From positions 2,728,001 through 2,792,000 of the forward strand of contig CP107049.1 of assembly GCA_025736915.1 (NCBI GenBank): DNA of 64,000 bases, written 5' to 3'. The stretch is from Acinetobacter nosocomialis (GTDB lineage Bacteria > Pseudomonadota > Gammaproteobacteria > Pseudomonadales > Moraxellaceae). Position 1 is the first letter of the stretch. Every line of letters begins with the position of its first letter. The notes under the pieces are model-generated. The model was not told the DNA's origin. It searched no databases and saw only the letters and a program-made list of their open reading frames with translations. The translations under genes were made by a program, and so were the position numbers. This document shows positions 1 to 64,000 of the stretch, one piece after another.

Positions 1-807
1 GGTATGACACCAGTATTCTATATGTTCGCAGACCGTCAAAAAGTATACGACATCGTTGAAGCAATTACGGGTTACCGTATGCACCCAGCATGGTTCCGTA
101 TAGGTGGTACAGCACATGACCTTCCAAACAACTGGCAAAAACTTGTTAAAGAATTGCTAGAGTGGATGCCAAAACGTCTCAACGAATACTACACAGCTGC
201 GCTTAAAAACTCTGTGTTTATTGGTCGTACACGTAATGTTGCTCAATACGATGCAAAATCTGCACTTGCATGGGGTGTAACTGGTACTGGTTTACGTGCA
301 ACAGGTATTGATTTCGACGTTCGTAAATATCGTCCATACAGTGGCTATGAAAACTTCGATTTTGACGTGCCAGTTGAGTATGAAGGCGATGCGTACGCTC
401 GTGTTCTTGTTCACTTCCGTGAAATTACTGAGTCACTCAAAATTATCAAACAGTGTTTGGATAACATGCCTTCTGGTCCATATAAAGCGGATCACCCATT
501 GGCTGTTCCTCCACCAAAAGATAAGACGTTACAAGATATTGAAACTTTGATTACGCACTTCTTGAGCGTGTCATGGGGTCCTGTCATGCCTGCTGGTGAA
601 GCGTCATTTATGACTGAAGTTGTGAAAGGTGCAAGTACTTATTACTTGACTTCGGATAAGGCAACAATGAGTTATCGTACTCGTATCCGTACACCGACGT
701 TTACTCACTTACAGCAAATTCCTTCAGTGATTAACGGCAGTTTAGTGTCTGACTTAATCATTTATCTGGCGACCATTGACGTGGTTATGGCTGACGTGGA
801 TCGCTAA
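1..807 (+). CDS. nuoC: NADH-quinone oxidoreductase subunit C/D, 3' part only
   Basis: This is the C-terminal 268 codons of the 49-kDa (NuoD) part of complex I; the reading frame is already open at base 1, so the start lies upstream. NuoD helps form the quinone-reduction site at the junction of the peripheral and membrane arms. The visible protein has the NuoD-type C-terminus, including a stretch rich in G-x-S/T-Y and R-T-R-x-P ending in a D-x-V-M-A-D-V-D-R tail. In Acinetobacter the C and D subunits are fused (nuoCD), which cannot be verified here because the N-terminal half is missing. It is the first gene of the run nuoC/D-E-F-G-H-I-J-K-L-M-N, with nuoE 13 bases downstream. Confidence 0.95.
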
Positions 808-820
808 GAGGTAACGCAAA

Positions 821-1330
821 ATGATGATTCTGACTGATAAAAAACCACGTGTGAATGTTGAAGGGATTTTGACTGCTGAAGAAATCCATGAAATTGAACA
901 TCACATTGGTCACTATCCATACCCACGTGCAGCTTCTTTAGATGCACTAAAGTGCGTACAGCGCCGTAATGGTTGGGTAGATGATGCTCAAATGAACGCC
1001 ATCGCACAATTATTGACGATTAGTGTTGCAGATTTAGAGGGTGTAGCAACGTTCTACAACCGTATCTATCGCCAACCTGTAGGTCGTCACGTAATTTTGC
1101 TTTGTGACTCGATTGCTTGCTTCTTAATGGGTGCTGAAACACTAGCTGAAGCATTCCAGCGCGAATTAGGTATTCAGTTTGGTCAAACGACACAAGATGG
1201 TCGTTTTACACTGCTCCCAATTTGCTGCCTAGGCAACTGTGACAAAGGCCCAACGTTAATGATTGATGAAGATACTCACGGTTTAGTTGAAGTGACATCA
1301 GTCAAACAGTTATTGGAGAAGTATGTATGA
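821..1330 (+). CDS. nuoE: NADH-quinone oxidoreductase subunit E
   Basis: A 169-residue 24-kDa-type subunit of the NADH dehydrogenase module, which carries the [2Fe-2S] centre N1a. The four cysteine ligands are visible as C-D-S-I-A-C near residue 95 and C-L-G-N-C near residue 138, in the thioredoxin-like C-terminal half. The N-terminal half is the helical bundle expected for the family, and the length is normal. The start follows a purine-rich AAGAGGTAA ribosome site. Its stop overlaps the nuoF start by four bases (ATGA), the usual sign of translational coupling within this operon. Confidence 0.97.
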
Positions 1331-2658
1331 ATACTGAACCAAAACCAATTTATGGCGACGGTAATCCGGAAACTCATCCACTGACTTGGCGTTTAAGCAA
1401 ACAAGAAGCAGTACGTAGCGCTGATGACTATGAAGCACTCGAAGGTTATGCGGGCTTTAAAAAAGCATTAGGCATGAAACCTGCTGAAGTGTTAGACGTT
1501 ATTAAAGCTGCAACTGTAAAAGGTCGTGGTGGTGCAGGCTTCCCAGCAGGGATCAAATGGTCTCTTATGGCGCCAAATGATGGTGGTCCACGTTACTTAA
1601 TCTGTAACGCCGATGAGATGGAACCAGGTACCTTTAAAGACCGTTTGTTGATGGAAAAACTTCCTCACCAATTGATCGAAGGTATGTTGATTGCAGGTTA
1701 TACCCTGGAAGCAACTCAAGGTTATATCTTCATTCGTGGCGAATACATCGAGGCTGCTCAATACCTAAATGAAGCGCTTGAGCAAATTCGCGCTAAAGGT
1801 TACTTAGGTGACAACATTTTAGGTTCTGGCTGGAACTTCGAGTTACACGTGCATACTGGTGCAGGTCGTTATATCTGTGGTGAAGAAACTGCATTGATTA
1901 ACTCGCTTGAAGGTCGCCGTGCTAACCCACGTACTAAACCACCATTCCCGCAAGTTGCTGGTGCATGGGGTCGTCCTACGATTGTGAACAACGTTGAAAC
2001 TTATAACAACTTGCCAGCAATCATGCTTCGTGGTCCAGAGTGGTATATCGGTTTATCAGCTGGTAAATCAAAAGATCCAGGCACTAAGATTTATGGTGCG
2101 TCAGGTAAAGTCAAATTCCCTGGTCTTTGGGAACTACCATTTGGTACGACTGCACGTGAAGTGATTGAAGATCATGCCGGTGGTATGCGTGAAGGCTTAA
2201 AGCTTAAAGCATGGTTACCAGGTGGTGCGTCAACTGACTTTTTGCCTGCAGATACCATTGATTTACCAATGGATGCTGAAACCATTATGAAAGCAGGTTC
2301 TCGTTTAGGAACATGTTTATTGATGGTGGTAGACGAGACCCAATGTATGGTGTCGTTGACCCGTAATCTTGAAGAATTCTTTGCGCGTGAATCATGCGGT
2401 TTCTGTACACCGTGCCGTGATGGTTTGCCATGGGCTGTTAAAGCGCTTAAAGCACTTGAGACAGGTGAAGGTAAGAAAGAAGATATCGACCATTTACAAG
2501 AACTTACTCGTAAATTATGGATTGGTAAAACTTTCTGTGCCCACGCACCAGGTGCGATGGAGCCGCTTATGGGCGCACTCAAACATTTCCGTAGCGAGTT
2601 TGAAGCGAAAGTGACGAATCGTCCTGTCGTGCAAACTAGCAACGTAGAACAAGCTTAA
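1327..2658 (+). CDS. nuoF: NADH-quinone oxidoreductase subunit F
   Basis: The 51-kDa subunit (443 residues) oxidises NADH and passes electrons through FMN to the N3 [4Fe-4S] cluster. The FMN/NADH site is seen in [10 protein letters not shown] near residue 64 and [11 protein letters not shown] near residue 178. The N3 ligands are in [12 protein letters not shown] near residue 355, with a fourth Cys in T-F-C-A-H-A near residue 400. Length and motif order are those of the family. It overlaps nuoE by four bases and nuoG follows after 11 bases. Confidence 0.98.
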
Positions 2659-2669
2659 GGGATTCGACT

Positions 2670-5354
2670 ATGGCTACAATTCATGTCGATGGAAAATCGT
2701 ACGAAGTCAATGGATCAGAAAACTTGCTACAAGCATGTTTATCCCTTGGCATTGATATTCCGTATTTTTGTTGGCACCCATCCTTAGGTTCTGTTGGTTC
2801 ATGTCGTCAATGTGCCGTAACTCAGTATGCAAATCCTGAAGATACGCGCGGACGTCTTGTGATGTCATGTATGACACCAGCATCTGACAATACCTATATC
2901 TCGATTGAAGACAAAGAAGCAACGGATTTTCGTGAATCTATCGTTGAGTTCTTAATGACCAACCACCCACACGACTGCCCAGTGTGTGAAGAAGGTGGTC
3001 ACTGTCATTTACAAGATATGACTGTAATGACTGGTCATGACCGTCGTCGCTACCGTTTTACAAAGCGTACACATTACAACCAAGAACTAGGCTCATTCAT
3101 TGCGCATGAAATGAACCGTTGTATTGCTTGTTACCGTTGTGTTCGTTACTACAAAGACTATGCGGGCGGTACAGACTTTGGTGTGTTTGCCAATGCATCA
3201 CGTGTTTACTTTGGTCGTCCAGAGTCAGGTACTTTAGAGTCTGAATTCTCTGGTAACTTGACTGAAGTATGTCCAACAGGTGTATTTACCGATAAAACTC
3301 ATTCAGAGCGCTATAACCGTAAATGGGACATGCAATATGCACCAAGCGTGTGTCATGGCTGTTCTTCAGGTTGTAACATCTCTCCGGGTGAGCGTTATGG
3401 CGAAATCCGTCGTGTAGAAAACCGTTTCAATGGTTCGGTTAACCAATACTTCCTTTGTGACAAAGGCCGTTTTGGCACAGGTTATGTAAACCGTGCAGAT
3501 CGTCCACGTCAACCTCAATTCCGTAATGGTGAAACAGTAGCAACTGTTTCTGTTGACCAAGCTTTAGATCAAGCGATTGCGAAACTTGAAGGTAAAAAAG
3601 TTTTAGGTATTGGTTCACCACGTGCAAGCTTAGAATCAAACTATGCATTACGTGAACTTGTAGGCCAAGCAAACTACTCAACAGGTGTTGCACAAAAAGA
3701 GCAAAGTCTTGTTGAACTTGCTGCTTCAATCATGCAAACAGAGGGCATTTACAACCCGAACATGCGTGAAATTGAAAGCTATGATGCAGTATTAATTTTG
3801 GGTGAAGATTTAACTCAAACTGCACCACGTATGGCTTTGTCAGTTCGTCAAGCTGCGAAAAACAAAGCTCGCGAAATGGCTGCAAAAACACGTACGCCAG
3901 ATTGGTTGGCTGAGCCTGTACAACGTATTGGTCAGGAAGCGAAATCTCCGATCTATATTTTGGCTGCAACTCAAACTCGTCTTGCCGATGTTGCGACTGG
4001 TGAAGTTGTTGCATCTCCAAATGACATCGCGCGTTTAGGTTTTGCAGTTGCTGCGGCAGTTAAAGGTGAAACAGTTAATGGTTTGGATGACGATGCAAAA
4101 GCATTTGCTCAAACTATTGCAGACACTTTAAAAGCAGCAAACAAACCATTAATTATTGCGGGTACGAGCTTGCAAGATGCTTCAATTATGGAAGCGGCAG
4201 CAGAGTTAACGCAAAACCTTGGTTCAAAAGCTGGTTTAAGTCTTGTAGTTCCTGAAGTGAACTCTATGGGCTTAGCATTGTTTGGCGGTTTAAGCCTTGA
4301 ACAAGCATTTGCTCAAGACTACGACACACTTGTTATTGTTGAAAATGACTTGTTCCGTCGTTTACCTGCTGCTCAAGTTAAAGCAGCACTTGATAAAGCT
4401 GAAACAGTAATCGTGCTTGATCACAGCGAAACAGAAACTGTGAAACAGGCTGATATCGTTCTTTCAGCAGCAAGCTTTGCCGAAGGTGATGGTACTGTTG
4501 TAAGCCAAGAAGGTCGTGCACAACGCTTCTATCAAGTTTACGATCCAAGCTACTACAAGCCTGAATACGCGATTAAAGAGTCTTGGCGCTGGTTGCATGC
4601 CATTGAAACTGGTCTTAAAGGTAAGCCAGTTGATTGGACATTGCTTGATGACGTGATTGAAACTATCGTTAAAAATGTTCCGGTACTTGAAGCAATTCAA
4701 GATGTTGCACCAGATGCAGGCTACCGTGTACATGGCTTGAAAATTGCGCGTGAACCACGTCGTTATTCTGGTCGTACAGCAATTCGTGCACCTTTATCGG
4801 TTCATGAACCTAAGCAACCAACAGATCCAGACTCAGCACTAACATTCTCTATGGAAGGTTATGTAGGTCCACAAAAAGCATCTTCACTTGTACCATTTGC
4901 GTGGGCTCCGGGTTGGAACTCTCCACAATCTTGGAACAAATACCAAGATGAAGTGGGCGGTCACTTAAAAGGTGGTGATTCAGGCGTTCGTTTATTCGAT
5001 CGTTTAGCAAAACGTCCAGCACGTAGCTATGTGGCTCCAACTGCGGTAGTTGCAAACCCTGAAAGCTTCCGTCTTGTACCAATGCACCACATTTTTGGTT
5101 CTGGTGAATTCACGATTAAAACACCTGCAATGGAAACTCGTATTCCTGAAGCTGTATTTGCTGTGGGCGAACAAGATGCAACGCGTTTGAATCTACAAGA
5201 AGGCCAACGTATTACAGTTAAAGCAGGCGAAACTACAGTGAGCTTACCTGTACAAGTAATTGAATATTTACCTACAGGTTATATCGGTTACCCAGTTGGT
5301 TTAGCACCAACAGTATCCTTAGCTGAGCCTGTTTCAGTGGCATTAGGAGTGTAA
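2670..5354 (+). CDS. nuoG: NADH-quinone oxidoreductase subunit G
   Basis: The 75-kDa subunit (894 residues) is the main iron-sulfur relay of the peripheral arm. In order there is an N-terminal [2Fe-2S] ferredoxin domain (Cys near residues 34, 45, 48 and 67), a H-x3-C-x2-C-x5-C stretch near residue 100, a C-x2-C-x2-C four-iron site near residue 150, and a C-x2-C-x3-C site near residue 228 with a distant Cys that matches the extra N7 cluster of bacterial NuoG. The rest is a degenerate molybdopterin-oxidoreductase fold, typical of the family. nuoH starts three bases after its stop. Confidence 0.97.
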   Translation: MATIHVDGKSYEVNGSENLLQACLSLGIDIPYFCWHPSLGSVGSCRQCAVTQYANPEDTRGRLVMSCMTPASDNTYISIEDKEATDFRESIVEFLMTNHPHDCPVCEEGGHCHLQDMTVMTGHDRRRYRFTKRTHYNQELGSFIAHEMNRCIACYRCVRYYKDYAGGTDFGVFANASRVYFGRPESGTLESEFSGNLTEVCPTGVFTDKTHSERYNRKWDMQYAPSVCHGCSSGCNISPGERYGEIRRVENRFNGSVNQYFLCDKGRFGTGYVNRADRPRQPQFRNGETVATVSVDQALDQAIAKLEGKKVLGIGSPRASLESNYALRELVGQANYSTGVAQKEQSLVELAASIMQTEGIYNPNMREIESYDAVLILGEDLTQTAPRMALSVRQAAKNKAREMAAKTRTPDWLAEPVQRIGQEAKSPIYILAATQTRLADVATGEVVASPNDIARLGFAVAAAVKGETVNGLDDDAKAFAQTIADTLKAANKPLIIAGTSLQDASIMEAAAELTQNLGSKAGLSLVVPEVNSMGLALFGGLSLEQAFAQDYDTLVIVENDLFRRLPAAQVKAALDKAETVIVLDHSETETVKQADIVLSAASFAEGDGTVVSQEGRAQRFYQVYDPSYYKPEYAIKESWRWLHAIETGLKGKPVDWTLLDDVIETIVKNVPVLEAIQDVAPDAGYRVHGLKIAREPRRYSGRTAIRAPLSVHEPKQPTDPDSALTFSMEGYVGPQKASSLVPFAWAPGWNSPQSWNKYQDEVGGHLKGGDSGVRLFDRLAKRPARSYVAPTAVVANPESFRLVPMHHIFGSGEFTIKTPAMETRIPEAVFAVGEQDATRLNLQEGQRITVKAGETTVSLPVQVIEYLPTGYIGYPVGLAPTVSLAEPVSVALGV

Positions 5355-5357
5355 TTC

Positions 5358-6374
5358 ATGAATCAAGAAATTATACGTCAAACGCCACTTTGGGCTGAGA
5401 ACTGGCCAATTGCTTACGCAGTTGTTCAAGCAGTTGTGATTTTGCTTGTTGTAGTTTTAGTTGCTGCATTGATGTCTTTTATTGAGCGTCGTTTGCTTGC
5501 ATTGTGGCAAGACCGTTATGGTCCAAACCGTGTTGGTCCTAGTGGTATGTTCCAGATCGTTGCCGACATGCTTAAGATCATGTTCAAAGAAGACTGGACA
5601 CCAAAATTTGCTGATAAATTAACTTTCCGTTTAGCTCCGGCAGTTGCGATGGCAACTGCGGTGCTTTCGTTCATGGTTATTCCTGTAAGCCCTGCATTGG
5701 GTGTTGCAGACATGAGCATCGGTCTGTTGTTCTTTATGGCAATGGCAGGTATTGCGGTTTATGCAGTGTTATTCGGTGGTTGGGCATCAAATAACAAATA
5801 TTCATTACTCGGCGGTTTACGTTCAGCTGCTCAAACCATTTCTTATGAAGTGTTCTTGGGTATCTCGTTAATGGGCGTGGTTGCAATTGCTGGTTCATTT
5901 AACCTTCGTGAAATTGTTGAAGCACAACGTGATGTTTGGTTCATCATTCCACAGTTCTTAGGTTTCTTGATTTTCGTTGTTGCAGGTGTTGCGGTAACTC
6001 ACCGTCACCCATTTGACCAACCTGAAGCAGAACAAGAATTGGCTGAAGGTTACCATGTTGAATATGGCGGTATGAAATGGGGTATGTTCTTCGTTGCTGA
6101 ATATGTAAACGTTGTACTTATCTCTGCATTAATCGTGACTTTATTCTTTGGTGGCTGGTTAGCGCCATTCAATTTAGAAATTCCATTTGTTCCACCAGTA
6201 TTCTGGTTCGTGATTAAAACAGCATTCTTTGTAATGATGTTCGTATTGGCACGTGGTTCTTTAATGCGTCCACGTTATGACCAAGTCATGAACTTTGGTT
6301 GGAAAATTTGTTTGCCATTGGCGTTGGTCAACTTGTTAGTGACTGGTGCTGTGATTCTGATGAATCAGGCCTAG
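5358..6374 (+). CDS. nuoH: NADH-quinone oxidoreductase subunit H
   Basis: A 338-residue polytopic membrane subunit (ND1 family) at the junction between the peripheral and membrane arms, where it forms much of the quinone channel. About eight hydrophobic segments are visible. The conserved first cytoplasmic loop [16 protein letters not shown] is near residue 43, and an acidic loop [14 protein letters not shown] near residue 225 matches the family signature. It sits between nuoG and nuoI, as in other 13-gene nuo operons. Confidence 0.97.
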
Positions 6375-6392
6375 GACAGCAGGGAGTACAAA

Positions 6393-6935
6393 ATGTATAA
6401 ATTTCTAGCTGGATTCGGATCGATTGTACGTTCGTTGTTTATGGTATTTAGCCATGCAACGCGTAAACGTGACACGATTTTATATCCAGAAGTACCGGCT
6501 GAACAGATTGTGCCACCACGCTTTCGTGGTCGTATTGTGTTGACGCGTGACCCAGATGGGGAAGAGCGTTGTGTGGCATGTAACCTTTGTGCGGTTGCAT
6601 GTCCAGTTGGCTGTATTTCATTACAAAAAGCTGAAAAAGAAGATGGTCGTTGGTATCCGGAATTTTTCCGTATCAACTTCTCTCGTTGTATTTTCTGCGG
6701 TATGTGTGAAGAAGCATGTCCAACCACAGCGATTCAAATGACTCCAGATTTCGAGTTAGGCGAATACGTACGTCAAGACCTTGTTTATGAGAAAGAAAAC
6801 TTACTCATTTCAGGTCCAGGTAAATACCCAGACTACAACTTCTACCGCGTAACCGGTATGGCAATTAACGGTAAAGAGAAAGGTCAAGCACAAAAAGAAA
6901 GTGCACCAATCGATGTACGGAGTCTATTACCATGA
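6393..6935 (+). CDS. nuoI: NADH-quinone oxidoreductase subunit I
   Basis: A 180-residue TYKY-type subunit holding clusters N6a and N6b, the last relays before the quinone cluster. Two ferredoxin motifs are clear: [12 protein letters not shown] near residue 60 and [12 protein letters not shown] near residue 99. The N-terminus has a short amphipathic membrane-contact stretch. The start follows a GCAGGGAG ribosome site. Its stop overlaps the nuoJ start by four bases. Confidence 0.97.
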
Positions 6936-7453
6936 TGTGGCCGTTTTATTTGATGGCGCTCGTGGCCATCGTTTCTACGGTTCGTGTAGTGACTAACACG
7001 AACCCTGTACATGCATTGCTTAGTCTGATTGTTTCATTACTTGCTGTTGCTGGTATTTTCATGATCGTAGGTGCGCCGTTTGCCGGCGCCCTCGAAATCA
7101 TTGTTTATGCTGGTGCAATTATGGTCTTGTTCGTATTCGTTGTGATGATGCTTAACTTAGGGCAACACACTGTAGAACAAGAGCGTAAATGGCTTTCTTC
7201 AGATGCTTGGGCATATCCAGCACTCATGAGCTTTTTACTTGGCTTGCTTTTAGTTTGGATGCTTGGTGGCGAATATACAACCATCTCTGCACCACTTGGA
7301 GCACAAGTAATTGGACCAAAAGTTGTTGGTCAAGCGCTCTTTACTCACTACTTATTATTGGTTGAAGTTGCCGCGATGTTATTGCTAGCAGCCCTTGTTG
7401 CAGCATACCACTTAGGTAAACGTGAACCAGGTGCAGAAGAGGAAAAAGAATAA
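6932..7453 (+). CDS. nuoJ: NADH-quinone oxidoreductase subunit J
   Basis: A 173-residue membrane subunit (ND6 family) with about five transmembrane segments. The segment with [20 protein letters not shown] near residue 52 is the conserved third helix containing the pi-bulge region. The first of two tandem ATG codons gives an ATGA overlap with nuoI; starting at the second would remove one residue. The stop shares one base with the nuoK start. Confidence 0.95.
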
Positions 7454-7761
7454 TGGGCCAGATCCCTTTAGAACATGGTTTGATTGTTGCAACCATTCTT
7501 TTTGCACTCGGTTTTTACGGTGTAATGGTGCGACGCAACCTACTATTTATGTTAATGAGCCTTGAAATCATGATGAATGCTGCTGCGTTAGCATTCGTTC
7601 TTGCGGGTAGCGTATGGGCACAACCAGATGGACAAGTGATGTTCATTCTGATTTTAACCCTTGCTGCAGCAGAGGCGTGTATCGGTCTTGCGATTGTCCT
7701 TCAGTTCTATCATCGCTTCCATCATTTGGATGTGGATGCTGCTAGTGAGATGCGCGGATGA
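7453..7761 (+). CDS. nuoK: NADH-quinone oxidoreductase subunit K
   Basis: A 102-residue membrane subunit (ND4L family) with three transmembrane segments. The two buried glutamates implicated in proton movement are visible, in S-L-E-I-M-M-N near residue 36 and A-A-A-E-A-C-I-G-L near residue 72. The start overlaps the nuoJ stop by one base, and its own stop overlaps nuoL by four bases. Length and placement are standard. Confidence 0.97.
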
Positions 7762-9647
7762 GTTATTTATATCTAACAGTATTATTTCCGCTAATCGGTT
7801 TTATTTTATTGGCGGCAGGGCGTGATAAGCTCTCTGAAAATGTTGCAGCAATTATTGGTGTAGGTTCTGTAGGTTTATCTGCATTATTTGCATTGATTGC
7901 TGGTATGGCATTTACCAATAGCGGTCAGCAGGTTTTTGTTCAAAACCTTTGGACATGGTTCAATGTTGGTGGTTTCGCTCCTGGCATTAGCTTACATTTA
8001 GATGGCTTATCTTTACTCATGATGGGCATGATCACAGGTGTTGGTTTCCTAATCCACATCTTTGCATCGTGGTACATGCGTGGTGAAGAAGGTTATGCGC
8101 GCTTCTTCTCTTATTTCAACCTATTCGTTGCAAGCATGCTTGTGCTTGTATTGGGTGACAACTTAGCGTTGTTATTCTTAGGTTGGGAAGGCGTAGGTCT
8201 ATGCTCTTACTTGCTGATTGGTTTCTATTATGCAAACCCTGCAAATGGTTGGGCAGCGATCAAAGCATTTACAGTTACCCGTGTAGGTGACGTATTCTTA
8301 CTTATCGCTTTATTCTTGCTTTACCAACAATTTGGTACGCTTAATACTCAGTACATCGTTGAACACGCAGCAGAAGTCATGACGAAGAGTTCGTCACTTA
8401 CTATTTGGACTGCGTTAATGTTGTTCTTAGGTGCTGCTGGTAAATCTGCTCAAATTCCATTGCAAACATGGTTGGCAGATGCGATGGCAGGTCCAACACC
8501 TGTTTCTGCATTAATCCACGCAGCAACGATGGTAACGGCTGGTGTGTACTTATGCTGTCGTCTATTCAGCGTATTTGAGCTTGCACCTGAAGTGATGCAA
8601 TTCATTTCGGTAACAGGCGCTGTAACTTTATTAGTTGCAGGTTTTGCTGCTCTCGTGCAAACAGACATCAAACGTATTTTGGCTTACTCAACAATGAGTC
8701 AGCTCGGTTATATGTTTATGGCTGTAGGTGCAGAAGCGTATCAAGCTGGCTTGTTCCACATGTTGGCTCACGCATTCTTCAAAGCATTGTTATTCTTGTC
8801 TTCTGGTGCGGTTATTCTTGCTTACCATCACGAACAAAATATTTTCAAAATGGGTGGTTTGTTCTACAAAAACAAATTCCTATTTGCATGTTTCGCGATT
8901 GGTGGCGGTGCATTAGCAGCGATTCCATTCTTAACAATCGGCTTCTTCTCAAAAGATGCGATTCTTGGTGAAGTTTGGGTTCAAGGTCAATCAATTGCTC
9001 TATACCACACCTTATATTGGGCTGGTGTAGCAGGTGCGTTCCTGACTTCAATCTATACCTTCCGTTTAATCTGGGTTGTATTCTTCGGTAAAGAAAATAC
9101 ACATTACCATGAGATTAAAGGTGCAACTTACTGGGCGCCATTAGGTATCTTGGCTGTATTGTCTACTTTTGTGGGCGCTGCACTAAAAGGTCCGGTCGCT
9201 GGTATTTTAAATACTGCAAAAATTCCTGAATTCCATGTTGCTGAACAATTTGTAGAAGGCATGCATGGGGCAGAGCATTTAGCAGTTGGTATCGCGCTTG
9301 CTGGTTTAGCAGTTGGTATTGGTCTGTTTGCATTTGCTTACGGTGCAGTGAAGTCGTTTGCTCAAACAAGTCTTGGTGCTGGCTTAGCTCATATTTGTCG
9401 TACAGCATTTGGTTTTGATGCGCTGTATGACATCGTTTTTGTTAAACCTTATTTATTCTTCGCCAAACTATTTGGTCGTGATCCAATTGATAGCTTGTGG
9501 CTTGTGCTTCCTGCGCTTGTTAAAGGCGGAAACAGTTTTACAAGCTCACGTCAAACAGGTTCATTGCGTGAATACGCATCAAGCATGTCACTCGGTGTAG
9601 TGGTGTTATTGATGATCTTGATCGTTATTCAGGTAGTGGGGAAATAA
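7758..9647 (+). CDS. nuoL: NADH-quinone oxidoreductase subunit L
   Basis: A 629-residue antiporter-like proton-pumping subunit (ND5 family) at the far end of the membrane arm. It has about 16 hydrophobic segments, the conserved glutamate in [14 protein letters not shown] near residue 143, and the lysine-bearing antiporter segment [15 protein letters not shown] near residue 228. The C-terminal part carries the long lateral-helix region expected for NuoL. nuoM follows after one base. Confidence 0.97.
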
Positions 9648-9648
9648 A

Positions 9649-11247
9649 ATGGAAAACAATTTAATTTTACCCGCGCTGATCCTTGTTCCGTTCATTGCAG
9701 GTTTTACTTGTTGGTTAGTCGATAAACTCGACAAAACTTTGCCACGCTGGATTGCCTTAATTGGTATGCTCATTACTTTGGGCTTAGGTCTTGCACTTTG
9801 GCAAAGTGGTACTTATACCTACGAGTTGGGCTCAAAAGTCCCAACTTGGTCAGCTGAGTTTTATTTACCGTGGATTAAATCTCTCGGTATTGGCATTCAC
9901 TTAGCAGTGGATGGCTTGTCTTTACTCATGGTGTTGTTAACAGCTTTACTTGGTGTACTTGCTGTTGGTTGTTCATGGGGTGAGATTCAAAAGAACGTTG
10001 GTTTCTTCCACTTAAACTTATTATGGAGTTTAGGTGGCGTTATTGGCGTGTTCTTGGCAATCGATTTGTTCCTATTCTTCTTCTTCTGGGAGATGATGCT
10101 TGTACCAATCTACTTCTTGATTGCGTTATGGGGTCATAAAGGTTCAAACGGCCGTTCACGTGTTTACGCTGCAACTAAGTTCTTCTTATATACGCAAATC
10201 GCTGGTTTAGTGATGTTAATCGGTATCCTTGGCCTTGTGGTTTATGGTTACATGATGACTGGTATGATCGGTTTTGATTACAACTATTTATTAGCTGTAG
10301 CGAATCGTTTACCTGCTGGCTTCGCGTATGGTTTCATGATCTGCTTCTTTATTGGTTTTGCAGTGAAGTTACCAGTGTTTCCATTGCATGGCTGGTTACC
10401 AGATGCCCATGCTCAAGCTCCTACAGCGGGTTCTGTAGACTTGGCTGGTATCTTGATTAAAACAGCAGCATACGGTTTACTCCGTTTTGTAATTCCATTC
10501 TTCCCGGCAGCTTCTGCACAGTTTGCAGATATTGCGATTATTTTCGGTTTGATTGGTATTTTCTACGGCGCTTGGTGTGCTTACCAGCAAACTGACATGA
10601 AACGTTTACTTGCGTATACGTCGATTTCACACATGGGCTTCATTTTACTTGCAATCTATGCAGGTAATATTTTGACCTTCCAAGGTTTAATGATCATGAT
10701 GTTGGCACATGGTTTGTCATCTGCTGCATTGTTCATTATGTCTGGTCAAATCTACGAGCGCTTGCATACACGTGATTTGCGTTTGATGGGTGGTCTTCGT
10801 GGTCAACTCCAATACTTACCATTCTTTTTAATGTTCTTCGTAGCTGCTCTTGTTGGTGTGCCAGGTTTAGGTAACTTTATTGGTGAATTCCTGATTTTGA
10901 TGGGTTCATTTAATAAATATCCGGCCTTCACGATTCTTGCTTCTATCAGCCTTGTATTTGCAGGTTTATATGGCTTGATCTTGATTCACCGTGCTTTATT
11001 TGGTGAGCCAAACCCTGAACAAAAGCAACACTACACTAGTCCATTAAAAGACTTATCTGCTCGTGAAGTTGTTATTTTGATGATTTGTGCGATTGGTCTC
11101 GTTTGGCTTGGTATCTTCCCACAAACATTCTTGGATGTATCTCATTCAAGTATGCAGTGGTTGGTCAATAGTTATGTGCCAGTACAAGAAGTCGTTGAAA
11201 CTGTTCAGCAAACAGCTACTCAACTTGACCATGTGGAGATCCAATAA
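9649..11247 (+). CDS. nuoM: NADH-quinone oxidoreductase subunit M
   Basis: A 532-residue proton-pumping membrane subunit (ND4 family). Key antiporter-fold residues are visible: the glutamate in F-F-W-E-M-M-L-V-P near residue 147 and the lysine segment A-V-K-L-P-V-F-P-L-H-G-W-L-P-D-A near residue 240. About 14 transmembrane segments are evident, at normal length. nuoN begins two bases after its stop. Confidence 0.97.
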   Translation: MENNLILPALILVPFIAGFTCWLVDKLDKTLPRWIALIGMLITLGLGLALWQSGTYTYELGSKVPTWSAEFYLPWIKSLGIGIHLAVDGLSLLMVLLTALLGVLAVGCSWGEIQKNVGFFHLNLLWSLGGVIGVFLAIDLFLFFFFWEMMLVPIYFLIALWGHKGSNGRSRVYAATKFFLYTQIAGLVMLIGILGLVVYGYMMTGMIGFDYNYLLAVANRLPAGFAYGFMICFFIGFAVKLPVFPLHGWLPDAHAQAPTAGSVDLAGILIKTAAYGLLRFVIPFFPAASAQFADIAIIFGLIGIFYGAWCAYQQTDMKRLLAYTSISHMGFILLAIYAGNILTFQGLMIMMLAHGLSSAALFIMSGQIYERLHTRDLRLMGGLRGQLQYLPFFLMFFVAALVGVPGLGNFIGEFLILMGSFNKYPAFTILASISLVFAGLYGLILIHRALFGEPNPEQKQHYTSPLKDLSAREVVILMICAIGLVWLGIFPQTFLDVSHSSMQWLVNSYVPVQEVVETVQQTATQLDHVEIQ

Positions 11248-11249
11248 TC

Positions 11250-12746
11250 ATGAACTTCACAGTATCATTTTCTACGATTATGCCATTAGCGCCTGTGATG
11301 ATTGTTGCGTTGACAACAGTCGTCGTTATGCTGCTCATTGCAATTAAGCGTAACCATAATTTAATCGCAACAACTTCTGTTGTCGGTTTAAACCTTGCTG
11401 CACTTTATATCTTGTTAGAACTATTTGGCGGTAAATTTGTACCGGCAAATGTGATGGGCATGTTTATGGTTGACCCATTTACTTTGTTCTATCAGTTCAT
11501 GATTTTAGTTGCATCATTGGCTTGTTGTACTTTGTCTCATGCTTACATCGAGACTTATAAAGACAACCGTGAAGAACTCTATCTTCTGTTACTTGCTTCT
11601 GTAGCAGGTGCAATGTTGATGGTTGCAAGTTCTCACTATGCATCTTTCTTCATTAGCCTTGAGTTAATGTCGATTCCTGTATACGGCTTACTTGCTTATA
11701 CATATCAACGTAGCCAATCGCTTGAAGCGGGTATTAAGTACCTTGTACTTTCTGCAACAGCTTCTGCGATGTTGTTGATGGGTATGGCGTATATCTACGC
11801 TTACACTGGTTCGCTTTCATTCTATGATTCGGTTCAAGCTTTATTTGGCGCAATCAAACAGCCAATGGTGTTATTAGGTTTAGCACTTATTATCTTTGCT
11901 GTTGCATTCAAATTGTCGCTTGCACCGTTCCACAAATGGACACCAGATGTATATGCAGGCGCTCCAGCTCCAATGGCAACTTTCTTAGCAACTGCTGCTA
12001 AGGTTGCGACTATTGGTTTGTTCGTACGTTATTTGCTTGCTTCTGGCGCAATTATGGTGAACTCGCTAGTGACTGTTTTGACAATCATTGCTGTATTGTC
12101 AATTTTAGTCGGTAACTTGCTCGCTGTTCGCCAAGTGAACTTAAAGCGTATTTTGGGTTATTCATCTATTGCTCACTTTGGTTATTTGTTAATTGCTTTA
12201 ATCAGCATGACTTATGCGAGCTTAGGTAGCGTAACTGTGTATGTGGTGACTTATGTATTAACAACTATTGGTGCCTTTGGTGCAGTAGCGTTAATGTCTA
12301 GTCCATATAACAACGTAGATGAAGCTCAAAGCCTTGCAGACTACCGCGGTTTGTTCTGGCGTCGTCCAGTACTTACAGCAACATTAACAGTCATGATGTT
12401 ATCTTTGGCTGGTATTCCATTAACAGCAGGCTTCATTGGTAAGTTTTTGGTTGTTATGGCTGCTGTAACGACTCAACACTGGTTCTTAGCTGCAATGATT
12501 ATTGTAGGTAGTGGTATTGGTTTGTATTACTACTTACGTGTGATGGTTGTGATGTATATGACTCCACCTGAAACTCCTCGTATTGATGCTGATGCACATT
12601 GGGGACAAAAAGTGGGTGGTTTGATGGTATTAGCTGCTGCTGCATTAGTTATTATTTTGGGTGTATACCCAGATCCAATGATTAATTTGGCATTAAAAGC
12701 AGAAATTTTATCTCCATTACATTTCATGCTTTCGCAACAACAATAA
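11250..12746 (+). CDS. nuoN: NADH-quinone oxidoreductase subunit N
   Basis: A 498-residue proton-pumping membrane subunit (ND2 family) and the last gene of the operon. The glutamate in S-L-E-L-M-S-I-P-V-Y near residue 136 and the lysine segment A-F-K-L-S-L-A-P-F-H-K-W-T-P-D-V near residue 220 are those of the antiporter fold. About 14 hydrophobic segments are present. A strong intrinsic terminator follows 15 bases after its stop, closing the operon. Confidence 0.97.
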   Translation: MNFTVSFSTIMPLAPVMIVALTTVVVMLLIAIKRNHNLIATTSVVGLNLAALYILLELFGGKFVPANVMGMFMVDPFTLFYQFMILVASLACCTLSHAYIETYKDNREELYLLLLASVAGAMLMVASSHYASFFISLELMSIPVYGLLAYTYQRSQSLEAGIKYLVLSATASAMLLMGMAYIYAYTGSLSFYDSVQALFGAIKQPMVLLGLALIIFAVAFKLSLAPFHKWTPDVYAGAPAPMATFLATAAKVATIGLFVRYLLASGAIMVNSLVTVLTIIAVLSILVGNLLAVRQVNLKRILGYSSIAHFGYLLIALISMTYASLGSVTVYVVTYVLTTIGAFGAVALMSSPYNNVDEAQSLADYRGLFWRRPVLTATLTVMMLSLAGIPLTAGFIGKFLVVMAAVTTQHWFLAAMIIVGSGIGLYYYLRVMVVMYMTPPETPRIDADAHWGQKVGGLMVLAAAALVIILGVYPDPMINLALKAEILSPLHFMLSQQQ

Positions 12747-12761
12747 TTCTTGTGTACAAAA

Positions 12762-12789
12762 AAGCCTCCAAATATGGAGGCTTTTTTTT
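12762..12789 (+). terminator. Intrinsic terminator of the nuo operon
   Basis: Perfect 8-bp stem AAGCCTCC/GGAGGCTT with a 6-base loop followed by an uninterrupted run of T. It lies directly after nuoN and separates the operon from upp. Confidence 0.93.
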
Positions 12790-12846
12790 ATTGATAGTTA
12801 AAAAAAGATTATAATAAATACGTTTTTATATTTTTAGGTAACATCT

Positions 12847-13482
12847 GTGGCCATTCAAGAAATTCGTCACCCACTTATTCGTCATAAATTAGGTTTATTA
12901 CGTCGTGCTGACATCAGTACTAAGAATTTCCGTGAGCTTGCTCAAGAAGTGACTATGTTGTTGACATATGAAGCAACGAAAGATTTACCAGTTGTGGATT
13001 GCGAAATTGATGGATGGGCTGGAACTGTTACCACTCAGCGTATTGCTGGTAAAAAAATAACGATTGTACCGATTTTACGTGCTGGTATCGGTATGCTTGA
13101 TGGCGTGCTTAATTTAATTCCAAGTGCAAAAGTAAGTGTGTTAGGTCTTGAGCGTGATGAAGCCACTCTAGAAGTACGTACTTACTATAAAAAGTTAGTT
13201 CCAGATGTTGCTAACCGTATTGCAATGATTATTGATCCAATGCTTGCAACAGGTAACTCTTTGGTTGCTGCAATTGATGTGTTAAAGGCAAGTGGATGTA
13301 AAGATATCCGTGTTATGGTATTGGTTGCAGCTCCTGAAGGAATTGCAAAGGTAGAAGCAGCGCATCCTGATATTGAGCTTTATACTGCATCTATTGATGA
13401 TGGCTTAAATGAGCAAGGCTATATTGTTCCTGGTTTAGGCGATGCCGGTGACAAGATTTTTGGTAGTGTTCAAAAAGATTAA
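12847..13482 (+). CDS. upp: Uracil phosphoribosyltransferase
   Basis: A 211-residue pyrimidine salvage enzyme converting uracil and PRPP to UMP in the cytoplasm. The PRPP loop [12 protein letters not shown] near residue 126 and the uracil-binding [11 protein letters not shown] near residue 195 match the family. The N-terminal H-P-L-I-R-H-K-L-G is also typical. The start codon is GTG, preceded by a modest AGGTA ribosome site, and gives the usual family length. The gene appears monocistronic, with terminators on both sides. Confidence 0.96.
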
Positions 13483-13498
13483 TTTTTGACATAACGAT

Positions 13499-13555
13499 AA
13501 AAAGAGACTTCATCAAACCGTATATTTTTAAGGGCGGAATTGAAAGTCTCTTTTT
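13499..13555 (+). terminator. Long-loop hairpin after upp, probable terminator
   Basis: A perfect 12-bp inverted repeat (AAAAAGAGACTT / AAGTCTCTTTTT) with a 33-base loop, ending in five T. The stem and T-run suit an intrinsic terminator of upp. The long loop is unusual, and the arms would also terminate a transcript from the other strand. Confidence 0.7.
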
Positions 13556-13597
13556 ATTTAGTGTGATGACTGGATTGGAAAAGTAGGGGAAAAGATC

Positions 13598-13891
13598 ATG
13601 AAACAAGAGTTTTATATTGGAAGGGTAAAACAATATAACCCCGATAAGGGTTTTGGTTTTATTTCAACCACTGAAGGAGATATTTTCTTTCATATTTCTG
13701 ATTTCCCTGCATCAGAAGGTGAACCGAAAAGAAATGAAAAAGTGAGATTTCTTGCGGCAGACAATCAGGGGAAATTTAAAGCAATCAAAATTGAGCGTGT
13801 TGATCCAAACCCTGCGAAAACCAAGAAGAATAAAATTGCGGATCACAATAAAGCGATCACAAGTGAGTTATTGTCAAATTTCCGACGTTAA
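13598..13891 (+). CDS. Cold-shock-domain protein with C-terminal extension
   Basis: A 97-residue nucleic-acid-binding protein. Residues 1-68 form one cold-shock domain with RNP1 (K-G-F-G-F-I near residue 17) and RNP2 (I-F-F-H-I-S near residue 29). A basic tail of about 25 residues (P-A-K-T-K-K-N-K) follows and is longer than in the CspA class, which stops near 70 residues. The predicted role is single-stranded RNA/DNA binding; the target is unknown. The start is set by an AGGGGA site eight to ten bases upstream. A hairpin terminator follows, so it is probably a single-gene unit. Confidence 0.88.
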   Translation: MKQEFYIGRVKQYNPDKGFGFISTTEGDIFFHISDFPASEGEPKRNEKVRFLAADNQGKFKAIKIERVDPNPAKTKKNKIADHNKAITSELLSNFRR

Positions 13892-13978
13892 TAATGGACT
13901 AAATGTTATCGATGGAAATACCTAAGTAATGCATTAGGAAACTACTTTGCTAGCACTTAGAAAGATTAAATAATTTAG

Positions 13979-14010
13979 AATTAAGGGAGATATAATTTTC
14001 CCTTAATTTT
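13979..14010 (+). terminator. Terminator after the cold-shock gene
   Basis: 10-bp stem AATTAAGGGA / TCCCTTAATT with a 10-base loop and a short T-rich tail. It sits between the cold-shock gene and the excalibur gene. Confidence 0.6.
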
Positions 14011-14048
14011 CTTAAAAATGAATAATAAGATTAAAAAAATGGGGAAAT

Positions 14049-14504
14049 ATGATTCAACGGGGAAAAATTAAACGCAGCAAATTCAAGCTGAGTTCAAGTG
14101 AATACATCAGTATATTTATCGTTAGCATCTTGGTTATTGTTGCATGTGTGAGTTTCACGGTATTGCACTATCGTCAGCAGGCTCAGCAGCGTGCATCACA
14201 TGAAAAAGTGCATTTATTAATACAGCAACAGAAGAAGATTATCGAAACACAGCGCGCAGCTTTGGGTAAGTTACCGGATGTTCAGCTTTCTGAAAAAACG
14301 AAAAAGGCTTTAGCACTTACATCTGAAAGAGCTCCAGAATGGGTAAATGATGAAGCATCGGCTTTTCATTGTGATGGGCGTGAGTATTGTACGCAAATGC
14401 ATTCTTTAGAAGAGGCACGTTGGTTTGTACGAAATTGCCCGAACACTAAAATGGATGGGAACCGTGACGGTGAGCCCTGTGAAAACGACTCTAGATGGCA
14501 TTAG
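14049..14504 (+). CDS. Membrane-anchored excalibur calcium-binding domain protein
   Basis: A 151-residue protein with a basic N-terminus, one transmembrane helix (about residues 17-38) and a short coiled or helical stretch. A C-terminal excalibur domain (about residues 108-147) carries the cysteines and the acidic loop D-G-N-R-D-G-E-P-C-E. Family knowledge: excalibur domains resemble EF-hand loops and occur in extracytoplasmic proteins, often with nucleases; no nuclease domain is present here. The C-terminal domain is predicted to be periplasmic. The start has a GGGGA site four bases upstream. Function is unknown. Confidence 0.8.
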   Translation: MIQRGKIKRSKFKLSSSEYISIFIVSILVIVACVSFTVLHYRQQAQQRASHEKVHLLIQQQKKIIETQRAALGKLPDVQLSEKTKKALALTSERAPEWVNDEASAFHCDGREYCTQMHSLEEARWFVRNCPNTKMDGNRDGEPCENDSRWH

Positions 14505-14507
14505 ACA

Positions 14508-14526
14508 ATCAGGCTTTAAGCCTGAT
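14508..14526. terminator. Inverted repeat between convergent genes
   Basis: Perfect 8-bp arms ATCAGGCT/AGCCTGAT with a 3-base loop at the junction of the excalibur gene and the LysR gene, overlapping the LysR stop codon. There is no good T-run on either strand, so terminator function is only probable. Confidence 0.4.
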
Positions 14527-15403
14527 CTTCATCGCAGAACTTTAAAAATGCTTTGAGGCCTGGCCCTTGATATTTTTGGCGATGTACTAACATATAAAGC
14601 GGACGAGTCAGTTGCCAAAATGGTGTATCTAAAATAACGAGCTGACCTTTTTCACTTAAAGGTTCAATTGCTAATCTAGAAATACAAGACATTCCTAAAC
14701 CACCAGCCACTATTTTTAAGATTGCTTCATTGTGACCAAGCGTTAAACGAATATTGGCATCTGGTAGATCTTGCAAAATTGCATTGTCAAAAACTTCACG
14801 CGTACCTGAACCTTCTTCACGTAAGATCCATTCTACTTCGTGAAAATCTTGAGGGGTAAGGGGGCGATTTAAACGTGTTAAAGGATGATCTGGGGAACAG
14901 CACACTGCCAGCTCATCATCACGCCAATGGATACATTGGAGTTGAGGTAAGTGACAAGAACCTTCAATTAAAGCTAAATCTAATTGGAACTGATTTACAG
15001 CTTCAATCATTTGGCGTGTGTTACCCACTTGAAGTTGTAAATGTGCTTGCGGATGACGTTGTAAAAAGCTGGCCATTAAATCAGGCATTAAATAGTCACT
15101 GATGGTTAAGGTCGCCCCAATACGGAGGTCAATACTTTGTAACTCACCTTTTGCAGCTTGTTCAAACGCTTCACAACGCCCCAAGATTTCTAATGCTTGT
15201 GGAAGTAAAAAACGTCCAAGATCATTAAGCTGTAAGCGCTTACCTAAACGATCAAATAAAGGAGCACCTAAGCCGTCTTCTAAATCGGCTAAAGCCATAC
15301 TTGCTGCACTTTGCGTCAGTCTGACCGCATCACTGGCTTTAGTAACGGTTCCTTCTTGGGCGACTGCTACAAAAACAGCCAACTGGCGTAATGTCATCCG
15401 CAT
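14516..15403 (-). CDS. LysR-family transcriptional regulator, FinR-like by context
   Basis: A 295-residue LysR-type regulator. It has an N-terminal winged helix (residues 1-62, V-T-K-A-S-D-A-V-R-L-T-Q-S-A-A-S) and a C-terminal periplasmic-binding-protein-like effector domain. It is divergent from the ferredoxin-NADP reductase gene, with 86 bases between the starts. In Pseudomonas the LysR regulator FinR sits divergently beside fpr and activates it under superoxide or iron stress, so a similar role is inferred from context only. The effector is unknown. Confidence 0.85.
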   Translation of the reverse strand: MRMTLRQLAVFVAVAQEGTVTKASDAVRLTQSAASMALADLEDGLGAPLFDRLGKRLQLNDLGRFLLPQALEILGRCEAFEQAAKGELQSIDLRIGATLTISDYLMPDLMASFLQRHPQAHLQLQVGNTRQMIEAVNQFQLDLALIEGSCHLPQLQCIHWRDDELAVCCSPDHPLTRLNRPLTPQDFHEVEWILREEGSGTREVFDNAILQDLPDANIRLTLGHNEAILKIVAGGLGMSCISRLAIEPLSEKGQLVILDTPFWQLTRPLYMLVHRQKYQGPGLKAFLKFCDEDQA

Positions 15404-15489
15404 GTTTAAAAAGCCTTAACGTTTAAAAGTATTCATTATTTCGGCTGTCATGCTAACATGAGCGCACTATTTCATGCCACGTTGAAATC

Positions 15490-16251
15490 ATGTCAATTGA
15501 AAAATTTAGCGTAGAAAAAGTTTTATCAGTTCATCGTTGGACCCCAACACTTTTCAGCTTTACCATGACTCGCCCTTCGCATTTTAAATTTACCGCAGGT
15601 CAGTTTGCGCGTATAGGTTTAAAGGTGGGTGACGAACTGGTTGTTCGTGCTTATTCGGTGGTGTCTTCCCCATTTGATGAAACGCTAGAGTTCTTCTCAA
15701 TTGTTGTACCAGACGGTGCCTTCACTTCGAATCTACAGCATTTGAAAGTCGGTGATGAGCTTTATTTGGAAAAAATTCCATATGGCTATCTAACTTTGGC
15801 ACGCTATCAGCAACCTTTGCCGCATGATTTATGGTTGTTGGCAACAGGTACTGGCTTGGCTCCATTTTTGTCGATGCTACAAGACTTTGAAACTTGGTCT
15901 AATTATCAGAAGATTAATTTGGTCTATAGCGTCCGTACAGCAGATGAATTGGCTTATGTCGATCGTATTCAAGAGATTGCTGAAACGTTTGGGGAAGGGC
16001 ATAGCGGTTTTAAATTTATTCCGATTATTACCCGAGATCCATCTGCGCCGTTGTATGAGCGCTTACCTGTATTAATTGAAAATGGTGAGTTAGAAAAAGC
16101 AGCAGGTTTGGAACTTAACTCAGCAACTAGTCACGTCATGTTATGTGGAAATCCACAAATGGTTGACGATACTAAAGAAGCTTTAAAACGCCGTGGTTTG
16201 ACGATGAATCGTCGTGGTGAGGGAAATATTGCTGTAGAGAATTATTGGTAA
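15490..16251 (+). CDS. fpr: Ferredoxin--NADP(+) reductase
   Basis: A 253-residue FAD flavoprotein that moves electrons between NADPH and ferredoxin or flavodoxin. The FAD-binding R-A-Y-S-V-V-S near residue 53 and the NADP-binding G-T-G-L-A-P-F near residue 122 are visible. The family C-terminus V-E-N-Y-W is present, with a terminal aromatic residue as in other bacterial Fpr proteins. It is divergent from a LysR regulator, which suggests oxidative or iron-responsive control. No strong ribosome site is seen at the ATG. Confidence 0.93.
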   Translation: MSIEKFSVEKVLSVHRWTPTLFSFTMTRPSHFKFTAGQFARIGLKVGDELVVRAYSVVSSPFDETLEFFSIVVPDGAFTSNLQHLKVGDELYLEKIPYGYLTLARYQQPLPHDLWLLATGTGLAPFLSMLQDFETWSNYQKINLVYSVRTADELAYVDRIQEIAETFGEGHSGFKFIPIITRDPSAPLYERLPVLIENGELEKAAGLELNSATSHVMLCGNPQMVDDTKEALKRRGLTMNRRGEGNIAVENYW

Positions 16252-16283
16252 AACTGAAAGTAAAAATATTTTAAGAAAGTTTT

Positions 16284-16321
16284 TTATGGATATGTTTATT
16301 AATGGACAAACATATCCATAA
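16284..16321. repeat. Inverted repeat at convergent gene ends
   Basis: About 14-bp arms (TTATGGATATGTTT and its complement) flank a 10-base loop and cover the stop codon of the minus-strand hypothetical gene just after fpr. It may act as a bidirectional 3' end, but there is no clean T-run. Confidence 0.5.
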
Positions 16322-16721
16322 ATTCACGAATTTCTGAAATCGCACTGTCGACATCTGTTGAAAGCCAAGTTGGTTCAAACAGACCTGCATAATATTCAAG
16401 ACGATCTTGAGGAACAACCAAGCGAACAGGGCAGTCTTCTTCAAGTAAACGCCAAGGTAAAATAGGGACTTCATTGTCCAGAAATACATTGATATTACGA
16501 ATATCAACAATCATCGCATTAACACATTCAGGGAATGGCATAACCGAGAACTCTTCGGTACGGCGACGGAAATACTCAAGATCACCCCATTTGAGCTCAT
16601 AGCCTGGCTTATTAAATTCAATAATACCAATGAGATGGTCATCTCTTGTCTGATGCAAATAACATTGATGTGTGACGTCAGTGTCGAGATCAAGAGTTAC
16701 GCTTTGCTGACGATACATCAT
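16299..16721 (-). CDS. Conserved hypothetical protein, 140 residues
   Basis: A soluble-looking acidic protein with no signal peptide or transmembrane helix and no motif I recognise. It contains alternating strand/helix segments, W-G-D-L-E-Y-F-R-R-R-T-E-E near residue 46 and V-N-A-M-I-V-D-I-R-N-I-N-V-F-L near residue 68. It is convergent with fpr. The first ATG of two adjacent ATG codons was chosen; neither has a strong ribosome site. Function unknown. Confidence 0.7.
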   Translation of the reverse strand: MMYRQQSVTLDLDTDVTHQCYLHQTRDDHLIGIIEFNKPGYELKWGDLEYFRRRTEEFSVMPFPECVNAMIVDIRNINVFLDNEVPILPWRLLEEDCPVRLVVPQDRLEYYAGLFEPTWLSTDVDSAISEIREFMDMFVH

Positions 16722-17010
16722 AAAATTGAGTAGCTTTAAAACAAGGGGGCTTATTATAGCCTATTTTATAAAAAGTAAGCGCTAAAACATATTGTATTAC
16801 AAATCGAACTTCGAAGAAGTTTATGAATAAAGTGAGATTATATTTTTAATAGTCAAAATTAATGTGGCTAAATTTTATACTAAATTTATTATTTTAAAAG
16901 TAGAGTTTTGCAACCATAGTCACCTTCGCATAATGCTTTTTCACACAATGCAACAAATCAAATTGTTATGATGAATGTATAGTTAATGATAATAGAAGAG
17001 GGGAAAGAAG

Positions 17011-17238
17011 ATGCATGATTTTTCAAAACCACCTCATGTGACGAGTCCTGAAGAGACTGCAAAAAAAAGAAGATTGCCAGTTTATATTTTAATTATTGTA
17101 GGGCTTTTTCTTCTTGCGCTTATTGTTTATATGGTTTCTGAACATAACCAATCGCCAAAACAAGAAGGGGCTTTTCAACATGAGACTACACCACATGTGA
17201 TGATGGGTACTTCTGATCTGAAAACTTACAAAGGATAG
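17011..17238 (+). CDS. Small single-pass membrane protein
   Basis: A 75-residue protein with a basic cytoplasmic N-terminus (K-K-R-R-L-P), one transmembrane helix (about residues 25-43) and a short polar tail. An A-G-A-G-G-G-G ribosome site precedes the ATG, and a strong terminator lies 25 bases after the stop, which supports a real gene. The 289 bases upstream are AT-rich and hold no other gene. Function unknown. Confidence 0.7.
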   Translation: MHDFSKPPHVTSPEETAKKRRLPVYILIIVGLFLLALIVYMVSEHNQSPKQEGAFQHETTPHVMMGTSDLKTYKG

Positions 17239-17263
17239 AAAGCCCAACAGTATATCTCGATAG

Positions 17264-17297
17264 AAAGCCTTTAGGATGTGTCCTGAAGGCTTTTTTT
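17264..17297 (+). terminator. Intrinsic terminator
   Basis: Stem AAAGCCTT/AAGGCTTT with an inner AGGA/TCCT stem and a seven-base T-run. It terminates the small membrane protein gene. Confidence 0.92.
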
Positions 17298-17466
17298 GCA
17301 ATCTTTTGCATCAATTTGTTGTATTTATGCAGAAGGATGTTGATTGAAAAATATTCAAAACATAAGGTGACATAGACCGCATTTATCGTCATTTTTTTAC
17401 AACGAACTGGTGTTTTTCATTTACTGATAACACTGAAAAGAACATAACAATTGAGGACATAACAAT

Positions 17467-19134
17467 ATGAATGAATTTTTTAATGGGCCTCGCGGCGCTC
17501 AGTTTGATGCGATGTATTACTGGGATCAGTTTCATCCTATTTTAGCTGCAATTGTCATCTTACTGGTTGGCTGGATAATCGCTTTATTAGTTGCAGCAGG
17601 GGTAAAAAAACTTCTGCAAAAATTAAATACAAATGCCAAATTATCTTCAGCTACAGGACGTACTCCTAATATAGAAGGCCTCGTCTCCAAAGTCATATTC
17701 TGGTTTATTCTGATTCTTGCTGTTGTTGCGGCTTTAAATGTGCTCAACATTAGTGGAGTGAGTGGACCATTTAGCAATATGGTGAATCAGGTACTCGTCT
17801 ATATTCCAAATATTATTGCTGCCGTGGTGGTGGGTTTCATTGGTTGGATCGTTGCTCGACTGGTGCGGGCGGGAATTACCAATGTGCTATCCAGAACGCA
17901 ACTTGATGACAAATTAAGTAGTGAAGTAGGAGTAGGGGGAATCAGTCAGAATATTGGTGAAATTCTTTACTGGCTTGTATTATTACTTTTCCTCCCTATT
18001 GTTCTCTCAATCTTAGGGTTAACAGGTTTACTTATTCCTGTTCAAAATATGGTGAATGAGGCAATTGCCTTCTTACCAAATATCTTTATTGCTGGCGTTA
18101 TCGTTTTTGTTGGTTATATCTTGGCAAAAATTGTACGCGGTATTGTTGAAGGCTTAATCAATAGTTTAGGTGTTCAGGCTCAAGCTGAAAAAATTGGTCT
18201 TTTCAAAAGCTCTAACGTAGGCAAATTCTTAGGTTCTTTTGTTTTTGCCATTATCATCATTACGACATTGATTGTGGCATTTGAAGCTTTAGGTATTGAG
18301 ACAATTTCTCAGCCTGCGACAGCAATGCTCAATGAAATCTTGCAAGCGATTCCAAACATTATTGCTGCTGGTTTAATTTTACTGGTTGCTTATATTGTTT
18401 CTCGTTTTGTTGGACGCTTGGTTGCCGAACTCATTGCAGGAACAGGTGTTGATGAAATCCCTGCAAAATTAGATGTACAACGCTTTTTCGGTCAAACTAA
18501 AGTTTCTGGTGCTGTTGGCTGGTTAATCGTGTTCTTTACCATGTTGTTTGCAGTTTCAGAAGCTGCTGACCGTCTTGGCTTTGAACAGATTAGTGGTCTA
18601 ATCGCAATGTTTATCCACTTCGGTGCAAACATTCTATTGGGCGCTGTAATCTTGGTGATTGGTTTCTGGCTTGCCAATGTTGTGGCAAATGTGGTGCAAC
18701 GCGGTGAATATAACAGTTCGCGTTGGTTAGGTAGTTTGGTTCGTGTCTTAATTATTGGCTTAGTCCTTGCGCTTGGTTTAAAAGCGATGGGTATTGCTGA
18801 TTCAATTGTGAATCTTGCATTTGGCTTAACCCTAGGTGCAGTTGCAGTGGCTTTCGCGCTTGCATTTGGCTTAGGTGGTCGTCAACCAGCGGAAAGACTA
18901 TTGTCTGACTTGCTTGATAAAGCGAAAAAAGAAGCTAATCAACCAAATCCTTTATATCAACCACCTTCTACTACAACAGCAAGTACGTCTTCGGCTTCAA
19001 CTTCGCCAACGACTACAACTTCATCATCAACTGTTTCATCTGATGCAAAACCCGCTGATTCTGCACAAGTAAATCCATCACAACCACCAGTAAATAAACC
19101 GTTTGGTTCTACTGGCGAAAATGATGAAATTTAG
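17467..19134 (+). CDS. CmpX-like TM-repeat mechanosensitive channel-type protein
   Basis: A 555-residue inner-membrane protein with about 12 hydrophobic segments built from four or more copies of a 'conserved TM helix' unit. The pattern is an amphipathic stretch, then P-N-I-[IF]-x-A, a hydrophobic helix, and A-R-L-V-R or similar (near residues 115, 200, 290 and 385). This is the architecture of CmpX-type proteins, related to small-conductance mechanosensitive channels. A Ser/Thr-rich low-complexity tail of about 70 residues follows. A role in membrane tension or envelope homeostasis is inferred. A small membrane-protein gene follows. Confidence 0.8.
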   Translation: MNEFFNGPRGAQFDAMYYWDQFHPILAAIVILLVGWIIALLVAAGVKKLLQKLNTNAKLSSATGRTPNIEGLVSKVIFWFILILAVVAALNVLNISGVSGPFSNMVNQVLVYIPNIIAAVVVGFIGWIVARLVRAGITNVLSRTQLDDKLSSEVGVGGISQNIGEILYWLVLLLFLPIVLSILGLTGLLIPVQNMVNEAIAFLPNIFIAGVIVFVGYILAKIVRGIVEGLINSLGVQAQAEKIGLFKSSNVGKFLGSFVFAIIIITTLIVAFEALGIETISQPATAMLNEILQAIPNIIAAGLILLVAYIVSRFVGRLVAELIAGTGVDEIPAKLDVQRFFGQTKVSGAVGWLIVFFTMLFAVSEAADRLGFEQISGLIAMFIHFGANILLGAVILVIGFWLANVVANVVQRGEYNSSRWLGSLVRVLIIGLVLALGLKAMGIADSIVNLAFGLTLGAVAVAFALAFGLGGRQPAERLLSDLLDKAKKEANQPNPLYQPPSTTTASTSSASTSPTTTTSSSTVSSDAKPADSAQVNPSQPPVNKPFGSTGENDEI

Positions 19135-19193
19135 TAGGTGTAACTAATTTTCAGATAAACAGTACAAAAAATCTTTGATTTTTGTGATAAGTT

Positions 19194-19228
19194 CGACCAC
19201 TCTATATTGAGTGGTCGTTCTGTCTTTG
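19194..19228 (+). terminator. Probable terminator after the TM-repeat gene
   Basis: Perfect 9-bp arms CGACCACTC/GAGTGGTCG with a 6-base loop, followed by a broken T-rich tail (TTCTGTCTTT). Confidence 0.6.
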
Positions 19229-19262
19229 ACAGCTATAAAAACAAATAAGTGAGGAAAATACG

Positions 19263-19433
19263 ATGAAAAAACCTGGTCGTTTTTTAGCACCTGTTGTAAT
19301 TGCTGGGATTACCGTTGGTTTTTTAGCAAGTGCTTATAAATTTGTATTTAGCAAATCCGAATCATCAAAACAGACAACAAGCCATAAGCATGATTCTGAA
19401 AAATCATCCAATGATTCGAAAGCATCAAATTAG
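19263..19433 (+). CDS. Small membrane protein, 56 residues
   Basis: The ATG is nine bases after a GTGAGGA ribosome site and opens a 56-residue frame. The predicted protein has a basic N-terminus, one hydrophobic segment (about residues 7-25, with Gly/Ala spacing) and a Ser/Lys/His-rich hydrophilic tail. The composition is typical of a single-pass membrane peptide, and the good ribosome site argues that it is real. It lies between the TM-repeat protein and the convergent flavoprotein gene. Function unknown. Confidence 0.6.
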   Translation: MKKPGRFLAPVVIAGITVGFLASAYKFVFSKSESSKQTTSHKHDSEKSSNDSKASN

Positions 19434-19445
19434 CTTATTCGGCAT

Positions 19446-20645
19446 TTAAACATATTGCGCTGCTGCATAAGCAGAAGACCAAGCCCATTGGAAGTTATAA
19501 CCGCCTAAATGGCCGGTCACATCCAGTACTTCTCCAATAAAGAACAATCCTTTCTGCTTTTTACTTTCGAGTGTTTTAGATGAAACTTCAGTTGTATCAA
19601 TTCCACCTAAGGTCACTTCGGCAGTACGATATCCTTCAGTGCCTGATGGTTTAACCGCAAAGCCATGTAATTGCTCGGCAATATGCTCTAGCTGTGCATC
19701 ACTGATATTACCAATCGCCGTTTCGCTATGCTCTGGCCATATGAGTTGTTGTAGCTCTTGTACAATACTTTTCGCCGTAAACTCATTCAAAAGGGTACGC
19801 AATAAAACTTTAGGCTGTGCTTTCTTTTTATCTTTTAAATAAGTTGTTAAATCTTGGCTTGGGAAAAAGTCAATTTTAAAACTTTCACCAGTATTCCAAT
19901 AGTTTGAAAGCTGTAAAGAACTTGGCCCACTTAAGCCACGATGGGTAAATAATAACGCTTCAGTAAAGCTATTTTTTGAGTTGCTTAACGTGACATCTAA
20001 AGCATTACCACTTAAGCGTGTGGTAACTTCTTTAATATGATCTGAAAAAGTAAATGGAACTAAACCTGCACGGGTTGGGAAAACTGTATGTCCAAATTTT
20101 TGTGCTAATTCATAGCCAAATCCAGATCCGCCCAAAGTCGGAATAGATAAGCCTCCTGTAGCAACAACTAATGACTCACAGCTAAAACGACCTTGGTTGG
20201 TATGTATCGAAAAACCGCCTTGTTCTAATGGGTCGATCTGTCCAACTTCACAATAGGTTTGGATTTCAACATTGTTGGTTTTATTACACTCATTCACCAA
20301 CATCTCTAAAATTTCTTTAGCGCCGTTTAGCGTAAATAATTGCCCGTGTTTACGTTCTTCATAGACAATTCCATAATCACACACCAGACCAATAAAGTCC
20401 CAGTTGCTATAACGTGATAGGGCAGAAATGACAAAGTGTGGATTATGAGAAATATAGTTGTCAGGCTCTACATATAGATTGGTAAAGTTACATTTACCAC
20501 CGCCCGACATTAAAATCTTTTTACCAATTTTGTTGGCTTTTTCTAAAATTAAAACCGAGCGCCCTCGTTTAGCAGCATGTGCAGCCAACATGAGTCCAGA
20601 AGCGCCTGCACCTAAGACAATGACATCGACATGACTGTTAGACAT
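19446..20645 (-). CDS. HI0933/YhiN-type NAD(P)/FAD-dependent oxidoreductase
   Basis: A 399-residue flavoprotein. The N-terminal FAD Rossmann motif V-L-G-A-G-A-S-G-L is at residues 10-18, followed by the family stretch I-G-K-K-I-L-M-S-G-G-G-K-C-N-F-T-N near residue 41. The C-terminus has the second FAD contact G-E-V-L-D-V-T-G-H-L-G-G-Y-N near residue 372. This matches the HI0933 (BaiN-like) family, whose physiological substrate is unsettled. Length is normal. The preceding gene on this strand is the PLP enzyme, 116 bases away. Confidence 0.9.
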   Translation of the reverse strand: MSNSHVDVIVLGAGASGLMLAAHAAKRGRSVLILEKANKIGKKILMSGGGKCNFTNLYVEPDNYISHNPHFVISALSRYSNWDFIGLVCDYGIVYEERKHGQLFTLNGAKEILEMLVNECNKTNNVEIQTYCEVGQIDPLEQGGFSIHTNQGRFSCESLVVATGGLSIPTLGGSGFGYELAQKFGHTVFPTRAGLVPFTFSDHIKEVTTRLSGNALDVTLSNSKNSFTEALLFTHRGLSGPSSLQLSNYWNTGESFKIDFFPSQDLTTYLKDKKKAQPKVLLRTLLNEFTAKSIVQELQQLIWPEHSETAIGNISDAQLEHIAEQLHGFAVKPSGTEGYRTAEVTLGGIDTTEVSSKTLESKKQKGLFFIGEVLDVTGHLGGYNFQWAWSSAYAAAQYV

Positions 20646-20761
20646 AAGAGATTCTCGATTAATCGTGAAAATTAAAAAGGGGCATATACTACCATGTCAG
20701 CTCTTACTCGTGCTAAAGACATTTATGATGGTAGAGAAAACGTTAACTAAAAAAGAGTGAA

Positions 20762-21673
20762 TTATTGGTGTGATTTATTTCTTATATCTGCCTGTAAACC
20801 ACCAGTATGAATTGCCAAAATACGAGTTCCTTCAGAAAAGTAATTATTCTTTATAAGGTCGAATAAACCGAACATCATTTTTCCCGTATAGATCGGTTCA
20901 AGAGGCACGGTATATTGCTTTTCAAAACCTTCAATAAATGCAAATAGTTCAGGTGACGTTTTCGCATAACCACCGCAACAATAAGCATCTGTCAGCGACC
21001 AATTCTGTTTTTTAGTCCACTGTTGAATCTCTTGTTGTAAAAAGTCACCTTTTAAAGCCGAAAACCCTAAAACTTTTTGATGTGCTGAACTTCGTTCAAT
21101 GAGCCCTGAAATTGTTCCGCCAGTTCCCACTGCACAGCAAATCACATCGTATTGCTTTAAATCACTCTGACTAAGCATTTCCTGACAACCTTGAACTGCC
21201 AGTTCATTGGTGCCACCTTCAGGAATAATGAAAGTTTCAGGAAATTGAAGATGTAACTGTTGAAGATAGTTTTCATCATTTCTCAAATGATATTCATTGC
21301 GTGAGACAAAATGTAGCTGCATTCCCAAACTTTGAGCTTTTGCCAAGGTGGGGTTAAGAGGCTTACTCGCTAACTCTTCACCGCGAATAATTCCAATACT
21401 ATGTAAACCAAAAAGATGAGCTGCATAAGCAGTTGCAGCAATATGATTTGAATAAGCCCCACCAAAAGTCAAAATAGTTGATAGGCCTTGTTGTTTTGCG
21501 GCAAGCAGATTGTATTTTAGTTTGAAAAATTTATTACCCGAAATTTGAGGATGAATTAGATCTACCCTTTTAATGTCGAGATGAACAGATGAGGGGAGTT
21601 CAATGTGCTGATAGGAAATAGGCTGGGCAATGTGATCAAACATTAGAAATTGAGAAAAATAATGAATGATCAC
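20762..21673 (-). CDS. PLP-dependent D-cysteine desulfhydrase / ACC deaminase-like enzyme
   Basis: A 303-residue fold-type II PLP enzyme. The PLP lysine lies in I-S-G-N-K-F-F-K-L-K-Y-N near residue 47, T-F-G-G-A-Y-S-N-H near residue 68 is the substrate loop, and the phosphate loop G-T-G-G-T is near residue 183. This fits the ACC deaminase/D-cysteine desulfhydrase group. True ACC deaminases need particular active-site residues that I cannot confirm, so desulfhydrase is at least as likely. The start given is GTG; an internal ATG at 21643 would trim 10 residues. Confidence 0.8.
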   Translation of the reverse strand: MIIHYFSQFLMFDHIAQPISYQHIELPSSVHLDIKRVDLIHPQISGNKFFKLKYNLLAAKQQGLSTILTFGGAYSNHIAATAYAAHLFGLHSIGIIRGEELASKPLNPTLAKAQSLGMQLHFVSRNEYHLRNDENYLQQLHLQFPETFIIPEGGTNELAVQGCQEMLSQSDLKQYDVICCAVGTGGTISGLIERSSAHQKVLGFSALKGDFLQQEIQQWTKKQNWSLTDAYCCGGYAKTSPELFAFIEGFEKQYTVPLEPIYTGKMMFGLFDLIKNNYFSEGTRILAIHTGGLQADIRNKSHQ

Positions 21674-21708
21674 ATTGTAGCTTTTTCAAGAGAACTTTAA
21701 AAAGCTGA

Positions 21709-22818
21709 TTAAGAACTTGTGTCGACAGAAGTAATCACTGACATGCCAGGGCGTAAGTGTTCCATTCCTTCCTGATTTGAGTCTACGGTGATACGTACGG
21801 CAATACGTTGCACAACTTTGGTAAAGTTACCTGTCGCATTATCTGGCTTTAACACACTGAACTCGGAACCCGCAGCAGGCGAGATTTGCTCAACATGTCC
21901 TGTAAATTTCTTATGATTCATTGCATCGACTGTAAACCATGCTTTTTGCCCAATTCGCATATTGGCAATTTGGGTTTCTTTAAAGTTAGCAATCACCCAA
22001 GTTTGTTGTGGAATTAAGTAGAGTAACTGTGAGCCTGCTGCTACATATTGTCCAACACGAGGATTTACTTCACCCAGTTGACCATCCATTGGAGCTACAA
22101 TAACGCTATAGTCTTTGGTGGTTTGCGCTTGGTCTAACTGTGCTTTAGCACTTGAAACTTGTGCTTCTAAGCCAGCTTCTGCGACCTGTGCGGTTTTCAA
22201 AGCCTCTATTGCAACTAAGACATTTGCTTCTGCTTGCTTAAGTGCTGCAAGGTTATTCTCGGCATCAGCAGCAGCTTTATCTTGCTCAGATTTAGAAGCT
22301 GCTCCACTATTTCCTAACTGTTGATAACGTCTAAGCTGTGCCAGCGAGAGTTCGTATTGAGCTTTCACTTGATCTACTTTGGCTTGCGCAGCAACAATAT
22401 CAGCTTGTTTTTGAGCGATGGATTGGGTTTGGTTGGCTAAAGTATTTTTAGCTTGTTCAACTCCAGAAGCCGCTTGAGTTACTTTTTGGTCATAAGTAGT
22501 TGCATCAATGTGCATTAACACTTGACCCTTTTTAACGTGGTCAAAGTCTTTTACCAATACATCTTTAACATAGCCATTAATTTGTGATGATAAAACAGTG
22601 GTTTTACCTTTGACATAACTATTGTCAGTTTGCTGGACACTCGTGGCAAAAGGCCCAATTCTCCATGCCCATAAAATCACTAAAATACCAACAATAAGAA
22701 CACCTAACATCCATAACAGTGTTGAGCGTTTGGTCTGAATCAGTTTACTTGCAGGTGCAGGCTCGTTGGCAGGTGCCTGAGCAGGTGTTTGTTCCGGTTT
22801 GTTTTGATCATCTGACAT
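21709..22818 (-). CDS. EmrA-type HlyD-family membrane fusion protein
   Basis: A 369-residue periplasmic adaptor of a tripartite drug efflux pump. It has a Pro/Ala-rich cytoplasmic N-terminus, one transmembrane helix (about residues 33-51), a biotinyl-lipoyl-like half motif, a long alpha-hairpin coiled coil (about residues 105-230, rich in Ala/Gln/Lys), a second lipoyl half and a beta-barrel domain. It follows the EmrB-like gene by 40 bases on the same strand. The outer-membrane partner is not encoded here. Confidence 0.9.
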   Translation of the reverse strand: MSDDQNKPEQTPAQAPANEPAPASKLIQTKRSTLLWMLGVLIVGILVILWAWRIGPFATSVQQTDNSYVKGKTTVLSSQINGYVKDVLVKDFDHVKKGQVLMHIDATTYDQKVTQAASGVEQAKNTLANQTQSIAQKQADIVAAQAKVDQVKAQYELSLAQLRRYQQLGNSGAASKSEQDKAAADAENNLAALKQAEANVLVAIEALKTAQVAEAGLEAQVSSAKAQLDQAQTTKDYSVIVAPMDGQLGEVNPRVGQYVAAGSQLLYLIPQQTWVIANFKETQIANMRIGQKAWFTVDAMNHKKFTGHVEQISPAAGSEFSVLKPDNATGNFTKVVQRIAVRITVDSNQEGMEHLRPGMSVITSVDTSS

Positions 22819-22858
22819 ATATCAATCTCAATTTCTATTTCATCAATAACAAAAGCCT

Positions 22859-24502
22859 TTAAGGACGGCTAATTCCTCTACGTTGTAGATATTTACTACG
22901 AGCAATATTAAATCCACCCCATAAGAGCAGTGCGATAGCAAAAATACCGTTTAACGCAATAACATCATTGTAGGCACGCACTTGTGCTTCACGGGTGACC
23001 ACTTGATTGAGTGTGCGCATGGCCTGAGTCGTTTGTAATGCTGGGTCATTTGTTGTGATGGCTGCACTACGTTGATAGGTGGAGAGTCTCTGAGAAACTA
23101 ACGGATCGGATTGTTCTAAATCTTTAATAATCTCGACTTGATAGTTTTGCGTGCGGTGTTGTTGATAGGTCGAGAAGAAAGAAGACCCGACCAAGCCACC
23201 AAAGGTTTGAGTTGCAGAGAACAGCACAATAAAAGTCAGTACATACGAAGGACCTTTAGCCAAAGTTTGGGCAAAGCCAATAAGCAATAAAGGCCCAATA
23301 AATAAACCACCTGCGAAACCTACTAGGAATTGACTTGCAAAGAAGTTCACAGGTCGAACATCACTGGTTAGGTGATAATCTAATCCACAAGCAACCAGAA
23401 TGAGGAACTCTGCAAAAAGTAAGTGGAAGATAATTCGTTCACGTGAAAAAGTCAGTGCACTAAATAATGTTCCGCTTAAAATCCCGATGAAGATCACAAC
23501 ATAAAGCGGTACAAACTGATCAGGCCCCATTCCCATGGCTTTTAAGAAATTAACAGCAGCATAGCTTTGCTCAGACATTAGAAGTCGAATAGCAAAAGCA
23601 CCAAAAATGAAACGCAAGGTCGAAGAAGCACCTAACCAGCGTGTCATAATTAATGGATTGGCTCGATAGTGTTCATAGAGCAAACCAAGAACAACTAAGC
23701 TAAAGCCAGCAATTAATACATATGCCAACCATTCACTGTTAAACCACCATAAAATTGGGCCTTGTGTGAGCACAATACATAAGCATGCAAAACCGGGAGC
23801 CAGTAAAGCAAAGGTAAAGAAATCCTGCTTCTCAAAAACATAGATTCGTAAGCTACGTGGTAATTTCAATGAAACAACCATCGCTAAACAGCAAAGTGCT
23901 AAACCTAGCTCAAAGGTATATAGAACAGACCAACTGTCTGTACTGACTAGGAATGGAGAAATAATCCAAGCGAGGGGAACCCCTAACTGCTGAAAACCGA
24001 AGGCGATATATATACCTTTTGCCATATCTGCTTTTTTAAAAGCTTGCATGGTGTAATACATACCTAAAGAGCTGAGAGGTGCTCCTGCTAAACCCGCGAC
24101 AACCCGTGCGAATAGGGCCATTTCATAGGTATGCACAAAAATATGTAAAACCAGCACGGCAATAAAAATAACCAGCCCTATTTCCGAAAATACTCTTAAG
24201 CCATACTGTTGTCGGGCTTTAAACAAAATCAGGTTTGAGCTGACATTTGCCATGACATAAGCAGCAGGGAGCCAAGCAGCTTCGGAAGGCGTCAGCCCAT
24301 ATTCACCTTGGATTAAGGGTAAATTTGCCGTAATAAAACCATTACTTAAGCTTGCCGAAAGGGCGATAAATAAACCAATAAAAAAGTAAATAAATCGCTT
24401 AGGTACAGAGTGAGCAATAGCTGCCGGTGAACCAGGTAGAGTCGGTTGCTCTTCTGGTGTCCAGTCGGGTGGTGTTTCTAAATAACGAGGCGTTTTACTC
24501 AT
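22859..24502 (-). CDS. EmrB-type (DHA2) MFS drug efflux transporter
   Basis: A 547-residue inner-membrane protein with about 14 transmembrane helices, the number of the DHA2/EmrB drug-proton antiporter family. The N-terminal L-P-L-I-Q-G-E-Y-G-L-T-P-S-E-A-A-W and R-V-V-A-G-L-A-G-A-P-L near residue 133 match MFS motif regions. The long insert before the last helix is seen in EmrB-like pumps. Its start overlaps the TetR stop by four bases and the fusion-protein gene follows, so the three form one operon. Substrates are unknown. Confidence 0.88.
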   Translation of the reverse strand: MSKTPRYLETPPDWTPEEQPTLPGSPAAIAHSVPKRFIYFFIGLFIALSASLSNGFITANLPLIQGEYGLTPSEAAWLPAAYVMANVSSNLILFKARQQYGLRVFSEIGLVIFIAVLVLHIFVHTYEMALFARVVAGLAGAPLSSLGMYYTMQAFKKADMAKGIYIAFGFQQLGVPLAWIISPFLVSTDSWSVLYTFELGLALCCLAMVVSLKLPRSLRIYVFEKQDFFTFALLAPGFACLCIVLTQGPILWWFNSEWLAYVLIAGFSLVVLGLLYEHYRANPLIMTRWLGASSTLRFIFGAFAIRLLMSEQSYAAVNFLKAMGMGPDQFVPLYVVIFIGILSGTLFSALTFSRERIIFHLLFAEFLILVACGLDYHLTSDVRPVNFFASQFLVGFAGGLFIGPLLLIGFAQTLAKGPSYVLTFIVLFSATQTFGGLVGSSFFSTYQQHRTQNYQVEIIKDLEQSDPLVSQRLSTYQRSAAITTNDPALQTTQAMRTLNQVVTREAQVRAYNDVIALNGIFAIALLLWGGFNIARSKYLQRRGISRP

Positions 24503-25068
24503 TCTATCCCTCGAATTTTTTGTAATTGAATACCATGAATTAGTAATTCAATTGCTCGTTTTGCTAAGCGAGTTTGTTCTTCTGGCTCATGTCCTTGAAA
24601 TGAAGAACCCAACATTGCAGTGATCATTGCATAATCATTGGCAGTGAGATCAGCTCGGCATAGTTTTTGTTCTATCGCATTTTCAATCAGTGGGTTAAGT
24701 GCATTATTTCTCCGTTCATAAATTTTTAACATAATTGGATCTTGTCGATCAATCACTCTCCAAAAATCTTGCAAAATTGCAAGTTTAGGAAGTTGTCCAA
24801 TATGTCCTTCAATTAAACGAAATAAACCATCTTCGAATTGTTGAAAATGAGCTGCTTTTTGCTCTAGCTGTGTAATTGCACGCTCTAAAAGAGCGCTAAT
24901 TAAAGCCTTACGATCACAAAAGTTGCGGTAAAAAGTTGCTCTACCTACACCTGCATGGTCAATCACAACCTGTAAGGGGACATTAATCCCATGACTACGA
25001 AAACATTCTTCGGCTGCATTGAGTAATTCATCCCGGTTATGGGCAGCAATTTTTTGACGTTTACTCAT
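24499..25068 (-). CDS. TetR-family repressor of the efflux operon
   Basis: A 189-residue regulator. The N-terminal TetR helix-turn-helix (residues 8-55, with V-P-L-Q-V-V-I-D-H-A-G-V-G-R-A-T-F-Y-R-N-F) is clear, and the remainder is an all-helical ligand domain. It is the first gene of the operon and overlaps the EmrB-like gene by four bases. A perfect palindrome 37 bases upstream of its ATG is the likely operator, so autorepression and repression of the pump are inferred. Confidence 0.9.
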   Translation of the reverse strand: MSKRQKIAAHNRDELLNAAEECFRSHGINVPLQVVIDHAGVGRATFYRNFCDRKALISALLERAITQLEQKAAHFQQFEDGLFRLIEGHIGQLPKLAILQDFWRVIDRQDPIMLKIYERRNNALNPLIENAIEQKLCRADLTANDYAMITAMLGSSFQGHEPEEQTRLAKRAIELLIHGIQLQKIRGIE

Positions 25069-25104
25069 GTCATTGATTTGGGAGTTCTAAAGACCGATAT
25101 ATTT

Positions 25105-25124
25105 AACGGACATTTTTGTCCGTT
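25105..25124. promoter_or_regulatory. Probable TetR operator
   Basis: Perfect 8-bp inverted repeat AACGGACA-TTTT-TGTCCGTT in the 180-base gap between the divergent tetR and lysE-type genes, placed where it would overlap the tetR promoter. Size and symmetry fit a TetR-family operator. Confidence 0.65.
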
Positions 25125-25248
25125 GTGAAGATATAAATTGTAAAAAACATGAAAATTCAATTTTCATCATTTATATGTTTTCCATTTTTATATGTGTCAT
25201 AAAAAGCTGTTAGAATACCGCGCAATTGCATGATGCTAGGTCAATACA

Positions 25249-25872
25249 ATGTTTGAGTCCCTTATTCCTCTTTTTTCAATTGCGATGGCATTGATGCTTG
25301 GAGCAATAAGCCCTGGGCCGAGCTTTATTTATGTAGCACAAAATTCAATTTCTAAATCACGTAAACATGGTTTGTTTACAGCTTTAGGCACAGGTACAGG
25401 TGCAGCTCTTTTTGGTTTTCTAGCTGTTATGGGGTTGCAGGCAGTTTTACTGGCAGTACCTTCAGCATATTTAATCTTAAAAATTGGTGGTGGGCTGTAT
25501 TTGCTTTGGTTAGCCTTTAAAATTATTAAACATGCCAAAGAACCAATTGCTATGGAAAATGATGGCAAATCAAAAATGACCTATAAACAGGCATATCGTT
25601 ATGGCCTGATTACCCAGTTAAGCAACCCGAAAATTGCAGTCGTTCTAGCGAGTGTATTTACTGCTTTATTGCCAAAAGAAATCCCAAGTTACTACTATGT
25701 CGCATTACCAGTGATTTGTTTTATGATCGATGCAGGGTGGTACTCATGTGTTGCAATGCTGCTTTCTTCAGAGAAGCCTAGAACAATGTACTTAAAAGCA
25801 AAAACTGGCGTTGACCGAGTCGCTGGAAGTATTGTAAGTGTATTAGGTTTAAAATTAATTTTCTTCAAATGA
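25249..25872 (+). CDS. LysE/RhtB-family amino-acid exporter
   Basis: A 207-residue inner-membrane protein with about six hydrophobic segments. The N-terminal G-A-I-S-P-G-P-S-F-I-Y-V-A-Q-N-S and the mid-chain T-Q-L-S-N-P-K-I-A-V-V near residue 124 are LysE-family hallmarks. It probably exports amino acids or related metabolites; the substrate is not predictable. It is divergent from the tetR-efflux operon and shares the upstream region containing the palindrome, so co-control is possible. A terminator follows. Confidence 0.88.
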   Translation: MFESLIPLFSIAMALMLGAISPGPSFIYVAQNSISKSRKHGLFTALGTGTGAALFGFLAVMGLQAVLLAVPSAYLILKIGGGLYLLWLAFKIIKHAKEPIAMENDGKSKMTYKQAYRYGLITQLSNPKIAVVLASVFTALLPKEIPSYYYVALPVICFMIDAGWYSCVAMLLSSEKPRTMYLKAKTGVDRVAGSIVSVLGLKLIFFK

Positions 25873-25903
25873 TAAGCCTTTAATTAAAATATCTAAAAAA
25901 TAC

Positions 25904-25936
25904 AAAGCCAGCTATTTATAGTCTGGCTTTATTTTT
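25904..25936 (+). terminator. Intrinsic terminator
   Basis: Perfect 8-bp arms AAAGCCAG/CTGGCTTT with an 11-base loop and a T-rich tail (TTTATTTTT), after the LysE-type gene. Confidence 0.88.
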
Positions 25937-26034
25937 GAGTAAAATATATACAAATTGAAATATCTTTTTTAGTACTTAAACATTTAAAAAGTGGTAACTT
26001 AATAAATAAAACAAAAAGAAATGAGGGTCACGTT

Positions 26035-26223
26035 ATGAAAAAACTAATGGTGAGCATTTCTGTAGTTTTTCTCATCTTAACTACAGGATGTGAGATGAGA
26101 ACCATGAGCAAGCAACAGCCAGCAAATGAGCGAACTATGAGCATTGTTGGTACACCTGTTCATGAAAAAGATTACAAAATTTCTGATTTACAAGCCAATA
26201 ATCATGAGCAATCCAACTATTAA
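26035..26223 (+). CDS. Small predicted lipoprotein, 62 residues
   Basis: A basic start M-K-K and a hydrophobic signal peptide lead to the lipobox L-T-T-G-C with Cys at residue 19. The mature part is about 44 polar residues with no recognised domain. A GAGGG ribosome site lies eight bases before the ATG. The last 20 bases overlap the start of the EF-hand gene, which suggests translational coupling. Function unknown. Confidence 0.75.
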   Translation: MKKLMVSISVVFLILTTGCEMRTMSKQQPANERTMSIVGTPVHEKDYKISDLQANNHEQSNY

Positions 26224-26539
26224 GTTACTCACAGCTTGCATCACTTACTGCATTTTAAATGTAGTAAGTGCATGTGAGCCTGCATCTTTGGATTGGAAGC
26301 TTTTTCAGGAAAAATATGATGTAAATCATGATGGCTTATACAGCTTAAAAGAGTTTCAACAGGTACAAGATTTCTATCCTTATCGTTGGCCTACTGATAA
26401 GCGTTTTCAGGGAGAGAATAAGCAAACAGAGCTATTTCATTATTTAGATAAAAATAAGAATGGCTATTTAACCAATGAGGAGTTGGGGAATATACACGTT
26501 TTACTTAGTAACCCTTGTGAAGGGCGGCCGTGGTCATAA
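26204..26539 (+). CDS. Exported EF-hand calcium-binding protein
   Basis: A 111-residue protein starting at the ATG inside the end of the lipoprotein gene. A longer frame opens 60 bases upstream, but it begins with an unlikely sequence. Residues 5-23 form a signal peptide ending in V-S-A-C (Cys 24), a possible lipobox. Two complete 12-residue EF-hand loops follow: D-V-N-H-D-G-L-Y-S-L-K-E and D-K-N-K-N-G-Y-L-T-N-E-E. Predicted to bind calcium in the periplasm. A terminator shared with metG follows. Confidence 0.78.
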   Translation: MSNPTIKLLTACITYCILNVVSACEPASLDWKLFQEKYDVNHDGLYSLKEFQQVQDFYPYRWPTDKRFQGENKQTELFHYLDKNKNGYLTNEELGNIHVLLSNPCEGRPWS

Positions 26540-26580
26540 TTTAAATCTTCTTATAGATGTTCTTTGAAAATTTATAGTTA

Positions 26581-26610
26581 AAAAAAGCTCCCAATTTAGG
26601 GAGCTTTTTT
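26581..26610. terminator. Bidirectional terminator between the EF-hand gene and metG
   Basis: Perfect 12-bp stem AAAAAAGCTCCC/GGGAGCTTTTTT with a 6-base loop. A- and T-runs on both sides suit termination of both convergent genes. Confidence 0.92.
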
Positions 26611-26623
26611 ATATGCAGGCGGA

Positions 26624-28699
26624 TTAAGACACTTTATCACCAGGTTTCGCACCGCTATCTGGTGAAATAATGAAAATACCTTCACCATTTCCGGCAGCAA
26701 GTACCATACCGTTTGAAATACCAAAACGCATTTTACGTGGTGCAAGGTTAGCAACCATAACAACCAATTTACCCTTTAGGTCTTCTGGCGCATATTGACT
26801 ACGAATACCACTAAATACGTTACGTGGTTCAGCTTCACCAACATCTAACGTCAATTGAAGTAATTTATCTGAACCTTCAACTGTACCTGCTTCAAGTACT
26901 TGAGCAACACGTAAGTCAACTTTTAAGAAATCTTCAATACCGATAATTTCAGCTTCACCCACTGCTGGAGTAGGCACTGCTTTTTTCTCGGCAGATTTCT
27001 CTTTTTTCGCTGCCGCTTTTGTTGCTTCTGGAGCTGGAGCACCTAAAGACTCTTTAGAAGCATCAACCATAGCTGCAACAGCTTTTGGATCAACACGTTG
27101 CATAAGTGGCTGGAACTGCGCAATCTCATGGCTTACAAGAATTTGTTTGCGTGACTCGAAATCGAAGCTTTCAAGTTTTAAGAAATCTTGAACTTGTTGA
27201 GCTAAAGTTGGCAGAACTGGAGCCAAGTACACCGCTAATTGACGGAATAAGTTGATACCCACAGAACATACATCAAGAACTTGTTGCTCTTGACCTTCTT
27301 GTTTAGCAAGAGCCCAAGGTTTCTTCTCATCAATATATTGGTTTGCACGGTCAGCAAGCGCCATAATTTCACGGATCGCCGTTGAGAATTCACGTGCTTC
27401 ATATGCTTTAGCAATTGAATCGCCTGCATCAATAAAGCTTTGTACTAACTCAGATTCTGCACATTCAGCAGATAACGTATTGTTAAAGCTACTATTGACG
27501 AATTTTGCACAGCGGCTAGCAATATTAACGACTTTACCGACTAAGTCTGAGTTTACTTTTTGAACAAAGTCATCAAGGTTCAAGTCAGAGTCTTCAACTT
27601 TATCTGAAAGCTTAGAAGCAAAGTAGTAACGTAAATACTCTGGGTTTAAATGCTGTAAATACGTCTCGGCCTTAATGAAAGTACCGCGTGACTTAGACAT
27701 TTTTTGTCCATTTACAGTCAAGAAACCATTTACAAACAAGCCTGTTGGGGTGCGATAGTTCGCGCCTTCAAGCATTGCAGGCCAGAACAAAGCATGGAAA
27801 TAAACAATGTCTTTACCAATAAAATGATAAACATCGTTTTGGCTGTCTTTTTTCCAGAAATCATCAAAGTTTAAATCTGGGCGTTTAGTTTTAATGTAGT
27901 TTTCAAAACTAGACATATAACCAATTGGGGCATCTACCCACACGTAGAAATATTTATTTGGTGCATCTGGAATTTCAAAGCCAAAATATGGTGCATCACG
28001 AGAAATATCCCAGTCTGCTAAACCAGCTTCAAACCATTCATCTAACTTGTTCGCAATTGAAAGAGGTAAACGACCTTCATCACGCGTCCATTTTTGTAAA
28101 TATTCAGAGAAGTTTGGAAGCTTGAAGAAATAGTGATCTGATGATTTTTCAACTGGTGTTGCACCACTTAAGGTTGAACGTGGGTTAAGTAACTCAGTCG
28201 CATTATAAGTTGTACCACACACTTCACATGAGTCGCCGTATTGATCTTCTGATTTACATTTCGGGCATGTACCCTTAATGAAACGGTCAGACAAGAACAT
28301 ACCTTTTTCTGGATCAAATAATTGAGTTACAGGGCGAACTGCAATATTTCCAGCTTCACGGTTTTTAATGTAGATATCTGTTGAGCGTGCTTTGTTTGCA
28401 TCGCTATGGGTTGAATCGTAATGATCGAAATGTACGCCAAAACCGTCAAAATCACGAATGTGCTCTTTTTGAACATTCGCAATTTGCTCTTCTGGGCTAA
28501 TACCATTCGCTTCGGCACGTAGCATAATCGCTGTACCGTGAGCATCATCCGCACATACATAAGTCACATCATGACCCATTGCTCGCATGGCACGAACCCA
28601 GATATCTGCCTGGATGTAACCGAGTAAATGACCCATATGAATTGGACCATTCGCATAAGGGAGGGCATTGGTGACTAAAATTTTACGCACGGATCTCAT
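26624..28699 (-). CDS. metG: Methionine--tRNA ligase
   Basis: A 691-residue class I aminoacyl-tRNA synthetase. The HIGH-type motif is H-M-G-H within [11 protein letters not shown] near residue 22, and the K-M-S-K-S motif is near residue 339. The zinc-knuckle cysteines (C-P-K-C and C-E-V-C) are near residues 146-163. The anticodon-binding helical domain follows, then a Lys/Ala-rich linker and a C-terminal EMAP/Trbp-like tRNA-binding and dimer domain (about residues 590-691), as in E. coli MetG. It is divergent from the mrp region, an arrangement also found in E. coli. Confidence 0.97.
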
Positions 28700-28977
28700 T
28701 CTCTCATTCGTATTTATAAGGTGGAAGATTTTAACTGATGCAGGGAGATAAGCAAAGATTAATAATCTTTAGCTAAGCATAAGAGGCATCTATAAAAATG
28801 GATGTGAAGTCAAAAGCTGTTTCTCTTTAGAACAGATAAACAAATCAAAAAATATTTGAATCTTCCTGTATTGTCTTTGTTTCAAATTGCAGTTACGGTC
28901 AGAAAATAAACCATAACGATGTATAACTAATAACTTAATTCAGGTAATTTTTTTAATTAACGATGAGGATAACAACG

Positions 28978-29478
28978 ATGACTACTGAAAATAAATTAGA
29001 CGAATTAAAGGCAAAAGCGGCAGATGTAAAAGTACAAGGCGAAAAAGCTTTGGACGATTTAAAAGAAAATGTAAAAGAGAAACAGGCTGCTGGTAAAGAA
29101 GCAGTTGAAAATACAGTAGATGAGTTAAAGGCAAAAGCAGCAGACGCAAAAGCACAGGGCGAAAAAGCCTTGGATGATTTGAAGGATAATGTAAAAGAGA
29201 AACAAGCTGCTGCAAAAGAAGCAGTTGAAGATAAAGCCAGTGATTTGAAAGGTAAACTTGACGACGCTCAGCATAGTCTGCAAGATAAATTTGATCACTT
29301 GCGTACCGAAGCCGCCCATAAACTGGATGATGCTAAAGCCAAAGCAGCAGAATTAAAGGAAGAGGCCGCCTCAAAACTTGATGAGTTAAAAACTCAGGCA
29401 ACTGCAAAGTTTGATGAATTGAAGAAGACAGCAACCGATAAACTCAATAAATTAAAAAATCACGACTCTGCTGAATAA
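28978..29478 (+). CDS. LEA-like / apolipoprotein-like helical repeat protein
   Basis: A 166-residue protein composed almost only of Lys, Ala, Glu, Asp, Leu and Gln, with no signal peptide, Cys or Trp. Two consecutive 40-residue repeats (D-E-L-K-A-K-A-A-D ... K-E-A-V-E) make up residues 8-87. Shorter 11-residue-like units (K-L-D-D-A-K-A-K-A-A-E, K-L-D-E-L-K-T-Q-A-T-A) follow. The pattern predicts a long amphipathic helix as in LEA group 3 desiccation proteins. The ATG given has an AGGA site eight bases upstream; an ATG 15 bases earlier does not. A role in stress or desiccation tolerance is inference. Confidence 0.75.
   Translation: MTTENKLDELKAKAADVKVQGEKALDDLKENVKEKQAAGKEAVENTVDELKAKAADAKAQGEKALDDLKDNVKEKQAAAKEAVEDKASDLKGKLDDAQHSLQDKFDHLRTEAAHKLDDAKAKAAELKEEAASKLDELKTQATAKFDELKKTATDKLNKLKNHDSAE
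28999..29238 (+). repeat. Two tandem 120-bp repeats inside the LEA-like gene
   Basis: Copy one (28999-29118) and copy two (29119-29238) align without gaps as 40 codons each. Differences are mostly at third positions, which points to an old in-frame duplication under protein-level selection. Confidence 0.8.
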
Positions 29479-29624
29479 GCTGATTTAAACCAAAATCTGT
29501 ACTCCTCACTCAAATGATGAGGCTTTAAAATTAGCAATTATTCATTTCGAGTTGAGCGAGTGCGGATCAATACTGTTACACTAGCTCCAACAAGCTGTAA
29601 TGATCTGTTTTTGGAGTAAACAAT

Positions 29625-30854
29625 ATGTCTTGGCTTTCTTCATTAAAGTCCGTTTTTTCACCTGCACAAGAAGTGAAAGAAGATGAAATCCAAACTGTAC
29701 TCCAAAATTATTTACTACCGCATTCAAAAGATGCCTTAAAAGAGCGCATTAGCCAGCTTCAGGTACAAGGTCGAGTTTTACAACTCACCATTAACACGTT
29801 CCCGGATGAAAAAGAGCATTTGCAGCAAATTCATGATGATTTGGCTAGTGCATTAGAAAAGTGTGGTATTGAAGAACTGAACTTACATGTAGTTCAACAA
29901 AAGCGTCCTGCACCAGAAAGTTCAGGTCATGCTTGTTCATCTAAAGCACCGAAAGAAAATTCAAATTTACCTCCTGTGCTTGATGCCTCACCTAAATCTG
30001 AGCCAGATCCAAACAATCCACCGATTCAGAAAGCCGCTCCGCAACAAAGAGATGTGCCGCTTCATCCTCGAATTAAGAATGTTATTTTAGTTTCATCTGG
30101 TAAAGGTGGAGTTGGTAAATCGACAACGACTGTCAATTTAGCACTTGCCTTACAAAAAATGGGACTTAAGGTGGGGGTGTTGGACGCTGATATCTATGGC
30201 CCAAGTATTCCAACCATGCTAGGCAATGCTGGCAAAACGCCTCTTATTGAAAGTGAAAATTTTGTACCTTTAGAGGCATACGGTATGGCTGTGCTTTCTA
30301 TTGGACATTTAACAGGAGATAACAATACTCCTGTCGCATGGCGTGGACCAAAAGCAACTGGTGCTTTAATGCAATTGTTTAACCAAACACTTTGGCCAGA
30401 TTTAGATGTATTGATGATTGATATGCCGCCGGGTACAGGCGATATTCAACTTACGCTTGCACAGCGTATTCCAGTAACTGGCTCAATCATTGTGACGACT
30501 CCGCAAAATGTTGCTTTGTTAGATGCCACTAAAGGAATTGAGTTATTTAATAAAGTTGGCATACCAGTATTGGGTGTTGTTGAAAACATGTCGACTCATA
30601 TTTGCTCTAACTGTGGGCACGAAGAACAAATTTTTGGTATTGGTGGCGGTGATAAGCTTTCCGAGCAATACCATATTCCATTGTTAGGACGTTTGCCTTT
30701 AAATGCTCAAATCCGTGAACATGCAGATCAGGGTAAACCGAGTGTTGTAGCAATGGATGACGCAGCTGATAGCTATATCGATATTGCTAAAGCGGTATGG
30801 CAACAGATTGAAAAAATCCCTCAACGCACGCGTGATGATAAACGAATCTTTTGA
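29625..30854 (+). CDS. mrp: Mrp/ApbC-family iron-sulfur carrier ATPase
   Basis: A 409-residue P-loop ATPase that carries and delivers [4Fe-4S] clusters. An N-terminal DUF59-like domain (about residues 15-85) precedes a Pro-rich linker. The deviant Walker A S-S-G-K-G-G-V-G-K-S-T is near residue 155 and D-M-P-P-G-T-G-D near residue 266. The cluster-binding C-x2-C pair is in H-I-C-S-N-C-G-H near residue 325. The start has a TTGGAG site. A terminator follows the stop by eight bases. Confidence 0.95.
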   Translation: MSWLSSLKSVFSPAQEVKEDEIQTVLQNYLLPHSKDALKERISQLQVQGRVLQLTINTFPDEKEHLQQIHDDLASALEKCGIEELNLHVVQQKRPAPESSGHACSSKAPKENSNLPPVLDASPKSEPDPNNPPIQKAAPQQRDVPLHPRIKNVILVSSGKGGVGKSTTTVNLALALQKMGLKVGVLDADIYGPSIPTMLGNAGKTPLIESENFVPLEAYGMAVLSIGHLTGDNNTPVAWRGPKATGALMQLFNQTLWPDLDVLMIDMPPGTGDIQLTLAQRIPVTGSIIVTTPQNVALLDATKGIELFNKVGIPVLGVVENMSTHICSNCGHEEQIFGIGGGDKLSEQYHIPLLGRLPLNAQIREHADQGKPSVVAMDDAADSYIDIAKAVWQQIEKIPQRTRDDKRIF

Positions 30855-30862
30855 TTCATCCG

Positions 30863-30886
30863 ACCCGGCTTTAAGCCGGGTTTTTT
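30863..30886 (+). terminator. Intrinsic terminator of mrp
   Basis: GC-rich perfect stem ACCCGGCT/AGCCGGGT, 3-base loop, six T. Confidence 0.94.
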
Positions 30887-30996
30887 ATTGTTTGGTTAAA
30901 AGAAAAATTTAAATCACTGAATCTAAATAACAAAGCTGAACTTGAAATTGGCATGTAGATTGCTACTTTACGCTTTTAAAAAGAAATAGGTGAGAA

Positions 30997-31869
30997 ATGC
31001 AATTTAAATATACTTTTGGCGTTATCAGTTTATGTAGCGCTTTATTTTTGGTTGGATGTAACGACGACCATTCAACAGTGTCCCAAACAACGACAGTTGA
31101 AGAGCAAAAACAGAAATTACAACCGATTATTATTCAAGGCGCCTTACCTGTAGAGTCAAAACAGATGGCATCTAAATTACAGAATGTGACTGTTGAAACA
31201 ATAGGAGGGTGGACTTTCTGGAAAGGAACTCACAATGGCTATCCAATGATTATTTCTAAAACCCGCATGGGTATGAGTAACTCTGCCGCGGCAACAGCTC
31301 TAGCCATTGAACGTTATAAACCGATTGCGATTATTAATCAGGGGACTGCAGGCGGTCACGACCCAGATCTACACGTTTACGATATTGTTCTAGGAAAATA
31401 TGCGACCAATATTGGTGCGTTTAGAACGCCTAAACAACCATTAGGAGCTGGATCAAATTCACTCACTTGGGTTGAAGCATTTGATGTATTGCCAACAGAT
31501 GAATCAGACCCAGAACCTATTGCAATTCGCAAATTTGAAGGCGATAAAGAATTATTAATGGCGGCACATAAAGTTCGTTATGACAAAGGTGAAGTAGTCG
31601 AAGGGACGATTGGATCGGCAGATGTTTGGAATAATGAGCTTGATCGTATTCAATTTTTCCATCAACGTTACGGTACCTCTGTTGAGGAAATGGAAGCAGC
31701 ATCGGTTGCACAAATCGCAAGTCAGTTTAATGTTCCTTTTTTAGGAATTCGAATTTTATCTAATAATATTACCAATAATGGAGCGTATGACCCAGGTACT
31801 GGAGAGGCTTGCCAAGACTATGTGCTTAATGTCGCTGAAGAATATATGAAATCTAAACTAGCAAAATAA
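30997..31869 (+). CDS. Lipoprotein with MTA/SAH nucleosidase-like phosphorylase fold
   Basis: A 290-residue exported protein. A signal peptide ends at the lipobox L-V-G-C (Cys 21). The rest is a PNP/UDP phosphorylase domain resembling MtnN: G-A-L-P-V-E-S near residue 49, G-T-A-G-G near residue 118 and E-E-M-E-A-A-S-V-A near residue 230. The strand that normally carries the catalytic Asp (R-x-I-S-D in MtnN) reads R-I-L-S-N-N here, so the nucleosidase reaction may be altered or lost. An AGGTGAG ribosome site supports the start. A role in periplasmic nucleoside handling is inferred. Confidence 0.78.
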   Translation: MQFKYTFGVISLCSALFLVGCNDDHSTVSQTTTVEEQKQKLQPIIIQGALPVESKQMASKLQNVTVETIGGWTFWKGTHNGYPMIISKTRMGMSNSAAATALAIERYKPIAIINQGTAGGHDPDLHVYDIVLGKYATNIGAFRTPKQPLGAGSNSLTWVEAFDVLPTDESDPEPIAIRKFEGDKELLMAAHKVRYDKGEVVEGTIGSADVWNNELDRIQFFHQRYGTSVEEMEAASVAQIASQFNVPFLGIRILSNNITNNGAYDPGTGEACQDYVLNVAEEYMKSKLAK

Positions 31870-31899
31870 TAGTTTAACTATAGGCAAGAAGATGGGTTC

Positions 31900-32466
31900 T
31901 TATAAGGCATCTTCTTGTTTTTTATAACCAGCTCTACTTTTCCAATTTCGAATAACCATCCAACGCCAGAAAACTTCGGTCACTACATATAGTATGATTG
32001 CAAATACAAATGCTTCAACTATAAGCCCAGACATTAAAATTTTAGCGAGACTGAAATCTATATGCCCATGACCAAAATGGGTAATCCACCTAGAAATCTG
32101 ATGCAGTACGCCTAAAAGCATCTTTTTATTGATCATATGTACATGATAAATGTGCGAACCAAACCAGAAACCAGTATATAAAATGGGAACTAATGTGAGT
32201 GGGTTGCTGAGCCAAGCGAGCATTAGGCTAATAGGTAAATTTACTTCAAACAGCAATACCGCCATCACAATAAAAACACTATGAAAGGGAATAGGCAGTA
32301 AACCAAAAAACGTTCCTACAAAAACCGCTCTTGTAATCGATTTACGGTTGACATACCAAAGCACTGGATTAAGGGTTTTTTTCCCAAAAATCCTTAAAAA
32401 TTTCATATTTGAAACTTTCTCTGGAGAAGGAAGCCAAGACTGAAAAAATTGCTTTGCCATAATCAT
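31900..32466 (-). CDS. DUF2062 family membrane protein
   Basis: A 188-residue inner-membrane protein with three or four hydrophobic segments. It has the signature N-R-K-S-I-T-R-A-V-F-V-G-T-F-F-G-L-L-P-I-P near residue 40 and N-P-L-T-V-P-I-style Asn-Pro-Leu-Thr near residue 87, matching the DUF2062 family. A second ATG six bases in is an alternative start. No function is established. The gene is convergent with the lipoprotein nucleosidase-like gene. Confidence 0.82.
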   Translation of the reverse strand: MIMAKQFFQSWLPSPEKVSNMKFLRIFGKKTLNPVLWYVNRKSITRAVFVGTFFGLLPIPFHSVFIVMAVLLFEVNLPISLMLAWLSNPLTLVPILYTGFWFGSHIYHVHMINKKMLLGVLHQISRWITHFGHGHIDFSLAKILMSGLIVEAFVFAIILYVVTEVFWRWMVIRNWKSRAGYKKQEDAL

Positions 32467-32821
32467 AGGATAGTAGAGTCTGGTGACTCATATAAACACA
32501 AAAAAACAATATATTAATTGAAACTTATTAAAAGCTTAAAAATTAAACTTACTGCAGTAATAATTCATTATAGATCTTTTCGACCTAAAAATAGATTTAA
32601 AATAAAAATACTTATATTACTTAATACAATTTGGCACGCAAAGCGCGACAACTGACTCTAAAGTTTTTTAGCTTAAATTTTTTAAAAATTACGTATCTAT
32701 TTGTTTATTGGTTATTTTTTAATTTTACTGATTAATATTTTAAAAAATTGTCTTACAATTAGATTTTGCCTTCCCAAAAGATATCTATTAATCTGAGATG
32801 ACTACATTGTGAGGTCATTCA
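32467..32821. other. Intergenic region with no recognised gene
   Basis: 355 very AT-rich bases between the divergent DUF2062 gene and the LysE-type gene. I see no ORF with a ribosome site, no terminator and no clear inverted repeat longer than about 7 bp. It presumably holds two outward promoters. Confidence 0.6.
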
Positions 32822-33415
32822 ATGATTTCATGGCTATTTATTGGCTTAGTTGCCACAATTTTACTTACCCCAGGCCCAACCAATACTTTACTCGCATCGT
32901 CAGGAGTACAGGTAGGTCTTAAGAAGTCTGCAAAATTAATTCCGGCAGAAGTTCTTGGATATGTAATTTCTATTTCAGCTTGGGGCATGTTAATAGGGAA
33001 AGTTTCTGCAACGCTTCCTTTCTTACCTCCTATGCTTAAATTGCTAAGCGCTTGTTACATTATTTTTTTAGCAATTAAGTTATGGCACACAGCCAATCAG
33101 CAACTTGAGTTAGATCAGCCAACGATTCGCCCGCGTGAGTTGTTCTGTGCAACTTTACTTAACCCTAAAGCATTACTGTTTGCTTCAGCTATTTTCCCTG
33201 TTGCAGCATGGACTGATTTTCATATTTATCTCATTCATATGCTGGCTTATTTAGCGTTGATTACACCAATTGCATTGTTCTGGATTTTCTTGGGTTCAAT
33301 TTTGGCAGGTAATAAAGTACGTTGGTTAAATCAATCGAATTTACAAAAAACAGCCTCACTAGTTTTAGTTAGTTTCTCAATTCCGATTAGCTATTCTGCG
33401 TTATTAAACCTTTAA
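32822..33415 (+). CDS. LysE/RhtB-family exporter (second copy in window)
   Basis: A 197-residue membrane protein with about six hydrophobic segments. The N-terminal L-L-T-P-G-P-T-N-T-L-L-A and mid-chain T-L-L-N-P-K-A-L-L-F-A near residue 117 are family signatures. It is clearly different from the copy at 25249, so it is not a recent duplicate. A GAGG site seven bases upstream sets the start. The substrate is unknown. Confidence 0.87.
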   Translation: MISWLFIGLVATILLTPGPTNTLLASSGVQVGLKKSAKLIPAEVLGYVISISAWGMLIGKVSATLPFLPPMLKLLSACYIIFLAIKLWHTANQQLELDQPTIRPRELFCATLLNPKALLFASAIFPVAAWTDFHIYLIHMLAYLALITPIALFWIFLGSILAGNKVRWLNQSNLQKTASLVLVSFSIPISYSALLNL

Positions 33416-33530
33416 AAGTCTTACCGAGCTATTCTTATCGAGAAGAGTAGCTCAAGCGTTGTTTTCATAATTGCTTTTTTACGTTAAAGTACGTCGCAAT
33501 CAATGAAATTACCTTTTGGATAGAAAATAC

Positions 33531-34100
33531 ATGGCTATTAAGTCTGATCGTTGGATTCGCGAAATGAGCGAAAAACACGGCATGATTGAACCTTATGCAG
33601 AGAATCAAGTCCGTTTTGATAAGAATGGCGAAAAATTGATTTCCTACGGGGTCTCTAGCTATGGTTATGACGTACGCTGTGCCCGCGAATTTAAAGTTTT
33701 CACTAACGTACATTCTGCAATTGTTGATCCGAAAAATTTTGATGATAAAAGTTTTATCGACATTGAATCTGACGTTTGTATTATTCCGCCAAACTCGTTT
33801 GCTCTAGCGCGTACAATTGAATATTTCCGTATTCCGCGTAATGTTTTAACTGTATGCTTGGGTAAATCAACTTATGCCCGCTGCGGTATTATTGTAAATG
33901 TGACGCCTTTAGAACCAGAATGGGAAGGTCACGTTACTTTAGAGTTTTCAAATACGACGAACTTACCTGCACGTATTTATGCAGGTGAAGGTGTAGCACA
34001 AATGCTTTTCTTTGAAAGCGATGAAGTTTGTGAAACGTCTTATAAAGACCGTGGTGGTAAATACCAAGGACAAACTGGCGTTACGCTTCCTAAAACCTAA
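33531..34100 (+). CDS. dcd: dCTP deaminase
   Basis: A 189-residue homotrimeric enzyme making dUTP from dCTP for thymidylate synthesis. Family motifs: [12 protein letters not shown] near residue 42, the conserved K-S-T-Y-A-R-C-G near residue 111 with catalytic context [11 protein letters not shown] near residue 127, and the nucleotide-binding tail K-Y-Q-G-Q-T-G-V near residue 176. The frame extends 15 bases further upstream, but the ATG used gives the usual N-terminus M-A-I-K-S-D-R-W. A strong terminator follows. Confidence 0.96.
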
Positions 34101-34127
34101 GTTGTTTTAAAATTAGATTAAATTCTA

Positions 34128-34158
34128 AAAAATGGGTCACTTGAAGTGGCCCATTTTT
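34128..34158 (+). terminator. Intrinsic terminator of dcd
   Basis: Long stem AAAAATGGG..CAC / GTG..CCCATTTTT, with one G-T pair, a 5-base loop and five T. Confidence 0.9.
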
Positions 34159-34179
34159 GTTGAAAAATAAAGAAAGTGG

Positions 34180-34217
34180 CATTCATCGGAATATTTATAA
34201 ATGAACGTTTTCTTTTG
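34180..34217 (+). promoter_or_regulatory. Upstream element shared by the surface-protein units, copy 1
   Basis: CATTCATCGGAA at 34180-34191 and TTTCTTTTG at 34209-34217 recur upstream of the second transcription unit with nearly the same spacing (29 versus 30 bases between block starts). Here they lie about 200 bases before the first surface-protein gene. A promoter or activator site is inferred; a clear -10 box is not seen for this copy. Confidence 0.5.
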
Positions 34218-34412
34218 TAAAAAATGATATAAAATGATCAATAATTGATTTGTTTCTTTGAGTTGTATCACACAATTTAAATGGACTTAAATCATAAAAA
34301 ATCAGATATCGGCGTTTCTTTGTTTATTCAATTTAAGATTAGATTAAAGAAAGGGAAGCCAAATAAAAAGAAATTAAATTAGATTATGCCCCCAAGGATA
34401 CGGAGGTCGGTC

Positions 34413-35891
34413 ATGCGACAGTTTAAGTCTCTTCATTTAGCTATTCTAGCACTTGGAAGTTTATGCTTTTCTTCAGCTTATGCTACGTCTACCTTAGTTC
34501 CAATGTCTGATGCTGAACTATCTGCAACTCGTGGCCAAGCGTTAATGAGTATGTCTTATATTGCACCTACTGATTCGGCAAACTTGGAGAAACTACGCGA
34601 TAACAGCAGTAATATTGGTTTTTATAAATTAGGAATGGAAGCCCAGTTAGAAATCAATACTAATATTAGAAAACTTCAGTTGGGCTGTGGTGGTGTAAAT
34701 GGGGCTGGTGGTTGTGATATCGATATTGATAATTTAAGTTTAAGTGGACAAAATTTTGATACCAATGGGAACCCATTGCCCATGTCTAATGAAGATCGTG
34801 CCTCATCTTCTGCAGTATTAACGAATCCATTCATTGAATTTGCTGTTAAGAACCCAACCTCAGCTTCAACACGTGAAGTAGTTGGTTTAAGGCTAAGTGC
34901 TGAAAAATTTATTGGTTTATTAACGGCAGGTACTGAAAATACAACGACCCCGAATGGGATCAACTCCATTTCTGGTTATATGAAGGTTCAGTCTGACAGT
35001 AGTGGTTTGATTAAAGGTTATGCTACAACTTCGGCTACTCGAGATAATTTATATGGAGCAAATGCAGTAACAGGCCGATTGCAGGCTTTGGGGTTGGGTG
35101 GTGCTGCTGAGGTAAGTTTTATTACTTCTGATGGTGGATTTAATATTCCGGGTATTCAAAATAACTATTTTGAAATTGCGCCCATTCAAGTTAATGGTAA
35201 TCGGGTTACCTCAAAAGTTTTATCTGCTCCAGTAAAAGTCCCTAATATTTATGTAGGACATAGCAGTTCTTATCCAGTGGATGGTACTGTGCAATATAAT
35301 GCAGCAGGCCCACATGATCCAGCTTATCCTGAACCAACAGGCATTTACACTCAAGGCGGTAGAGTAGAAGCTACAGTAACAGACTGTAGCTTATTAGCAT
35401 GTGTCATTGCGGGTAAAGGTGCTAAATTCCCGAATGTATATATGAATGGTACCATTTCAAATATTACTGCAAATTTAAATTTAACCCAGTCATTGGGTCT
35501 TATTCATAATTTACCAATTAACTCGCCAATGTATCTGGCACTGCAAAATCAAATGTTGCAGTGGCCTGGAGCAAAAGCAGATGACGTAGCCCAAAAGGGC
35601 TGGTGGATGTCTTTTGCAAATCCAGTTAATGTAGGTAACATCATTCCACAAGATGCAATTGATATTTCACCATTATTCCCGCAAATTTCAACTGCTGTTT
35701 CTGCATATTTACAAGCTAATCCTGCTCAAACTTCTGACTTGGGAGGTTTGTTAAAACTAGGGGATCTGGATGTAAATATTGGTACGATTGATTTAAAAAA
35801 TAGCCCACTTACACTAAATTTAAGTAATTTACAGTTAACGAATCAAAACTTTAAACCAAACTGTCATGGTACGAATTTAACCTTTTGTTAA
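34413..35891 (+). CDS. Exported surface-family protein A, 492 residues
   Basis: First of five related exported proteins. The ATG chosen follows an ACGGAGG site nine bases upstream; a frame opening 27 bases earlier would spoil the signal peptide. Residues 1-24 are a signal peptide ending S-A-Y-A. The family motif M-S-D-A-E-L-S-A-T-R-G-Q follows, but lacks the usual G-x-G ending. The rest is Asn/Ser/Thr/Gly-rich with beta-strand periodicity. Cys pairs occur as C-x8-C near residue 91 and C-x4-C near residue 330, and the last nine residues are C-H-G-T-N-L-T-F-C. I relate it to DUF6160-type proteins from memory. Function unknown; an outer-membrane or surface location is inferred. Its own terminator follows. 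Confidence 0.7.
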   Translation: MRQFKSLHLAILALGSLCFSSAYATSTLVPMSDAELSATRGQALMSMSYIAPTDSANLEKLRDNSSNIGFYKLGMEAQLEINTNIRKLQLGCGGVNGAGGCDIDIDNLSLSGQNFDTNGNPLPMSNEDRASSSAVLTNPFIEFAVKNPTSASTREVVGLRLSAEKFIGLLTAGTENTTTPNGINSISGYMKVQSDSSGLIKGYATTSATRDNLYGANAVTGRLQALGLGGAAEVSFITSDGGFNIPGIQNNYFEIAPIQVNGNRVTSKVLSAPVKVPNIYVGHSSSYPVDGTVQYNAAGPHDPAYPEPTGIYTQGGRVEATVTDCSLLACVIAGKGAKFPNVYMNGTISNITANLNLTQSLGLIHNLPINSPMYLALQNQMLQWPGAKADDVAQKGWWMSFANPVNVGNIIPQDAIDISPLFPQISTAVSAYLQANPAQTSDLGGLLKLGDLDVNIGTIDLKNSPLTLNLSNLQLTNQNFKPNCHGTNLTFC

Positions 35892-35909
35892 TTGTAAGCA
35901 ATTAGCTTG

Positions 35910-35943
35910 AGCTGATTTTCATTCATCGGAAAATTAGCTTTTT
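35910..35943 (+). terminator. Terminator of surface gene A
   Basis: 11-bp stem AGCTGATTTTC/GAAAATTAGCT (one G-T pair), 8-base loop and five T. The loop contains part of the shared CATTCATCGG element, so this hairpin and the next promoter region overlap. Confidence 0.7.
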
Positions 35944-35958
35944 ATGCGCTTTCTTTTG
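35920..35958 (+). promoter_or_regulatory. Upstream element shared by the surface-protein units, copy 2
   Basis: CATTCATCGGAA (35920-35931) is identical to copy 1, and TTTCTTTTG (35950-35958) follows at nearly identical spacing. The first block would be centred about 64 bases before the start site predicted from the promoter that follows, a usual place for an activator. Confidence 0.5.
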
Positions 35959-35983
35959 CATTTGTGCAAATATTCCGCATAAT
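35955..35983 (+). promoter_or_regulatory. Predicted sigma-70 promoter of the surface B-C-D operon
   Basis: A -35-like TTTGCA and a -10-like CATAAT are separated by 17 bases. The start site would be near 35990, giving a 5' leader of about 130 bases. Confidence 0.5.
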
Positions 35984-36030
35984 AGAAATGTGGAAAAGTT
36001 GGCAATATCTATTTAGATTTGCCTTCTGGT

Positions 36031-36058
36031 CTAAGGTGAAAAGGATATATTCACCTAG
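36031..36058 (+). promoter_or_regulatory. Leader hairpin upstream of surface gene B
   Basis: CTA-A-GGTGAA pairs with TTCACC-TAG around a 9-base loop, with one bulged A. It lies inside the predicted leader, 65 bases before the start codon, and has no T-run, so it is not a terminator. It may be a post-transcriptional control element or an mRNA stabiliser. Confidence 0.4.
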
Positions 36059-36122
36059 CATCAAGGATTGTTAAAGAAAAATAAATATGGTGCACGGCAT
36101 CGTATAAAACAGGAAGGTCAAG

Positions 36123-38165
36123 ATGACTACACTTAATTATACGGTAAGGTTTCAAAAAACCGTTTTGGCAAGTTTAATTGGTCTTTTCATAAGCCAATCG
36201 AGTTTCGCTCTTGAAGAACTTTCTGATGCCGGTTTAAGTGAAACTACTGGTGAAGGTATCGCTATTTTACCTCAAAATACTTATATGGTATTTCGTGGGG
36301 CAGGTGCGAACGAAACCGCAAGTCAAATTTTAACTGACCGTACTAAAGATACAGGTTATATCAATTATGTACCTGTTGGGCCGTTAAGTATGACGGCGGC
36401 AGATACCAATAAAAATGGTACGATTGATTCTGGTGACCGTGCAGTAGGTAAAGCTGATATTTTTCTTTATGGCTTAGCTCTTTCTAAATCTGATAACGAT
36501 ACTAATAGCCGTCTTGCATCTACCGATACTGCGGCCGCGATTTCGAGTTGGGGTACTGCTGTTAATCCATGGATATTCAAAGTAGCTACTCAGAACCTTG
36601 TACCTAATTTTAGTGCTGCTACATGTAGTGGCGCGAGTGATCCTTCTTGCCAAGTAACGTATTTAGCCTTAGAAGCACCTTTATATGAGGTAGGGACAAG
36701 AGATACGGCAGGGCTTGATGCATATAAACTTAAATTAGGTTTATGGTCAGATATCTTTGTTCGCAATCCAAATAAAATTAATGGTGCGACAGATCAGTTT
36801 AATTATGGCGACTCAAATGGTTTGATTGGTACAAGTAGTGATGCAAGTCGTGCGAATCGGTTACGTTTACAAGGTATCTGGAATAATTTTAGTTTAAATG
36901 GTAGCCGTCTACAGCTCTTCCAAACTTTGGGAGGTGCGACATCCGCAAATGGATTGAGTCCATTTTATAATAATACTCTAGGCTTCGCAGGTGTTGTGCG
37001 TTTAAATAGTGGTGATGCCTCTAATTTGAGAGCAACAATTACTTCAAATACTCCAACAACGACAGTAGGTCCATGGGTAAATCGTTATAGTACTCAATAT
37101 ACTGGTGCGCCTAGCAATAGTTCACCAAGTTCAGATTGGTTATATCGTATTCGCAGCCAGACTACTACGGTTACTTCAACTGGATCATGGACTGCTCCAA
37201 CAGATAGTGCAATGGATAATGTACTGCGGTTGAGTACTCGTGAATCTGGCACTGGGCAAGGTAATCTCATTACTCCTGCTATTAATGGTGGGCTTGCACC
37301 AACCTTCGATGCAAACGAAGGTTTATATCTTTATAATCCGAATATTAATCTTGTGTTAGGTTCTTTATACCAACCACTCGTTTTAAGCTCAGATGGTAAA
37401 AACTTTAGTTTAGAGCTTGCACGTATTCCGAATAAGCCAGAAATTTATAAGAAAATCTATACTGACTACACTGGAACAGATAGTACTTATCTTGGTTCTA
37501 CCTGTAATGTTTATCAATGCGGTACCAATGTAACCTTAGGAGGTAAAACTTATCAAGGTTCTAGTGCAACGCATAGTAGTATCTCAATCGGTTCAACTGT
37601 TTATAACTCGACAAATAATACATTAGAAGCCTTTAAAGGGAACAATACTCAAGATGCAGTAGGTATTTCATTTGGGAAATTACCAACAGGAACGGTTGCT
37701 GCTGTAACACAAGTTAAAAATTTCTATCAATTACAAAATCAGGAACGACGTGGAGGCAGCTATAGTTGTGGATTTTTAAACTTAGGAACTTGTTATGACA
37801 CATGGCAATACCGTACAGCATCAGGTTGGACGGGAAATGCTGGCTCAGGCTTAAGATTTGATTCTCAAGGAGCAAACTGGGCGAATATTGATAGTACCTC
37901 TTATTATAATCCGACGACTAACACAACAGGTTATACCACTACCGATGCAGGGAATGGGGCTCAGTTTGTAGTACCAAATGGTACACCTTTACCTGATGCA
38001 CTTTACAATAATGGGCGTTGGTATACGACTACACCAAATGCAGATGTGAACACTTATAAATTATCAGGAGCACAAATTAGCTCTTCAATTAGTAATAATA
38101 TGGGTTCAGCAGTCATTGATGGTGTTTTAATCCAACATTTAAAACTCACCACAAAAGGTCTATAA
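36123..38165 (+). CDS. Exported surface-family protein B, 680 residues
   Basis: Second member and first gene of a three-gene operon. The ATG follows an AGGAAGG site. A signal peptide (residues 1-29, ending S-S-F-A) is followed by the family motif L-S-D-A-G-L-S-E-T-T-G-E-G-I, with Glu in place of the usual Gln. The body is very rich in Asn, Thr, Ser, Gly and Tyr. Cys pairs: C-x6-C near residue 178, C-x4-C near residue 461, C-x7-C near residue 552. No transmembrane helix apart from the signal is seen. A D-T-N-K-N-G-T-I-D-S-G-D stretch near residue 94 resembles a calcium-binding loop. Function unknown; secreted or outer-membrane location inferred. Confidence 0.7.
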   Translation: MTTLNYTVRFQKTVLASLIGLFISQSSFALEELSDAGLSETTGEGIAILPQNTYMVFRGAGANETASQILTDRTKDTGYINYVPVGPLSMTAADTNKNGTIDSGDRAVGKADIFLYGLALSKSDNDTNSRLASTDTAAAISSWGTAVNPWIFKVATQNLVPNFSAATCSGASDPSCQVTYLALEAPLYEVGTRDTAGLDAYKLKLGLWSDIFVRNPNKINGATDQFNYGDSNGLIGTSSDASRANRLRLQGIWNNFSLNGSRLQLFQTLGGATSANGLSPFYNNTLGFAGVVRLNSGDASNLRATITSNTPTTTVGPWVNRYSTQYTGAPSNSSPSSDWLYRIRSQTTTVTSTGSWTAPTDSAMDNVLRLSTRESGTGQGNLITPAINGGLAPTFDANEGLYLYNPNINLVLGSLYQPLVLSSDGKNFSLELARIPNKPEIYKKIYTDYTGTDSTYLGSTCNVYQCGTNVTLGGKTYQGSSATHSSISIGSTVYNSTNNTLEAFKGNNTQDAVGISFGKLPTGTVAAVTQVKNFYQLQNQERRGGSYSCGFLNLGTCYDTWQYRTASGWTGNAGSGLRFDSQGANWANIDSTSYYNPTTNTTGYTTTDAGNGAQFVVPNGTPLPDALYNNGRWYTTTPNADVNTYKLSGAQISSSISNNMGSAVIDGVLIQHLKLTTKGL

Positions 38166-38180
38166 GAGGAGGATAATGCG

Positions 38181-38906
38181 ATGAAAAAAATAACTGCTTT
38201 ACTCCTTACTCTTTGTGCAACTGCGACTCATGCAGAATTACAAACTTTGGACAACGACGCTTTACAAGCCATTAATGGCCAAGCAGGTGCTGACTTGTCT
38301 TTAATGCTCAATTTAAACCAAACCAGTAACAGCATATTTGATAATGGTAGTGGTGGTGTCTGTGAAAACGTAGAGTTCTGTCATATTGGTTTAGCGATTA
38401 ATAAACGTTTTGTGCAAGCAGATGCAACTAAGCCAAGTGGTTGGGCTGAAAATAGTGATAGTGGTAATAAGCTTTGGTTGGTGTTTAAAGGTGTACAAGG
38501 AACTTTAAACATTCAAAAAATGGGTTTGGATGGTGCTGATTTGAAGTATCTTGATAAATCTAATACCGAAATTATAAAACCTGCTATTCAACTTAGTTTT
38601 AGTGCAGCACAACCCATTTTAATTCGTAACTTTGGTTTTAATGCTTTATCCATTGAGCAAGATAACTTTACAAGTTCAACAACGACCCAAGGTTCGAGTA
38701 CGAATATGTATGATTATGCATATTTCAAAAAACCAACGTATGCGGCGACTGCAAACAGTGCAACTCAGCAAGTAGCTACGGCGACACCTTCAGCCTACGA
38801 CTATGGACGTGAAACAGGTTTTATGGGTTTAATGATGAACGGCAACTTGGCTATTCAAGGAAAAGTCATGGTGTTTAGCTGTGATGGTAGCCATCCCCGT
38901 TGTTAA
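38181..38906 (+). CDS. Exported surface-family protein C, 241 residues
   Basis: Shortest member, 15 bases after gene B with a strong GAGGAGG site. A signal peptide (residues 1-18, ending T-H-A) is followed by L-D-N-D-A-L-Q-A-I-N-G-Q-A-G-A-D-L-S, a clear version of the family motif. C-x5-C near residue 56 precedes a beta-strand stretch, and the protein ends with C-D-G-S-H-P-R-C, resembling the cysteine-closed end of protein A. No catalytic motif is visible. Placement between B and D suggests the three products act together. Confidence 0.7.
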   Translation: MKKITALLLTLCATATHAELQTLDNDALQAINGQAGADLSLMLNLNQTSNSIFDNGSGGVCENVEFCHIGLAINKRFVQADATKPSGWAENSDSGNKLWLVFKGVQGTLNIQKMGLDGADLKYLDKSNTEIIKPAIQLSFSAAQPILIRNFGFNALSIEQDNFTSSTTTQGSSTNMYDYAYFKKPTYAATANSATQQVATATPSAYDYGRETGFMGLMMNGNLAIQGKVMVFSCDGSHPRC

Positions 38907-38938
38907 CGGTTAATGTAGATTTCAAAGGAACTGAAGTG

Positions 38939-41350
38939 ATGAACAAAAATAAAGAAAGTCACGGCTCAAAGTTTATTTTAAATACATTAACAGCCAGCAT
39001 GTTGTTAGTGAGTGGACAAGTTTTTGCTTTAGAAGCTTTAACCGATGCCGATTTGAGTGCAGTCAATGGTCAAGATGGGATCTCGATTCAAACGACTTTC
39101 AACGAGATTAATGTTGATAATGCTTACTGGGATGACCATGCAGGCACGCCAACAAGTGCTGATCAGGTTTTAAGAGCTCAAGCGAGCGGTGTAAAAATAC
39201 AAAAAAGTAATGCCTCTACACAAGCTTTAGGAACGAACTACCGTTTAGATGTGGGAAGTAATACGACTACAGGTAAAGCTGGTGTCGATTTTTCTATGCA
39301 AAGCAGCCCATCCCTCATTACTGTAAATAGCGTTAAGGTTTGTAATAGTTCCGCTACATGCTCACCTACATTAGGGCAGTTGGCTATCCAAACAACTTCA
39401 CCTTTAAATTTAGCATTGACTACTCAAGACGGTTTATTTAGCCCAAATAGCCAGTCAAATATGACATTGGGTATAAATAACGCAAATATTTATTTGGGGC
39501 AATTAGATGCCCGTAATCAGCTCAACCAACTAATTTTAAAGAATTTTAACTTTAATTTTGTTGGTAAAGGAGTCATGTTTATTGACCCTATTCGTGGTAT
39601 GGTTTTACAAACGAATACCGGAACAAATGTAGCTGCGGTTGGGCAAACCCCAAATAGTACATATGGCTATGTCGATTTTAATCGGGTAGCCGACTCAGCT
39701 TCTGGTTTAACAGCGGGTACTTATGTTGATAGCAATGGTAAAGTGACTAATTCGGGTCTAAACATTGAAGTAATGCTTAGTTCCAATGTAGATAAAACCA
39801 ATCCTTATGGATTAGATGCTACCAATACGCCGCAAAATTCAAAAGGTTTAATCCGGCTTGGTGCAAGCGGACGTATGGTAAATAGTTATTTACAAGTCCG
39901 TGGTATGGATGGCTCTTCAGACACCACAACCCTAGGTACTGCAAATACTGCTTCGGGCACCAGTTCAAGTAATAGTATTTTGGGTAATACTGGAATTGCC
40001 TTTCGTATGAAAGGTGAATTCACTAAAGATAATGATTCAATGCTAGGGGCCGATGGCAAAGCCACGACTTTAGAAATTGGTGGGGCAGGGCTGAACGCTT
40101 ATGGCTTTGAGTTTGGTAATTTAACGGGACTTAACTCGGCGACGCGTGGTTATTTTGACAGTGGAAATATTTATCTAAATCTTGCTGATACAAAAACCTT
40201 ATTAATGCCAAATAATGCGACATTAAATAGTATTCGTTTAGGATCTGGTACTTTAACGACAAGTGCCGATTATCAACATAATATTCACCGTGATGCGGTT
40301 ACAAATCCATTTAGTTTAATTCTTGCGATGCGTGGAGCGGAGTTTCAAGCATTTTCAAGACGAGGACGTTTTACCACAAGTGCGAATGTCGCTGCTGCAA
40401 ATCAATTTGCAGATAATGGTTTAAGTAACCAGTGGGGCTTGGCTTTACCTTTTTATAATTTAAATGCCAATGCAGCAGTTTATGGGGTAGATGCACTTGC
40501 GAATAGCGCTTTTTACTATACAAAAGATGCTAATGGTAGACCCGTTCAGAATGCTGTAGGTACCTCAGGAACGACTTCGCGTTTAGGATTTGGCGTTGCT
40601 GTTGGCACAACAGGACGTGATGCAGGCGGTACAAAAACAACTTCAATTTTATTAATTGATGGTTCTCCAAATGCCAATAATGCGGGTAATCCTACCGACT
40701 ATTACATGGGCTTACGTAATATCGATATGTTCCTCAAAGGTAATGGCACTATCGGTTTAGAAAATGGCAGTTTAAATATCGGTTTAAAAGATATGTTACT
40801 TGCCTTATCAACTGAAATTGCAGCGGGTTATTTACCGGGCGCTAAATATAAAACTTGTCCGGCAACAGGATCTTGTACTTCACCAATTGATAACTTTGCC
40901 AGAAATAATGATGTCTTATTTGGTCTTAAACTACGCTTAGGCGGTGATTTAAATTTATCAATTGTGCCAAACAGTTCAATTGCTGATGGTAGTGCGCTCA
41001 CTGTTTTGGGTGATTTTACAATGCCTGCAACAGCAACTGGAAACTCAGTCCAAATTAGTGATCCGATTGATGGCTCTGCAATTGGTTTTGAGAATATGAC
41101 TGGTAAGCTTGCGTTTAACACGGCATTAGTTGTTGGAAAAGACAGCGCGAGTGGACTAGGTAAGGTTGGTGTAAATACCGCAGTGTATTTTAACCCTGAT
41201 AAGAACATTGATGGTGCCTTACGAGTTAAAGATATTAATTTCTATCCACCTTCAACAGGGGCAGGCGCACGTTTAGGTGAACTTGCAATTACTGGTGGAC
41301 GTTTAAATAGTAGCTTCAGTATTGTGCCGAGAAATGGTGCTTTTAACTAA
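38939..41350 (+). CDS. Exported surface-family protein D, 803 residues
   Basis: Largest member and last gene of the operon. The ATG used follows an AAGGA site and starts 32 bases after gene C; a frame opening at 38900 would overlap gene C. A signal peptide (about residues 1-33, ending V-F-A) is followed by L-T-D-A-D-L-S-A-V-N-G-Q-D-G-I-S-I, the fullest form of the family motif. C-x5-C pairs lie near residues 136 and 639. The sequence is Asn/Gly/Thr-rich with repeated strands such as G-L-x-N-x-x-x-x-L and few charged clusters, suggesting an extended beta structure. A strong terminator follows eight bases after the stop. Function unknown. Confidence 0.7.
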   Translation: MNKNKESHGSKFILNTLTASMLLVSGQVFALEALTDADLSAVNGQDGISIQTTFNEINVDNAYWDDHAGTPTSADQVLRAQASGVKIQKSNASTQALGTNYRLDVGSNTTTGKAGVDFSMQSSPSLITVNSVKVCNSSATCSPTLGQLAIQTTSPLNLALTTQDGLFSPNSQSNMTLGINNANIYLGQLDARNQLNQLILKNFNFNFVGKGVMFIDPIRGMVLQTNTGTNVAAVGQTPNSTYGYVDFNRVADSASGLTAGTYVDSNGKVTNSGLNIEVMLSSNVDKTNPYGLDATNTPQNSKGLIRLGASGRMVNSYLQVRGMDGSSDTTTLGTANTASGTSSSNSILGNTGIAFRMKGEFTKDNDSMLGADGKATTLEIGGAGLNAYGFEFGNLTGLNSATRGYFDSGNIYLNLADTKTLLMPNNATLNSIRLGSGTLTTSADYQHNIHRDAVTNPFSLILAMRGAEFQAFSRRGRFTTSANVAAANQFADNGLSNQWGLALPFYNLNANAAVYGVDALANSAFYYTKDANGRPVQNAVGTSGTTSRLGFGVAVGTTGRDAGGTKTTSILLIDGSPNANNAGNPTDYYMGLRNIDMFLKGNGTIGLENGSLNIGLKDMLLALSTEIAAGYLPGAKYKTCPATGSCTSPIDNFARNNDVLFGLKLRLGGDLNLSIVPNSSIADGSALTVLGDFTMPATATGNSVQISDPIDGSAIGFENMTGKLAFNTALVVGKDSASGLGKVGVNTAVYFNPDKNIDGALRVKDINFYPPSTGAGARLGELAITGGRLNSSFSIVPRNGAFN

Positions 41351-41357
41351 TAAAGAG

Positions 41358-41380
41358 AAGTGGCGATATCGCCACTTTTT
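41358..41380 (+). terminator. Terminator of the surface B-C-D operon
   Basis: Perfect 10-bp palindrome AAGTGGCGAT/ATCGCCACTT followed by T-run. It forms a stem with a small effective loop. Confidence 0.9.
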
Positions 41381-41413
41381 ATAAAAAATTTATTTTGAAT
41401 GTGATTGGATTTG

Positions 41414-41467
41414 CATTCGTCGGGTTATAGGGATAATTGTTTTGTACTCATCTATTATTCTGATAAT
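41414..41467 (+). promoter_or_regulatory. Degenerate copy 3 of the shared element and promoter of gene E
   Basis: CATTCGTCGGGT differs from copies 1 and 2 at A-to-G positions. A TTTTGT box (41440-41445) and GATAAT (41462-41467), 16 bases apart, form a plausible promoter 44 bases before gene E. Confidence 0.4.
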
Positions 41468-41510
41468 CTGAACAAATAATAAACGTTTGTCTCTTAAGGA
41501 TTAGAGCAAC

Positions 41511-42464
41511 ATGAAAAATAAAAATATAGTCTGCTGGTTATTATTTGCCAGTAGTTCAAGTGTTTTTGCGATGCAACCATTAGATGATCAAAGTCTTTCA
41601 GCAACGACGGGTCAAAATGGTTTAACGCTAGGCATTCAGGCCGATAAAGTTAAATTTAATCAAGTCGCCTTGATTGATACCAATGGCATCGCTTCTACCT
41701 CTTACAATAGTAAAGCTGGTCTTGTCATTGCAGGAAACTCTACTAATCCTGTTCCAAGTATAGAATTTATTAAAGCAGCTGTATCGACCAATCCTTCTTT
41801 CAATATCGCTATAGATACCGATGCAGGTGCAGGTAAGCCTTTTGTGAACTTGGCTGTCACAATGGGAAGTGACGTCAATGGTATTCGGCTTACACCATTT
41901 TCAGTTTATTTGGCACCTAATACATCAGTTTCTAGTCCTTCGGATTATACGGTGACTAGTTATGCACCAAAATCAATTTTTAGTTCGGGAACAACAGTAA
42001 ATACAGGCGTGAAAGAACTGATTCGCTCTACTGGAAATTTGGACATTAACTTTGTACAGACCAATAAACCTCGTTTAAACATTCAATTGGGTCATGCTGC
42101 CCAGTCTGTCATGGTCAAATTTGGTGGAGCCATTCAATCGATTTGTTCTGCTGCATCTGGTTGTCCAATTACTTTAGTGTCTGATAATACCGGTGCGAAT
42201 TTTGGATTTAAATTTGCAGGAACAAATTCATCTACAGGATTTGTTCTTGATGGGTTTTATGCTGGAGTTGACCCGACGGGGCTTACTTTTGGCAATACAG
42301 GTGTCTCGAGTAAATTTGATGCGTCGCTTAATAATGTAACTTTAGGAAATGCAGGAATACAAAGTCCAACAACGTTTAATAATTTACCTAATGGGTCTAT
42401 GGGGAGTTTTGGAGTCACGGGTGCTTCGGTAACCGACTTTAAAATGAAAGTAAGCGGTTTTTAA
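41511..42464 (+). CDS. Exported surface-family protein E, 317 residues
   Basis: Fifth member, transcribed as a separate unit. A signal peptide (residues 1-20, ending V-F-A) is followed by L-D-D-Q-S-L-S-A-T-T-G-Q-N-G-L-T-L, a full family motif. A C-x6-C pair lies near residue 205. The chain ends K-M-K-V-S-G-F; a C-terminal Phe after alternating hydrophobic residues is the classical signal of outer-membrane beta-barrels, though other members lack it. Terminators lie before and after the gene. Function unknown. Confidence 0.7.
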   Translation: MKNKNIVCWLLFASSSSVFAMQPLDDQSLSATTGQNGLTLGIQADKVKFNQVALIDTNGIASTSYNSKAGLVIAGNSTNPVPSIEFIKAAVSTNPSFNIAIDTDAGAGKPFVNLAVTMGSDVNGIRLTPFSVYLAPNTSVSSPSDYTVTSYAPKSIFSSGTTVNTGVKELIRSTGNLDINFVQTNKPRLNIQLGHAAQSVMVKFGGAIQSICSAASGCPITLVSDNTGANFGFKFAGTNSSTGFVLDGFYAGVDPTGLTFGNTGVSSKFDASLNNVTLGNAGIQSPTTFNNLPNGSMGSFGVTGASVTDFKMKVSGF

Positions 42465-42490
42465 AAAATAATCACTGAACTTGAAATAAA

Positions 42491-42526
42491 AAAAGAGGAT
42501 GGTTGTATAAACAGCCACCCTCTTTT
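42491..42526. terminator. Bidirectional terminator between gene E and dusC
   Basis: AAAAGAGG..GG.TGT pairs with ACA.CC..CCTCTTTT around a 4-base loop. A- and T-runs occur on both sides between convergent genes. Confidence 0.85.
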
Positions 42527-42541
42527 ATAAATTTTAAGTAA

Positions 42542-43498
42542 CTAGCTATGTGATGAACTGGTTTGTTCTAACTTTTGAACAATTTCATCTAAAGCTTTAA
42601 TGCGTTTAACTTGGTCCCATAATTCTTTGGCTTGAGGGTAGGCTTTGGTCATCATACCTAGCCATTGCTTATAACGACCAACCATACCAATTTCTGTTTT
42701 GGCTTGACCATTTAAAAAACGGATTTGTAAGTCAACCAGTTGTTCCCAACTAAATAATGCCTCATCCATATTATTACGAATGCATTGGGTTAAATCGGGC
42801 GTTGTCACAGCACCACGGCCAATCATTAAATCTTCACAACCAGATTGCTGTTGGCAGGCCTTTGCATCGGCATTTGTCCAAATTTCGCCGTTAGCAATGA
42901 CATTAATTTTTAAAGCTTCTTTAATCGGTAGAATTTTTTCCCAGTAGGCAGGAGGCGTATAGCCATCTGCTTTCGTTCGCGCATGTACTGTTAGCCAGCT
43001 TGCGCCAGCATCTTCGACCGCATGGGCATTTTCCATGGTGTGGTTTTCATCGAGATAACCCAAACGCATTTTTGCTGATACAGGAATATGCGCAGGTACC
43101 GCATCGCGGACTGCTTTAATGAGCATATGTACCACGTCTGGTTCATCAAGAAGTACGGAACCACCGCGATGTCTATTTACGGTTTTTGCGGGACAACCAA
43201 AATTAAGGTCGATTGCAGGAGCGCCTAGTTCAACGACTTTTGCTGCATTTGCTGCCAACATATCTGGGTTGTTCCCTAAGAACTGAACATGCACTGGTGT
43301 TCCAGCAGCTGTTTTACCATCGTTCTTTAACTCAGGGCAGAAACTATAATAAATATGATCGGGTAAAATACTGTCTGTAACTCGAATAAACTCGGTTACA
43401 CACCAGTCGAAATGACCAACAGATGTGAGCGTATCCCGCATGATCGGGTCAGTTAAACCTTCCATTGGAGCGAGTATGAGTTTCACAGTCTGTGCCAC
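42542..43498 (-). CDS. dusC: tRNA-dihydrouridine synthase C
   Basis: A 318-residue FMN/NADPH enzyme reducing a uridine in the tRNA D-loop (U16 for DusC). The TIM-barrel start L-A-P-M-E-G-L-T-D, the catalytic-Cys segment N-F-G-C-P-A-K-T-V-N-R near residue 99, H-A-R-T-K-A-D-G-Y near residue 173 and G-R-G-A near residue 225 are visible. The segment C-V-T-E-F-I-R-V-T-D-S-I-L-P near residue 33 is closer to DusC than to DusA or DusB. The gene is convergent with surface gene E. Confidence 0.92.
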   Translation of the reverse strand: MAQTVKLILAPMEGLTDPIMRDTLTSVGHFDWCVTEFIRVTDSILPDHIYYSFCPELKNDGKTAAGTPVHVQFLGNNPDMLAANAAKVVELGAPAIDLNFGCPAKTVNRHRGGSVLLDEPDVVHMLIKAVRDAVPAHIPVSAKMRLGYLDENHTMENAHAVEDAGASWLTVHARTKADGYTPPAYWEKILPIKEALKINVIANGEIWTNADAKACQQQSGCEDLMIGRGAVTTPDLTQCIRNNMDEALFSWEQLVDLQIRFLNGQAKTEIGMVGRYKQWLGMMTKAYPQAKELWDQVKRIKALDEIVQKLEQTSSSHS

Positions 43499-43570
43499 CT
43501 GATTAAAACAAAAACAGCGTTATACGGGATATGTATAACGCTGTCTAGTAGTGCTGAAATTTTAATTGTT

Positions 43571-44380
43571 TTATCGGCCTAATATCATTTCGAGTACAAA
43601 CTTACTGCCAATAAAACCAATCGCTAAAAGGGCAAAACCAATTAGCGTAAAACGAATCGCTTTTTGACCGCGCCATCCGAGTTTGTAATGGCCAATGAGT
43701 AATGAACCATAAATAATCCATGAAATAATACTAAATACGGTTTTATGAGCGAGATGCTGAGCAAAGAAGCTATCGACTGTTAAGAAGCCAAATGCCAGAG
43801 CAATAGTTAATAAAATAAAACCAGTAATGATTAAGTCAAATAACAATGACTCCATGGCCTGAATAGGCGGGAGTAAATTGACCCAAAAACGTTTTTTTTG
43901 TTTCTTTTTGAGTTCACGATTTTGAAACCATATCAAGATGGCATGTATGGTTGCCATGAGTAGAACTGCATAGGCAGAAAGTGAAAGAATAATATGAGTA
44001 TCTAGGCCTAACGAATGTTGCTCAATAAACTGATTTGGTTTACTAAATGCAAAACCTAAAATAAGGCCAATAGCCGCTACAGGAATACCGAGTAAGTTTA
44101 AAGGTACAATTGGACGGAAAGTACTAAAAATTAAACTTAACAACAACATAAGCCATGATGTAAAAGAGACTAAATTAAAAACATCATAGTTAATTCCTAA
44201 AGGCGTCAGCATGGCATGGCATAAAACTGTACCGTGCAGCAGCAGTGCTAAGGTCGTAACAAGAGCAAATAACCATGGGTTTGGTTCACGTTTTGACATT
44301 AAACGTATGAACAGATACCAGAAAGAAGTGGTATATGCGATGAGTGCCAAAATTGTGTAAACCAAGGGGAGGCTAATCAT
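43571..44380 (-). CDS. CcsA/YpjD-like inner-membrane protein
   Basis: A 269-residue polytopic protein with about eight transmembrane helices, resembling the cytochrome-c-assembly (CcsA/HemX) superfamily. Conserved His residues lie in predicted helices, for example L-L-H-G-T near residue 47 and T-H-I-I-L-S-L-S-A-Y-A near residue 127. The related YpjD (CorE-type) protein is next to ffh in many gammaproteobacteria, as here in divergent orientation. The tryptophan-rich haem-handling segment of true CcsA is not evident. Role uncertain. Confidence 0.82.
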   Translation of the reverse strand: MISLPLVYTILALIAYTTSFWYLFIRLMSKREPNPWLFALVTTLALLLHGTVLCHAMLTPLGINYDVFNLVSFTSWLMLLLSLIFSTFRPIVPLNLLGIPVAAIGLILGFAFSKPNQFIEQHSLGLDTHIILSLSAYAVLLMATIHAILIWFQNRELKKKQKKRFWVNLLPPIQAMESLLFDLIITGFILLTIALAFGFLTVDSFFAQHLAHKTVFSIISWIIYGSLLIGHYKLGWRGQKAIRFTLIGFALLAIGFIGSKFVLEMILGR

Positions 44381-44520
44381 GTCAAACCTTTTTCAGGATT
44401 AATTCATCTAGATAAGATATAAATTCGCTGCGAACTAAAGTATCCTATAGCATTCTATGCATAAATTTTCTATTTCGAGAAAGATTTTTTTGCAACTAGC
44501 CATTTTAAGCGGATTTTGCA

Positions 44521-45930
44521 ATGTTTGATACCTTAACAGAACGACTCACGCAGAGTTTAAGAAATGTTACTGGCTCAGGGCAGCTGACCGAAGACAATAT
44601 TAAAGATACCTTACGTGAAGTACGTATGGCTCTTCTTGAAGCCGATGTCGCGTTACCTGTAACTCGTGAATTTATCGCGAAAGTTAAGGAAGAGGCATTG
44701 GGCCAAGAAGTGATGACCCAGTTATCTCCAGGTCAGGCATTTGTAAAAATTGTCTATGACGAACTCACCAAGATGATGGGTGAGGCAAATGAAACACTGG
44801 ATTTAAGTGCTAAGCCTCCAGTTGTTGTATTGCTTGCTGGTTTACAAGGTGCAGGTAAAACTACAACTGCTGCCAAGCTGGCACGTTTCTTAAAAGAACG
44901 TCAAAAGAAAAAAGTAATGACCGTTTCTGCCGACGTTTACCGTCCGGCAGCGATCAAACAGTTAGAAACTGTGTCAGCCGAAGTTGGCGCAGGTTTTATT
45001 CCATCAGATCCTTCTGAAAAGCCAATTGATATTGTTAATCGTGCAATTGAGCAGGCAAAAATCCAGTTTGCTGATGTGTTGATTGTCGATACAGCGGGTC
45101 GTTTACATGTCGATGAAGACATGATGGACGAAATCAAAGAGTTACATGCAGCAGTTAAGCCAACTGAAACTCTGTTCGTGGTTGATGCCATGACAGGTCA
45201 GGATGCTGCAAATACTGCTAAAGCCTTTAATGATGCATTAGCACTTACAGGTGTGATTCTTACTAAAACTGATGGTGATGCGCGTGGTGGTGCGGCACTT
45301 TCTGTACGTGCGATTACCGGTAAGCCAATCAAGTTCTTAGGTATGGGCGAAAAGCTTGATGCCTTAGAGCCATTCCATCCGGACCGTGTTGCTCAACGTA
45401 TTTTAGGTATGGGTGACGTACTTTCTTTAGTCGAAGAAGTTGAACGTAAAATCGACAAAGAAAAAGCCGAGAAAATGGCGAAAAAATTGCAAAAAGGCGG
45501 TAGCTTCAACTTTGAAGATATGCTGATGCAATTTGAACAAATGAAAAAAATGGGCGGCATGATGGGCTTCTTAGACAAGTTGCCTGGCATGAGCGGTGCG
45601 GGAATTCAGCAAGCGATTGAGCAAGCGAACCCTGAAAAACAAGTCAAAAAGATGGAAGCTATTATCCAATCAATGACTGTTAAAGAACGCCGTAACCCAG
45701 ACCTGATGAACCCAAGTCGTAAAAAACGTATTGCGGCAGGTTGTGGTATGGATGTTGCGGAAGTGAATAAACTCATTAAGCAACAAGCGCAAATGGCTAA
45801 AATGATGAAGAAGTTTGCGAATCCATCTGGTATGAGCAAAATGATGCGTTCTTTAGGCAATATGCAAAAGCAGTTTGGCGGCGGTGGCGGAATGGGACCA
45901 CTGTTTGGTAACAACGACCAAAAGAAATAA
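44521..45930 (+). CDS. ffh: Signal recognition particle protein Ffh
   Basis: A 469-residue GTPase that binds 4.5S RNA and signal sequences and docks with FtsY. The N domain (residues 1-90) precedes the G domain with P-loop G-L-Q-G-A-G-K-T-T near residue 107, D-T-A-G-R near residue 190 and T-K-T-D-G-D near residue 248. The C-terminal M domain is rich in Met and Gly (about residues 300-469). Length and motif order are normal. Confidence 0.98.
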   Translation: MFDTLTERLTQSLRNVTGSGQLTEDNIKDTLREVRMALLEADVALPVTREFIAKVKEEALGQEVMTQLSPGQAFVKIVYDELTKMMGEANETLDLSAKPPVVVLLAGLQGAGKTTTAAKLARFLKERQKKKVMTVSADVYRPAAIKQLETVSAEVGAGFIPSDPSEKPIDIVNRAIEQAKIQFADVLIVDTAGRLHVDEDMMDEIKELHAAVKPTETLFVVDAMTGQDAANTAKAFNDALALTGVILTKTDGDARGGAALSVRAITGKPIKFLGMGEKLDALEPFHPDRVAQRILGMGDVLSLVEEVERKIDKEKAEKMAKKLQKGGSFNFEDMLMQFEQMKKMGGMMGFLDKLPGMSGAGIQQAIEQANPEKQVKKMEAIIQSMTVKERRNPDLMNPSRKKRIAAGCGMDVAEVNKLIKQQAQMAKMMKKFANPSGMSKMMRSLGNMQKQFGGGGGMGPLFGNNDQKK

Positions 45931-45936
45931 ATTCAT

Positions 45937-45969
45937 AAAATAAAAGGCGCCTAGAGCGCCTTTTATTTT
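45937..45969. terminator. Bidirectional terminator between ffh and coaX
   Basis: Perfect 14-bp stem AAAATAAAAGGCGC/GCGCCTTTTATTTT with a 5-base loop between convergent genes. Confidence 0.95.
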
Positions 45970-45979
45970 GTTCTGTGTT

Positions 45980-46714
45980 TTAGTCTTTAGGGTAATGAGC
46001 AATATATTGTTGCAACCCTTTAAGTAAAAGATCTGTTTCAACAGTAGGTTGGTACTTCTGTAGAAATTTAGCAAAAAGAGAGGCATCACCACCAGTCAGC
46101 AGCAGCTTTTTAGGAGATTGCTGCATAATATTTTCGATGGTACTAATCAGACCTAATAAAATACCGTGGTGTACTGCATCGACTGTGTTATTACCCGGGT
46201 TCAGATTATCAAAAGCTGAATCTGGAATTTTAATACCTTTGGTATTTTGAATCAGCGCATCACGCTGTAAATAAAGGTTTGGCAGAATATAACCGCCTAA
46301 ATGCTGTTTGCCTTTGGTTAAATCAATCGTAAGCGCTGTTCCACATCCAATAATGCAATAATTTTCTTGTTCCTCTGCCACAGCCAATACTTGTAACCAG
46401 CGGTCAATCCCGAGCTGACTCGGTACTTCATAACCACATTGTAGGCCTGCATATTCCGAATGGACTTTGGCAAAAACAACAGGGATTTCAAGCCATTTTA
46501 AAATCTGCTGAATACGTTGGTTGTTTTCAGTATCGAGTACCGAAGAAATGCCAATGCGATGTAGACCTTGATGTTTAAAGTGTTGGATTAACCCAAGTAA
46601 TAAATCGGCAGGAGACTGCAAATGTAACTCAGCTGCATGTTCAATAATTTGCTGATTTTCAGTAATCCAGTATTTTAAACGGGTGTTTCCGATATCAAGC
46701 CATAAACTTTTCAT
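45980..46714 (-). CDS. coaX: Type III pantothenate kinase
   Basis: A 244-residue ASKHA-fold enzyme catalysing the first step of coenzyme A synthesis. The N-terminal phosphate motif [11 protein letters not shown], the central L-G-I-D-R-W near residue 102 and [11 protein letters not shown] near residue 122 identify type III enzymes, which are insensitive to CoA feedback. birA lies 16 bases upstream on the same strand, an order (birA-coaX) seen in other gammaproteobacteria. Confidence 0.95.
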
Positions 46715-46730
46715 GGGTAAAAATACCTGA

Positions 46731-47483
46731 TTACTGAGTTGTCTGTGGTCTTAAACGACCTTGATAAAACTGCTGTGGCTCTGGAGTTTCAAGAATTACC
46801 GCACCTTCATTAGAAATTCCAACAAAACGGCCGTGTACCAATCCTTGACTGTGTTCGAATTGAACTAACTGATTCAACCAAGCTGCATGATGGTTAAAAC
46901 GACCTGCTAAGTTATAACAACCATGATCAAACCAGCGAGCTGCATTTTGAATCGCTACATAAAGCTCTGAAATAAGTTCAAGACGACTCATTTGTGCTAG
47001 GCCTAAATCCTCTAGAGACGTAATCGGTTGATCACTATCAGTCACTGGCGGTGTTTTTAAATTAATACCTACGCCCACAATAGCCTGATGCTGGGAAAGC
47101 GGCTCGACCAAAATTCCACCCCATTTCCCATGCACACTATACAAATCATTTGGCCATTTCACTTGCAAGCTCAAAGCTTGCAACTGCGGGATTTGCAAAA
47201 TATTTAGAGCAACTTCAAGTGCTAAGCGACCATCTAAGGGTGTTCGAGTTTGCACCAATGTGCTTAAATAAATGTTTCCTTCAGGTGAAATCCACTGCCG
47301 TTGATGTTGACCTCGCCCTTGAGTTTGTTGAGCACTGCAAACCAAGCCTGTTGTAATGCCTTTTTGGGCAATTTCACGAATATCATCATTGGTCGAAGTT
47401 GTGGTTGCTTTTAATAAAACCACTTCTGGAAGCTGGTTTTTTGCGCTTAAAAGTTGTTGTAGTTGGCGAGTCTCTAAATCCAT
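46731..47483 (-). CDS. birA: Biotin--[acetyl-CoA-carboxylase] ligase without DNA-binding domain
   Basis: A 250-residue monofunctional biotin ligase. The biotin/ATP loop G-R-G-Q-H-Q-R-Q-W near residue 57 and K-W-P-N-D-L-Y near residue 109 are present, as is the C-terminal SH3-like domain (about residues 205-250). E. coli BirA (about 320 residues) has an N-terminal winged helix that represses bio genes. Here only about 20 residues precede the catalytic domain, so this protein should not bind the bio operator. It is the first gene of the birA-coaX pair. Confidence 0.93.
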
Positions 47484-47513
47484 GTTGAATATGAGCAGAG
47501 TGGTAAAACATTT

Positions 47514-48317
47514 ATGGAGTTAATCATATATTTACTCATTGGCGCAATTGCTGGTTTTACTGCCGGATTGTTTGGGGTTGGTGGTGGACTAATTATTGTA
47601 CCAATCCTCTATGTCGTTTTTACCCAGTTGCACTATGATCCTGCGGTAATCATGCATATTGCAGTTGGAACATCGCTTGCAACCATTATTGTGACGTCGT
47701 TTAGTTCAGTTTCTGCCCATCATAAAAAAGGTGCAGTACTTTGGCCTGTTTTTCGTAATCTAGCACCTGGTCTTGTGCTGGGCTCATTTTTAGGCGCAGG
47801 TATTGCCGATTTGATGTCTGGTCAGCATTTACAGCTTCTGATTGGTGTTTTTGCAGTTGTGATGGCCTATCGCATGTTTAAAGGTGCAAATGTGGTTGTT
47901 GACCCAACACGTCAGCTTCCTTCAACACCTATGCAATTTATGGCAGGTGGTGGTATTGGTATTGCCTCTGCAATTTTTGGTATTGGAGGCGGTAGCTTAA
48001 CTGTTCCGTATTTAAACCGTCATGGTGTGGTCATGCAAAAAGCAGTTGCGACTTCTGCCGCTTGTGGTTTACCTATTGCTGTAGCGGGCGCAATTGGCTT
48101 TATGTGGTTTGGTGCTAAAGAGCACATTTCTGTACCTAATACGATTGGTTATGTGCATATCTATGCGTTTATTGGTATTAGTGTCATGAGTTTTGTGACG
48201 GCTAAACTTGGGGCTAAGGTTGCACATGCTTTATCACCACAAATGCTAAAAAAATGCTTTGCTTGTTTGCTCGTGGTGGTTGGCAGCTATTTTATTTATA
48301 AAGGTTTTATGAATTAA
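47514..48317 (+). CDS. TauE/SafE-family sulfite/anion exporter
   Basis: A 267-residue inner-membrane permease with about eight transmembrane helices and an internal duplication. Glycine motifs G-L-F-G-V-G-G-G-L-I-I-V-P near residue 19 and I-F-G-I-G-G-G-S-L-T-V-P near residue 154 mark the two halves. Family members export sulfite or related organosulfur anions; the substrate is not known here. It is divergent from birA by 30 bases. Confidence 0.88.
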   Translation: MELIIYLLIGAIAGFTAGLFGVGGGLIIVPILYVVFTQLHYDPAVIMHIAVGTSLATIIVTSFSSVSAHHKKGAVLWPVFRNLAPGLVLGSFLGAGIADLMSGQHLQLLIGVFAVVMAYRMFKGANVVVDPTRQLPSTPMQFMAGGGIGIASAIFGIGGGSLTVPYLNRHGVVMQKAVATSAACGLPIAVAGAIGFMWFGAKEHISVPNTIGYVHIYAFIGISVMSFVTAKLGAKVAHALSPQMLKKCFACLLVVVGSYFIYKGFMN

Positions 48318-48350
48318 AAAGCGCACTTAGTTAGAAAAATATAGAAAAAG

Positions 48351-48382
48351 AAGCTTAGACTCACATGGTTTAAGCTTTTTTT
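48351..48382 (+). terminator. Intrinsic terminator after the TauE gene
   Basis: 7-bp arms AAGCTTA/TAAGCTT with a 13-base loop and a seven-base T-run. Confidence 0.75.
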
Positions 48383-48469
48383 ATTTGAAGATTTAAACAG
48401 ACTAAAGATAGGTTTTTTCATCCGATTTCTGTATGGATTTTGGGCGGGTTGGCTTAAAATGCAATAAAA

Positions 48470-48480
48470 TTGTCAGACAA
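48470..48480. promoter_or_regulatory. Probable GntR (FCD-type) operator
   Basis: TTGTCAGACAA is a perfect palindrome with a central base and matches the T-N-G-T-N-N-N-A-C-N-A pattern of FadR-type GntR regulators. It lies 90 bases before the GntR gene, suggesting autoregulation. Confidence 0.5.
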
Positions 48481-48570
48481 TGACATAGTTTTTAATGGAT
48501 GGGATCAGTTAAAAACAAGGATGCGAAAGAAAAGCATGGATTAATGCATATAAAAAGTAGCGGGTGATTT

Positions 48571-49266
48571 ATGAATCTCGAAGAGACAGAAAGTCTTTCT
48601 GAGCAAATTGTAAAATATATTAGCGAACAGATTATTAGCGGCGAATTGGTCGAAGGCGAACGCATACAAGAGCTTCGTATTGCGAAAGAGCTTGATGTAA
48701 GCAGGGGATCGGTTCGTGAAGCATTATTATTACTTGAACGTACGCATCTCATTGAAATTTTTCCGCGTCGGGGCGCAATTGTCTCAGAAATGTCTGCACA
48801 ACAAGTGAAAGCACTGTTTGATACAAACGTGATGCTATTAGGACATATTGTACAACGCATCAGTGAAACATGGCGTGCGCACGAAGCTGATCAATTACAG
48901 CTCTTATTAGAACAACTTCTTGAGCATGTAAAAGCAGGCGATATCGAAAAATTCTACGATGCCATTTTCCAATATCTGGCTGAACAGCAAGATATGGTCG
49001 GTAATCCTTACTTAATGAAGTTTTATAAAGAATTATTACCTTCTTTACGTCGTAGTTATTTTTTGACCCTAAATACTTCTAAAAGAGAACTGCAAGAAGC
49101 GTTTGCATTATTTAAACTCGTGACTGATGCAATTTTGATCCGAAAATCACAACAAGCCGCTTTATTTATGGAAGATTTTTGTCGACACTTACGTAACCTT
49201 GTGTTGGAATCGCTGACACGAATGAAACAGATTGAATTGGCTTGGGCGAGACGCTCACGCCGTTAG
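48571..49266 (+). CDS. GntR-family transcriptional regulator upstream of smc
   Basis: A 231-residue regulator with an N-terminal winged helix (residues 1-75, L-R-I-A-K-E-L-D-V-S-R-G-S-V-R-E-A-L) and a C-terminal all-helical FCD-like domain. The metal-binding His residues typical of many FCD domains are not evident near residue 130, where the sequence reads A-I-F-Q-Y-L. The smc gene begins ten bases after its stop, so co-transcription with smc-zipA is likely. A regulator of this type next to smc is, as I recall, also found in Pseudomonas. The ligand is unknown. Confidence 0.85.
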   Translation: MNLEETESLSEQIVKYISEQIISGELVEGERIQELRIAKELDVSRGSVREALLLLERTHLIEIFPRRGAIVSEMSAQQVKALFDTNVMLLGHIVQRISETWRAHEADQLQLLLEQLLEHVKAGDIEKFYDAIFQYLAEQQDMVGNPYLMKFYKELLPSLRRSYFLTLNTSKRELQEAFALFKLVTDAILIRKSQQAALFMEDFCRHLRNLVLESLTRMKQIELAWARRSRR

Positions 49267-49276
49267 TTAGGGCATT

Positions 49277-52200
49277 ATGCGTTTAAGCAGTTTAAAACTT
49301 TCCGGCTTTAAATCTTTTGCAGATAGTACAACTTTAAATTTTAAGGCGAACCGCACAGCAGTGGTTGGTCCAAATGGTTGTGGCAAATCCAATGTTATTG
49401 ATGCGATCCGCTGGGTGATGGGTGAGTCAAATGCTCGTCAGCTTCGTGGTGGTAGCATGCAAGATGTTATTTTTACCGGAACATCCAAGCGTAAACCAGT
49501 GGGTGTTGCCAGTGTAGAACTGCGTTTTGACAATACCTATGGCAAATTAGGTGGAGCTTATAACGCTTATAATGAGCTCGCTGTTCGTCGTCAGGTGACC
49601 CGTGAAGGTAAATCTGAATATTTCTTAAATGGTACACGTTGCCGCCGCCGTGATATTACCGACATTTTCTTGGGAACGGGTTTAGGGCCACGCTCTTATG
49701 CTGTGATTGAACAGGGCATGATTAACCGTTTGGTTGATGCCAAACCTGAAGAAATGCGTATTTTCATTGAAGAAGCAGCTGGTGTCTCTCGTTATCAGGC
49801 GCGTCGCCGTGAAACCTTGCAGCATCTTGAACATACGGAACAGAATCTTTCACGTTTAGAAGATATTGCCCTTGAGTTAAAATCTCAGCTTAAAACGCTA
49901 AAACGCCAGTCAGAAGCTGCGGTTCAATATAAAACCTTAGAAAGTCAGATTCGTACCCTAAAAATTGAAATTTTGTCTTTTCAGGCAGATAAAAGTGTAC
50001 GCCTACAAGAAGAATATACCGTTCAAATGAACGAACTGGGGGAAACTTTTAAGTTAGTTCGCTCTGAGCTAAGTACAATTGAACATGATTTAGAATCGAC
50101 CAGTGCTTTATTTCAGCGACTTATTCAGCAATCTTCACCACTACAACAAGAGTGGCAGCAAGCTGAAAAGAAACTGTCTGAACTAAAAATGACTCTAGAA
50201 CAAAAACAGAGTTTATTTCAGCAAAATAGTACGACACTGGTTCAATTAGAACAGCAAAAAGCTCAGACGAAAGAGCGTTTACAACTTTCCGAGCTACAGC
50301 TTGAAACGTTAAGTAATCAGCTAGAAGAACAAACTGAAGCTTTAACAACGGTTGAACATACTGCAGCCGAAGCAGAACAGAACTTTGCTGGTTTACAATC
50401 TCACCAAAAACAAGCACAGCAACAGTTTGAACAAGTAAAAGCTCAGGTTGAAAAACAACAGCAGCAAAAAATGCAAATGTCTGCGCAAATTGAGCAGCTA
50501 GGCAAAAATGTTCAGCGCATTGAGCAGCAAAAAGAAACGCTGCAACATCAGGCAAGTCAGATTCAATCGCAAGTACACGAAGATGAACAAGGCGAGCTTG
50601 AGCAACTCCAACAGCAGCTTTGTCGTGAAATCTCGATGTTAGAGGCTGAAATTGAGCAGTATGCGCAACAGATTGAACAGTCTCAACAAGCGCATCAGGC
50701 AACTAAAAATCAGCAACAAACACTGAAAACAGAAATACAAGTTTTATTATCTGAGCAGAAAAACTTAAGCCAGCTTGTTGCTAAACAAAGTCCAAAGCAA
50801 AACCAAGATACGCTACGTTTAATGCAGGCTCTAGAGTTAACGGAGCAGGGCAAGCCACATGCACAAATTATTGAAAAATTTTTAGCAAAATGGTTGCAGG
50901 CACATATTGTTGAAACTGAACAAGCCTTTCAGGAAGGAATTGCTCGCCAGTTAAAACCGTCAGAACAAACAAGCAAATTTAAAGGAAATTTGGCCTGTTT
51001 AAATGATTGGATTGCGTCACCACAGCTTTCAATATTTTCAAATGTAGCGATTGCGCAAAAATTATCTGATGCTTTAAATGAGCAAAAGCAACTACAACAT
51101 GGCCAGTCGATCTTGACCTTGGATGGTTATCATGTTGGGCAAGATTGGGTAATTGCTCTTATGTATGATGACGAAAGTCAAAGTGCGCAAGGTATGCTCA
51201 GTCATCGTATTCGTCTAGGTGAAATTGAACAAGTTCTTCAAAAGCAGCAACCTGAACTACAAGCATTAGATCAAATTACTGTTCAGCAAAAAGAAAAACT
51301 CGCACACCTACAAGCAGACTTACAGCAGAAACAACAAATTATTAAACAAAAACAAAAAGACTTGCAGCAGTTAGATGTACAAATTGCTAAACAGCAAACT
51401 GCGGCACAAGCATTTTTACTGCAAAAACAGCAATTAAAAGATCAGTTAGCTCAGTTAGACATGCAGCTTGAAGAAGATGCAATGCAAAAAGACGATCTTG
51501 AAATTGATTTGCATGCGCTTGCGATGAAGCTAGAAACTATTTTACCTGACTATAAAACTTTGCAATTTCGGGTAGAAGAATTAACAGAGCAGCTTGAAGA
51601 ACAGCGACAAGTCTTACAACAGCAGCAGCAAGAGCGCGAGATTTTACGTCGGAACAGTACGCAGACGACTCAACAAATCGAGCTACTTGAAAAAGATATT
51701 TCATTCTTGCAGAGTCAATATCAACAAATTACAGCGCAAATGGAACAGGCGAAAAAGTTTGTTGACCCTATTCAGTTAGAGTTACCAAACCTTGAGTCGG
51801 AATTTCAACAACAGTTTGCTCAAACTGAAAAGCTACAAAAGACTTGGAATGACTGGCAGCTTGAGCTTAATAGTGTGCAAGAGAAACAACAAACCCTGAC
51901 AGATCAGCGTCATCAATACCAACAGCAAGATGAAAAGCTCAGAGAGCAGCTTGAAGCCAAACGTTTAGCATGGCAAGCAGCTAAATCAGACCGTGAGCAT
52001 TATCAAGAGCAGTTAAAAGAGTTAAATGCCGAACTTCAAACGGGCTTGAAAATAGATTTAACCGAGCACCAGCAAAAACTGGAAAAGGTACAAAAGCAGT
52101 TTGAAAAAATCGGTGCGGTTAACTTGGCAGCCTCACAAGAGTTTGAAGAAGTTTCTCAGCGTTTTGATGAGTTGAGCCACCAAATTCAAGACTTGGAAAA

Positions 52201-52726
52201 TACGGTAACTCAGTTAAAAGATGCGATGAAAAGCATTGACCAAGAAACCCGTAAGTTGTTTATGACGACTTTTGACCAGATCAATCAAGAGTTGCAAAAC
52301 CTGTTTCCAAAGGTTTTTAATGGTGGTGAGGCAAGTTTAAGTCTGGAAGATGACTGGCAATCTGGGGTTAAGCTCATGGCGAGACCACCTGGAAAGAAAA
52401 ATAGTTCTCTAGCATTACTTTCCGGTGGAGAAAAAGCGTTAACGGCGTTAGCATTAGTATTTGCTATTTTCAGGTTAAACCCGGCACCGTTTTGTGTACT
52501 CGATGAAGTGGACGCCCCACTCGATGATGCGAATGTACAGAGATATTGTAATTTGGTAAAAGAGCTTTCTGAACATGTACAATTCATTTACATTACACAT
52601 AATAAGCTGGCGATGACCATGGCAACTGACTTGTTGGGTGTAACCATGCCTGAACCGGGCACATCAAAATTAGTCACTGTCAATTTAGAACAGGCAAAAG
52701 AATACGGGTTAGTTTCGGAGTCATAG
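49277..52726 (+). CDS. smc: Chromosome partition protein SMC
   Basis: A 1149-residue ATPase of the bacterial condensin. The N-terminal head has Walker A G-P-N-G-C-G-K-S-N near residue 32. Long Gln/Glu-rich coiled coils (about residues 165-505 and 655-1000) flank a hinge. The C-terminal head has the signature L-L-S-G-G-E-K-A-L near residue 1050 and Walker B V-L-D-E-V-D-A-P near residue 1074. Glutamine content in the coils is strikingly high. zipA starts one base after the stop. Confidence 0.97.
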   Translation: MRLSSLKLSGFKSFADSTTLNFKANRTAVVGPNGCGKSNVIDAIRWVMGESNARQLRGGSMQDVIFTGTSKRKPVGVASVELRFDNTYGKLGGAYNAYNELAVRRQVTREGKSEYFLNGTRCRRRDITDIFLGTGLGPRSYAVIEQGMINRLVDAKPEEMRIFIEEAAGVSRYQARRRETLQHLEHTEQNLSRLEDIALELKSQLKTLKRQSEAAVQYKTLESQIRTLKIEILSFQADKSVRLQEEYTVQMNELGETFKLVRSELSTIEHDLESTSALFQRLIQQSSPLQQEWQQAEKKLSELKMTLEQKQSLFQQNSTTLVQLEQQKAQTKERLQLSELQLETLSNQLEEQTEALTTVEHTAAEAEQNFAGLQSHQKQAQQQFEQVKAQVEKQQQQKMQMSAQIEQLGKNVQRIEQQKETLQHQASQIQSQVHEDEQGELEQLQQQLCREISMLEAEIEQYAQQIEQSQQAHQATKNQQQTLKTEIQVLLSEQKNLSQLVAKQSPKQNQDTLRLMQALELTEQGKPHAQIIEKFLAKWLQAHIVETEQAFQEGIARQLKPSEQTSKFKGNLACLNDWIASPQLSIFSNVAIAQKLSDALNEQKQLQHGQSILTLDGYHVGQDWVIALMYDDESQSAQGMLSHRIRLGEIEQVLQKQQPELQALDQITVQQKEKLAHLQADLQQKQQIIKQKQKDLQQLDVQIAKQQTAAQAFLLQKQQLKDQLAQLDMQLEEDAMQKDDLEIDLHALAMKLETILPDYKTLQFRVEELTEQLEEQRQVLQQQQQEREILRRNSTQTTQQIELLEKDISFLQSQYQQITAQMEQAKKFVDPIQLELPNLESEFQQQFAQTEKLQKTWNDWQLELNSVQEKQQTLTDQRHQYQQQDEKLREQLEAKRLAWQAAKSDREHYQEQLKELNAELQTGLKIDLTEHQQKLEKVQKQFEKIGAVNLAASQEFEEVSQRFDELSHQIQDLENTVTQLKDAMKSIDQETRKLFMTTFDQINQELQNLFPKVFNGGEASLSLEDDWQSGVKLMARPPGKKNSSLALLSGGEKALTALALVFAIFRLNPAPFCVLDEVDAPLDDANVQRYCNLVKELSEHVQFIYITHNKLAMTMATDLLGVTMPEPGTSKLVTVNLEQAKEYGLVSES

Positions 52727-52727
52727 A

Positions 52728-53759
52728 ATGGAAATCAATACGATTATTGGCATCGTTGTTGCCATTATTATCATGCTAGTTGGCTTAAGAATGATTTTAA
52801 AAAAGCCGAACCATGCTGAACCCTCGCTAGACAGTGATTTACATATTAATCCTGAAAGTAATCAACCGGTTATTCCTCGTCATGTACGAGATCAACTTGA
52901 ACAGGCAGAAGCAGCTGTAGCATCATCAGCTGTTGCTGAACGTGTAGAACCGACTTTAAGCGAGCAGGCGCAGCCAAAAGAACAGGAAACAAAAGAAGTA
53001 GAACAAGCTTCACAAACTCAAACAGACCAGACACAAGCACCCGTTGAAAATACTCCAGTAGAAGAAGTTAAAGCTGAAGAAAATACTGTTAGTCCAACTG
53101 TAAGTAAAAATAGTTCAGTTGAGTTAACGGACACCGTTCCTGCTGAACCAGAAGCTACAAGTTCATCAGAAGAAAAAGTGGCAGAAGAGCATTCTAAAGC
53201 AGAACCTGAATTAAGCTTAAATCCGAATATTGAAACGGCTGAAATTGCCGAGTTTGAAGGTGAAAGTAATATTCTGGATGTACATTTGCATGAGCAACAG
53301 CGTTTTGACGACGAAAGTGCGTTAGCAATGGCTGAGCAGATTATTGCACTAAATGTTTATCCAAATCCGCGCCGTGCGTTATCGGGTGATAAAGCGCTGA
53401 AAGTACTTTTAAAATATGGCCTACGTTACGGTGAAATGTCTTGTTTCCATCGTTATGAAAATACCGATGAACCAAGTGCACTCATGTTCTCTGTACTTCG
53501 TATGACAGATAACGGTCCTGCTGGTTTCGATTTGGAAACTTTATCTGCTGAACAAGTTCAAGGCTTGGCATTTTTCCTTGCACTTCCAAACAGTAAAGCA
53601 GTTACTGGTTTTGACATGATGACCAGTATTGCGGGCCTAATTGCTCGTGAAATTGATGGTAAGGTTTATGATGAAAATAACCTTGAGTTTACGCCACAGT
53701 TAAAAGAACATTGGCGTCATCATGTGATTGATTATCGTCCTGCACAGGCAACAGCCTAG
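52728..53759 (+). CDS. zipA: Cell division protein ZipA
   Basis: A 343-residue divisome protein linking FtsZ to the inner membrane. It has an N-terminal transmembrane helix (residues 5-22), a long Glu/Gln/Pro/Thr-rich disordered linker (about 35-190), and a C-terminal ZipA FtsZ-binding domain (about 195-335). The gene lies directly between smc and ligA, the order known from Pseudomonas. A hairpin separates it from ligA. Confidence 0.94.
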   Translation: MEINTIIGIVVAIIIMLVGLRMILKKPNHAEPSLDSDLHINPESNQPVIPRHVRDQLEQAEAAVASSAVAERVEPTLSEQAQPKEQETKEVEQASQTQTDQTQAPVENTPVEEVKAEENTVSPTVSKNSSVELTDTVPAEPEATSSSEEKVAEEHSKAEPELSLNPNIETAEIAEFEGESNILDVHLHEQQRFDDESALAMAEQIIALNVYPNPRRALSGDKALKVLLKYGLRYGEMSCFHRYENTDEPSALMFSVLRMTDNGPAGFDLETLSAEQVQGLAFFLALPNSKAVTGFDMMTSIAGLIAREIDGKVYDENNLEFTPQLKEHWRHHVIDYRPAQATA

Positions 53760-53802
53760 TTTAAATTTTTTGTATAGGTTGCGATAATTGCAACATATCT
53801 AG

Positions 53803-55890
<2,088 letters not shown>

Positions 55891-55960
55891 AAGACTTAGC
55901 GAAATAAGAACCATTGATTTTAGTTACAAATTTATAAATTGATGGTTTATGCCATATTTG

Positions 55961-56002
55961 AACGCTTGTTTGAGCCTATAAATCGGACAAGCGTTTCTTT
56001 TT
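55961..56002 (+). terminator. Probable terminator of ligA
   Basis: Perfect 9-bp arms AACGCTTGT/ACAAGCGTT with a 17-base loop, then a T-rich tail (TCTTTTT). Confidence 0.7.
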
Positions 56003-56144
56003 GCAGAGGAAATTTAAATAACTTAAACTGCAAATGCGTATGTTTCTCATTTTAATTTGATAAAAATCATAAACTTAACTATTTTTTATTTTGCAATCAC
56101 TTTTAAGTTTGCCCATAATAGACTCATATGATAGGAGATTTATT

Positions 56145-56609
56145 ATGCGTGGCAATCCAGAAGTCATAGACTATTTAAATATGCTCATTGGCGGAGAGTT
56201 GGCTGCCCGTGATCAGTATTTAATCCATTCTCGTATGTATGAAGATTGGGGCTTAAACAAGATTTATGAGCGTATTGACCATGAGATGCAAGAAGAAGCT
56301 TCTCATGCCGATGCAATTATTCGTCGTGTACTATTTTTAGGTGCCAAACCAAACATGCACCGTGAAGATATCAATGTTGGTACAGACGTTGTATCTTGCT
56401 TAAAAGCTGATTTAGCACTTGAATATCATGTGCGTGAAAAATTAGCGACAGGTATTAAACTTTGTGAAGAAAAAGGCGACTACATTAGTCGTGACATGTT
56501 ACGTCAACAATTATCAGATACCGAAGAAGACCATACTTACTGGCTTGAAAAACAGTTGCGTTTAATTGAACTGATTGGCCTACAAAATTATATTCAGTCT
56601 CAAATTTAA
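56145..56609 (+). CDS. Bacterioferritin-like protein lacking the haem methionine
   Basis: A 154-residue ferritin-fold subunit for iron storage or detoxification. Alignment from memory with E. coli Bfr places the ferroxidase ligands E18, E51, H54, E93 (E94 in E. coli), E127 and H130, all present. Position 52, the haem-ligating Met in Bfr, is Ala (E-A-S-H), so haem binding is not expected. This resembles the non-haem subunit (FtnA/BfrA-type) of two-gene systems. The ATG used has a TAGGAG site; an upstream extension has none. A strong terminator follows. Confidence 0.88.
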
Positions 56610-56616
56610 CGATTTG

Positions 56617-56643
56617 AAAAACCCAGCTTAAGCTGGGTTTTTT
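56617..56643 (+). terminator. Terminator of the bacterioferritin-like gene
   Basis: Perfect stem AAAACCCAGCTT-type arms with AAGCTGGGTTTT, followed by T-run. Confidence 0.92.
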
Positions 56644-56707
56644 ATTTGCTCATTTTAATAAAATGAAATTACTGCTTAGACGTTAATATTGTCAAATTGA
56701 ATATATT

Positions 56708-56732
56708 CAAAGCCTTACTATATAAGGCTTTG
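56708..56732 (+). repeat. Leader hairpin 1 upstream of the MFS gene
   Basis: Perfect 10-bp arms CAAAGCCTTA/TAAGGCTTTG with a 5-base loop. There is no T-run, so it is not a terminator. It lies 76 bases before hairpin 2. Confidence 0.6.
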
Positions 56733-56792
56733 GCGGTTACAAAAAAGTCAGAAAAATTGTATCAGACCCCATGTTTTTTTTGTGGAATTGGA

Positions 56793-56798
56793 TATAAT
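56793..56798 (+). promoter_or_regulatory. Consensus -10 box upstream of the MFS gene
   Basis: TATAAT is an exact -10 match in GGATATAAT context. The -35 region is poor (CATGTT at 17-base spacing). A transcript from here would start almost at hairpin 2. Confidence 0.4.
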
Positions 56799-56807
56799 TT
56801 CGCCAAC

Positions 56808-56846
56808 AAAAACCCTTGCCTAGAACTTAATAAGGCAGGGGTTTTT
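56808..56846 (+). promoter_or_regulatory. Terminator-like hairpin 2 covering the MFS ribosome site
   Basis: 13-bp stem (AAAACCCTTGCCT with AGGCAGGGGTTTT, one G-T pair), 11-base loop and a T-run. The right arm contains AGGGG, seven bases before the upstream ATG of the MFS gene, so folding could both terminate transcription and hide the ribosome site. Confidence 0.6.
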
Positions 56847-56848
56847 CT

Positions 56849-58096
56849 ATGGGGAATCGGTTGGTATGGATCGCCAATGGTTTTATGGTGAGCTTCGCGT
56901 ATATGTTATTTTCCAAACCTGCTGTTTTAGATACAGCTACTCTCTTAAGCACACAACGATTAGCAACTCGTCTTAGCTTTTTTAGCTTGGGCTTTGCGAT
57001 ATCTGCTTGGGCGCCACTTATTCCTTATGCACAGCAACGTTTAAACCTGAATCATGCAAATTTTGGTTTATTGCTGCTCTGTATGGGAATAGGCTCAATG
57101 ATTGCTATGCCTGCGACAGGGGCTTTAGTTAAGCGTTGGGGATGTCGTCCTTTAATTGCTGTGGCGACTATACTTTTAACAGTATTACTACCAAGTTTGA
57201 CGATCTGGCATAGTCTTGTTTCAATGGCGGTGGCATTATTTATTTTTGGTACGGCAGCAGGTAGTCTTGGCGTTGCTATCAATTTACAAGCAGTTGTGGT
57301 GGAAAAGAACAGCTTACGTGCACTCATGTCCAGTTTCCATGGTATGTGTAGCCTTGGTGGTTTAATAGGTGCCATGCTTGTTACTGCACTACTGGCAATT
57401 GGTCTTTCACCACTCATGAGCACGCTGTCGGTAGTCATGATTTTATTGGCTGTTAGTTTTGTTGCTATTCCATCTGCTTTAACAACCTTTGAGCAAGATG
57501 AACAAGGTGCAGCAGAAATAACTGACGCACCGAAAAAATCTTCGCGTCCGAATGGTACTATCCTCTTAATTGGGATGATGTGTTTTATTGCCTTCTTGTC
57601 AGAAGGTGCAGCAATGGACTGGGGTGGTATTTATTTAACGAGTAAGTATCAGCTTAATCCTGCTTTTGCTGGGCTGGCTTATACATTCTTTGCACTTAGT
57701 ATGACAAGTGGTCGTTTTGCAGGACATCTTTTGTTAAAACAATGGGGCGAGAAAACCATTGTGACTTATAGTGCAATTGTTGCAGCTCTTGCTATGGTCA
57801 CTATTGTGATGGCACCTGTTTGGCAGGTCGTGGTATTAGGTTACGCACTTTTAGGTTTAGGCTGCTCTAACATTGTGCCTGTCATGTTTTCGCGTGTTGG
57901 CCGTCAAAATGATATGCCTAAAGCAGCAGCGCTTTCTTTGGTTTCAACCATTGCTTACACTGGCTCATTAAGTGGTCCAGCTTTAATCGGCTTAATTGGT
58001 CAGTGGACCAGTCTAACCACAGTGCTAACAGGTGTAGCAGTTTTATTAACTATGATTGCTCTACTCAATCGCTTTACCCTTGTGAAGGCAAAGTAA
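56849..58096 (+). CDS. YbjJ-like MFS transporter
   Basis: A 415-residue inner-membrane transporter with 12 predicted helices. The conserved part starts about residue 38 (F-S-L-G-F-A-I-S-A-W-A-P) and includes G-S-M-I-A-M-P-A-T-G-A-L-V-K-R-W-G near residue 80, the MFS motif A region. The layout matches E. coli YbjJ. The start is uncertain: this ATG has an AGGGG site seven bases upstream, but that site lies within a hairpin, and ATG codons at 56885 and 56903 are alternatives. The substrate is unknown. Confidence 0.82.
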   Translation: MGNRLVWIANGFMVSFAYMLFSKPAVLDTATLLSTQRLATRLSFFSLGFAISAWAPLIPYAQQRLNLNHANFGLLLLCMGIGSMIAMPATGALVKRWGCRPLIAVATILLTVLLPSLTIWHSLVSMAVALFIFGTAAGSLGVAINLQAVVVEKNSLRALMSSFHGMCSLGGLIGAMLVTALLAIGLSPLMSTLSVVMILLAVSFVAIPSALTTFEQDEQGAAEITDAPKKSSRPNGTILLIGMMCFIAFLSEGAAMDWGGIYLTSKYQLNPAFAGLAYTFFALSMTSGRFAGHLLLKQWGEKTIVTYSAIVAALAMVTIVMAPVWQVVVLGYALLGLGCSNIVPVMFSRVGRQNDMPKAAALSLVSTIAYTGSLSGPALIGLIGQWTSLTTVLTGVAVLLTMIALLNRFTLVKAK

Positions 58097-58120
58097 CTTA
58101 AGCCAACTTACCCGCCGAAA

Positions 58121-58147
58121 GAACATCGAGAAAACTTCTCGATGTTC
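58121..58147. terminator. Palindrome between convergent MFS and otsA genes
   Basis: Perfect 12-bp arms GAACATCGAGAA/TTCTCGATGTTC with a 3-base loop. There is no T-run, but the stem is strong and lies between two gene ends. Confidence 0.6.
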
Positions 58148-58162
58148 TATAAGCTTAAATCA

Positions 58163-59593
58163 TTATAAGACATGGTAAGTAGGTTGATACTTGTCTTGTA
58201 ATGACAGCTTAGACTTATTGAAAGTCGGAGCATTTTCTAAATCCTTCAAGAAAGTATTTCGCCAATCACTCAAGTCGGTGGCTGCCAGACCTTCTATTAA
58301 CTGTTCATAACGATTAATACGTTCAGCTTTAGACATCTCTAGAGCGGTTTTTAGAGTATCCATCATCGCTGCCCGATCTAATGGGTCAACAATCAAGGCC
58401 TGAGTCATTTGCTCAGCAGCACCGGCATATTTAGATAAGATCAGCACACCTGGGTTCTCTGGATCTTGGGCTGCAATATATTCTTTTGCGACCAAGTTCA
58501 TACCATCCCGTAATGAGCTAATCCAGCAAATATCAGAGCGACGATAAATATGCATTAGACTGTCATGTTGAACAGTGTCGTAGCAACAATCAATTGGACG
58601 CCAGTCTTCGTGTGCAAACTCTTCATTAATCAGTTCTAACTTAGTTTTAAATCGTTGGTATAAGCGTTGATAAGCCGGAATATCTGTACGTGAAGGCGTT
58701 GCAACTTGAAGGTGGCGTACCAGTCCATGATATTCAGGGTTAGTTTCCAAGAAGGTCGCAAATGCATTGAAGCGCTCAAGCAGACCTTTTGAATAATCAA
58801 TCCGGTCAACGCCAATAATGGTTTTTTGACGTGGTATATCTTCAAAGTTAAATACATAGGGAGTATGAAATGCCTGTTGTGCTTGGCGCTGAATAAGTTC
58901 TGGTTGCACGCCAATAGGGTAGGACTTTATGAGTACTTGACGTTTTTTATAGCTGATTCGGTCACTTAGTATTTTTTGAGCTTCAAGTAAGCCCATACAC
59001 GTTTGCATACAGGTGTTTTGATCGGCTTGGGTTTGTAGGCCAACTACATCATATTGGCAAAGGTCTTGTACCAACTGCAGTGCAACTGGAATTTTGCGCC
59101 AAATGTTTAAGCTTGCGAAAGGAATATGCAAAAAGAAACCGATTTTATTTTGCATACCTAATTCACGACAATGACGAGCTACACTAAAAAAGTGATAGTC
59201 ATGTACCCAAATCAGATCATCAGGCTGAGCAATCTCTTTTAATTTTTCAGCAAATAAACGGTTAACCCTTTGGTAAGTATTATATTCTTCAGCATCATAT
59301 TCGATCAGTTCATCTCGATCATGCATGGCAGGCCATAAAACTTTGTTAGCAAAACCGCAGTAGTACTGTGCATATTGCTGATGTGTAAGAGGGCAGGTAA
59401 TGTAGTCAATTCCATGAGAATATGCCTGATCGAATTCAGGCGCTTCAGTATCGGTAATTTGCTGACCGTTCCAGCCTAACCAAATGCCGTTACTGTCATT
59501 TAATGCGTCTTGTACAGCTACTGCAAGGCCACCTGCGGAGGCCTTACCTGATGGCATACTTATTCGATTCGATAACACGATTAATTTAGACAT
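58163..59593 (-). CDS. otsA: Trehalose-6-phosphate synthase
   Basis: A 476-residue GT20 glycosyltransferase joining UDP-glucose and glucose-6-phosphate. The N-terminal L-S-N-R-I-S, G-G-L-A-V-A-V near residue 22, I-W-V-H-D-Y-H near residue 127 and R-D-G-M-N-L-V-A-K-E-Y near residue 363 are conserved. It is the second gene of otsBA and overlaps otsB by 13 bases. Trehalose protects against salt and drying, so stress control is likely. Confidence 0.95.
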   Translation of the reverse strand: MSKLIVLSNRISMPSGKASAGGLAVAVQDALNDSNGIWLGWNGQQITDTEAPEFDQAYSHGIDYITCPLTHQQYAQYYCGFANKVLWPAMHDRDELIEYDAEEYNTYQRVNRLFAEKLKEIAQPDDLIWVHDYHFFSVARHCRELGMQNKIGFFLHIPFASLNIWRKIPVALQLVQDLCQYDVVGLQTQADQNTCMQTCMGLLEAQKILSDRISYKKRQVLIKSYPIGVQPELIQRQAQQAFHTPYVFNFEDIPRQKTIIGVDRIDYSKGLLERFNAFATFLETNPEYHGLVRHLQVATPSRTDIPAYQRLYQRFKTKLELINEEFAHEDWRPIDCCYDTVQHDSLMHIYRRSDICWISSLRDGMNLVAKEYIAAQDPENPGVLILSKYAGAAEQMTQALIVDPLDRAAMMDTLKTALEMSKAERINRYEQLIEGLAATDLSDWRNTFLKDLENAPTFNKSKLSLQDKYQPTYHVL

Positions 59594-60432
59594 ATTTGTT
59601 CTCCATTCTGATCTTGACTATTTTTGACGTATAACTTTTTTATTTTTTCTAGAAAGAAAAAAAGAAAATTAGAAACGCTGTTAATATCTTTTAATCTATA
59701 GTGAGCTTCTGTTTCACCAGAACCTACTTTAATTGAAGTGCCAAATTGTTGATTAATAAAAGTGAAGCCCGATTCATCCGTTAAATCATCTCCAATAAAT
59801 ATTGGGTGAATTAATGGTAAATCAAGATGGTCTAATATTGTTTGAATTGCTTTACCTTTATCTGCCTGTTTAGGTAATAACTCAATGACAAATTTACCTT
59901 TATTTAATTTTAATTGAGGATAGAAATATTTAATTTGTTGCATAATATAAAATGCATTATCTTCTAATTCTGGTTTTTTTCGATAATGTAAAGCAATAGA
60001 ATGTCCTTTATCCTCAATTAATAAATCGGGATATTTTTCACAAGATTTTATAATATCTTCTTTTAATTTTTTGAAATTAATATTGCTTAAATCTGGACGA
60101 ATATAATTGTCGGAATCAAAATAAATATCTAAACCATGTAAGCCAGCTATAGGAACTTCAATAGACTGAAATAGCTTACTAGCTGTTTCAACATCGCGTC
60201 CTGTTACAGCAATCACTGGTATATTTAATTCAATAATTTTTTTTATAACTTCTAATGTAGTATTAGGTATAAAACTATGCTCAGGATGAATTTGAAATGG
60301 AGCTAATGTTCCATCAATATCCAGAAATAAACAATAATTTTTATCTATAGGTAAGGTGTTTATAATGTCGTTGGGTGTAACAAAATATGTATCTTTTTCT
60401 CTCCCATCAGATATTTCACTTTGAGTATTCAT
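59581..60432 (-). CDS. otsB: Trehalose-6-phosphate phosphatase
   Basis: A 283-residue HAD-family phosphatase completing trehalose synthesis. Motif I F-L-D-I-D-G-T-L-A near residue 36, I-A-V-T-G-R-D near residue 75 and motif IV F-I-G-D-D-L-T-D-E near residue 213 are present. It heads the otsB-otsA pair. The gene is much more AT-rich than otsA: two 60-base lines that I counted have 20-22% GC, against 37% for one otsA line. Confidence 0.94.
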   Translation of the reverse strand: MNTQSEISDGREKDTYFVTPNDIINTLPIDKNYCLFLDIDGTLAPFQIHPEHSFIPNTTLEVIKKIIELNIPVIAVTGRDVETASKLFQSIEVPIAGLHGLDIYFDSDNYIRPDLSNINFKKLKEDIIKSCEKYPDLLIEDKGHSIALHYRKKPELEDNAFYIMQQIKYFYPQLKLNKGKFVIELLPKQADKGKAIQTILDHLDLPLIHPIFIGDDLTDESGFTFINQQFGTSIKVGSGETEAHYRLKDINSVSNFLFFFLEKIKKLYVKNSQDQNGEQICLN

Positions 60433-60786
60433 ATTAATCCGCCCATTATTTTGATCATTAATTAATCTTCTAACATTAAAATGAATTGATGAGTCATTTT
60501 TTTTAATAAAAAAACATAAGTATTAACATTAATTACATTGCACAATGGATTTATGGGTGAAGTGTGGATTATGTTGTTTTTTGATTTGCTTCAATGTTTA
60601 CATAATTAAATTTTTGTATATTTCATATGAATAATTTAGGCCTTACTTATCAATATATTTCAGAATATTAAACACCACTAAATGCCTGATTTTACTTTTT
60701 GAAATTTAATTTTTATGTTGATTTTAAAGGATATTTAAAATTGATATTAATATATAATCTTGCAAAAGTTGGCTGTGGACATGCAT
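60433..60786. other. Intergenic region between otsB and the biotin operon
   Basis: 354 AT-rich bases between divergent genes. A TATAAT box (60753-60758) lies 28 bases before the chosen start of the hydrolase gene. I see no E. coli-type BirA palindrome (TTGTAAACC and its complement) here. No ORF with a ribosome site was found. Confidence 0.6.
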
Positions 60787-61518
60787 ATGAAGTTACAAAA
60801 TAAAATTTTATTGATTACAGGTTGGGGAGTAGGGGTAGAACCTTTGCAATCACTTAAATTGCATTTGGAAAAAGCTGGTTTCGAAACACAACTAATTAAT
60901 ATTTTTAATATTTTAGAGAGTAACTTTCAAGCACAGCTTGATTTAGTGGCTGAAATTGATGTGGTTATAGGCTGGTCTTTAGGCGGACAGTTAGCAACTC
61001 ATCTCGTTGACTTTTTTTATAAACAAACTGGGCAAACTAAAACGTTAATTACGCTCGCGTCGAATCCATGTTTTGTTGCTAACGATAATTGGCAAACAGC
61101 AATGCCTACTGATGTATTTAGTCAATTTAAAGCGTCTTTTTTACAGAACCCGCAAGCCACTTTAAAGCGTTTTTATTATTTGATTACACTTGGCTCATCT
61201 CAAGCTAAAAAAGATTGGATAAGCGTACAAAATATAGCAAGCCCGCCTTCAAATGAACTTTTATTAGAAGGTTTACAAATGCTTGAACGATTAAATCTGG
61301 TAAGTAACGTAAAAAAATATTTGGGACCACAGCTTCATCTGTTTGCCGAGCAAGATAATGTCATTCCTTGCAAAATTATAGAAAATTTTAAAGATATAGC
61401 GACAAAGAACATGAGTTATAAGCTACTAAAAGATGCTACACATGCTTTTCCCTACCTACAGGTCGAAAGAACAATAGAAGAAATCTGCCAATTTTTAACA
61501 ATTCATCAGCAAAGTTAA
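60787..61518 (+). CDS. BioH-like alpha/beta hydrolase at the head of the biotin operon
   Basis: About 243 residues. The nucleophile elbow is G-W-S-L-G-G near residue 62, the acid Asp lies in A-E-Q-D-N-V-I-P near residue 198, and the His in D-A-T-H-A-F-P near residue 221. An N-terminal I-T-G-W-G-V resembles the BioH H-G-W-G region. Position just before bioA and bioF suggests that it releases pimeloyl-ACP from its methyl ester, the BioH/BioG role. Similarity is weak enough that another esterase role is possible. The ATG used has a GTGGA site; TTG and ATG codons upstream keep the frame open. Confidence 0.7.
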   Translation: MKLQNKILLITGWGVGVEPLQSLKLHLEKAGFETQLINIFNILESNFQAQLDLVAEIDVVIGWSLGGQLATHLVDFFYKQTGQTKTLITLASNPCFVANDNWQTAMPTDVFSQFKASFLQNPQATLKRFYYLITLGSSQAKKDWISVQNIASPPSNELLLEGLQMLERLNLVSNVKKYLGPQLHLFAEQDNVIPCKIIENFKDIATKNMSYKLLKDATHAFPYLQVERTIEEICQFLTIHQQS

Positions 61519-61611
61519 TAAGCTTTGATTGATATCGCAATTTTATTTCATTCTTAACAGGTTTAACATGTCTTCAATGAAAGATTTGAACGCTGTAAAA
61601 GGGTAAATAGG

Positions 61612-62892
61612 ATGACCGATAATTTTGATTTAGAACATATTTGGCATCCTTATACTTCAATGACCCAACCTTTACCCACATTTAAAGTAAAGCGTGCTTA
61701 TGGGGCAACGATTGAACTAGATGATGGTAAAACTTTAATTGATGGTATGTCGTCTTGGTGGTGTGCAATTCACGGCTATAACCATCCTGAACTCAATCAG
61801 GCAGTGACAGATCAATTACAGAACATGTCACATATCATGTTTGGTGGGCTAACCCATGATCCTGCGATTGAACTTGGGAAAATTCTTTTAAAAATTACAC
61901 CGCCAAGTCTCGATAAAATTTTTTATGCAGATTCAGGGTCGGTTGCCGTTGAAGTTGCTTTGAAAATGGCTGTGCAATTCTGGACAGCACAAGGCCAACC
62001 ACAAAAAACAAATTTTATTACCACACGTTCTGGTTATCACGGTGATACATGGAATGCGATGTCTGTTTGTGATCCTGTTACAGGTATGCATCAGATTTTT
62101 GGTACAAGCTTACCAAACCGCCTTTTTGTAGCAGCACCACAGACCAAATTTCATGAAGATTGGAATCCTCAAGATATTGCCGAGCTAGAACAGGTTATTC
62201 AGCAAAATCATGAAAACCTTGCTGCACTCATTATCGAACCAATTGTTCAAGGTGCAGGGGGCATGCGTTTTTATCATCCTGAATATTTACGTCAGGCTAA
62301 AGCGCTTTGTGAGAAATATCATCTGTTATTAATTTTTGATGAAATCGCGACTGGCTTTGGCCGTACGGGTAAGCTTTTTGCGTGGGAACATGCTCAAGTC
62401 GAGCCCGACATCATGTGCCTAGGTAAAGGATTAACAGGCGGCTATATGACTTTGTCTGCGACTTTGACTACAAAGTATGTTGCAGAAACGATTAGTCGCG
62501 GCGAGGCTGGGGTATTTATGCACGGTCCAACCTTTATGGCCAATCCGCTTGCTTGCGCTGTTGCCTTGAGAAGTACGCAATTGTTAATTGAGCAAGATTG
62601 GCAAGCCAATATTAAGCGAATTGAGCAACAGCTTAGCCAATATTTAACGCCTTTAAATCAGCTTGATTATGTTGCTGATGTACGAGTGCTGGGTGCAATT
62701 GGTGTAGTAGAACTCACCTTTAATGTTGATATGAAAACTTTACAGCAACAATTTGTAGACCGTGGAATCTGGATTCGCCCTTTTGGCAAACTGGTTTATG
62801 TGATGCCACCGTATGTAATCACTCAACAAGAGCTAAGCGATTTGCTTGAACAATTAGTTGAAGTTGTTAAAACATTGCAGGGAGCGCATTAA
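61612..62892 (+). CDS. bioA: Adenosylmethionine--8-amino-7-oxononanoate aminotransferase
   Basis: A 426-residue PLP aminotransferase making 7,8-diaminopelargonate, using SAM as amino donor. The N-terminal I-W-H-P-Y-T-S-M and M-S-S-W-W-C near residue 46 are BioA-specific. [11 protein letters not shown] near residue 244 and the PLP lysine in L-G-K-G-L-T-G-G near residue 273 are visible. It precedes bioF with one base between stop and start. Confidence 0.96.
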
Positions 62893-62893
62893 G

Positions 62894-64000
62894 ATGTCAT
62901 TGCTTGATCATTTTGCTACAGAGTTAGATGAGTTAAAACAACAAGGTAATTTCAGACAATTTACCCAAAATGTGCAGCATGGCCGTTTTATTACTATTCA
63001 AAATAAAACAATGCTCAACTTAGCTTCAAATGACTATCTTGGACTGGCGGCTGATCTTAATCTTCGCCAAGAGTTTTTAGATAGCTTGCCGTTAGAGCGC
63101 AGCTATTTTAGTTCTTCATCGGCCCGTTTATTGACGGGTAACTTTGATGAATATGAGCAGTTGGAAAATAGCCTAAGCAAAGCATTTGGTGGTCGGTCGG
63201 CTTTACTATTTAATAGTGGCTATCACATGAATATTGGTATTTTGCCAGCTGTTTCTGATAGCAAAACTTTAATTTTGGCAGATAAATTAGTCCATGCCAG
63301 CATGATTGACGGGATTCGGTTGTCTGGTGCGCAGTATGTACGTTATCGCCATAACGATTTACAGCACTTAGAACAACTTCTGCAAAAGTATCATGATGAT
63401 GACAAGATTGAACGAATTATTGTGGTCACAGAAAGTATTTTTAGTATGGATGGTGATGAAACGGATTTAGCCGCATTAGTCCAGCTTAAAAAACGTTTTG
63501 CTAAAACCATGCTTTATGTCGATGAGGCACACTCAATTGGTGTACGTGGTCAGCAAGGTTTGGGGTGTGCTGAACAATATAATGTCATTCAGGAAATTGA
63601 TTTTTTGGTAGGTACCTTCGGTAAAGCATTGGCAGCAGTCGGTGGTTACATTATTTGCGATCCAATTATTAAAGATTATCTTATTAATAAAATGCGCCCG
63701 CTTATTTTTACGACCTCTCAACCTCCTATTATTGTAGCTTGGGTAAACTTTATATTCCAAAAAGTATTAGTTGCTCAACCTCAGCGTGAACACTTAAAAA
63801 ATATTAGCCAATATCTTCAACAAGCTGTTGTACAAAAGGGTTATGTAAGTCCGTCGACCAGTCATATTGTTCCAGTTATTGTTGGAGAAAGTCAGGCTGC
63901 GATCGATAAGGCAAAACAAGTTCAAGAAAGCGGCTTTTATGCCATGCCTGTACGCCCACCAACAGTACCTAAAAATAGTGCACGTTTGCGTATTTCTTTA
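62894..64000 (+). CDS. bioF: 8-amino-7-oxononanoate synthase, cut at window end
   Basis: The frame is open from the ATG to the last base, 369 codons, with the C-terminus missing. This PLP enzyme condenses pimeloyl-ACP and alanine. A-S-N-D-Y-L-G-L near residue 50, F-N-S-G-Y-H-M-N near residue 107, V-D-E-A-H-S-I-G near residue 209 and the PLP lysine in G-T-F-G-K-A near residue 240 identify the family. It follows bioA at one base, so the two are translationally close. bioC and bioD are expected beyond the window, but this cannot be seen. Confidence 0.95.
   Translation, partial: MSLLDHFATELDELKQQGNFRQFTQNVQHGRFITIQNKTMLNLASNDYLGLAADLNLRQEFLDSLPLERSYFSSSSARLLTGNFDEYEQLENSLSKAFGGRSALLFNSGYHMNIGILPAVSDSKTLILADKLVHASMIDGIRLSGAQYVRYRHNDLQHLEQLLQKYHDDDKIERIIVVTESIFSMDGDETDLAALVQLKKRFAKTMLYVDEAHSIGVRGQQGLGCAEQYNVIQEIDFLVGTFGKALAAVGGYIICDPIIKDYLINKMRPLIFTTSQPPIIVAWVNFIFQKVLVAQPQREHLKNISQYLQQAVVQKGYVSPSTSHIVPVIVGESQAAIDKAKQVQESGFYAMPVRPPTVPKNSARLRISL

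Follow-up and report, generated by a model that had tools for sequence, protein, structure and literature searches.

Five exported proteins of Acinetobacter nosocomialis, encoded side by side in the window (the whole stretch of DNA that was analysed, 64,000 nucleotides), carry behind their signal peptides a leader that is likely to be recognised, and probably removed, by the C39 peptidase FilB before the proteins are displayed at the surface. This reading draws on sequence comparison, namely the register of the leader, the unrelated bodies behind it, the catalytic residues of FilB, the co-occurrence of leader and C39 peptidase, and similar leaders elsewhere. In the genomes sampled, the motif is nearly always found together with a stand-alone exported C39 protease; therefore, the motif probably serves surface proteins as a processing address.

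The five-gene cluster

The five plus-strand open reading frames described in an earlier sequence-only reading agree in position and length with the list of open reading frames, and no usher, chaperone, two-partner or sortase gene adjoining the cluster was recognised when the lists were read by eye, as that reading had stated.

34413..35891, + strand: gene A, 492 aa; signal peptide, leader motif, body
34503..34538, + strand: leader motif of A, MSDAELSATRGQAL; 12 residues, -12 to -1, GQ end
36123..38165, + strand: gene B, 680 aa; opens the conserved B-C-D group
36219..36254, + strand: leader motif of B, LSDAGLSETTGEGI; GE end
38181..38906, + strand: gene C, 241 aa; B-C spacing 15 bp
38247..38282, + strand: leader motif of C, LDNDALQAINGQAG; GQ end
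38939..41350, + strand: gene D, 803 aa; C-D spacing 32 bp; mature region all-beta in a confident AlphaFold model
39038..39073, + strand: leader motif of D, LTDADLSAVNGQDG; GQ end
41358..41377, no strand assigned: perfect hairpin with a T-run behind it (+ strand); consensus scan
41511..42464, + strand: gene E, 317 aa; related to FilA; mature region modelled as all-beta
41580..41615, + strand: leader motif of E, LDDQSLSATTGQNG; GQ end
42500..42517, + strand: terminator-like hairpin 3' of E; consensus scan

In relatives, gene A is present in one to four copies per locus, and Acinetobacter baylyi (L199) carries A, B, C and D; in the window, an upstream in-frame ATG for this gene lies at 34386.

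A double-glycine-type leader on unrelated bodies

Reading of the window sequence upheld the claim that all five proteins begin with a signal peptide followed by the motif. With signal peptide cleavage sites placed by eye, the motif starts 3 to 6 residues past the signal peptide, and its shared form resembles L-x-D-x-x-L-x-x-x-x-G-[QE]. The consensus first given for it fits D letter for letter, but A, B, C and E are variants, and B has E for Q. That the motif exceeds chance is borne out by matches to DUF6160, alignment of N-terminal profiles and conservation within families. The Pfam family DUF6160 (PF19657, cut-off 27 bits) is passed by C (31.7), D (33.7) and E (35.4), is missed by A (14.6, a weak match) and has no match in B; the match spans the signal peptide, the leader and the start of the body, and in A to E the family marks a shared N-terminus without a common body. 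By a strict pattern, the motif is retained in 93 of 96 sequences of A, 47 of 50 of B, 39 of 50 of C, 40 of 47 of D and 22 of 22 of E. A degenerate DNA pattern of the motif was uninformative in its own genome, with 560 and 568 matches compared with 479 and 487 for the control.

All five window proteins have a hydrophobic residue at -12 and at -7 and a Gly at -2, as do 241 of 265 orthologues by the strict pattern; some orthologues have Ala at -2. Judged from sequence, the motif follows double-glycine leaders in its register (hydrophobic -12, Leu -7, Gly -2) and stands behind a Sec signal. The leaders of C39 substrates follow a consensus such as LSxxELxxIxGG, and C39 peptidases usually cut behind GG or GA. 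Neither canonical pair is found at -2/-1 in A to E, where GQ (A, C, D and E) or GE (B) stands instead.

The N-termini of the five families align with one another in profile-profile comparison (24 to 98 columns, probability 68.1 to 97.7). When the bodies alone were compared by local profile-profile alignment, the best of the 10 pairs was a 26-column D-E match at 12.3%; the bodies had been cut by a loose pattern, and A was cut too early, so that its "body" retained the leader, which could only have favoured a match. This comparison does not support common ancestry of the whole proteins, and the description of A to E as related proteins holds for the N-terminus but not for the bodies, which have no detectable homology. 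No chaperone-usher or type IV pilus family was among the profile matches of A to E.

It could be argued that the motif is a mere conserved flank of the signal peptide, serving Sec export or signal peptidase cleavage without a dedicated partner, since it lies directly behind the signal peptide. We consider this very improbable. The leader profile found only six clear members in the host genome, namely the six on which it was trained, A to E and FilA, the latter being the only other clear motif protein found there; the profile alignment had 10 rows, and one of these (from L072), a misplaced stretch without a leader, was kept. Moreover, its register stays the same from one unrelated body to the next, and in three samples the motif goes together with C39 peptidases.

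The suggestion that the bodies are beta-structured stands for D and E, the two proteins covered by models, which AlphaFold predicts with confidence. In both models the leader appears poorly ordered, with strands starting right behind it. In D, mean confidence rises from 48 (residues 1-10) through 62 (11-20) to 91 (21-30); residues 1-4 and 11-14 are below pLDDT 50, a helix is predicted at 6-10 and strands from 16. In E, mature residues 1-15, ending at the leader Q, fall under pLDDT 50; the model places a helix at 7-13 and begins its strands at 17. Fold comparison of D and E yielded no function. Foldseek gave no match for E at E <= 0.001 and one for D, 4q35_A (8.3e-4), which was not trusted (probability 0.07, TM 0.06). 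A second structure aligner placed E nearest an autotransporter barrel (Z 5.9, 8.7 A over 171 residues) and D nearest TamA (Z 9.6, 7.1 A over 201 residues); these best matches sit in a crowd of beta-barrels, and the resemblance was therefore not used as evidence.

FilB, FilA and the fil locus

The fil locus, which encodes FilA with the same motif and the C39 peptidase FilB, lies about 100 kb from the cluster; the window genes are not linked to filB, which counts against the reading given above. It belongs to the Fil "putative pilus system" (FilA-FilF; NF050077-NF050081, NF033645). The link drawn earlier between the motif, DUF6160 and putative pilus proteins proved correct: E resembles FilA over its full length (109.3 bits to NF050077), and FilA has a signal peptide and leader like those of A to E. 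The FilA of the fil locus scores 331.9 bits against this model (cut-off 220), which none of A to E reaches (D 52.5, B 18.1, A and C without a match); beyond the leader, only E and the first part of D resemble FilA. It has been suggested that the long curved fibres which strain Tol 5 forms when grown on triacylglycerol are Fil fimbriae; the same paper states that FilA was identified by Edman degradation (PMC3498257).

FilB (G000:C1:2657440-2658276, 279 aa) matches Peptidase_C39 (59.7 bits) and FapD (108.3 bits); among solved structures, only 6mpz, "Double Glycine Motif Protease domain from AMS/PCAT Transporter", is related to it at E <= 0.01 (9.4e-6, residues 110-190). Its catalytic residues are conserved in an alignment of 44 rows, Gln68 and Cys74 in 39 of them and His159 and Asp175 in 40; the five rows without Cys74 look like wrong-frame gene calls. 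FilB is apparently membrane anchored and is not fused to an ABC exporter, two models of which match it over their first 131 positions only. One other C39 match in the genome exceeded the cut-off, a 178-aa protein in which a signal peptide was not seen by eye. We infer that FilB is the cognate C39 peptidase of these leaders.

Co-occurrence with stand-alone C39 peptidases

A stand-alone C39 peptidase was found in all 6 DUF6160 genomes of a class sample of 274 genomes and in 30 of the 268 others (Fisher 3.5e-6), and in 23 of 25 DUF6160 genomes of an order sample, compared with 8 of 169 others (Fisher 5e-21); these p-values, like the one below, ignore shared ancestry, and some genomes are in both samples. 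The two DUF6160 genomes of the order sample without such a peptidase were G275 (75% complete) and G327. "Stand-alone" was defined on the listings as an open frame of up to 400 aa with 60 bits (class) or up to 350 aa with 50 bits (order). Of 149 Acinetobacter genomes, 120 have both FilB and gene D, 3 have D alone, 1 has FilB alone and 25 have neither (Fisher 5e-24). Thus, 120 of 123 genomes with gene D also have FilB (the exceptions being G474, G537 and G558), and in the sole FilB-only genome FilB is a fragment with a stop at a contig end. In other families of the order, "D-like" genes were named by place and length, their best profile match being E or C (17.0 to 38.5 bits).

An alternative is that A to E are exported through the type II secretion system or in some other way, the co-occurrence with FilB reflecting shared ancestry only. 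The counts do ignore phylogeny, and FilF, a lipoprotein of the same locus type, reportedly depends on the type II secretion system and GspN (PMC12802150). Nevertheless, this alternative is improbable, as the association recurs in several families with differing gene orders and with the C39 gene close to motif genes (for example L071, L073, L214 and L218), and similar leaders are found next to C39 genes in genomes that lack DUF6160.

Similar leaders beside other C39 genes

The latter observation comes from a leader matrix that was trained on the five families and run over 30 C39 loci in 25 genomes lacking a DUF6160 match. Neighbourhoods of C39 genes had been collected for 30 of the 35 genomes of the class sample, G000 aside, in which a stand-alone C39 peptidase was found; G155, G165, G241, G269 and G158 were left out. 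Scores of at least 6 were reached by 27 of 109 signal-peptide-like genes within 2.5 kb of the C39 gene, compared with 3 of 89 farther off; column-shuffled matrices gave a mean of 7.9 and a maximum of 26, and none of 300 reached 27. Several of the 27 matches are doubtful by eye, and 7 of the 30 loci had no neighbour scoring at least 4. A looser regular expression with canonical spacing found 23 near and 8 far matches, other spacings giving 1 to 18 near; because this excess was only modest, the matrix test was used instead.

When the matrix was restricted to -12 to -3 and applied to 24 of the 30 loci, those with an in-frame C39 gene and with DUF6160 loci excluded, Gly stood at -2 or -1 in 16 of 19 matches scoring at least 8 (background 0.158). 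As this limit was picked after the list was known, the count at 4.5 is also given (24 of 44, same background). GG and GA are both present in the leaders next to other C39 genes.

Relation to Fap and to other C39 systems

FilB and FilC are distantly related to FapD and FapF (108.3 and 57.3 bits) and score below the equivalog cut-offs of 330 and 700 bits. FapA, FapB, FapC and FapE had no match in A to E (E up to 1) or in FilA-F (E up to 0.1). Unlike Fap, the fil locus adds the FadL-type FilD, and Fil-type cargo is diverse and partly unlinked. The likeness extends to the leader: FapE (346.4 bits to NF058559), encoded in a fap operon of the Pseudomonas type (L206), carries LKDQELATLRGR after its signal peptide, in the same register as A to E. 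FapA of this operon has a near-motif, and FapB and FapC gave no clean leader match. According to Rouse et al. (PMC5557850), FapE is the sole Fap protein with complete N-terminal processing; GG and GA motifs are pointed out in it, and Fap proteins are said to lack canonical C39 sequences. A double-glycine motif in FapF has also been pointed out (PMC5135000). Fap papers of 2017 and 2018 call the substrate of FapD undetermined, and FapE and FapF were later presumed targets (2025).

The leaders may also be read but left uncut, as docking tags on the mature proteins for C39 acting as a chaperone or for the FilC or FilD barrels, which comes close to the targeting or assembly signal proposed earlier. 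GQ and GE are unusual cut sites for C39 peptidases. Conservation extends past the pair, with D-G in 40 of 40 D leaders and A-L in about 96% of A; a plain cut site does not need such residues, which counts against cleavage. The literature describes C39-like domains that only hold substrate, and mass spectrometry peptides of FapA-D were described as "indicating no processing" by Rouse et al. (PMC5557850). On the other side, FilB keeps its catalytic residues, FapC secretion was abolished in a FapD C38A mutant (same source), and the modelled leaders of D and E are poorly ordered, with strands directly behind. We therefore regard an uncut tag as unlikely, although it is the strongest of the alternatives. 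An outer-membrane targeting or assembly signal was near the mark but not specific; given the double-glycine register and the tracking of stand-alone C39 peptidases, a processing or recognition leader fits better.

The leaders of class II bacteriocins and microcins, which are cut by the C39 domains of ABC exporters, share the register, and FilB matches Peptidase_C39 and 6mpz; unlike those systems, A to E have their leader behind a Sec signal, the peptidase is stand-alone, the cargo proteins are 240-800 aa long and the leader ends in GQ or GE. A literature search covering listings and passages of papers found no description of a double-glycine leader following a Sec signal for Fil, Fap or DUF6160 proteins.

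Proposed maturation pathway

We postulate that A to E are cargo of a periplasmic C39 peptidase. After Sec export, signal peptidase I would expose about 15 to 18 residues as a new N-terminal stretch (in D, for example, LEALTDADLSAVNGQ). This stretch would act as a leader of the double-glycine type, forming a short helix whose residues at -12 and -7, and often at -4, are hydrophobic, with a pair that contains Gly at -2/-1. FilB would read this leader and probably cut behind the pair, and the beta-rich bodies would pass to the outer membrane or cell surface, probably with FilC, which is distantly related to the amyloid exporter FapF, and the FadL-like FilD, as is thought for FilA in Fil fibres. 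A role in adhesion or biofilm formation may follow.

The case for a general Gram-negative pathway of this kind, with Sec export followed by the reading of a double-glycine-type leader by a stand-alone periplasmic C39 peptidase, seems to us evenly balanced. In such a pathway, FilB would serve in trans the unlinked and nonhomologous FilA and A to E, perhaps also a 139-aa protein at G000:C1:3231947, and the same code would cover FapD and its missing substrate (FapE first), as well as many unnamed operons. If a leader code is indeed common to FapE and many exported proteins, the question of the FapD substrate becomes testable with short peptides, DUF6160 gains a meaning, the role of FilB in the Fil system is explained, and predicted surface cargo can be listed in Acinetobacter genomes, where FilF has been studied as a vaccine candidate.

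Transcription signals

A consensus scan of the region found fewer promoter-like sites than expected by chance (16 compared with 26.7) and 9 terminator-like sites, with 6.8 expected. From its sequence, the perfect hairpin at 41358..41377 is a possible end of the B-C-D transcript.

Results

The part common to the products of genes A to E, five consecutive plus-strand open reading frames (34413-42464), is the N-terminus. Reading of the window confirmed these frames as the sequence-only reading had claimed them. When profiles of the five families were compared, alignments of the N-termini spanned 24 to 98 columns (probability, 68.1 to 97.7%), whereas comparison of the bodies alone gave a probability of 12.3% at most. 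Behind the signal peptide, a strict pattern with positions -12, -10, -7, -2, and -1 fixed is kept in 241 of 265 orthologues. Conservation within families extends to other positions, both before and after the pair at -2/-1; in D, Asp-Gly (D-G) directly follows GQ in 40 of 40 leaders. We take the spacing of this motif to be that of double-glycine leaders, as in substrates of C39 peptidases, a likeness that was put to the test afterwards.

The genome (3.87 Mb) is close to Acinetobacter nosocomialis, and its gene A matches the NIPH 2119 gene at 100% identity. Gaps of 15 bp (B-C) and 32 bp (C-D) join the three central genes, from which A and E are set apart by 231 and 160 bp, respectively. One feature follows the trio:

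41358-41377, perfect hairpin with a T-run, after B, C, and D

Among 67 named loci surveyed with gene A as the query, B, C, and D stand together on one strand in 47, in three of which (L142, L144, and L146) a copy of gene A sits between B and C; the number of gene A copies ranges from one to four and their position varies, and gene E is found in 22 loci. Other families of the order carry clusters of A-, B-, and C-like genes plus a long fourth gene at the place of D (e.g., loci L217, L219, L222, and L225), although not every gene is present in each and the D-like genes were assigned by place; genome G007 (L072) has such a cluster in part. One strain of Acinetobacter cumulans carries gene A both on plasmid p1_060092 (L158) and on the chromosome (L149), with copies that agree in length and score. 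Elsewhere in the window, positions 30997-31869 were read as a lipoprotein gene (LVGCNDDHS), whose product resembles, by reading, a nucleosidase given among T2SS-dependent lipoproteins in the accessible part of PMC12802150.

The same genome carries, about 100 kb off, a fil locus encoding FilA, FilB, FilC, FilD, FilE, and FilF; FilB precedes gene A, its end lying 104 kb away. FilA has the same motif as A to E, and FilB is a C39 peptidase with conserved catalytic residues and an N-terminal segment that reads as hydrophobic. Of the other products, FilD is FadL-like and FilC is distantly related to FapF, the exporter of the Fap system. The one other C39 match above the cutoff is a 178-amino-acid protein in which no signal peptide was seen by eye. 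A leader-profile search of this genome also returned (E = 0.024) an exported 139-amino-acid protein (L232:1501-1917; G000:C1:3231947) with AQPMTESALSTQTGA, ending in GA, behind its signal peptide; a Pfam search gave no match for it, and it is likely to be a seventh leader protein.

DUF6160 occurred in 6 of 274 Gammaproteobacteria, all six being among the 36 with a stand-alone C39 peptidase. In an order sample of 194 genomes, partly overlapping the class sample, such a peptidase was present in 23 of 25 DUF6160 genomes versus 8 of 169 others. Of 149 Acinetobacter genomes, 120 gave matches to both FilB and D and 25 to neither; D stood alone in three, and one had only a FilB fragment, with a stop at a contig end. 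Fisher tests, which ignore relatedness, gave P values of 3.5e-6 (class), 5e-21 (order), and 5e-24 (genus). The three genomes with D and no FilB match (G474, G537, and G558) are natural tests of dependence on FilB. In two genomes of one family (G138 and G251; loci L109 and L110), 15 and 17 DUF6160 matches were seen in small frames of 101 to 272 amino acids on many contigs. Each has one FapD-type C39 match, and many cargo proteins per peptidase are possible there.

We then trained a matrix on the five families of the window and scored 30 C39 loci with it; these loci came from 25 genomes without a DUF6160 match. Among signal-peptide-like genes, 27 of the 109 lying no more than 2.5 kb from the peptidase scored at least 6, versus 3 of the 89 farther off; these three lie at 2.5 to 3.7 kb, and several of the 27 are doubtful by eye. 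Shuffled matrices (n = 300) gave a mean of 7.9 and a maximum of 26; therefore, none reached 27. No near match scoring at least 4 was found in 7 of the 30 loci. With the pair hidden from a second matrix, applied to the 24 of these loci with an in-frame call of the C39 gene, Gly stood at -2/-1 in 16 of 19 matches scoring at least 8 and in 24 of 44 scoring at least 4.5, against a background of 0.158. Pairs in one register beside C39 genes include GG, GA, AG, GR, GK, GE, and GQ.

At one such locus (L104:6199-7986), three short exported proteins adjoin the peptidase; their leaders, LSDSALDNITAG, LTDADMDSITAG, and LNENQMDSVTAG, end in AG and, judged by sequence, are a variant with Gly at -1. Genome G046 has seven stand-alone C39 matches; adjoining those in its stretches L107 and L108 are proteins whose leaders end in GR, GY, and GD.

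The mature regions of D (29 sequences; mean pLDDT, 87.3; pTM, 0.84) and E (16 sequences; mean pLDDT, 81.7; pTM, 0.77) were modeled as beta nearly throughout. The leader, with a short helix, is among the poorly predicted parts, and the first strands begin one to two residues past GQ. Fold comparison of both models identified no known fold.

Discussion

C39 peptidases, double-glycine leaders, and the Fil and Fap systems are known kinds. As far as we have seen, the combination is new: a leader of the double-glycine type that follows a Sec signal, is common to nonhomologous exported proteins, and tracks a stand-alone C39 peptidase in trans. A full-text search of open-license papers, as far as their text was accessible, returned no statement of it.

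Most likely, Sec would export A to E, signal peptidase would cleave their signal peptides, FilB would recognize and probably remove the leader, and the proteins would reach the surface with the help of the Fil barrels. For recognition by FilB there is indirect support; leader cleavage, the exit route, and the function of A to E are inferred. The unusual GQ/GE pair and the conservation right behind it count against cleavage. In the fap operon at L206, FapE (346.4 bits) bears a leader in the same register and FapA a near match, whereas FapB and FapC have no leader match. By mass spectrometry, Rouse et al. (PMC5557850) detected no processing of FapA to FapD, which also argues against cleavage, but found the N-terminus of FapE to be missing. 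In the same study, the FapD C38A mutation abolished FapC secretion, which favors a role for the active site. FilA is a pilus subunit of Tol 5, according to the part of PMC11784438 available. Since the FilA band of that strain was identified by Edman degradation, as stated in the accessible part of PMC3498257, the decisive N-terminus may already be published.
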